Shown here: one piece after another, positions 1 to 27,360 of the stretch
How the letters are laid out: the number at the start of each line of letters is the position of its first letter
Numbering within the stretch: the stretch's first letter is position 1
IMG/VR virus record: IMGVR_UViG_3300025102_000226
Coordinates: 1-27,360 of that record
Direction: 5' to 3' (one strand)
DNA: 27,360 bases
Origin: a virus
The notes under the pieces: generated by a model
The model's database searches: none
Told to the model about the DNA's origin: nothing
The model's input: the letters and a program-made list of their open reading frames with translations, nothing else
Position numbers and translations under genes: made by a program

Positions 1-1
1 T

Positions 2-214
2 CTTGTAAAGAACGCAGATCAAACTCCTATAGATCAGGAACAGTTTATGCTATTAGAATTTGTATCAGAACAAGTAGAAGGTATGTCTGAAGATTTAGAA
101 AACATGGCACATAACAAAGTAAACATTATGAGATTACAAGCTGATATGGAAAAAGCATTAGAAGATATAGAAGAATTAAAAGATAAAGTAAGAGCTAACG
201 GATATGGTAACTAA
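2..214 (+). CDS. Unknown coiled-coil protein, 5'-truncated by the window edge
   Basis: An open frame enters from the left edge and stops at 212-214. The 70 visible residues are hydrophilic and rich in Glu, Lys and Met, and the last 45 have a heptad-like spacing (for example MRLQADMEKALEDIEELKDK) typical of a coiled coil. No start codon can be placed and no family is recognised. Its stop overlaps the next start by 11 bases, so it belongs to the same rightward operon. On a circular or permuted map it would sit just after the tail and fibre genes; that placement is inference. Confidence 0.6.
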   Translation, partial: LVKNADQTPIDQEQFMLLEFVSEQVEGMSEDLENMAHNKVNIMRLQADMEKALEDIEELKDKVRANGYGN

Positions 215-422
215 AGTAATTATAGCATTACTATTGTTCTCTGGTGGAACTATGATTGAACATACTGTTACTGATGGTGTTAAAGATTGTCTTGAAAAGA
301 AAAGAATCATTGAACGCAATATGAAATCAGATACAGCAAAGGTATCTTGTGTTAAAGTAGAAGCACAAATAGAAAATATTGAAGGTGTTGAATTTATTAG
401 ATCAATGAGTAAAGTAAACTAA
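204..422 (+). CDS. Small exported or membrane-anchored protein, unknown function
   Basis: This 72-residue protein begins with a short charged N-terminus and a hydrophobic stretch (VIIALLLFSGG, about residues 5-15), which reads as a signal peptide or signal anchor. The rest is charged and carries two cysteines (Cys29 and Cys49) that could form a disulfide in the periplasm. It overlaps the preceding gene by 11 bases and the next by one base (TAATG), which implies translational coupling. With its neighbours it makes a block of small envelope proteins upstream of the holin, so a role in lysis or the host envelope is plausible but unproven. Confidence 0.6.
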   Translation: MVTKVIIALLLFSGGTMIEHTVTDGVKDCLEKKRIIERNMKSDTAKVSCVKVEAQIENIEGVEFIRSMSKVN

Positions 423-628
423 TGAGTACTTTAACGAAACTAGCTAAAATAGAACAAAAGCTAGATTCAATGCATATAGATTTAACTAAAAATAAACAAG
501 ATATAGAAGAGCTTAAAAGAAAAATGAATATGGGTGCTGGTGGTATTAAAGCAATAGCTATATTTGGTGGTATTATTGTAGCAATAACAGTTTTTGTTAC
601 TAAGTTATTAGGTATTAATAGTCAATGA
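422..628 (+). CDS. Coiled-coil plus C-terminal membrane segment protein (XhlA-like layout)
   Basis: The 68 residues divide clearly: residues 5-35 form a predicted coiled coil (LTKLAKIEQKLDSMHIDLTK and onward), and residues 40-63 are one hydrophobic membrane segment (GIKAIAIFGGIIVAITVFVTKLL). A short coiled coil followed by a C-terminal transmembrane helix is the architecture of XhlA and similar phage lysis accessory proteins. The match is to the layout, not to a diagnostic motif. It overlaps its neighbours by one base (TAATG) and four bases (ATGA). A role as holin partner is inference. Confidence 0.6.
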   Translation: MSTLTKLAKIEQKLDSMHIDLTKNKQDIEELKRKMNMGAGGIKAIAIFGGIIVAITVFVTKLLGINSQ

Positions 629-831
629 AAGTGTTTCTTGTAATGATTTTTTGCGTACAAAATCCATTTATTCCTGTAGAAAATACTTGTCTTATTGAAT
701 ATCAAAAAAAACCTTTTGAAAATATTGCTACTTGTTTAGCAGAAGCTAATAAAATTAAAAAAGATAATTCTCATCTCACAGATTTATATTTAACTGGGTT
801 TTGTACAACTAAAACTATACAAGGTGTTTAA
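625..831 (+). CDS. Small exported cysteine-containing protein, unknown function
   Basis: This 68-residue protein has a short hydrophobic N-terminus (MKVFLVMIFCV) that resembles a signal peptide. The mature part contains three cysteines (about residues 22, 37 and 60), as expected for a disulfide-bonded periplasmic protein. The first cysteine, at residue 10, lies inside the hydrophobic segment without a clear lipobox, so a lipoprotein is possible but not supported. It starts inside the stop of the previous gene (ATGA). No family is recognised. Confidence 0.55.
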   Translation: MKVFLVMIFCVQNPFIPVENTCLIEYQKKPFENIATCLAEANKIKKDNSHLTDLYLTGFCTTKTIQGV

Positions 832-850
832 AAAATACTAATCTTAATTC

Positions 851-1555
851 GTGTCCAAGCGAATTTTAGTTATATCAGATTGCCATTTTCCTTATCATCA
901 CGATTCATTATTTCCTTTTCTTAGAAAATTAAACAAACAATATAAACCAGATACTGTCGTACATATTGGAGATGAAATGGATTGGCATAGTATAAATGTT
1001 AGTCATGTTATTAATCCAGACTTACCTAGTCCAGCTGATGAGTTACTAGGTGGTCGTTCTTTATGTCAGCAATTAGAAAAAATATTTCCTAAATTAACTT
1101 TATTAGAAAGTAATCATGGATCAATGATACTTAGACGAGCAATGGCAAAGGGTATGTCTAAATTCTTTATTAAAGATTACAATGAAATACTAGAAGTGGG
1201 TAAAGGTTGGGTATGGAAAGAGAAACATATTATTGAAACTGAAAAAGGTAGAATTTTATTTGCTCATCAATTTAGTAAAGATATTGCTAAAGCTGTAAAA
1301 GAATCGTCTATGTCATGTGTACAAGGACATTTTCATACTGTGTCAGAAATTAAGTATGTAGCCAATGATTTTCATTTAAATTGGGGTATGAGTACAGGAT
1401 GTCTTATTGACAAGAAATCTCTAGCTATGGCTTATATGAAAGTGAATTTAGCCAAGCCAGTATTATCTTGTGGAGTTATTACGGAAGGTATACCTTACAT
1501 TGTTCCTATGGTTCTTAATAATAATGGATCTTGGGATAATAATATTTACTTATAA
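851..1555 (+). CDS. Calcineurin-like metallophosphoesterase
   Basis: The 234-residue protein shows the metal-binding motifs of the calcineurin-like phosphoesterase family in order: D10-x-H12, G40-D41-x-x-D44, an N88-H89 pair in SNHG where the family usually has GNHE/D, H139, and G159-H160-x-H162. Such enzymes bind two metal ions and hydrolyse phosphomono- or diesters. The substrate cannot be read from sequence; a nucleic acid or a nucleotide is likely for a phage. The only start that keeps the first motif whole is GTG at 851, since no ATG lies before it in frame. The Gly-to-Ser change in the third motif is unusual but leaves the metal ligands intact. It sits between small envelope genes and the holin. 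Confidence 0.88.
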   Translation: MSKRILVISDCHFPYHHDSLFPFLRKLNKQYKPDTVVHIGDEMDWHSINVSHVINPDLPSPADELLGGRSLCQQLEKIFPKLTLLESNHGSMILRRAMAKGMSKFFIKDYNEILEVGKGWVWKEKHIIETEKGRILFAHQFSKDIAKAVKESSMSCVQGHFHTVSEIKYVANDFHLNWGMSTGCLIDKKSLAMAYMKVNLAKPVLSCGVITEGIPYIVPMVLNNNGSWDNNIYL

Positions 1556-1564
1556 GGAGTAGAC

Positions 1565-1672
1565 ATGAATATATTAAATAAACTATGGGCAAAGTATGAG
1601 CCAATATTAGGTCATTACAAAATATGGATGATTGTTAGTGGTGTACTACTAGCTATTATACTATTTAGTTAA
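1565..1672 (+). CDS. 35-residue single-span membrane peptide
   Basis: A short frame starts at ATG 1565 behind a clear ribosome binding site (AAGGAG, 8 bases upstream) and stops at 1670-1672. The peptide is MNILNKLWAKYEPILGHYKI followed by a hydrophobic C-terminal segment (WMIVSGVLLAIILFS), so it should be a small inner-membrane protein with one span. Its stop overlaps the start of the holin gene by one base (TAATG). That tight coupling and the membrane segment suggest a holin partner, but nothing further identifies it. Confidence 0.65.
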   Translation: MNILNKLWAKYEPILGHYKIWMIVSGVLLAIILFS

Positions 1673-2073
1673 TGTTAAATTTATTAGGTGCTATTGGACC
1701 TATTGCTAAAATAGCTTTAGGTGTTGTGGATAAATCTGTTGAAGATAAAGATTTAGCAGAAAAATTAAAATCACAGATAACATCACAAATGTTAGATAAC
1801 AATAGTAAAGAATTACAAAGTGCAGCTTCTATTATACAAACTGAAGCAAGTAGTAAGCATTGGCTTACTGCTACTTGGCGACCAGCTCTTATGTGGATCT
1901 GCATTATAGTAATTTTTAATAATTATATATTACTTCCTTTTGCTAATATTATATTTGGTGCTTCGGTTGAATTGAGTATTCCTGATCCTATGTGGAATTT
2001 ACTAACAATCGGTGTCGGTGGGTATATTGCTGGTAGAAGTGGAGAAAAGATAGCTCAGAACTGGAAAAAATAG
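1672..2073 (+). CDS. Holin of the three-transmembrane GTA type
   Basis: The 133-residue protein matches the layout of the 3TM holin family known from gene transfer agents and many marine phages. It has an N-terminal hydrophobic segment (MLNLLGAIGPIAKIALG), a charged helix (residues 22-60), the conserved junction WLTATWRPALMW (64-75), a strong membrane segment (74-95) and a last Gly-rich segment (about 107-121) ending in a positively charged tail. Holins open the inner membrane at the end of infection and let the endolysin through. It is the last gene of the rightward block before an inverted repeat. No endolysin lies next to it in the window, so that gene may be beyond the left edge. Confidence 0.8.
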   Translation: MLNLLGAIGPIAKIALGVVDKSVEDKDLAEKLKSQITSQMLDNNSKELQSAASIIQTEASSKHWLTATWRPALMWICIIVIFNNYILLPFANIIFGASVELSIPDPMWNLLTIGVGGYIAGRSGEKIAQNWKK

Positions 2074-2085
2074 TCTTTTAAGAGC

Positions 2086-2118
2086 CATACAGGGGGTACT
2101 TAAATGTTCCCCTGTATG
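2086..2118. terminator. Inverted repeat between convergent operons, probable bidirectional terminator
   Basis: CATACAGGGG at 2086-2095 is repeated in reverse complement as CCCCTGTATG at 2109-2118, giving a perfect 10-bp stem with a 13-base loop. It lies in the 58-base gap between the rightward holin gene and the leftward SSB gene, the expected place for a shared terminator. A strong T run is missing on both sides, so it is not a textbook intrinsic terminator. Confidence 0.6.
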
Positions 2119-2131
2119 ATTAAGTAGCTAT

Positions 2132-2554
2132 CTAAAAAGGTATATCTGATACATCTTCTTCTAAAGATTTCAATACTTTTGTATCTATTGGTTTAGAAGT
2201 TTTAGCTGAACCTTCTGGTCTGCCTATCATTTTAAGCATACCTTTAAATTTAGCTATGACAATCTCTGTAGTGTACTTAGTAACACCATCTTGTTCATAC
2301 TTTCTAGTTTCGATCTGACCTTCTAAATAAAGTGTCTGACCTTTCTTACAGTATTTTTCAACTGTGTCTGCTACAAGAGGATCAAACACAACAACATTAT
2401 GCCATTGTGTTTTTTCTTGTTGCTCTCCGTCTTTAGTTTTAAATCTTTCATTGGTAGCTAGATTCAATCTAGCAAACTTAGATCCGCCTGTAGTTTCTTT
2501 TATCTCAGGATCTGCTCCAAGATTACCAAGTAAGATTGCTTTGTTAATAGTCAT
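2132..2554 (-). CDS. ssb: Single-stranded DNA-binding protein
   Basis: The 140-residue protein begins MTINKAILLGNLGADPEIKE, the standard opening of bacterial-type SSB. It continues with the OB-fold strands (FARLNLATNE, EKTQWHNVVVF, KYCKKGQTLYLEGQIETRKY) over about residues 1-105. The C-terminus ends in the acidic tip DVSDIPF, which recruits partner proteins. It coats single-stranded DNA during replication and recombination. The start is supported by AAAGGA 8 bases upstream of the ATG. It is the last gene of the leftward recombination block, which also holds an annealing protein and an exonuclease that would act on the same substrate. Confidence 0.95.
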   Translation of the reverse strand: MTINKAILLGNLGADPEIKETTGGSKFARLNLATNERFKTKDGEQQEKTQWHNVVVFDPLVADTVEKYCKKGQTLYLEGQIETRKYEQDGVTKYTTEIVIAKFKGMLKMIGRPEGSAKTSKPIDTKVLKSLEEDVSDIPF

Positions 2555-2569
2555 ATTTATTTCCTTTCA

Positions 2570-2779
2570 CTATCTTAGTTCGTCGTGTCGCTCTCTGACA
2601 CATTCATCAATCACACTATCTAAATATGATCTGCCTTGTGTTATCAGATACAAAGTTTTTTTGTACCATGATAAACCTTCGTAAACATTATGACATATCT
2701 CTGAATGAGAATCACCATCATAATTTTTGATTAAAGAGTTACACACATCATGGTGTAACATATCTGGAATTGTCCTCAC
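2570..2779 (-). CDS. Hypothetical protein, 69 residues
   Basis: The frame starts at GTG 2779, which overlaps the stop of the upstream small basic gene (GTGA), and ends 15 bases before the SSB start. An internal ATG (residue 7) is the alternative start. The protein is charged, with many His, Asp and Glu residues and a basic-acidic C-terminus (DECVRERHDELR). No membrane segment, signal peptide or known motif is seen. Position in the operon is the only hint of a role. Confidence 0.5.
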   Translation of the reverse strand: MRTIPDMLHHDVCNSLIKNYDGDSHSEICHNVYEGLSWYKKTLYLITQGRSYLDSVIDECVRERHDELR

Positions 2780-2904
2780 TTTTTTCCTTTCTTTCTAATA
2801 TTAGATTTTTTTTTCTTAATTCTTTTCATAGATGCAACACCTACATTTTTAGATAAACTATTAGGTCTTTTTCTATTACGAGTATTTATAACTGGTTTTG
2901 TCAT
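2776..2904 (-). CDS. 42-residue very basic protein
   Basis: A short frame starts at ATG 2904 (MTKPVINTRNRKRPNSLSKN) and stops at 2776-2778. About 40% of its residues are Lys or Arg, and the C-terminal half (KRIKKKKSNIRKKGKK) is almost purely basic, as in nucleic-acid-binding peptides. It overlaps the upstream zinc-binding-like gene by 29 bases and the downstream gene by 4 bases (GTGA). It fills what would otherwise be a gap in a tightly packed operon, which supports it as real. Function is unknown; DNA or RNA binding is inference. Confidence 0.55.
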   Translation of the reverse strand: MTKPVINTRNRKRPNSLSKNVGVASMKRIKKKKSNIRKKGKK

Positions 2905-3112
2905 ATAAATATTCCTTTCTGTTATAACAACGAATACATTTTGATTTAATCATCATAGCTACTGTGTATTTTTTTTTACATTTGCTACAAGATTTAATAA
3001 TAAAATTATAAGATTCTAATTTAGTTACATGATTCATTATTTTAAAAGGGGATGATGCAAAAAAACATTGGGTACACTGAGATACACCATCCCCACTTTT
3101 TGCGAAGAACAT
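2876..3112 (-). CDS. Small protein with zinc-ribbon-like CxxC pairs
   Basis: The 78-residue protein carries three CxxC pairs (in CTQC, CSKC and CIRC); two close together near the C-terminal half (CSKCKKKY and KCIRCYNRK) look like a zinc knuckle or ribbon. I chose ATG 3112; a TTG start at 3124 would add four residues, and neither has a good ribosome binding site. Such proteins often bind nucleic acid or RNA polymerase, but no specific family is recognised. It follows the annealing protein gene by 16 bases. Confidence 0.55.
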   Translation of the reverse strand: MFFAKSGDGVSQCTQCFFASSPFKIMNHVTKLESYNFIIKSCSKCKKKYTVAMMIKSKCIRCYNRKEYLYDKTSYKYS

Positions 3113-3128
3113 CTCAGGACCCAACTGG

Positions 3129-3593
3129 TTAAGATATTTTTTCTACTTTAGCAGAGCCAATACCTAAATCCTTTTTGACTTGTTCGATATATTTACTACT
3201 TTCAAACAAACCTAAAAATACATCTGCTGACATACCAAGATGACTAAATGCTTTTGTTAATGCATCAGTCATAACTTTTTTACCAGCTTCGTCATCAAAT
3301 TTACCTTTGCTATTTTTCAAAGGAAGTAAAGAACATACTGGACCAAAACTATTTGCTTGGTGTTTTGTCCAAACAGTTACTTCAGCTGATATATAATCAT
3401 CAGCATAATGATACTTTACATCATAACCCCAGCCATGTCCACATGGACCAAAGTTATCAGTCATTTTACCAATTTGATACATTGGGTCTATACTAGTAAA
3501 ACCACGACCGAAGGTTACTTCTTTAGTGAATCTAGGATCAGTTACTTTTAATTGATCCCATATTTGTTTATTAGTCTTTAATTTCTCACTCAT
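3129..3593 (-). CDS. Rad52/ERF/Sak-like single-strand annealing protein
   Basis: The 154-residue protein starts NKQIWDQLKVTDPRFTK, continues with SIDPMYQIGKMTDNFGPCGHGWGY (in two parts, about residues 34-57) and a beta-rich segment (YISAEVTVWT). It ends its core with KKVMTDALTKAFSHLGMSAD and VFLGLF. This order, with the conserved TDALTKA helix, is that of phage annealing proteins in the Rad52/ERF/Sak group. They pair complementary single strands, usually working with an exonuclease and SSB. Both partners are in this operon (YqaJ-type exonuclease upstream, SSB downstream), which strongly supports the call. Its start overlaps the stop of the gene before it (ATGA). The exact subfamily cannot be fixed by eye. 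Confidence 0.78.
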   Translation of the reverse strand: MSEKLKTNKQIWDQLKVTDPRFTKEVTFGRGFTSIDPMYQIGKMTDNFGPCGHGWGYDVKYHYADDYISAEVTVWTKHQANSFGPVCSLLPLKNSKGKFDDEAGKKVMTDALTKAFSHLGMSADVFLGLFESSKYIEQVKKDLGIGSAKVEKIS

Positions 3594-3904
3594 TTAAACA
3601 CAATCCTTTCCTGATTTGTTTTGTGAATCCACACAATAACATTTCTGTTATTATGATTTTTTCTTCTATTACCAGAATCAATTATTTTATTTTGTTCTGA
3701 TAATTCTGTTAGTCTTGGTCTTATATTTAGTAAATCTTCTTCTAAATATATTGCAAGTTCTTCTGCTGTCATACCTAATTTAAAGTATGACAAAACATCT
3801 TCAACTCTATGTAAGAGCTTGGCTCTTTTATAAGAACCAATTTTTTCTGCTGCTTCTTTACTAGTAGTATTATTAGTATAACCAGCACTATTAGGATATT
3901 TCAT
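3590..3904 (-). CDS. Winged-helix DNA-binding-like protein
   Basis: The start is ATG 3904, which overlaps the stop of the exonuclease gene (ATGA); an upstream in-frame ATG at 3961 would lie inside that gene. The 104-residue protein has an N-terminal helix pair (TSKEAAEKIG), then MTAEELAIYL (45-54), RPRLTELSEQNKII (62-75) and a final strand NVIVWI (88-93). Helix, recognition helix, short linker and a strand ending in VW is the pattern of a winged helix. It may bind DNA as a regulator or help the recombination proteins between which it lies. That role is inference. Confidence 0.65.
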   Translation of the reverse strand: MKYPNSAGYTNNTTSKEAAEKIGSYKRAKLLHRVEDVLSYFKLGMTAEELAIYLEEDLLNIRPRLTELSEQNKIIDSGNRRKNHNNRNVIVWIHKTNQERIVFK

Positions 3905-4524
3905 GCTATTTCCTCTACTAAATATTGTGTTTTTCTTTTCTTTTGATAATCCTGATACCAATCAAAATGAGGTATTGTTTTATCTTTAATACATAAATAC
4001 AAATATTTTTCTACTAGTACTAAATCAGCAATATATTTATCATCTCTTTCTACTTTGAAAATATGATGATTCATATTACCAGCAAATATTGATAAATATG
4101 CTAGATTAAAATCTAATACATTCATGTAATGTTGTAGCTGACCATAATATTTTTGTACTTGGTCTCCTACTGGTTTAAAAGGATTAGTATGTTTAGCTTC
4201 AAAGATAGCTTCTCCAAAATCGACTAATCCATCTACTCTAGCATGAGCATATGGTTTATCTGGATCAGTCCATATTTCATCTGAACTACTTACTGGTAAC
4301 CCAGTAATCATTGTAAACCACCTTCGGTTTAATTCTTCGGTTGCTATACCCATCTGAACTGGTAATACATTAGATAGATCAGTAGTTACTTCATTGATCT
4401 TATCTTCTACAATTTTACGCCATTCATTATAAGTACCGAGAACAAGTTTGTTGGCATCACTGCCACCAATAGTCTTTAGGACCTTAAACTCCGTTCCCTC
4501 TTTTTGTTTTTGTATGTCTTCCAT
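3901..4524 (-). CDS. YqaJ/lambda-exonuclease-like PD-(D/E)XK nuclease
   Basis: The 207-residue protein has the ordered motifs of YqaJ-type viral recombination nucleases: GGSDANKL (20-27), PVQMGIATEEL with acidic E63/E64, ARVDGLV with D98, FEAKHTN with E109-x-K111, and YYGQLQHYM with Q129/Q131. D98, E109 and K111 form the PD-(D/E)XK metal-dependent active site. Such enzymes resect double-stranded DNA 5' to 3' and leave 3' single strands for an annealing protein, encoded here two genes downstream. AGAGGAAAT, 9 bases ahead, supports ATG 4524. Its start lies inside the upstream gene by 49 bases. Confidence 0.88.
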   Translation of the reverse strand: MEDIQKQKEGTEFKVLKTIGGSDANKLVLGTYNEWRKIVEDKINEVTTDLSNVLPVQMGIATEELNRRWFTMITGLPVSSSDEIWTDPDKPYAHARVDGLVDFGEAIFEAKHTNPFKPVGDQVQKYYGQLQHYMNVLDFNLAYLSIFAGNMNHHIFKVERDDKYIADLVLVEKYLYLCIKDKTIPHFDWYQDYQKKRKTQYLVEEIA

Positions 4525-4766
4525 TGTTCGATTTCCTCTCGATATTTTGCGTATAACAATTCGGCTTCGTAATACACAATTTTATTTTCGGCTACTTTTT
4601 TTGAATTATATAAATAGTCAAACCATTTAGCTTTATTCAATTCTAAATACTTGTAACCAAGTTTAGTAACAAACTCTCTTTTCTTTTGCTTACGCTCCAT
4701 TGGAGAAAGTTTATTATCTTCTGTTTGTCTTGCTAGTTTTCTTAACAGTTCACTTATAATCTTCAT
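4476..4766 (-). CDS. Hypothetical basic helical protein
   Basis: This 96-residue protein is rich in Lys, Glu and Tyr and appears all helical (for example KKREFVTKLGYKYLELNKAK and YYEAELLYAKYREEIEQW). It has no membrane segment or recognisable motif. It starts 17 bases inside the upstream gene and ends 49 bases inside the exonuclease gene, an unusually long overlap. The C-terminal tail (KNKKRERSLRS) may exist only because of that overlap. Function unknown. Confidence 0.55.
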   Translation of the reverse strand: MKIISELLRKLARQTEDNKLSPMERKQKKREFVTKLGYKYLELNKAKWFDYLYNSKKVAENKIVYYEAELLYAKYREEIEQWKTYKNKKRERSLRS

Positions 4767-4938
4767 GGGTTAAGTCCTTCCAGTTTGCAAAAACAGCTTT
4801 ACTTACATCTTCATGTAAAACTTTTAAATTACCTATGTGAATTTGTGTTGGGCTTCCAACATTATTATTAACTTGTTTTATCTCATCTTTAGTTAATGAA
4901 ATAAATAGTTTTCTATCTTGATATATTATCCTCATCAT
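4750..4938 (-). CDS. Hypothetical small protein
   Basis: This is a 62-residue protein of mixed composition with no motif recognised. Two adjacent ATG codons open the frame; the second (4935) is better spaced from the GAGGA upstream. It overlaps the XRE regulator gene before it by 26 bases and the next gene by 17, so all three are probably translated from one message. Linkage to the regulator is the only functional hint. Confidence 0.5.
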   Translation of the reverse strand: MMRIIYQDRKLFISLTKDEIKQVNNNVGSPTQIHIGNLKVLHEDVSKAVFANWKDLTHEDYK

Positions 4939-5158
4939 TCCTCAATTCTAATACAATATCACAATCTAATGCATCAGCCCAGCAACAAAATAAATATCCA
5001 CTCGGTTTCCGTATACCGACTTCCCATTTTGATACTAAGCCTTTAGCTACTCCAAGAATATCATCTAAGTTTGCTTGTGTAATATTCTTACGGTTTCTTG
5101 CTTCCACAAATTGAGGAATAACTTTTGTAAAAAACTTTTTACCAAGAGCATATTCCAT
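4913..5158 (-). CDS. XRE-family helix-turn-helix regulator
   Basis: The 81-residue protein contains a Cro/CI-type helix-turn-helix at about residues 17-52: RNRKNITQANLDDILGVAKG followed by LVSKWEVGIRKPSG. The TQANLDDILGV helix, the SKWEVG recognition segment and RKPSG are standard for this family. I chose ATG 5158; a TTG at 5164 would add two residues. It is the first gene of the leftward recombination block and is preceded by repeated AAGGCA/TGCCTT sites that could be its operator. No integrase or second repressor is visible, so a lysogeny switch is not supported; control of early genes is likelier. Confidence 0.8.
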   Translation of the reverse strand: MEYALGKKFFTKVIPQFVEARNRKNITQANLDDILGVAKGLVSKWEVGIRKPSGYLFCCWADALDCDIVLELRNDEDNISR

Positions 5159-5186
5159 ATTCAAGAAGTAATATTTTTTTAGACGA

Positions 5187-5252
5187 AAGGCAAGGATGAT
5201 ATCTCATTACGGCTACTACCTTGCCTTAAGTCTTGGACCTGTGCCTTAGGTC
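5187..5252. promoter_or_regulatory. Possible operator: repeated AAGGCA/TGCCTT half-sites upstream of the XRE gene
   Basis: AAGGCAAGG at 5187-5195 is mirrored by CCTTGCCTT at 5219-5227, a 9-bp inverted repeat. A third half-site, TGCCTTAGG at 5242-5250, repeats TGCCTTAAG at 5222-5230 in direct orientation 20 bases on, two helical turns. The cluster lies 29-94 bases upstream of the XRE regulator start, where an autoregulatory operator would be expected. The binding protein is inferred from position only. Confidence 0.4.
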
Positions 5253-5257
5253 TTTTT
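5236..5257 (+). terminator. Weak terminator-like hairpin with T run, plus strand
   Basis: GACCT at 5236-5240 pairs with AGGTC at 5248-5252 around a 7-base loop, and TTTTT follows on the plus strand. The stem is only 5 bp, and it overlaps the possible operator repeats, so this may be coincidence. If real, it would stop rightward transcription, which no protein gene here requires. Confidence 0.25.
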
Positions 5258-5287
5258 GCAATAGTGGAATTTTTTTTTATAAATGCA

Positions 5288-5427
5288 CACAAACCACTAT
5301 GACAAAACTACGAGGATGTGCAGAACGTTACTGTTATATCTGCTTTAGTAGAGATCAGGCTACTTATAACAACATCCTCTCCCTATAGGGAACTTTTATG
5401 GGGTGCATACGCACCCCAAAATTTTTA
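5288..5427 (+). ncRNA. Candidate plus-strand small RNA with its own promoter and terminator
   Basis: A promoter-like pair, TTGCAA (5256-5261) and TATAAA (5278-5283) with a 16-base spacer, would start a transcript near 5289. The transcript would contain a nested hairpin: GAGGATGT (5312-5319) with ACATCCTC (5372-5379), GTTATA (5333-5338) with TATAAC (5365-5370), and AGTAG (5347-5351) with CTACT (5360-5364). Next come a small palindrome TCCCTATAGGGA (5380-5391) and a terminator-like stem GGGGTGC/GCACCCC (5400-5417) before AAAATTTTT. No open frame of note lies here. The gene order on both sides is leftward, so the RNA would lie between two leftward units. Confidence 0.4.
5400..5426 (+). terminator. 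Terminator-like hairpin GGGGTGC-ATAC-GCACCCC
   Basis: A perfect 7-bp G+C-rich stem with a 4-base loop ends at 5417 and is followed by AAAATTTTT on the plus strand. It also lies just past the stop of the leftward DUF932 gene (5425), so it could act as a leftward terminator, although the leftward 3' flank (ATAAAAG) lacks a T run. Confidence 0.5.
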
Positions 5428-6243
5428 ATTAAATACTGTCATATTAGCAACTTTTCTTTGTCTATCATATACTGTATTGATAGATGCACTTGGGTAATGC
5501 GTTGCCCAATGAGTGTATGCTTGATATGCAGTAAACAAATTATCACCATATCTACTACGATATTTAGTATATTCTTTATCTATGTATTGTGCCATTGCTT
5601 GATTTACATGACTTTTATCTTTAGCAGTTGGCTGAAAACATAATATATTAATATGATCTTTAATATCATTTTGTGATACTTTTTCACTATACCAATCATT
5701 TAAATATGTAGTAACTTTGCCTAAGTTTTTAATATCAGTAGTATTTTGACTACTATCTAAGACAAAATCTTTCTTACTGCTATGTCTTTTAGTAATATAT
5801 ATATCCCATAGTTTATGACCTAAACCATTAGAACATATTTCATATACATAACTTAGTAATAATATATATGATCTAGTACCATTTAAACTATTAAACATAG
5901 ATCCTTTTAATAATATTTTACTATCTTTAAAAGGTTGTTGATACTTTGGTAATGTAAAATCATATCTGAGTACAGTACCATCTGGTGATGCATGAGGAGT
6001 AATTATCATACCCTCAGTATCAAAGTTATTATCCAAATAAGTCATTGTATTTACTAGACATTCTTCATTAGTAAATACTTGATATGACTGCTTTTGTACA
6101 GCTAACAACTGATCTGTTGTACCATTTCTTAGCTGTTTATAACCTTTGATGAGTTCACCTTGTTGGTTATAGATAGGCATTTCTTGAACTGGAAAAAACA
6201 AATGTGCATTGTTTTCTAGTTCGGTTTGTATTAGTGTGTTCAT
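5425..6243 (-). CDS. DUF932 family protein
   Basis: The start is ATG 6243, behind AGGAAAGGA; the longer frame begins at an unlikely TTG. The 272-residue protein follows the DUF932 pattern: an N-terminal region with GYKQLRNGTTDQLLAVQKQS and YQVF, a beta-rich centre (LRYDFTLP), a Cys-Asn-Gly motif (YEICSNGLGHKLW) and a C-terminal region with LFTAYQAYTHWATHYP. Members are common in phages and plasmids beside recombination or replication genes, but their biochemical role is not established. It is the last gene of the 7451-5425 leftward unit. The call rests on pattern memory. Confidence 0.75.
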   Translation of the reverse strand: MNTLIQTELENNAHLFFPVQEMPIYNQQGELIKGYKQLRNGTTDQLLAVQKQSYQVFTNEECLVNTMTYLDNNFDTEGMIITPHASPDGTVLRYDFTLPKYQQPFKDSKILLKGSMFNSLNGTRSYILLLSYVYEICSNGLGHKLWDIYITKRHSSKKDFVLDSSQNTTDIKNLGKVTTYLNDWYSEKVSQNDIKDHINILCFQPTAKDKSHVNQAMAQYIDKEYTKYRSRYGDNLFTAYQAYTHWATHYPSASINTVYDRQRKVANMTVFN

Positions 6244-6269
6244 GTATAGTCCTTTCCTCTTATACAAAA

Positions 6270-6521
6270 CTAGATGGTAGTCAATGGATTACCATCTAGT
6301 TCGGCATAAAATCCATCAATAGCAATATCAGTTTCTTTAATAATATTATCTATCAATTTTATAGAAGTATTTAATTGTTCCCCTCGAACAATTTTCGCAT
6401 TAGTTAATCCACTTAACAATACATATACTTCTTTTAGTTTTTCTCGATCATTTTCTAGATCAGAAATTTGTCTTTCTATATCTTCCATTTGGTCTTGATA
6501 CATTGCTTTAACTTTGCCCAT
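6270..6521 (-). CDS. Coiled-coil protein, unknown function
   Basis: This 83-residue protein has a long heptad region near the N-terminus (MEDIERQISDLENDREKLKE) and a second helix (LNTSIKLIDNIIKETDIAID). It has no cysteines, membrane segment or signal peptide. It starts 3 bases after the stop of the preceding gene and has an AAGGAG site upstream, as expected within an operon. Function unknown. Confidence 0.6.
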   Translation of the reverse strand: MGKVKAMYQDQMEDIERQISDLENDREKLKEVYVLLSGLTNAKIVRGEQLNTSIKLIDNIIKETDIAIDGFYAELDGNPLTTI

Positions 6522-6524
6522 AAA

Positions 6525-6740
6525 TTACTCCTTTATTTTCTTTAATAGTTCTCTATGTTTATTACCTAAATCATTAATTAATTGAGTTAATAGATCAACT
6601 GTTGTTTCTAATGATATAACTCTTTTTACTAATGCAGAATGAGTTGCATTTATTTGTTTATGTATATCATTATTTAATTCTAAAGCAGAATTTATAGTTA
6701 GATTTATATCGTGTTGGTCGTAACCTCTATCATTTTTCAT
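6525..6740 (-). CDS. Coiled-coil protein, unknown function
   Basis: This 71-residue protein is helical throughout, with heptad spacing over residues 20-70 (VKRVISLETTVDLLTQLIND). It is a second small coiled-coil protein directly before a similar one, so the two could pair. It begins one base after the stop of the upstream gene. No motif identifies it. Confidence 0.6.
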   Translation of the reverse strand: MKNDRGYDQHDINLTINSALELNNDIHKQINATHSALVKRVISLETTVDLLTQLINDLGNKHRELLKKIKE

Positions 6741-6741
6741 T

Positions 6742-7131
6742 TTAAAATGCTCCTAAATGAGATGGTTTTCTATCTTCATAACCTTCATCATTTTGTTCTT
6801 CATAAATTTCAGATTTAAATTGTTTCTCAAATTCATATTTATTACCACTCGGTTCATCTATGTTTCCATATATTGCACCAGTGCTTACATCATAAATATA
6901 TCCTTCTTTTGATATATGAAATACTTTTTTCTGAATACCAAATGCTTCGGCACGATTCATTTGTTTTTCCATCTTATTTACTCTATATAAATTTAACATT
7001 GTTTCAGAGTATCTAGGATTGATTGCATTATGATAGTACCATACTGCTCTATCTTTTGCATATTTGTATACTACTGTTGTAGCAACTGCTTTAGCAACTT
7101 TCGGTGCTAATTTTAAAGTCCATTTAATCAT
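6742..7131 (-). CDS. Hypothetical protein with basic amphipathic N-terminus
   Basis: The start is ATG 7131 with AAAGGA 9 bases upstream; a TTG at 7152 would place that site inside the gene. The 129-residue protein begins MIKWTLKLAPKVAKAVATTV, a basic amphipathic or membrane-associating helix. It continues with an Asn/Arg/Tyr-rich middle (VYKYAKDRAVWYYHNAINPR) and an acidic C-terminus (EEQNDEGYEDRKP). A beta turn segment, GYIYDVSTGAIYGN, suggests a small folded domain. No family is recognised. Confidence 0.6.
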   Translation of the reverse strand: MIKWTLKLAPKVAKAVATTVVYKYAKDRAVWYYHNAINPRYSETMLNLYRVNKMEKQMNRAEAFGIQKKVFHISKEGYIYDVSTGAIYGNIDEPSGNKYEFEKQFKSEIYEEQNDEGYEDRKPSHLGAF

Positions 7132-7132
7132 G

Positions 7133-7375
7133 TTATTTTGTCCTTTCAACAAATGGAAATACTAAATCATTATCTTGTTTAATCATTTTTTCTTTGATTA
7201 AATCAAATTCATCTTCTTTTTTAATTGAAAATTCAATTATTGTAATTGCATCTTCAATCCATTTATAATAATGATCTACGGTTTTTATATCCATACCTTC
7301 ATTATTATGTTTTAACTCATACTGAACAGCTTTAAATCCTTTTAACTGTTCAATTAATTTTTCTTTATTTGTCAT
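7133..7375 (-). CDS. Hypothetical helical protein
   Basis: This 80-residue protein is charged and helical, with no membrane segment. AAAGGAAT before ATG 7375 is a good ribosome binding site. Its start lies inside the 28-residue membrane peptide gene upstream (11-base overlap). It ends one base before the ATG of the next gene. Function unknown. Confidence 0.6.
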   Translation of the reverse strand: MTNKEKLIEQLKGFKAVQYELKHNNEGMDIKTVDHYYKWIEDAITIIEFSIKKEDEFDLIKEKMIKQDNDLVFPFVERTK

Positions 7376-7451
7376 CTCTATTCCTTTCTACTACTAGATG
7401 AAATCTTAACATAAAGTATATTATTAATAACCATATTATTGCTAATATCAT
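7365..7451 (-). CDS. 28-residue single-span membrane peptide
   Basis: A short frame starts at ATG 7451 behind AAAGGATATAAA, the same AAAGGA site used by neighbouring genes, and stops at 7365-7367. The peptide opens with MILAIIWLLIIYFMLRFHLV, a membrane span with a positively charged end, then VERNRDDK. It overlaps the next gene by 11 bases. An in-frame ATG at 7472 would add seven residues but would place the AAAGGA site inside the gene. It is probably the first gene of this leftward unit. Its role is unknown. Confidence 0.55.
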   Translation of the reverse strand: MILAIIWLLIIYFMLRFHLVVERNRDDK

Positions 7452-7487
7452 TTTATATCCTTTCTTATTCATCGCTTTCGGTTTTAT

Positions 7488-7609
7488 AAAGGGGAGCGAA
7501 GCGACCCTTTTTTTTTTTTGGTGAGCGAGTAGCGAACCAAATTTTTTATGGGGTGGCTACTGCCACCCGTGATAAGGCGTATTAACGCCTTATCATAAAA
7601 TGTTTTTAT
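7488..7609. other. Array of four to five consecutive hairpins between leftward units
   Basis: Within about 120 bases there are: AAAGGG (7488-7493)/CCCTTT (7505-7510), followed by a 12-base T run on the plus strand; TTTGGT (7517-7522)/ACCAAA (7536-7541), followed by TTTTTT; GGGTGGC/GCCACCC (7551-7568, loop TACT); GATAAGGCGT/ACGCCTTATC (7571-7594, loop ATTA); and a small A/T hairpin ATAAAA/TTTTAT (7595-7608). The T runs face plus-strand transcription, although the flanking genes are leftward. The first two loops share the GAGCGA motif. Likely roles are termination in either direction and insulation. Confidence 0.6.
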
Positions 7610-7621
7610 TATGAAAAAACC

Positions 7622-8158
7622 TTATTCAGCAATCGCTGGTATCAATTCAGATCCAGTAATAACCTTTGGTAATTTTTGGTTATGTTTTGCTAACCACTCT
7701 TGACCTTTAACACTTTTTGATTGTAAGTTCTTTACATCTTTAACTTTACCAGATGAATAAGGAACATATTTTTCAATGTGTGTTTCGTAAAACTCAACAG
7801 TTGCTTGCCTCTTGGTTTCAAGTAATTCAAGGGTGTATTGCATTCTTTCAACAGACCACTCAATTTTACCTAATTGTTGTGAGTATGTTTCTTGACCCTG
7901 AAATGATGCTTTAACACTATTAATGTTAGAACCATTGATTTCTTTTAGTTTTTGGTAATCAATAGCTTTTGCATCCATCAATGATTGTTGATTCTTAATT
8001 CTGTAATCTAATCTTCTGATCTCAGAGCCAACCTCACATTTTAGATTGAACATATCATCATACTGCAACAATGCTTTATGTTGAGTAGTTAATGCTGATG
8101 TTGTATCAGTTTTAACAGATGCTAGTACTTCAGTTTCTTTTTGTTCTATTGTAGTCAT
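7622..8158 (-). CDS. Hypothetical coiled-coil protein
   Basis: The 178-residue protein is mostly helical, with heptad-like stretches at about residues 44-75 (VGSEIRRLDYRIKNQQSLMD) and 95-125 (QLGKIEWSVERMQYTLELLE). The last 45 residues are basic. No enzyme motif or membrane segment is seen. ATG 8158 is supported by AAGGAG 7 bases upstream. It is the only gene between the hairpin array and the large noncoding region and would be the first leftward gene read from that region, so it may be an early protein. Function unknown. Confidence 0.65.
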   Translation of the reverse strand: MTTIEQKETEVLASVKTDTTSALTTQHKALLQYDDMFNLKCEVGSEIRRLDYRIKNQQSLMDAKAIDYQKLKEINGSNINSVKASFQGQETYSQQLGKIEWSVERMQYTLELLETKRQATVEFYETHIEKYVPYSSGKVKDVKNLQSKSVKGQEWLAKHNQKLPKVITGSELIPAIAE

Positions 8159-8170
8159 TTTGTTCTCCTT

Positions 8171-8230
8171 ATAATTGATAATATATTTTATATATATTTT
8201 TTATATAATTTATATTTATCTTTTATCTCT
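8171..8230. promoter_or_regulatory. Extremely A/T-rich tract with promoter-like -10, possible unwinding element
   Basis: About 60 bases are almost entirely A and T. TATAAT, a perfect -10 hexamer, occurs on the plus strand at 8204-8209 and would start a transcript near 8216, just before the structured region. No good -35 lies at the right distance, and such hexamers arise by chance in A/T tracts. The tract also lies upstream of the leftward gene starting at 8158, so it probably holds divergent promoters. DNA unwinding at an origin is a further possibility. Confidence 0.35.
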
Positions 8231-8290
8231 AGTTCAGGTTTATCCTCGTCTAGATTTTCTCTTTATTAGCACATTTTCTAGTCAATGTTA

Positions 8291-8314
8291 GGAACGACTA
8301 CTTGGGAGTGAGTT
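8291..8314 (+). repeat. Direct repeat copy 1: hairpin module GGAACGACT..TTGGGAGTGAGTT
   Basis: GGAACGACT, two variable bases (AC here), then TTGGGAGTGAGTT. The same 24 bases recur at 8551-8574 with only the two variable bases changed. The module can fold with AAC/GTT and ACT/AGT stems, and the two changes fall in the terminal loop, which suggests selection on the structure. Confidence 0.75.
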
Positions 8315-8550
8315 ATTCACGTGATCGAGGGATCAAAAAATATTGTGTCAGATTGTTGCATCTTTAGATGCGACTAGATGATGCCATATTTTTCCGAGAG
8401 CTAAGCATTGACTAATGTGCTACGAGCATATAACAAGTCGTGAGCTCAGTCGTGAGCGAACGTCCTCCAGATAAGCGAGCTGAGAGAATCTAGAGAGAGG
8501 ACGAGGGAGACGCACCAAATGCGACATATCTGTCATATCAGAGACCAGAA

Positions 8551-8574
8551 GGAACGACTTTTTGGGAGTGAGTT
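8551..8574 (+). repeat. Direct repeat copy 2: hairpin module GGAACGACT..TTGGGAGTGAGTT
   Basis: This is the second copy, with TT in the two variable positions, exactly 260 bases after the first. It is also enclosed by ATCAGA (8538-8543) and TCTGAT (8574-8579), so it can sit at the end of a longer stem. GAAC/GTTC extends the base of the module by one pair relative to copy 1. Confidence 0.75.
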
Positions 8575-8756
8575 CTGATCTATAGAAAGGACGCATTAGC
8601 GATCGACCGAGCCTGCAGTGGTGCCAATTTTCTGAGATGGTTTATTTTGCTTGTCTTCAACTCCATCGAAAAATATGCTCCGTGCATATTTTTAGTGGTC
8701 ATTGGACCCTAGGACAATGATGTGGAAGTGCAGAAGGTTCTTCTGCTCGGAGCGAA

Positions 8757-8813
8757 CTTATGTTTAAAATCCTTGCGAAGCAAGGTTGAAGCGAGCTTCA
8801 TTTTAAATATAAG
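8757..8813 (+). other. Three-way-junction fold: 13-14 bp closing stem around two hairpins
   Basis: CTTATGTTTAAAAT (8757-8770) pairs with the segment 8800-8813 through 13-14 bp with one G-U pair. Inside it are CCTTGC/GCAAGG (8771-8785, loop GAA) and TGAAG/CTTCA (8787-8800, loop CGAG). The G-U pair would be a C-A mismatch on the other strand, so the fold is a plus-strand RNA structure. It ends just before AAGGAGTGAG, a sequence that resembles a ribosome binding site but has no gene behind it. Confidence 0.65.
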
Positions 8814-8903
8814 GAGTGAGAAAAAGATAGTAGATACAGTGAGATAATCAATGTCTACATTTTCTTCTTGACATCATTATTTGAGAAAGGTAACTAACAA
8901 GAG

Positions 8904-9317
8904 GTGCCTACGCAAGAAACGCAATTAACCGATAAAGAAAAGTCAGCAGTAGCAAAGTATGGACTAACACCCAAGCAAGTAAGGTTGGTAGATACACTTG
9001 TAGCCAGTGGATGTAGCATCAAAGAAGCATCAGTAAAGGCTGGATATTCAACGAAAGATGGGGGTAGAGTACAGGCGTCTCGAACACTACGAACTGCCAA
9101 GGTACAAAAGTACATGATGGATCAGTGTGCGAGAACACTAGGACTAGGTGCTGTAGTTGCGTCCAACAAACTTGTCCATTTAGCTGGTAGTGCCAAGAGC
9201 GAGTATGTGCAATTAGAAGCTAGTAGGGATGTACTTGACAGGGTAGGACTACGCACCCCCGACAAGGTACAACACAGCGTAGAAGGACAACTGAAGATCA
9301 ACATAGACCTGTCATAG
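8904..9317 (+). CDS. terS: Terminase small subunit (DNA-recognition component)
   Basis: The 137-residue protein has the small-terminase layout: LTPKQVRLVDTLVASGCSIK then EASVKAGYST (21-50), a helix-turn-helix typical of the family; a helical middle (RVQASRTLRTAKVQKYM); and a C-terminal oligomerisation-like region with AKSEYVQLEASRDVLDRVG. TerS binds the packaging site and directs TerL. The large subunit lies about 1.7 kb downstream, separated by small genes. The only good start is GTG 8904. G+C is about 45-56% across the gene, well above TerL and the structural genes, and Arg codons CGA and CGC appear here while neighbours use AGA. This suggests separate origin or a constrained packaging site inside the gene. 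Confidence 0.8.
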   Translation: MPTQETQLTDKEKSAVAKYGLTPKQVRLVDTLVASGCSIKEASVKAGYSTKDGGRVQASRTLRTAKVQKYMMDQCARTLGLGAVVASNKLVHLAGSAKSEYVQLEASRDVLDRVGLRTPDKVQHSVEGQLKINIDLS

Positions 9318-9414
9318 TTTGCAACGCAGACAACAGCGTTAGGTTCACAACTGAGGGGGGGTAGGGTTAAAAACTACTAGATTCAGTAGTGAACATGTGT
9401 TAAACAAACATTAG

Positions 9415-9591
9415 ATGTCAAAAAAGTACTTCAACATAGTTCAAATCCTGAACTGGAGTAGAAAAGAACAAGTTAAACATAAGGTTTGTTCGGTTAAAGA
9501 CTGTAAAGAATGGGGAAGTTTCGGAATAAATGAGAATAATAGCTATTATTTCCTTTGTGGTAAACATTATAAAGGGCAAAAAGCGTCTTGA
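9415..9591 (+). CDS. 58-residue protein with zinc-finger-like Cys/His spacing
   Basis: A frame starts at ATG 9415 and stops at 9589-9591. The protein begins MSKKYFNIVQILNWSRKEQV and then has C25-x4-C30, a short GSFGI turn, and C48-x2-H51 (LCGKHYKGQ). Two metal-ligand pairs about 18 residues apart fit a small zinc-binding module, as found in many phage DNA-binding or nuclease-associated proteins. No HNH catalytic residues are seen. It has only a weak ribosome binding site. It lies alone between TerS and the small basic proteins. Confidence 0.6.
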   Translation: MSKKYFNIVQILNWSRKEQVKHKVCSVKDCKEWGSFGINENNSYYFLCGKHYKGQKAS

Positions 9592-9808
9592 AAAAGACGA
9601 ACATGAAATTTTTTTAGGTTCAGACACTTACTAATCTGTCAAGGTACAATTTATGTGCATTGATTAGTTTATCCTTATAGATATATTACATAAACAACAC
9701 TTCAAAAAAGGAACTTACATAAGTTCTAGCTTGTCAGGTTATGACATGGTGTTTATCCAGCTGGATTTTTTATTTGAAGTTTGTAAAAAATTTTTATAGA
9801 AAAGGTAT
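9592..9808 (+). other. Noncoding gap with nested hairpins before the packaging operon
   Basis: No gene is seen in these 217 bases. CGTCTT/AAGACG (9584-9599, loop GAAA) overlaps the end of the previous gene and a T run follows 9 bases later. ACTAATC (9630-9636) pairs with GATTAGT (9662-9668). ACTTCAAA (9699-9706) pairs with TTTGAAGT (9773-9780) and encloses GAACTT/AAGTTC (9711-9726), TGTCA/TGACA (9732-9746) and the palindrome ATCCAGCTGGAT (9755-9766), which is followed by TTTTTT. This may be a terminator, a structured leader for the downstream operon, or a second structured RNA. Confidence 0.4.
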
Positions 9809-10033
9809 ATGGCTATGACACCATCAGAAAAGAAATACCATGAGCTTCGTAAGGAGAACAAGGTACTTAAAAAAGAAATAACTGAATTAACTTTACAAGT
9901 TAAGTTTATAACTGAAAGGTTAGAGATTAAGAATGAACAGTTATTTGATTTCAGAACAGCAACAATTAACAAAAGTGTTGATGAGTTTATTAAATTTAAA
10001 CATGATTTAATAGAAAGGAAAACAAATGCCTAA
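9809..10033 (+). CDS. Coiled-coil protein at the head of the packaging operon
   Basis: The 74-residue protein has a leucine-rich heptad region (YHELRKENKVLKKEITELTL then QVKFITERLEIKNEQLFDF) over about residues 10-50. Start ATG 9809 has AAAGGT close upstream; the ATG at 9815 is an alternative. It overlaps the next gene by 8 bases. It is the first of a run of tightly coupled small genes ending in TerL. Function unknown. Confidence 0.6.
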   Translation: MAMTPSEKKYHELRKENKVLKKEITELTLQVKFITERLEIKNEQLFDFRTATINKSVDEFIKFKHDLIERKTNA

Positions 10034-10148
10034 AGTTGGAAAAAAAACTTTTTCATATAATGCATCTGGTATGAGAGCTGCTAAAAAAGAAGCTATCAAA
10101 AAAGGTGTAAAGATGAGTATGAAAAAAACAATGAAAAAGAAAAAGTAA
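10026..10148 (+). CDS. 40-residue Lys-rich protein
   Basis: A short frame starts at ATG 10026 behind AAAGGAAAAC and stops at 10146-10148. The protein reads MPKVGKKTFSYNASGMRAAK, then KEAIKKGVKM, and ends in a poly-Lys tail. Short proteins opening MPKVG-x-K-x-F-x-Y-x-A-x-G-M are familiar from marine phages beside terminase genes, by memory of the pattern. The high charge suggests DNA or RNA binding. It overlaps the next gene by one base (TAATG). Confidence 0.65.
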   Translation: MPKVGKKTFSYNASGMRAAKKEAIKKGVKMSMKKTMKKKK

Positions 10149-10321
10149 TGCCTAGTAAAGTTAATCAGGCTGGTAATTATACAAAGCCAGCCATGAGAAA
10201 AAGATTATTTAATAGTATAAAATCTAGTTCTGTACAAGGAACTGCTGCTGGTAAATGGTCAGCAAGAAAAGCTCAACTACTTGCTAAAAGATATAAAGCA
10301 GCTGGGGGTGGCTATAAGTAA
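10148..10321 (+). CDS. 57-residue basic protein
   Basis: A short frame starts at ATG 10148 (TAATG overlap) and stops at 10319-10321, which overlaps the next ATG in the same way. The protein reads MPSKVNQAGNYTKPAMRKRL, then FNSIKSSSVQGTAAGKWSAR and KAQLLAKRYKAAGGGYK. This composition and pattern (YTKP-x-M-RKRLF; GKWSARKAQ-x-LAK-x-YK) recur in small phage proteins near terminases, as far as I recall. Probable nucleic-acid contact or packaging accessory role; unproven. Confidence 0.65.
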   Translation: MPSKVNQAGNYTKPAMRKRLFNSIKSSSVQGTAAGKWSARKAQLLAKRYKAAGGGYK

Positions 10322-10569
10322 TGGCTCTCGCCAAATCACAAAGAAGTTTAAAAGCATGGGGTAGCCAGAAATGGCGAACTAAATCTGGTAAACGATCTAG
10401 TGATACAGGCGAAAGATATTTACCTACTAAAGCAATCAACGCATTAAGTGCATCAGAATATGCAGCCACTACCAAAGCTAAAAGAAAAGCAAAAGCTAAA
10501 GGTAAACAAGTATCTAAACAACCTAAAAAAATAGCTAAAAAAACAGCATCTTATAGAAAGTTTAGTTAA
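10321..10569 (+). CDS. Small basic protein, DUF5872-like
   Basis: The 82-residue protein has the sequence pattern of a widespread viral family of unknown function: SLKAWGSQKWRTKSGKRSSD (9-28), TGERYLPTKAINALSASEYA (29-48), then TTKAKRKAKAKGKQVSKQPK and KIAKKTASYRKFS. The KWRTKSGK, GERYLP-x-KA and GKQ-x-SKQPKKIAKKTA segments are the recognisable parts. It is strongly basic and may bind the phage genome or the packaging complex. It is joined to both neighbours by one-base TAATG overlaps. The DUF number is from memory. Confidence 0.7.
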   Translation: MALAKSQRSLKAWGSQKWRTKSGKRSSDTGERYLPTKAINALSASEYAATTKAKRKAKAKGKQVSKQPKKIAKKTASYRKFS

Positions 10570-10805
10570 TGGTAGCTAAAAAATATCAGAATCCATCAGG
10601 TGGACTTAATGCTGCTGGTCGTAAATATTTTAAAAACAAAGATGGTTCTAATCTAAAACCACCAGCACCTAACCCTAAAACTAAAAAAGCAAAAGGCAGA
10701 AAAAAAAGTTTCTGTGCTAGAATGTCAGGAGTAAAAGGACCCATGAAAGATTCAAAAGGTAGACCAACTCGTAAAGCATTAGCTTTAAGAAAGTGGAAAT
10801 GTTAA
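10569..10805 (+). CDS. Small basic protein, DUF6321-like
   Basis: This 78-residue protein shows a distinct conserved pattern: SGGLNAAGRKYFKN (10-23), a Pro/Lys-rich middle (LKPPAPNPKTKK), RKKSFCARMSGVKGPMKD, and the ending KGRPTRKALALRKWKC. Proteins with GGLN-x-AGR, SFCARM-x-G-x-KGPM and TRKALALRKWKC occur in many marine viruses next to DUF5872-like genes, by memory. The conserved Cys pair (one in SFCARM, one at the end) could bind metal. Function is not known. It overlaps its neighbours by one base on each side. Confidence 0.7.
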   Translation: MVAKKYQNPSGGLNAAGRKYFKNKDGSNLKPPAPNPKTKKAKGRKKSFCARMSGVKGPMKDSKGRPTRKALALRKWKC

Positions 10806-11053
10806 TGACAGATAATTTTGTAAGACCACCTGATTTTGATCCTATTGATGCTGAAGTAGATATAGATAATAGAAAACAGTTTCCTCTATCTTATCAAGAT
10901 AGACAAAGATTAAGAAAGATAGTTAAAAAAGTACACCTTAAGTTCTTGCCTGAGGAGTTTTTAACTGATAAAGAAGCTGATAAGATGATTGAAGCATTAG
11001 GACCAAGCATTAGGGAGAAGTTACTGATTGAGCATATTGCAAAAGTCAAGTAA
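10805..11053 (+). CDS. Hypothetical acidic-to-basic protein before the large terminase
   Basis: ATG 10805 is chosen because it gives the same one-base TAATG overlap as every other junction here; GTG 10793 and ATG 10799 are in-frame alternatives. The 82-residue protein has an acidic N-terminus (FVRPPDFDPIDAEVDIDN) and a helical C-terminal half (RQRLRKIVKKVHLKFLPEEF, then ADKMIEALGPSIREKLL). No motif is recognised. It may be a packaging accessory protein by position. Confidence 0.6.
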   Translation: MTDNFVRPPDFDPIDAEVDIDNRKQFPLSYQDRQRLRKIVKKVHLKFLPEEFLTDKEADKMIEALGPSIREKLLIEHIAKVK

Positions 11054-12567
11054 TGGAATTTAATTATAAACCAGATGGACGAACACTTAAAGGCTTTCTT
11101 AAATCAAACGATTTCTTTAGAGGACTTCGAGGACCAGTTGGTAGCGGTAAGTCAGTTGCTTGCTGTATTGAAATATTTAGAAGAGCACTTCAGCAGTCTA
11201 AAGGTAGTGATGGAAGAAGAAAATCTCGTTGGGCTGTTATCAGGAACACGAACCCTCAATTAAAAACTACAACAATTAAAACATGGCTAGATTGGTTTCC
11301 AGAAAATACATTTGGACCATTTAGATGGTCAGTTCCTTATACACATCAAATTACTATTGGTGATGCAGATGTTGAAGTTATCTTCTTAGCATTAGATAGA
11401 CCAGAAGATGTAAAGAAACTACTGTCATTAGAGCTTACTGGTGTATGGGTTAATGAAGCAAGAGAATTACCTAAGTCAATCATTGATGCTTGTACTATGC
11501 GTGTAGGTAGATTCCCTTCTATGCGTGATGGTGGTGCATCTTGGTATGGTGTTATAGCCGATACTAACGCACCTGAAGAAGATCATTGGTGGGCAGTCAT
11601 GGCTGGTGATGTACCAGTACCAGATCATATAGGTAGAGAAGAAGCATTAATGTTAGTCAAGCCTGACAACTGGAGTTTTCATACACAACCACCAGCATTA
11701 TTAGAAACTAAAGATGATAAAGGTGAATTAACTGGTTATGAAAGAAATCCTTTATGCGAAAATAAAAAATTTATTACAGATGCTTACTATGAAAACATAG
11801 TTAAAGGTAAAACTAAAGGATGGATTGATGTTTATGTTATGAATAAACTAGGATCACTAGAAGAAGGTAAGCCTGTTTATCCAAGCTGGAATGAAGATAT
11901 ACATCTTAGTAAAGAAGTTATTGCACCATTCCCTACTGATGTTTTTATTGGTATTGACTTTGGATTAACACCAGCAGCAGTCTTTGGACAGAAGCTATCA
12001 AGTGGTAGATGGGTAATTTTACAAGAGCTTGTATGCTTTGATATGGGTATAGTTAGATTTACTGAGTTATTAAAGTATGAAATAGCAAAAACATATAAAG
12101 GTTTAGTTATAGATATCTATGGTGATCCAGCTGGAGACTTTAGAGTGCAAACAGATGAAGCTACTCCGTTTCAAATAATGAGATCACAAGGAGTTAAGGC
12201 TAGACCAGCTCCAAGTAATGATGTTTCTCTGCGTATAGAAGCTGTAGAAACAGCTTTGAGTAGATTGGTAGAGGGTAAGTCTGGTTTTTTATTAAATAAT
12301 AGTTGTGTGAACCTTAAAAAAGGTTTTAATGGTGGCTATCATTACAGAAGAATACAAACATCTGGAGATCGTTATGATGAAAAGCCAAATAAAAACAAAT
12401 ATTCCCATGTACATGATGCTTTACAGTATATGTTAATGGGCGCTGGAGAAGGTAAACAGCTAACAGTAGGAATATCAACACCTAGTTCTGTAGTTAAGAC
12501 TAGAGGATGGAATATTTTTGACAAAAAGAAAAAGAAATCTATATGGCAAAACAGATCAAATTTCTAA
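11053..12567 (+). CDS. terL: Terminase large subunit (ATPase and nuclease)
   Basis: The 504-residue protein has a Walker A motif GPVGSGKS (27-34), a Walker B region LTGVWVNEARELP (128-140) with acidic E135, a coupling motif ADTNAP (169-174), and an RNase H-like nuclease domain. The nuclease has acidic residues D302 (FIGIDFGLTPA), D358 (IYGDPAGDF) and D455 (HVHDALQYM). TerL pumps the DNA into the prohead and cuts it at unit ends. Length is normal for the family. It overlaps its upstream neighbour by one base and the next gene starts 25 bases inside it. Domain order is complete and no key residue is missing. Confidence 0.95.
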   Translation: MEFNYKPDGRTLKGFLKSNDFFRGLRGPVGSGKSVACCIEIFRRALQQSKGSDGRRKSRWAVIRNTNPQLKTTTIKTWLDWFPENTFGPFRWSVPYTHQITIGDADVEVIFLALDRPEDVKKLLSLELTGVWVNEARELPKSIIDACTMRVGRFPSMRDGGASWYGVIADTNAPEEDHWWAVMAGDVPVPDHIGREEALMLVKPDNWSFHTQPPALLETKDDKGELTGYERNPLCENKKFITDAYYENIVKGKTKGWIDVYVMNKLGSLEEGKPVYPSWNEDIHLSKEVIAPFPTDVFIGIDFGLTPAAVFGQKLSSGRWVILQELVCFDMGIVRFTELLKYEIAKTYKGLVIDIYGDPAGDFRVQTDEATPFQIMRSQGVKARPAPSNDVSLRIEAVETALSRLVEGKSGFLLNNSCVNLKKGFNGGYHYRRIQTSGDRYDEKPNKNKYSHVHDALQYMLMGAGEGKQLTVGISTPSSVVKTRGWNIFDKKKKKSIWQNRSNF

Positions 12568-12956
12568 TATACTTCTTTGAAAACGAAGATGGACATAGAC
12601 ATACAAAAAAATTTAAAAAAGGTTATAAACATTGTGGAGTTATAAGTTATGATCCTTCAAGTAAACATTGGATTCTTATTGAGTATATATTTGGACAATT
12701 ATTAGTTGAAACAATTACAGATCAAACAGCAGAGGCTTTTTTTAGAATGATTAGAATGAAAAATGGTGTTGTATTACAAGGAGAAATGCCACAAAAGAAA
12801 ACAGGCTTTCCTAGTTTTATGGGATCATGGATCAAAGAACATAGCTGTGTGAGTTATGTGCAAAGATTAATAGGTTATAATAAATGGTGGATCTTTACGC
12901 CATATCAATTATATTGTGCGTTGAAAAAAGAAGGATATTCTGAGATAGATCTATAA
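12543..12956 (+). CDS. Possible permuted papain-like (YiiX/LRAT/NlpC-type) protein
   Basis: The 137-residue protein has a His motif early (FKKGYKHCGVISYD, H30) and a Cys motif late (HSCVSYVQRLIGY, C102), followed by WWIFTPYQLYCALKKEG. An early H-x-G-I/V strand, a late catalytic Cys at the start of a helix, and a downstream TP-x-x-L segment is the order of circularly permuted NlpC/P60 proteins of the YiiX and LRAT groups. Those are cysteine amidases, peptidases or acyl transferases. The catalytic assignment is inference from motif order. It begins inside the TerL gene and precedes the portal genes, so a virion or head-assembly role is possible. If inactive, it could be a structural relative. 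Confidence 0.5.
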   Translation: MAKQIKFLIYFFENEDGHRHTKKFKKGYKHCGVISYDPSSKHWILIEYIFGQLLVETITDQTAEAFFRMIRMKNGVVLQGEMPQKKTGFPSFMGSWIKEHSCVSYVQRLIGYNKWWIFTPYQLYCALKKEGYSEIDL

Positions 12957-12960
12957 ACCC

Positions 12961-13185
12961 ATGGGAAATTTATTCGGCTCAACTAAATATAAAGAAACAC
13001 CAGCAGACAAGGCTCTGCGTGAAGATATTGAAAGAAAGCGTGCTGAAGAAGAAAGATTAAAAGAAGAAGCAGAAGCTAAAGAAAAAAGACAAAAGAAAAG
13101 AAAATCCAAAGGTATGTTAGGAACTAGAAGTTTATTTTCTAAGTCAGGACAACAAGGATTTTTTAGAGATGGAGAAGAAATTTGA
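12961..13185 (+). CDS. Small charged helical protein of the head module
   Basis: The 74-residue protein opens with MGNLFGSTKYKETPADKALR, has a central charged helix (EDIERKRAEEERLKEEAEAK and onward) and ends in GTRSLFSKSGQQGFF. The last segment, a Gly/Ser-rich SLFSKSG-x-x-GFF motif, is a recurring ending of small phage proteins before the portal gene. No enzymatic motif is seen. It may be a minor head protein. It is joined to the next gene by a TTGA overlap. Confidence 0.65.
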   Translation: MGNLFGSTKYKETPADKALREDIERKRAEEERLKEEAEAKEKRQKKRKSKGMLGTRSLFSKSGQQGFFRDGEEI

Positions 13186-13937
13186 GTAGTAATACACCAT
13201 CATCATCAAAAGGTGGAATGTCTAATAAAACTGCACAATCAAGTGCAGTAGTACAAGGTATAAAAGCAGATCAATATGCTCAAAAAAAATTAGGTATTAC
13301 AACTACAGTGGCTGGTCCTGTTGCTGGTGCTAATACAACACCAACAGGATTTTATTCTACTACATCCTCTAATCAAATGTATGGTGCAGAATACCAAGCA
13401 GCAAGAGGAGAATATTTAGCATCACAAGGATTAGCAACTGCTCGTACAGTTACTGATGCTACAGGAAAAACTTTTACAGTATATGATCCAAGAACAGCAG
13501 ATGGCAAATATACAAATGCAAGTAGAGATGCAATGAAAGCAGCTAAAAGAGAACCTATGCCTTTGTCAAGACAAATGTATGATTCTCAACAAACATTTAA
13601 AACAATAGCTGGAGCTTTAGCTACTGGACTAAGTGGTATGCCTTCTTTTTTTTCAGTTGCTTATTATACTAGTAAAAAACCTTATTCTCAGTATGTTGCA
13701 GATTATTATAGTGGATCTAAAAGAGGAGTTGGTACAGGACAAAACAATGTATCAAGAAATAAAACAGAAGCACCTATTACAAACATCAATCAAATGACAG
13801 AAAATATGACACAAGCATCTGCTGGAAATCAAACAGCACAAAATAGATTAGCTAATTTAGCTAAAAGTGATAGTGGTAGTCCTAATAGAAAGTTTCTACA
13901 ATCTTCGGCTCAAACATTTTTAGGTAAAATGAAATAA
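13182..13937 (+). CDS. Unknown head-module protein, Ser/Thr/Ala/Gln-rich
   Basis: The frame starts at TTG 13182, overlapping the previous stop (TTGA), with GGAGAAG 7 bases upstream. This is a sound ribosome binding site despite the rare start; ATG at residue 13 is the alternative. The 251-residue protein has low-complexity ends (SSNTPSSSKGG; NQTAQNRLANLAKSDSG) and a middle with YSTTSSNQMYGAEYQAARGE and a hydrophobic segment (TIAGALATGLSGMPSFFSVA). No family is recognised. Its place directly before the portal and its composition suggest a minor virion or ejected protein. Confidence 0.65.
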   Translation: MSSNTPSSSKGGMSNKTAQSSAVVQGIKADQYAQKKLGITTTVAGPVAGANTTPTGFYSTTSSNQMYGAEYQAARGEYLASQGLATARTVTDATGKTFTVYDPRTADGKYTNASRDAMKAAKREPMPLSRQMYDSQQTFKTIAGALATGLSGMPSFFSVAYYTSKKPYSQYVADYYSGSKRGVGTGQNNVSRNKTEAPITNINQMTENMTQASAGNQTAQNRLANLAKSDSGSPNRKFLQSSAQTFLGKMK

Positions 13938-15532
13938 TGCCTTATTTACCAGTACCTGAAGATGATACACCTTATAGTGGTAATGATCCTAGAGTAGCTT
14001 CTTTTATTAAAAGATTTAGAGATGCAGAATATATATTTGATAATTGGAAAGATAAATATGAAGAAGCATATGAATATACTATGCCTCAAAGAGAATCATT
14101 TTATGATGAAACTATAGGGGAAAGAAGAACAGATAAAATATTTGATGAAACAGCTGTAGTAGGAATACAAGAATTTGCCTCAAGACTACAAGCTGGAATG
14201 GTTCCAACATATGGTCGTTGGGCAAACTTTGAAGCTGGATCAGAAATACCAGATGAAGCAATTCCTCAAGTCAATGAACAACTAGATGCTATAACTGAAT
14301 ATGTCTTTGAAATATTAGGTGGATCTAATTTTAATCAAGAAGTACACGAAGCATTTATGGACTTAGCTATTGGAACTTCTGTTCTGTTAGTAGAAGAAGG
14401 AGATAGTCTTAATCCTATAAACTTTCAAGCTATACCTTTACCAAGAGTTATGCTGAACAATGGACCTGACAATAAAATAGATACAGTCTTTAGAACTAGA
14501 TACATGAATTATAATCAGATTATGACAGCATATCCTAATGCAGAAATGTCTCCTGAAATGATGAAAAAAATTTCAGATGATGGACATGATAGAGCTAAGA
14601 TAGTTGAAGGAGTTTTTAAATTATACGATAAGCCTAACGAAGAAAGATTTAAGTACTGTGTAGTTTGTATGAGTATGCAAGAAATGATTTTTGAAAAAGA
14701 ACTAAAAGGTATTGGTTCAAATCCCTATATTGCTTTTAGATGGAATAAGGCATCAGGAGAAGTTTATGGTCGTGGTCCAGTATTTAATGCTATGGCTGCA
14801 ATTAAAACTACAAACCTAACAGTAGAACTCATCTTACAAAATGCTCAAATGAGTATATCTGGTATCTATACTTTTGAAGATGATGGAGTAATAAATCCTG
14901 AAAATATTGTACTACAGCCCGGTAGTCTAATCCCTGTAGCACCAAACAGCAGAGGATTACAAGCACTACCAGCAGCTGGTAGATTTGATGTAGCTCAGTT
15001 AATCTTAGGAGATATGAGAGCAAATATTAAAAAGGCTTTATATATGGAAACATTAGGTAGACCTGAAGGTACACCAATGTCAGCTACTGAAGTAGCAGAA
15101 AGAATGTCTGATCTATCACGACAAATAGGATCATCATTCGGAAGATTACAATCAGAGTTTGTAACACCCTTATTAAGAAGGGTAATTAGAATATTAACTA
15201 AACAAGGTAAAATAAAAATACCTACAGTTAATGATAGAGAAGTAAAAGTTGTATCTACTTCTCCTCTTTCTAAAGCACAACATCAACAAGATATAGCTGA
15301 TGTTATGAGATTCTCAGAAATATTAGGAACTACTTTTGGTCCTGAAATGTTAAACATGGTAGTTAAACAAGACGAAATAGCTAGATATTTGGTAGATAAA
15401 ATGAATCTACCTGAAAAATTAGTAAGAACAGCAGAAGAACAAGCAGAAGTTGTTTCAAGGTTGCAATCACAACAGCAACAAGCTAATATCCAACCAAATG
15501 AGTTGGCAGAATCTTCAGAACAAGAAGTCTAA
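13937..15532 (+). CDS. Portal protein (T7-like head-tail connector)
   Basis: The 531-residue protein matches T7-type portals in length (T7 gp8 is 536 residues) and in typical segments: WKDKYEEAYEYTMPQRESFY (39-58), FDETAVVGIQEFASRLQAGM then VPTYGRWANFE, FNQEVHEAFMDLAIGTSVLL, RWNKASGEVYGRGPVFNAM, and ETLGRPEGTPMSATEVAERM. The portal forms the ring at one head vertex through which DNA enters and leaves and to which the tail binds. It ends with a Gln-rich tail (RLQSQQQQANIQPNELA). It overlaps the preceding gene by one base. The next gene starts within its last 35 bases. Confidence 0.93.
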   Translation: MPYLPVPEDDTPYSGNDPRVASFIKRFRDAEYIFDNWKDKYEEAYEYTMPQRESFYDETIGERRTDKIFDETAVVGIQEFASRLQAGMVPTYGRWANFEAGSEIPDEAIPQVNEQLDAITEYVFEILGGSNFNQEVHEAFMDLAIGTSVLLVEEGDSLNPINFQAIPLPRVMLNNGPDNKIDTVFRTRYMNYNQIMTAYPNAEMSPEMMKKISDDGHDRAKIVEGVFKLYDKPNEERFKYCVVCMSMQEMIFEKELKGIGSNPYIAFRWNKASGEVYGRGPVFNAMAAIKTTNLTVELILQNAQMSISGIYTFEDDGVINPENIVLQPGSLIPVAPNSRGLQALPAAGRFDVAQLILGDMRANIKKALYMETLGRPEGTPMSATEVAERMSDLSRQIGSSFGRLQSEFVTPLLRRVIRILTKQGKIKIPTVNDREVKVVSTSPLSKAQHQQDIADVMRFSEILGTTFGPEMLNMVVKQDEIARYLVDKMNLPEKLVRTAEEQAEVVSRLQSQQQQANIQPNELAESSEQEV

Positions 15533-15743
15533 TAAATCAGAATCTACAGAAATAGATAAGATATTTACCTCTGTATTTAATCAAGTAAATGGTAAAAAAG
15601 TAATTGAGTATTTAGAATCTATAACTATAAATAGTATTTGTACTCCACAAGCTAGTGATTCAACACTATGGCATTTGGAAGGACAAAGATATTTATTACA
15701 AATAATTAAAAGTAAAATAAAAAGAGGTACTAAAAATGAGTGA
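15498..15743 (+). CDS. Bbp19-like small phage protein
   Basis: The 81-residue protein, from ATG 15498 (35 bases inside the portal gene), has the core IDKIFTSVFNQVNGKKVIEY, then LESITINSICTPQASDSTLW and HLEGQRYLLQIIKSKIKRG. The order FxxVFxxxxGxxVLxxL, a variable loop, then EGxRxLLxxI is that of the small phage family typified by Bbp19 of Bordetella phage BPP-1. Its role is not established; genes of this type sit between portal and scaffold in several short-tailed phages. An upstream TTG (15450) would add 16 residues read from portal-coding DNA and is unlikely. It overlaps the scaffold gene by 8 bases. Confidence 0.65.
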   Translation: MSWQNLQNKKSNKSESTEIDKIFTSVFNQVNGKKVIEYLESITINSICTPQASDSTLWHLEGQRYLLQIIKSKIKRGTKNE

Positions 15744-16476
15744 AGATCAGACTATTGAAAATACAGAAACAAAAACAGAAGAAGCCACAACAGAGATTCC
15801 TTCTTATGTTCCTGAAAAATTTTGGAACAAAGATTTAAATGAAGTTAATGTAGAAGAAATGGGTGCTTCTTACAAAGCATTAGAAAAAAGATTAGGTCAA
15901 AGAACAGATGAACTAGCTGGTACTATTAGAGAAGAAGTATTAGCAGACATCAAAGGTCAAGCACCTGATGCATATGAAATTAAAATGCCTGAATTACCTG
16001 AGGGTGTTCAAGTAGATGTAGATCCAGAACAACCTTTATTACAATGGTGGCAAGAAACAGCAAAGTCTAAAGGATTAAGTAACGAAGATTTTAACAAAGG
16101 CATTGAAGCATTTGTACAAAATGAAATATCTGGATTACCTGATAGAGATACACAAATAAATTTATTAGGAGAAAATGCTACACAAAGAATTGAATCTGCT
16201 GATTTATGGGCAAAAAAAAATCTAAGTGAATCAAGTTATGCAGCTATGGCTAATATAGCTAGTACTGCTGATGGTGTAAAAGCTATAGAAGAAATTATGA
16301 GTTTAAATAAAGATGCTCCTATACCAAGTACAGAAACAAAAATAGATGTATCTTTAGATCCTTTAGATTTAAGATCAATGATGAATGATGAAAGGTATTG
16401 GAAAGATGGAGCAAAAGATCCAGCATACATCAAAAAAGTTACAGACCTATACGAAAAATACGCAGACAAAGCGTAA
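15736..16476 (+). CDS. Scaffolding protein (capsid assembly)
   Basis: The 246-residue protein is acidic and helical, opening with a Glu/Thr-rich stretch (QTIENTETKTEEATTEIPSY). It then has VPEKFWNKDLNEVNVEEMGA, a segment typical of T7-like scaffolds, and a helical C-terminus with ERYWKDGAKDPAYIKKVTDL. Scaffolds guide coat protein into a prohead and are then lost. Position between portal and major capsid is the T7 order (gp8-gp9-gp10). AAGAGGTAC precedes the ATG at suitable spacing. It is shorter than T7 gp9 (307 residues), as is common in marine relatives. Confidence 0.85.
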   Translation: MSEDQTIENTETKTEEATTEIPSYVPEKFWNKDLNEVNVEEMGASYKALEKRLGQRTDELAGTIREEVLADIKGQAPDAYEIKMPELPEGVQVDVDPEQPLLQWWQETAKSKGLSNEDFNKGIEAFVQNEISGLPDRDTQINLLGENATQRIESADLWAKKNLSESSYAAMANIASTADGVKAIEEIMSLNKDAPIPSTETKIDVSLDPLDLRSMMNDERYWKDGAKDPAYIKKVTDLYEKYADKA

Positions 16477-16696
16477 AAGAGTTAAAATACTTTGGAGAGA
16501 CGCTATTAGTCATGCTGAATGGCTCTCTCCTAGTGAAGCAAAACTATTTAAACCAGCAGTAAATACTACAGAAGGCTACTTATTAGAAAAAAATAAACAC
16601 TCCACAATAGTTTATATGTCCTACAATGATACGGATATTGGCGACTGTACTACAATTCCTACAGAAAATATAAAATCATTTAAATTTGTGCGTTGA
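16406..16696 (+). CDS. Small protein overlapping the scaffold gene, unknown function
   Basis: The recognisable core is VKILWRDAISHAEWLSPSEA, LFKPAVNTTEGYLLEKN and TIVYMSYNDTDIGDCTTIPT (residues about 26-90). This pattern (WxDAxSHAEWL; GYLLExN; VxMSxNDxDxGDxxxIP) recurs in small phage and bacterial proteins of unknown role. The core lies after the scaffold stop, yet no ATG, GTG or TTG occurs between that stop and the core. The start must therefore lie inside the scaffold gene: ATG 16406 here, ATG 16385 or 16388 otherwise. Their ribosome binding sites are weak. A +1 frameshift from the scaffold is an unproven alternative. Confidence 0.65.
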   Translation: MEQKIQHTSKKLQTYTKNTQTKRKRVKILWRDAISHAEWLSPSEAKLFKPAVNTTEGYLLEKNKHSTIVYMSYNDTDIGDCTTIPTENIKSFKFVR

Positions 16697-16829
16697 ATTG
16701 GTAAGTTATCTATGTAACTGATATCTTAATAAGACCTCAGATGGCATTAGGATCGCCCTAATTAGGATAACGATTGCTTCCAAAAGAGATAATCTTTTTA
16801 CATAAACTAAATAACTTAAAGGAGTTAAA
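16697..16829 (+). other. 133-base leader before the major capsid gene
   Basis: No gene is seen. AGTTA/TAACT (near 16706-16719) can pair, and CCTAATTAGG (16759-16768) is a perfect 10-base palindrome. The leader ends in AAAGGAG, 6 bases before the capsid ATG, the strongest ribosome binding site in the window. A promoter or RNA-processing site boosting capsid synthesis is plausible, but no clear -35/-10 pair is found. Confidence 0.35.
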
Positions 16830-17678
16830 ATGAGTGCATCTATAACCAATGCTTTTATTACTCAGTTTGAAGCTGAAGTACATATGGCATACCAAAGAAT
16901 GGGTAGTAAACTTAAAAATTTAATTCGTACAGTTAATGGTGTATCAGGTGAATCTGTTAAGTTCCAAAAAGTAGGAACAGGAGAAGCAACAACTAAAGCT
17001 AGACACGCTGAGGTTGTAGCGATGAACATTTCACACACAAATGTAACAGCAACACTTGCTGACTACTATGCATCTGACTATGTGGATAAATTAGACGAGT
17101 TGAAAACCAACATTGACGAAAGAGCAGTAATTGCAAATAACGCAGCTTACGCTCTTGGTCGTAAGACTGACAGTATTATTACAACAGCTATGGATTCTGC
17201 TACTAAAGTAGCAAACAATGCTGGTGCAAATGGTACAGCTGGATTAGCAACTGATATGAATGTAGCTAAGTTCAAAGATATGCAAGCATTATTTGGAACA
17301 AACGAAGTTCCTGATGATGACCAGAGATATTGGGCAATCGGTCCAAATCAATGGGGTGATCTACTAGCAGAAGATAACTGGTCAAACCTTGACTATATTG
17401 GTCCAAGCCAATTACCTTTCGCTGGAATGAACTACACAGCTAAAAGATTCTTAGGATTCTTAACTTTTGTTCACTCAGGTCTTGATACATCTGGAGCAAC
17501 AGATAGACATACTGTTTGTTGGCATAAATCCTCAATGGGTTTAGGCGTAGGTTCAGAAGTAAGAACTGAAGTAAACTACATTCCTGAGAAAGTAGCTCAT
17601 CTATTAACATCATACCTATCAATGGGTTCAATCTTAATTGACACCAATGGTATTCGCATACAGAAGTGTGCAGAATAG
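16830..17678 (+). CDS. Major capsid protein
   Basis: The 282-residue protein follows the scaffold gene and has features of phage coat proteins: an N-terminal region (SITNAFITQFEAEVHMAYQR), a strand-rich middle (VSGESVKFQKVGTGEATTKA), ATLADYYASDYVDKLDELKT, and a C-terminal domain with WAIGPNQWGDLLAEDNW and VNYIPEKVAHLLTSYLSMGS. It would form the icosahedral shell with a HK97-type fold, as known for such coats. It is shorter than T7 gp10A (345 residues). AAAGGAG before the ATG predicts high expression. G+C and codon choice are higher than in neighbours, as usual for a highly expressed gene. Confidence 0.9.
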   Translation: MSASITNAFITQFEAEVHMAYQRMGSKLKNLIRTVNGVSGESVKFQKVGTGEATTKARHAEVVAMNISHTNVTATLADYYASDYVDKLDELKTNIDERAVIANNAAYALGRKTDSIITTAMDSATKVANNAGANGTAGLATDMNVAKFKDMQALFGTNEVPDDDQRYWAIGPNQWGDLLAEDNWSNLDYIGPSQLPFAGMNYTAKRFLGFLTFVHSGLDTSGATDRHTVCWHKSSMGLGVGSEVRTEVNYIPEKVAHLLTSYLSMGSILIDTNGIRIQKCAE

Positions 17679-17687
17679 GAGTAATCA

Positions 17688-17936
17688 ATGGCATATGCAC
17701 TAGATAATCCTGTTAAAAAAGCAACTCAAATGGGTGATACTAATTCTTTATGGTATTACACAGATGGAGATGCTATTGGCACTATAGATAATGCAGATTA
17801 TTTCTTATTATCTAATGGTGATTTAACTGCTGGAGATGTTATTATTGTAAATAGTGGTGGATCAAATGCTGTAGTAGATATTTTAATTGTATCTGCTTCA
17901 ACTTCTTCTACTGTTACAACTGTAATATTAGCATAA
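17688..17936 (+). CDS. Small beta-rich protein following the capsid gene, possible decoration protein
   Basis: This 82-residue protein opens MAYALDNPVKKATQMGDTNS and then LWYYTDGDAIGTIDNADYFL. The second half consists of short strands (LTAGDVIIVNSGG, VVDILIVSASTSST, TVTTVILA). Gene order right after the coat protein and the all-beta composition suggest a head decoration or minor head protein. The similar opening K-x-MG-x-T-x-S-LWYY-x-x-D-A recurs in marine phages by memory. AGGAG lies 6 bases before the ATG. The function is inference. Confidence 0.65.
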   Translation: MAYALDNPVKKATQMGDTNSLWYYTDGDAIGTIDNADYFLLSNGDLTAGDVIIVNSGGSNAVVDILIVSASTSSTVTTVILA

Positions 17937-17947
17937 TATAATTAAGA

Positions 17948-17969
17948 AGTGGGGGAGAAATCCCCCACT
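17948..17969. terminator. Strong hairpin after the capsid genes, partial terminator or mRNA stabiliser
   Basis: AGTGGGGG (17948-17955) pairs perfectly with CCCCCACT (17962-17969) around AGAAAT. No T run follows on either strand. A strong stem just after the most expressed genes often limits read-through or protects the upstream message from exonucleases. Confidence 0.6.
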
Positions 17970-17985
17970 GATAAAGGGATAAAAA

Positions 17986-18768
17986 ATGGCAATAGGTATA
18001 GCAGCAAAAGCATTAGCAAAAAAATTACTCAAAAATAAAAGTCTTAAAAAAGCTATCAATGTAACTACAAAACAAACAAGCAAATTAAAAGAAGCAGTAA
18101 AAGTAAACACAAAAAAAGTTGCTGGATCTGCCGCAGTAACTGGTGCAGTAGCTAAAGCAAAACCAGCTGTAAAAAAAATTCAAGAAAAAACGAAACCATC
18201 TATTGATAAAATTAAAGAAAAAACAAAACCAGTAATTGAAAAAGTTAAAGATGTAGCAAAAACAACAAAAGCTAAAGTTGCTACTGGTGTAGGGGTTGGT
18301 GCAACAGCAGCAAAAACTACAGCAAGTAAAGTAACAAACAAAGTTAAATCGTTAGATAAAGATAAAATAATAGATGCTGTTGGTGGTCCAATGAGCAAAG
18401 CAGAAGGAGCTGGTATGGTTGTTGGTGCTGCTGGTGCTATAGGAATAGCTGGATTAACAGCTTCTTTATTAAAATCTTCTACACCTAAAGAATCAGAGTA
18501 TGATATTAAAAGAATGAATGATGGTAGATTTAGTACAACATTTAAAGATAATAGTAGAAATGCAGTATTTTCATCTAAACAATTATCAGAAAAAGAAATA
18601 AATGATGTTAGAAAAAATTTAGCTGTATTAGAAAGTGTAGTTTTATCAAATAATCCATCCTATCTTGAAAAACAAGAATTTATGGCAAGATTAAATTATT
18701 TAAATGATAAATATGGAATAACAAATATTACTGGTAAAAATTTATCAATATTAATTCCAAAAGTATAA
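17986..18768 (+). CDS. Lys-rich virion-module protein with 11-residue repeats and a Gly/Ala hydrophobic segment
   Basis: The 260-residue protein begins with a Lys/Ala-rich helical part. At 64-96 it has three 11-residue units: KIQEKTKPSID, KIKEKTKPVIE and a looser KVKDVAKTTKA. They resemble the amphipathic 11-mer repeats of LEA-type and membrane-binding proteins. Residues 100-122 are Ala/Gly/Thr/Lys-rich, and 141-162 form one hydrophobic Gly/Ala stretch (GAGMVVGAAGAIGIAGLTAS). The last 90 residues look like a small folded domain (KRMNDGRFSTTFKDNSRNAV; LNYLNDKYGIT). No family is recognised. Position between the capsid and tail tubular A genes suggests a virion protein. Binding of DNA (H1-like composition) or membranes is inference. 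Confidence 0.65.
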   Translation: MAIGIAAKALAKKLLKNKSLKKAINVTTKQTSKLKEAVKVNTKKVAGSAAVTGAVAKAKPAVKKIQEKTKPSIDKIKEKTKPVIEKVKDVAKTTKAKVATGVGVGATAAKTTASKVTNKVKSLDKDKIIDAVGGPMSKAEGAGMVVGAAGAIGIAGLTASLLKSSTPKESEYDIKRMNDGRFSTTFKDNSRNAVFSSKQLSEKEINDVRKNLAVLESVVLSNNPSYLEKQEFMARLNYLNDKYGITNITGKNLSILIPKV

Positions 18769-19377
18769 ATGGCAGTAACTAAAGTAGATATAGCATCAAG
18801 AGCGTTAGTATTAGTAGGAGCTAATCCTATATCTTCTTTTACTGATAACTCTACAGAAGCCTTAATTACAAATACTATTTATGAAGAAGTAGTAGAATCT
18901 ACTCTAGCAGAATCTCATTGGAGATTTGCAATGGGTCAAAAACAATTATCTTTATTAGCTGACGCTCCTACAACTAGATATGAATATGCATATCAAATGC
19001 CTAGTGATCCAGCAGTCATTACAATTATGACTGTAACTAATAATGACAATCCTATTCCCTATGCTAGATATGAAGATAAAATTTATTTAAATGGTTATGG
19101 TTCTAGTAGTAAAGTATATATGGATTATGTATTTAGACAGGATGAATCTCTGTTTCCAACATATTTTAGATTAGCTTTAATTTATAAATTAGCTAGTGCT
19201 TATGGTGGTTCTTTAGGTAGAGATGCAGACTTAATTAATTCTTATGAAACAAAAGCAGAAAGACAGTTAATCAAAGCTAGAAATATTGCTTCTCAAGAAA
19301 CTACTACACAGAAGTTAAATACTACAAGATTTATAGCTGAGAGAAGGAGCAGTCGAAGTGGACTTGTTAATTATTAA
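18769..19377 (+). CDS. Tail tubular protein A (T7 gp11-like)
   Basis: This 202-residue protein matches T7 gp11 in size (196 residues) and pattern. It opens with KVDIASRALVLVGANPISSF, followed by EEVVESTLAESHWRFAMGQK, the YEYAYQMPSDPAVI segment and the C-terminal helix YETKAERQLIKARNIASQE. It forms the ring that links portal and tail nozzle. It begins directly after the stop of the repeat protein and overlaps tail tubular B by one base, as expected for partners made in fixed ratio. Confidence 0.92.
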   Translation: MAVTKVDIASRALVLVGANPISSFTDNSTEALITNTIYEEVVESTLAESHWRFAMGQKQLSLLADAPTTRYEYAYQMPSDPAVITIMTVTNNDNPIPYARYEDKIYLNGYGSSSKVYMDYVFRQDESLFPTYFRLALIYKLASAYGGSLGRDADLINSYETKAERQLIKARNIASQETTTQKLNTTRFIAERRSSRSGLVNY

Positions 19378-21593
19378 TGCCAAGAAAAGTCAGACAAGTA
19401 TTTACCAACTTCTCAGCTGGAGAACTTAACCCTTTACTTAACGCAAGGACAGATGCTAAAGCATATTTTGAAGGTGCTAGACAATGCAAGAACTGGTATC
19501 TTTTAGATGAAGGTGGTGTTATGCGTAGACCAGCTACACAATTTACAGCAGAACTACCAGCAGAATCTAGAATCATTCCTTTTATTTTTGCAGAAGATGA
19601 AGTAGCAATTTTTGCTTTATCTAATAATAGACTAGATGTTTATAATTCTAGTGGTACTGCAATATCAGCTAACATTACAAGTAATTGTAATTGGACTACA
19701 TCACAACTATTTGAATTAAGTTATGCTCAGTTTGCTGATACTGTATTTATCTGTCATAGAAATAATCCTATTGTTCAAATAAAAAGAACTGGTGCTTCTG
19801 CATTTTCAGTAAGTCTATATTCTTTTGAAACTAATGATGATGTAACTGTAGGTGGTGTAAGTAAAACCTTACAACCTTTTTATAAATATGCTGATTCTAG
19901 CGTTACTGTTACTTTATCTGCTCACGCTACTGGTACAGGAAGAACATTAACTGCAAGTGCTGATGCTTTTAGTGCTTCTTATGTAAACACATATTTGAAA
20001 GTTAATGGTAAACAATGTTTTGTTACTGGCTATACGAGTGCAACTGTAGTTACAGTTACAGTATTAGAAGATACTGTTACTGTTGGTCCTCATGCAGATT
20101 GGCAAGAACAATTAATTTCTACTGTTAGAGGGTTCCCTCAAGCAGTTACATTCCATGATAATAGAATTTGGTTTGGTGGAGTAAGAGATAATCCTTCATC
20201 TGTTATTGCTTCTGAAATAGGAGCATACTTTAGTTTTGATTTAGGTACAGGATTAGCTAATGAAGGTATTAATGTTAATATTACTGCTGATACTGTAAAT
20301 GAAATAAGACATTTTATATCTGGTAGAAATTTACAAATATTTACTGATTCTGGTGAATACTATATTCCTCAAAGTACAGATAGTGCAATTACACCAGCAA
20401 GTATTTCTTTCCTTAGACAAACACCTTATGGATGTAATAGAGCAAAGCCAACTCCTTTTGATGGTGCTACTATTTTTACATCTAAAAATGGCAAGTCAAT
20501 TCGTGAGTATGTTTTTTCTGATTTAGAACAAGCATATAAATCTAATAGTATTTCTGTACTGTCATCCCAAGTAATTGATAATCCTAAAGATATTACAATG
20601 ATGACTGGTAATGAAGAAAGACCAGAGCAATTTGCTTACTTCCTTAATAGTGGTACTACATTAGATGGTCAAATAGGTGTCTTTCATAGTATTAGAGATG
20701 AAAAAATAGCTGGTTGGACTATTTGGAATACTAAAACAAATGATAAATTTCATAGCATAACATCTGTTAATGAGTTTTTATTTGTAGTTACTAAAAGAAT
20801 ATTACCTTCTGGAACTAAATATTTATTAGAAAAATTTGCTAATGATGATTCTATAACAGTAGATTGTAGTACAACTACGACAGTATTCCAAAAAGGATCA
20901 CCAGCTGTAAAAGGTGGTAGCCAATCAGGAACAACTCTTTTAATAGATGGCATTACTACTGCTCCAGCTATACAAGAAACATTTACCATTGCTGGGAATG
21001 CCACAGAATATACTATACAAGCTGTAACTAATACTGCTACAAATGAATACAATTTACAATTAGATAAAACTTTAGCTGCTACTCCTTCAGATAATGCTGT
21101 AATTACTATTGTAAAAGGTTTTATACATACTGTTAATAGTATTTATGAACAAAATAATATAATTGAAGCTGTTTTTGGCAATGGTGCTTTAGGATCATAT
21201 ACTGTTGGAGCTTCTAATAGAATTACTTTAGATAATGCTCCACAACCTACAGGCGTTAGAGTAGGATATAATTTTACGCCTATATTAGAAACAATGCCTA
21301 TAGACAAAGAAATTGATACTGGACCATTGACAGGACAGCCAAGAAGGATTAATAAAGCTATAATAGATATTTCAGGGGGATTAGATGTAACAATGAAAGC
21401 TGCTGACTTAACATCCAAAGAGTTAATTATACAACAAGCAGATTTTAATATTGGTACAGATTTATCATCAGTAGGTGGTAAAAAAGAATTTACCTTTCTG
21501 GGATATAGTAAATCACCAACAATAACAATATCGCAAGATAGTCCTCTACCTCTAAAGGTATTAGGATTAGCAATGGAGATACAATTTGCATGA
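19377..21593 (+). CDS. Tail tubular protein B (T7 gp12-like nozzle)
   Basis: The 738-residue protein starts with VRQVFTNFSAGELNPLLNAR, TDAKAYFEGARQCKNWYLLD and EGGVMRRPATQF, the hallmark opening of podovirus nozzle and stabilisation proteins. Further on it has FPQAVTFHDNRIWFGGVRDN, FDLGTGLANEG and FLRQTPYGCNRAKPTPF. It is close to T7 gp12 in length (794). It forms the tail tube tip that contacts the cell and gates DNA release. It overlaps neighbours by one base (upstream) and four bases (downstream). Confidence 0.92.
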   Translation: MPRKVRQVFTNFSAGELNPLLNARTDAKAYFEGARQCKNWYLLDEGGVMRRPATQFTAELPAESRIIPFIFAEDEVAIFALSNNRLDVYNSSGTAISANITSNCNWTTSQLFELSYAQFADTVFICHRNNPIVQIKRTGASAFSVSLYSFETNDDVTVGGVSKTLQPFYKYADSSVTVTLSAHATGTGRTLTASADAFSASYVNTYLKVNGKQCFVTGYTSATVVTVTVLEDTVTVGPHADWQEQLISTVRGFPQAVTFHDNRIWFGGVRDNPSSVIASEIGAYFSFDLGTGLANEGINVNITADTVNEIRHFISGRNLQIFTDSGEYYIPQSTDSAITPASISFLRQTPYGCNRAKPTPFDGATIFTSKNGKSIREYVFSDLEQAYKSNSISVLSSQVIDNPKDITMMTGNEERPEQFAYFLNSGTTLDGQIGVFHSIRDEKIAGWTIWNTKTNDKFHSITSVNEFLFVVTKRILPSGTKYLLEKFANDDSITVDCSTTTTVFQKGSPAVKGGSQSGTTLLIDGITTAPAIQETFTIAGNATEYTIQAVTNTATNEYNLQLDKTLAATPSDNAVITIVKGFIHTVNSIYEQNNIIEAVFGNGALGSYTVGASNRITLDNAPQPTGVRVGYNFTPILETMPIDKEIDTGPLTGQPRRINKAIIDISGGLDVTMKAADLTSKELIIQQADFNIGTDLSSVGGKKEFTFLGYSKSPTITISQDSPLPLKVLGLAMEIQFA

Positions 21594-22039
21594 CCGCTAA
21601 TGCTGCAACATTAATGTTAATATCATCTGGAGTAGCAGCTGTAGGAACATTATCATCTATGAGATCGCAACAAGCTGCACTCAATAGAGAAAATTATAGA
21701 TTAGAAACAGAATCAAAGATGGCTGAACTAGCAGCTATTCAAGAAGAAAATGCTAGAAATATATATGCTCAAAAAGAAATAGCTAATAATTTAGCTTATC
21801 AATCTATAGCTGGGTATGCAGATGATAGTATGTCTTTTCTAAATATGAACAAACAAGTTATATCTAATAGAAATAAAGATATATCAGATATTAGATTAAT
21901 GGGTAAATCTGTTGATTTAAAATATAGACAAATGGCATTTGAGAACCAAGCTAAAATGGATGCAGTTACTTTTGGTGGCTATACTTCTGCTATAGCTGGG
22001 TTAGTCAATGGATATGGAAATTATAAATATTATAGCTAA
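21590..22039 (+). CDS. Internal virion protein, T7 gp14-like
   Basis: The 149-residue protein has an N-terminal hydrophobic segment (AATLMLISSGVAAVGTLSSM) and a long Ala/Gln/Glu-rich helix (RSQQAALNRENYRLETESKM, then AELAAIQEENARNIYAQKE). It ends with a short Gly/Tyr-rich part (SAIAGLVNGYGNYKYYS). This is the layout of T7 gp14, an ejected core protein that forms a pore in the outer membrane. The call leans on position: after nozzle, before two large internal proteins. It starts 4 bases inside the previous gene (ATGA). Confidence 0.75.
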   Translation: MTANAATLMLISSGVAAVGTLSSMRSQQAALNRENYRLETESKMAELAAIQEENARNIYAQKEIANNLAYQSIAGYADDSMSFLNMNKQVISNRNKDISDIRLMGKSVDLKYRQMAFENQAKMDAVTFGGYTSAIAGLVNGYGNYKYYS

Positions 22040-24204
22040 TGGCACTTACATCAGGCGAAAAACAAAATAAAGCAACAGTTAGTTCTATACAAAGTAGAAT
22101 GGGTGTTGTTGATGCCTATGGCGAAGATGCTATAGGTTTAGCAGCAAAAAATGCTTCTGCTGTTATAGATGTATTTGCAGAAAGAGAAGCTAACAAAGAA
22201 GAAGTAGCATACAAAACTGATTTAAAATTAAAATCAAGACAAACTTTATTAGAACTTTCTAGAACACATTATGATGATCCAGATGGTTTTACTAAAGCAA
22301 CTAATAGCTACATTAATACTTTAGTAGAAAAAGCTCCTAATAGATTTAAAGATTATGCTAAATCATTTACTGGCAATATAGCTTTTGAATATGGAGATAA
22401 AATATTTCAAGAAGCTAAAGCACAGAAAGATGTTTTAGTATTAGATAGTTTTAATACTAATCATAGTGATTTTATTTCACAAAGAAATACATCAATAATG
22501 AATTTAAGCCCTGATGAAATGCAATCATACTGGACTGAAAATTTATTACCTGAAATTTCAGATACTATGGTTGATTATGAAAAATTATATAATTCTTATC
22601 CAGCTGCTATACAACAGCAATTAGCACAATCATATGGTACTCCTGATAGTGTAGATGCAAATGGTAATGTAATACAAGGAACATTTAACAAAACTCTTTT
22701 AATGGGATTTGAAACACAAAGATTAATTAGTTTAGCTAAACAAGATTTAGATGCAGCACAATTGGCAGACAGTTTGTTTATACAAAGTGCTGGTGGTATA
22801 CCAGAAAATTATATAACAGAAGTATCTAAAATTAATGCTGAATTACAAAAATGGGGTATGAACTATTTAGATAATCCCTTACATGATACAGATGATGCTA
22901 GTGTATATAAAGATACTAATAGAGAAGAAAGAGCAGTTATATCTACTGCTGTTAATGAGTATATACAATCATGGAATAGTGCTAATGAAAAAAATGTAAA
23001 AAAACAACAAATAATATTAGATCAAAATAAAGAAGATGTTGTAAAGAATACTATTGCTGGAATGAGAGATGGTGAAATTTATGATGAAAAACAATTAAGA
23101 GTTTTAGCTACTAAAAATGGTTTAACAGAAGACCAATTAGGTAGATTAATGAAAGAAAATTACAAAATGGAAGCTATAAAAGATGTTAGTAGTCAAATTA
23201 GTATTTTTGAAGATGGTAAAGTTTTAAGTAAAATGAATCAATTTGATGTTAATAATTTAATTAATAATAGAACAAAAACTTTAAAAAATCTTGGAGTAGA
23301 TATTGATGAAGAAACATTAAAAGATGAAGCTATGATGCAACAAATGTATGAATTAATTAATATTGAGTTTCCAGACATGACTAGATTAATGTTTAATAAT
23401 ATGGATTTATCTACAGTAAGTGAAAGTGGAGCTGCACAAAACAATTTATTTTTAACTTCTCTTTTAGAATTATCAAAAACATATGGAGCAGTACCAGATA
23501 AATTAGAAAGTTATTTTAGTAGTGCTGGAACTTTTAATTATGAAGTACAAGCAGATAGAACAGAACTTAGAAATATGGCTGAATTTGCAAATAATTTAAA
23601 TTTAACTAAAGGACAACCACTTGCTTTTAGTGATAGTGAAGCAAATAAAACTTTTGCTAATCTTGTTGAATTGCATAAAGAGTTTCAAAAAGTAGGTAGA
23701 TTAGATTTAAAATTAGCTAATAGAACTGAAAAAGAAATTAATGATATTTTAGGAGTAAATACTATTGGTCAATACGAAGCATTAATTGTAGAAAAATGGG
23801 TTAGTCAAGTATACCCACAACAAACAGTTTTAGATGAAAAGATTGAACATATGAATAATGTTATTGAAGATAATAATTTAAAATTTGATAAAATGATGGA
23901 AGATTTTTTTGAAGATGAACAAGAAGATGGTCCGTGGTGGGGTTTTGGATTTTCCGATACAGATTTATTAACAGGCAATAATGAATTTAATATTATGGGT
24001 AGAGATAATCAATTAGAACCTTCTTTTCAATTAGTTATGCAAGAAGCAGAAGAAATGATTAAAGTAAGTGTAGCTAGTATGTTTAGTAATGATAATTATA
24101 ATATTAATATGACACCAGATTCTTTAAAAAAAGCATATAAAAAACAATTACCCTATATTCTAAATACTATTAGAAGTATGGGATATGGATATGATGAAAA
24201 TTAA
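22039..24204 (+). CDS. Large internal virion protein, T7 gp15-like by position and size
   Basis: The 721-residue protein is helical, acidic and Asn/Asp/Glu-rich (for example LIVEKWVSQVYPQQTVLDEK), with no recognisable catalytic motif. Its size and place (T7 gp15 is 747 residues, between gp14 and gp16) argue that it is the second ejection protein, which with its partners forms the conduit through the periplasm. An early segment, KATVSSIQSRMGVVDAYGED, is typical of the N-terminus of such proteins. It overlaps both neighbours by one base. Sequence evidence alone would not identify it. Confidence 0.7.
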   Translation: MALTSGEKQNKATVSSIQSRMGVVDAYGEDAIGLAAKNASAVIDVFAEREANKEEVAYKTDLKLKSRQTLLELSRTHYDDPDGFTKATNSYINTLVEKAPNRFKDYAKSFTGNIAFEYGDKIFQEAKAQKDVLVLDSFNTNHSDFISQRNTSIMNLSPDEMQSYWTENLLPEISDTMVDYEKLYNSYPAAIQQQLAQSYGTPDSVDANGNVIQGTFNKTLLMGFETQRLISLAKQDLDAAQLADSLFIQSAGGIPENYITEVSKINAELQKWGMNYLDNPLHDTDDASVYKDTNREERAVISTAVNEYIQSWNSANEKNVKKQQIILDQNKEDVVKNTIAGMRDGEIYDEKQLRVLATKNGLTEDQLGRLMKENYKMEAIKDVSSQISIFEDGKVLSKMNQFDVNNLINNRTKTLKNLGVDIDEETLKDEAMMQQMYELINIEFPDMTRLMFNNMDLSTVSESGAAQNNLFLTSLLELSKTYGAVPDKLESYFSSAGTFNYEVQADRTELRNMAEFANNLNLTKGQPLAFSDSEANKTFANLVELHKEFQKVGRLDLKLANRTEKEINDILGVNTIGQYEALIVEKWVSQVYPQQTVLDEKIEHMNNVIEDNNLKFDKMMEDFFEDEQEDGPWWGFGFSDTDLLTGNNEFNIMGRDNQLEPSFQLVMQEAEEMIKVSVASMFSNDNYNINMTPDSLKKAYKKQLPYILNTIRSMGYGYDEN

Positions 24205-25751
24205 TGGCTACAGAATTAGTTAAATATCCTATGTATAATACCTATACTAAAAAAGGTATGAGTGTTGATGAAATTAAAACAGACGCTACTATGACTATTA
24301 TAAATAGAGGTTTAAATTTAAGTGATGGAGAAAGAGCAGCATTAGGTCTTAGCTCTGATTTTTTTACAGCTGAAAATATTTTAGGAATGATGGATAATAA
24401 AAGAATTAGATTTGATTATGATCCAGCTAGTATAGGAGATCCAACCTATAGAATATCAATAGATACAGATGGTGATGGTATTTTTATGGCATTAAATAAT
24501 CCTAATGATCCTGATGCATCTTTTAAACCAGAAGCTAACAGAGAACTAAATTCATCATTAACATTAAGTGGTGTAAGAGCTGAGTTTCAAAATGAAGCAT
24601 GGCAAAATTGGAGTTCACAAAATATTGCAGCACAAACATTTTTTAAAACATATGGTTTTGCTGATGTAGAAGAACAACCATTAGTTATGCAAACTTTAAA
24701 AGGAATGTTTAATCTTGTTTATAATGGTTATAACAAAGGAAAAAATGGAATAGAAGATTTAGGTAGAATGTTTAATGATATTGAATGGCTACCTGATGTT
24801 AGTATTGATATGAATACTGTAGAAAGACAATTACAAGAAAATCAAATTGCTTTTCTAACATATCAAGAACAAAAACAAGCTGGAGTATTTGATGATAATC
24901 TAGCTTCACAATTTGAAGGTAAGGAGCAAACAGGTATGGGATATCAAAATACAGCAACTAATTTACTTATGGATTCTGTTACAAAACAAGAAGGTGGATT
25001 TTATGCACAAGCATATGATTCTGGTTTCACAGGAGATAGAAATAAAACATTTAATGTTGGAACAAGAGCTGGTGGTGGTGGTCCAGTAGAAATGGCTGCT
25101 CAAGATAGTAAAATACAAAAAGCAGAATATGATCTTATGAAATCAGATAATGGCGATCCTACTATTGGAACTGGATTATCTTTAAAAGATCCTACTGTTA
25201 TTAAAGAATTAACAAACTTAGGTTATGATATTGAAAAATTAATGACTGGTGAAGAAACAATTACAAGAGAAGTTAATAACATTGTAATGATGAAAATGTT
25301 AGATGATAAATTACAAATGGTAAAAAATATTACTGGTATTGATGATTTAACTTCTAACAAAAATGCATATCTTGCAGTAGCATTAGTTAAATTAGCTTAT
25401 AATAGTTCTACATGGATTGGACCAAGATTCCAAGAAGCATTAAAAAACTTTATAGAAACTGGAGATATGAAATATATTGGCAACTTTGGTAGTTATAAAG
25501 AAGGAACAGATGAGTTTTACTCAGGATCAACTGCTGCTCAAGTAAAACAATATGAACCAGCTTTATTAAATGAATTATGGAATGATGCAGAAGGTCAAGC
25601 TGCAATAGGATATGGTGGTTTCAGAACTATGATGAGAGATGTATCTGGGTTTATATCTGCATGGTCGCAAGGACAAATGACATATTTCCCAGATTTACAA
25701 AAAGTAACATCTCCACAAATTAGTAAAAAAAGTAAGTCTGTATTAGATTAA
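24204..25751 (+). CDS. Virion protein with a GH24-like lysozyme region (ejection module)
   Basis: The 515-residue protein has an N-terminal region of unknown fold (1-250) and then a T4-lysozyme-like segment. VTKQEGGFYAQAYDSG (259-274) places E263 and D272 nine residues apart, the same spacing as catalytic E11 and D20 of T4 lysozyme. GDPTIGTGLSL (317-327) gives the third residue T320, after an unusual insertion of about 40 residues. AVALVKLAYNSSTWIGPRFQ resembles the next conserved helices. Such a domain would cut peptidoglycan during DNA entry, the job of the T7 gp16 transglycosylase domain. The insertion is the main doubt. It is coupled by one-base overlap to the gp15-like gene. Confidence 0.7.
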   Translation: MATELVKYPMYNTYTKKGMSVDEIKTDATMTIINRGLNLSDGERAALGLSSDFFTAENILGMMDNKRIRFDYDPASIGDPTYRISIDTDGDGIFMALNNPNDPDASFKPEANRELNSSLTLSGVRAEFQNEAWQNWSSQNIAAQTFFKTYGFADVEEQPLVMQTLKGMFNLVYNGYNKGKNGIEDLGRMFNDIEWLPDVSIDMNTVERQLQENQIAFLTYQEQKQAGVFDDNLASQFEGKEQTGMGYQNTATNLLMDSVTKQEGGFYAQAYDSGFTGDRNKTFNVGTRAGGGGPVEMAAQDSKIQKAEYDLMKSDNGDPTIGTGLSLKDPTVIKELTNLGYDIEKLMTGEETITREVNNIVMMKMLDDKLQMVKNITGIDDLTSNKNAYLAVALVKLAYNSSTWIGPRFQEALKNFIETGDMKYIGNFGSYKEGTDEFYSGSTAAQVKQYEPALLNELWNDAEGQAAIGYGGFRTMMRDVSGFISAWSQGQMTYFPDLQKVTSPQISKKSKSVLD

Positions 25752-25752
25752 T

Positions 25753-27360
25753 ATGGGTGATGTATCTACTATAGGAGATATAGGTGCTAGAAAACCTATT
25801 ATTAATGGTAGACCAGATCCAACAGAACCATTAAATTATTTTCAAGATGTAAGAGATGTAGGTGCTGGTTGGGCAGATGAAAATATATTTGGTCTTGGTT
25901 TTAAATTTATAGTTGATGCTAGTGTAGCTAAAGACGATACAGAATTTGTAGAAGATCCTAATTATAATATATTTAATGATTTCCAAATTAAAGGATTTGA
26001 ACCTTATGTTGGCAATTTTTTACATAGTAAAAGTGCAAAACAAACTAAAAGATTAATTACAGATTTTGTAGAAGATTCTCAAAAAGCAAATGGATCTCCA
26101 TCTTACATTGTAGGTAGAGTATTAGGTGGTTTAACAGATCCTTCTAGTTTATTTATGTTTACTAAAGGTGGTAGTTTTTTATTTACTGGTAGTAGATTAT
26201 TAAGATCAGGAAAAGTAGGTGGTTTAATAACTACTGAAGAATTTACAAAACAAGGACTAAGCGATACAAGAACATGGGAAGAAACTGCTATTATATCTGC
26301 TAGTGGTTTTTTATTACCAGCTATATTTCCAGCTATTAATAATAAATTAGCTGGTAAACAGTTTGATGATACAGCAAATAAACTAGATAACATGGACACA
26401 CATTATTCTAATAGTCAATATGTTGGTGGTGGTTTATATAAAGATGGATCTGTTGGTGCTGGTGCTACAGGACCAATTAGAACAGAAGCAGAATGGATTG
26501 CAGCCAATCAAATAAAACCTACTGGTATGGGTATACTTGGAGAAAAGTCTGGATTTACACCAATATTTAGAGTGTTAAATAAAGGTGGTTTAGATGAGCA
26601 AGATTTTATTACTACTGTATTAGAAAGTCCTTTACTAACTAAAGGTAATTTTGAAGGAGTAGTTTCTGGTGCAACTATTGAAAGAAAAATAAAATCAAGA
26701 CATTACATGATTAAAATAAGTGATGATGCAGTTATGTCTGAATACAATACTTATTTAAAAAGACTTGGCAAAAATGAACAAAATATTTTTGAGAAAACTA
26801 TTAATACTAAAATAGGTACAGGAATGAATAAAACTGGTGTAATGACACCAAGAGAATTTTCTTCTGCTGTAACTAGAGCTAGATTAGATCCTAACTTAGC
26901 AGTAGAACCAGAAGTTAGAGCTGCTGCAAAACATACTGAAGATTTATTTTATGGTCCATTGGGTAAAGAATATGCTGAATCAGAAATTTCTATTTCATGG
27001 CATACATGGCATTTAAGTCAAATAGAAAAATATATATCTTTTATGGATGGTAGTATTAAAGGAAGAAAAGCAGTAACTAATCCTAAAAAATTAGAACAGC
27101 TTAATAAACTAATTACAACAAAAAGAAAAATAGAAAATAAATTAGAATTGTTAAAGAAAGGTAAAATTTTAAGAAAAAATTATATTAATCCTTTATATAA
27201 AAGAGATGCTATTGATGCTAATCCTGAATTATTTAAAAGAATAATGCAAGAAGAATTAGAAAAACAAGGATTATCTAAGGTTATTATTGACGACATAATA
27301 GAATCTTTTATGCAATATCAACCAACTTTGCGTTTAAAAAGCATTGATGAACAATTATCA
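25753..27360 (+). CDS. Large internal virion protein, 3'-truncated by the window edge
   Basis: An open frame begins at ATG 25753, two bases after the previous stop, and runs without a stop to the window end (536 residues visible). It opens MGDVSTIGDIGARKPIINGR and contains segments such as FVEDSQKANGSPSYIVGRVL, SRLLRSGKVGGLITTEE and a hydrophobic stretch WEETAIISASGFLLPAIFPA (about 176-195). The rest is polar and helical. Size and position fit the gp16-like largest ejection protein. Regions of this kind (SxIVGRxxGxLxDPxSL) recur in large internal proteins of marine podoviruses by memory. No catalytic motif is visible in the part shown. Confidence 0.7.
   Translation, partial: MGDVSTIGDIGARKPIINGRPDPTEPLNYFQDVRDVGAGWADENIFGLGFKFIVDASVAKDDTEFVEDPNYNIFNDFQIKGFEPYVGNFLHSKSAKQTKRLITDFVEDSQKANGSPSYIVGRVLGGLTDPSSLFMFTKGGSFLFTGSRLLRSGKVGGLITTEEFTKQGLSDTRTWEETAIISASGFLLPAIFPAINNKLAGKQFDDTANKLDNMDTHYSNSQYVGGGLYKDGSVGAGATGPIRTEAEWIAANQIKPTGMGILGEKSGFTPIFRVLNKGGLDEQDFITTVLESPLLTKGNFEGVVSGATIERKIKSRHYMIKISDDAVMSEYNTYLKRLGKNEQNIFEKTINTKIGTGMNKTGVMTPREFSSAVTRARLDPNLAVEPEVRAAAKHTEDLFYGPLGKEYAESEISISWHTWHLSQIEKYISFMDGSIKGRKAVTNPKKLEQLNKLITTKRKIENKLELLKKGKILRKNYINPLYKRDAIDANPELFKRIMQEELEKQGLSKVIIDDIIESFMQYQPTLRLKSIDEQLS

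Follow-up and report, generated by a model that had tools for sequence, protein, structure and literature searches.

Late leader RNAs such as the 6S RNA of phage lambda and the put RNA of HK022 are structured plus-strand RNAs that lie upstream of late genes transcribed by the host RNA polymerase, and put-like RNAs are conserved in sequence. ROOL and GOLLD, which form RNA-only multimeric cages, are phage-encoded RNAs of about 600 nt or more, with a multi-domain layout and no assigned function. They are often found near tRNA islands (PMC12286853). Phages of the lactococcal c2 group, in turn, carry three unrelated types of origin and an untranslated transcript between their divergent modules, a region that supports plasmid replication (PMC7150918). 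These origin types of Ceduovirus are c2, bIL67, and 923, the untranslated transcript is named PE1-T, and plasmids replicate from such origins without phage proteins.

The locus described here lies in a 27,360-base virus record (the window, that is, the whole stretch of DNA analysed) from a pelagiphage-like podovirus, in which the minus strand encodes the early module and the plus strand the late one. The nearest isolate is Pelagibacter phage EXVC031P Hodr (66% over TerL). Besides the terminase small subunit (TerS), the late genes recognised on the plus strand are those for TerL, a head-tail adaptor, and the major head protein. The landmarks of the two modules and of the gap between them are the following.

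2132-2554, minus: SSB, early module
3129-3593, minus: exonuclease, early module
3901-4524, minus: RecE/YqaJ exonuclease, early module
4913-5164, minus: CII-like regulator (helix-turn-helix), early module, seen only in a short 83-aa form
5425-6267, minus: DUF932 protein, early module
7622-8158, minus: divergent early gene for a 178-aa alpha-helical, coiled-coil-like protein without assigned function
8159-8224, no strand: A/T-rich spacer from the ribosome-binding site (RBS) of the divergent early gene to the RNA
8225-8830, plus: whole structured RNA region, class A (folding z, the relative L105, no Rfam match)
8868-8896, plus: TerS promoter TTGACA-17-TAACTA, kept in all close relatives and missed by the first-pass annotation
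8904-9317, plus: TerS, late module

In Hodr, the CII-like protein is fused to a replication-initiation domain (L186, 3932-4459; phrog_1408, 5e-10).

The 745 bases between the divergent gene and TerS contain no convincing frame. In agreement with what had been claimed from the letters alone, the longest frames inside the region reach at most 58 aa and a conserved frame was not found; a 105-aa minus-strand frame of L105 is not conserved in the window, and a protein-coding reading was rejected. The region 8225-8830 is instead explained, with a probability of roughly 0.85, as an interchangeable non-coding cassette between the early and late modules, whose predicted plus-strand transcript is multi-domain, has a fold under selection, and ends before a separate TerS promoter.

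On the plus strand, the region folds at -196.3 kcal/mol, far better than its shuffles (z -4.66, with 0 of 20 as good), compared with -159.9 kcal/mol and a z of -2.84 on the minus strand. The first-pass annotation had proposed two long-range helices and a series of local hairpins. Both helices form in duplex folds, P1 at -25.2 kcal/mol (8244-8262 with about 8482-8506) and P2 at -23.6 kcal/mol (8262-8290 with 8400-8424), while the hairpins are present in the minimum-energy fold and as inverted repeats. A direct repeat of 25 nt, with copies 92% identical, had been missed. The rise in G+C that had been described is real (39-52% over 8320-8619, with 20-30% in the sequence immediately preceding it), but the island is one-sided only, because TerS on its right is itself 45-50% G+C. 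The elements of the predicted fold are listed below.

8244-8262, plus: P1, 5' arm of the long-range helix, pairing with 8482-8506
8267-8287, plus: P2, 5' arm, TAGCACATT....TAGTCAATG (inverted repeat, duplex fold)
8290-8314, plus: 25-nt motif AGGAACGACTACTTGGGAGTGAGTT, copy 1, conserved in L105
8336-8393, plus: hairpin with compensatory base pairs relative to L105
8406-8422, plus: P2, 3' arm, CATTGACTAATGTGCTA, overlapping a -35-like TTGACT at 8408-8413
8482-8506, plus: P1, 3' arm, pairing with 8244-8262
8507-8650, plus: domain II, non-homologous between the window and L105, internally exchanged
8550-8574, plus: 25-nt motif, copy 2, within domain II and absent from L105
8668-8746, plus: domain III, with hairpins 8669-8693, 8699-8720, and 8730-8746 (minimum-energy fold)
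8753-8816, plus: Y element, a 14-bp stem with two small hairpins

Class A has one further member among 2.9 million viral contigs, L003, which is the same as L105. Searches for more members with exact patterns returned L003 again and nothing else, and in annotated phages no similar DNA was found beyond a 31-base A/T-rich chance match. The class A body of L105 is 85-91% identical to that of the window. When domain I is compared on the window's fold, 77 pairs are unchanged, 5 are compensatory, where random substitution would give 0.81 (p 0.0005), and 9 are broken, where it would give 15.9 (p 0.0145). In addition, the end of P1 passes from UCUC/GAGA in the window to GCCC/GGGC in L105, with partners 220 bases apart, a change seen in the sequences and in duplex folds that is under-counted in the tally because of an alignment gap. 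P2 is uninformative in this respect, since its 5' arm is invariant in L105. An initial alifold count of 12 double changes was set aside because it took in domain II, which is non-homologous between the two phages. Covariation in class A is modest, as two sequences are known.

L103 is 97% identical to the window in the left gene and 93% in TerS, L104 reaches 96-99% identity across TerS and the 1.5 kb that follow, and neither has any similarity in the RNA body. The left gene of L105 is 69% identical in DNA, despite the shared RNA body. The predicted RNA element is a swappable cassette, with near-identical phages carrying an unrelated structured RNA in the same slot. This other RNA, class B, is found in L103, L104, L106-L108, L014, L195, L197, L198, L200, L201, L204, and L206, as well as in the more distant L007-L009, and 13 of its 31 pairs are changed on both sides. 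It shares with class A the slot, the strand, and in some phages the Y element, but its body has no sequence similarity to class A. In L007-L009, class B ends in a GC hairpin and a run of T8-9, directly before the TerS promoter. In L109, whose TerS is about 90% identical, the gap is A/T-rich and unstructured.

The Y element is common to the class B phages L104, L106, and L107, and absent from L103, L108, and L014. Across five phages, 94% of its cells are paired and 7 of 24 pairs have changed on both sides, with a covariation score of 0.317 against 0.119 for shuffled alignments (reached by 0 of 500 shuffles). Its covariance model (R2) finds this locus alone, and matches the window at 8753-8816 on the plus strand with 80.7 bits, the window being one of the five training sequences.

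The exchange of different RNAs at one slot, with one close relative lacking any, is what is seen for accessory genes, and would fit a free-standing RNA acting in trans, either an ornate RNA that works as ROOL and GOLLD do or a decoy or counter-defence RNA. Its size, its multi-domain layout, and the intrinsic terminator of class B in L007-L009 agree with such a role. However, a structured element is present exactly here in almost every family member, which is unusual for accessory genes, and the likeness to GOLLD and ROOL raised by the first-pass annotation is limited to size and layout. A cmscan against all Rfam 15 families gave no match at the gathering score, and the matches at E<=10 were limited to uup, mir-5595, sroH, and PsrR1, none of which reached gathering; membership of ROOL or GOLLD is not supported, because there was not even a weak match to either. 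ARAGORN found no tRNA genes in the window. An accessory RNA acting in trans is regarded as rather doubtful.

The proposal that class A is homologous to the class E hairpin of relatives (model R1) was also unsupported, the best score in the window being 6.9 bits (E 0.66). The 25-nt GGAACGAC..GGGAGTGAG motif was rejected as a signature, because about 13 or more matches are expected by chance and its 13 viral-contig matches include only L003 at this locus. A new class, as had been suggested, is a reasonable description at the level of sequence, where two members are known, but class A is better described as one allele of a family-wide, interchangeable structured cassette.

This family-wide character was addressed in TerS and TerL relatives, by analysing what lies upstream of TerS in each. 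Folding z averages -5.0 on the plus strand and -4.5 on the minus strand across 82 loci. The stem search used Watson-Crick scoring, which is strand-symmetric and therefore unable to prefer a strand; its best stem score was 18.6, against a shuffled 95th percentile of 13.2. The slot is strongly structured in 53 non-redundant loci, within whose stems G.T mismatches number 213 and A.C mismatches 72; G.T prevails in 42 of these loci and A.C in 4. The G.T to A.C ratio is 1.27:1 in dinucleotide shuffles, and control regions give 52:51 (downstream coding sequence) and 60:55 (left module). The binomial p-values of this test are inexact because the loci share ancestry, but the contrast of 42 loci with 4 is robust to it. 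An excess of G.U over A.C that is absent from neighbouring regions indicates that pairing is most likely selected in the plus strand, which is what an RNA transcribed in the late direction should show. Part of the excess could stem from selection that keeps the minus-strand early mRNA free of hairpins. With the folding energies, the compensatory changes relative to L105, and the covariation of the Y element, this bias upholds the initial proposal of a large structured plus-strand RNA at the early/late divergence.

The strong folding of both strands (mean z -5.0 and -4.5) could also reflect a DNA element, with the inverted repeats acting as cruciforms or single-stranded hairpins in replication, packaging, or promoter DNA; the long near-perfect inverted repeats of Hodr and others and the position next to TerS would be in line with it. 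A plus-strand single-stranded DNA would show the same sign of G.U bias. Nonetheless, a GT:AC bias of 3:1 needs one single strand as the selected form, and the folds are multi-branched, with conserved loops in class B and the Y element; a DNA element is considered improbable.

Many distant relatives, among them Hodr, have arms of 100-150 nt: the 5' arm extends into the beginning of the early gene, with the 3' arm as a degenerate inverted copy of it (left-gene limits taken from ORF calls). In Hodr itself (L181, -426 to -88 from the TerS match), the inverted repeat is imperfect, its arms measure about 140-150 nt, and it takes in the RBS and start of the early gene. A divergent-promoter account of these repeats was rejected: conservation of the -10 does not hold for the minus strand, and the arms enter coding sequence. 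The same geometry would allow the plus-strand RNA to act as an antisense regulator that overlaps the 5' end of the divergent early gene and is complementary to it. In Hodr, L161, L177, L178, L049, L077, and others, the 5' arm does extend into the RBS and first codons of that gene, and the 3' arm is its inverted copy. In the window, however, about 65 nt separate the early gene from the beginning of the RNA, and only a 12-bp CTCCTTATAATT / AAATATAAGGAG match is kept, which is lost in class B phages such as L106 and L107; antisense control is considered very unlikely.

Upstream of TerS, another conserved structured motif, CCCAGAYCGAAGCCC..GGG.GCAGACC..TGGCTGC..TTTA.CGAGRGCTGG, occurs at loci L117, L118, L121, L123, L127, L134, L136, and L151, with related forms in L150, L122, and L143. 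An Rfam scan covering L017, L018, L021, L036, L043, and others, gave no match.

No convincing promoter to start the RNA was found in the window. The sole plus-strand promoter-like match to its left, TTTATA-18-TATATT at 8187-8216, would place the RNA start near 8223, and it is weak evidence because 2.4 such matches are expected by chance for the 1 observed. A further -35/-10-like sequence, overlooked at first, is TTGACT-15-TATAAC at 8408-8434, on the P2 3' arm (TATAAC at 8429-8434). In the window and many relatives, the main stem carries a TTGAC box on its 3' arm and base, joined in about half of the loci by TATAAT, so that this stem covers a promoter-like -35 and spacer. These sequences, the selection of the late strand, and the terminator before TerS in L007-L009 would be compatible with a leader or insulator acting in cis, in which the structured RNA controls the entry of host RNA polymerase into the late operon, or processes or insulates the border of convergent read-through with the late mRNA. 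Such a role would recall lambda 6S and HK022 put. Against it, the window has a separate conserved promoter downstream of the RNA, right at TerS, and no intrinsic terminator (GC hairpin and T run) in 8100-9000, and the sequence conservation of put-like RNAs is not found in these; a cis-acting leader is unlikely.

In the window (8868-8906), the TerS GTG at 8904 is at or adjoining the predicted +1, which suggests that the TerS mRNA may be leaderless. In relatives, the TerS promoter (TTGACA, followed by an A-rich -10) leads directly into a twin G run such as GGGGGGGACACAGGGGGGGTT, located where transcription is expected to start (L161, L164, L167, L170, L171, L177, L178, L064, and L068, with variants in L153, L172, L173, L077, L071, L061, and L063). 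Across all fetched loci, there are 43 twin G6 runs and 0 twin C6 runs, and the element is thus orientation-specific. Such runs recall R-loop or G-quadruplex primer sites, as in mitochondrial CSB II. Just 3' of TerS, at 9352-9365, the window has a G run, GGGGGGGTAGGG, within an inverted repeat GTTCAC..GTAGTGAAC, and L195, L197, L201, and L206 carry GGGGGTGGGGGG-like runs in the same place; possibly, this is the twin G element in another position.

As for what the interchangeable cassette does, a tentative proposal, itself of rather low probability, is that it works like the origin of lactococcal c2-type phages. Host RNA polymerase would transcribe the stretch between the divergent modules into a structured RNA that is not translated, this RNA and the A/T-rich DNA next to it would let the host replisome start on a phage that lacks a recognised polymerase or replicative helicase, and different RNA types, swapped between phages, would do the same job. 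In favour of this proposal, the early module holds SSB and recombination nucleases, and a search of seven phages gave no DNA polymerase A or DnaB family match. The Hodr protein with a replication-initiation domain speaks against it, because the Hodr origin could be elsewhere, as does the unstructured gap of L109. A search for iterons, both in the initiator gene and in the gap, gave none.

At its early/late divide, a pelagiphage lineage common in marine metagenomes appears to maintain a structured RNA. An RNA with pairing and strand preserved but a sequence that can vary almost freely, and that phages exchange as a unit, would represent an unusual mode of RNA evolution. The isolate Hodr offers a way into its role, possibly in starting replication without a recognised polymerase or replicative helicase. 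The broadest proposal, put forward with low confidence, is that this marine phage lineage has a fixed slot for hyperdiverse, unrelated, interchangeable plus-strand RNAs that would all share one function, most likely to let host polymerases initiate replication in a transcript-dependent way, with class A as a new RNA class of the set.

In favour of the proposed origin, the locus resembles the c2 group: early and late modules diverge from a non-coding gap of about 600 bp, phages that are otherwise alike carry unrelated sequence types there, replacement is modular, and replication genes are few. Against it, the locus differs in that PE1-T folds no better than its shuffles (z -0.75), whereas the late strand of the window is strongly folded, and in that PE1-T is read in the early direction, whereas the pairing bias here points to the late strand. 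Among known systems, the predicted class A RNA is new at the level of sequence, and belongs to a kind already known, that of phage structured non-coding RNAs.
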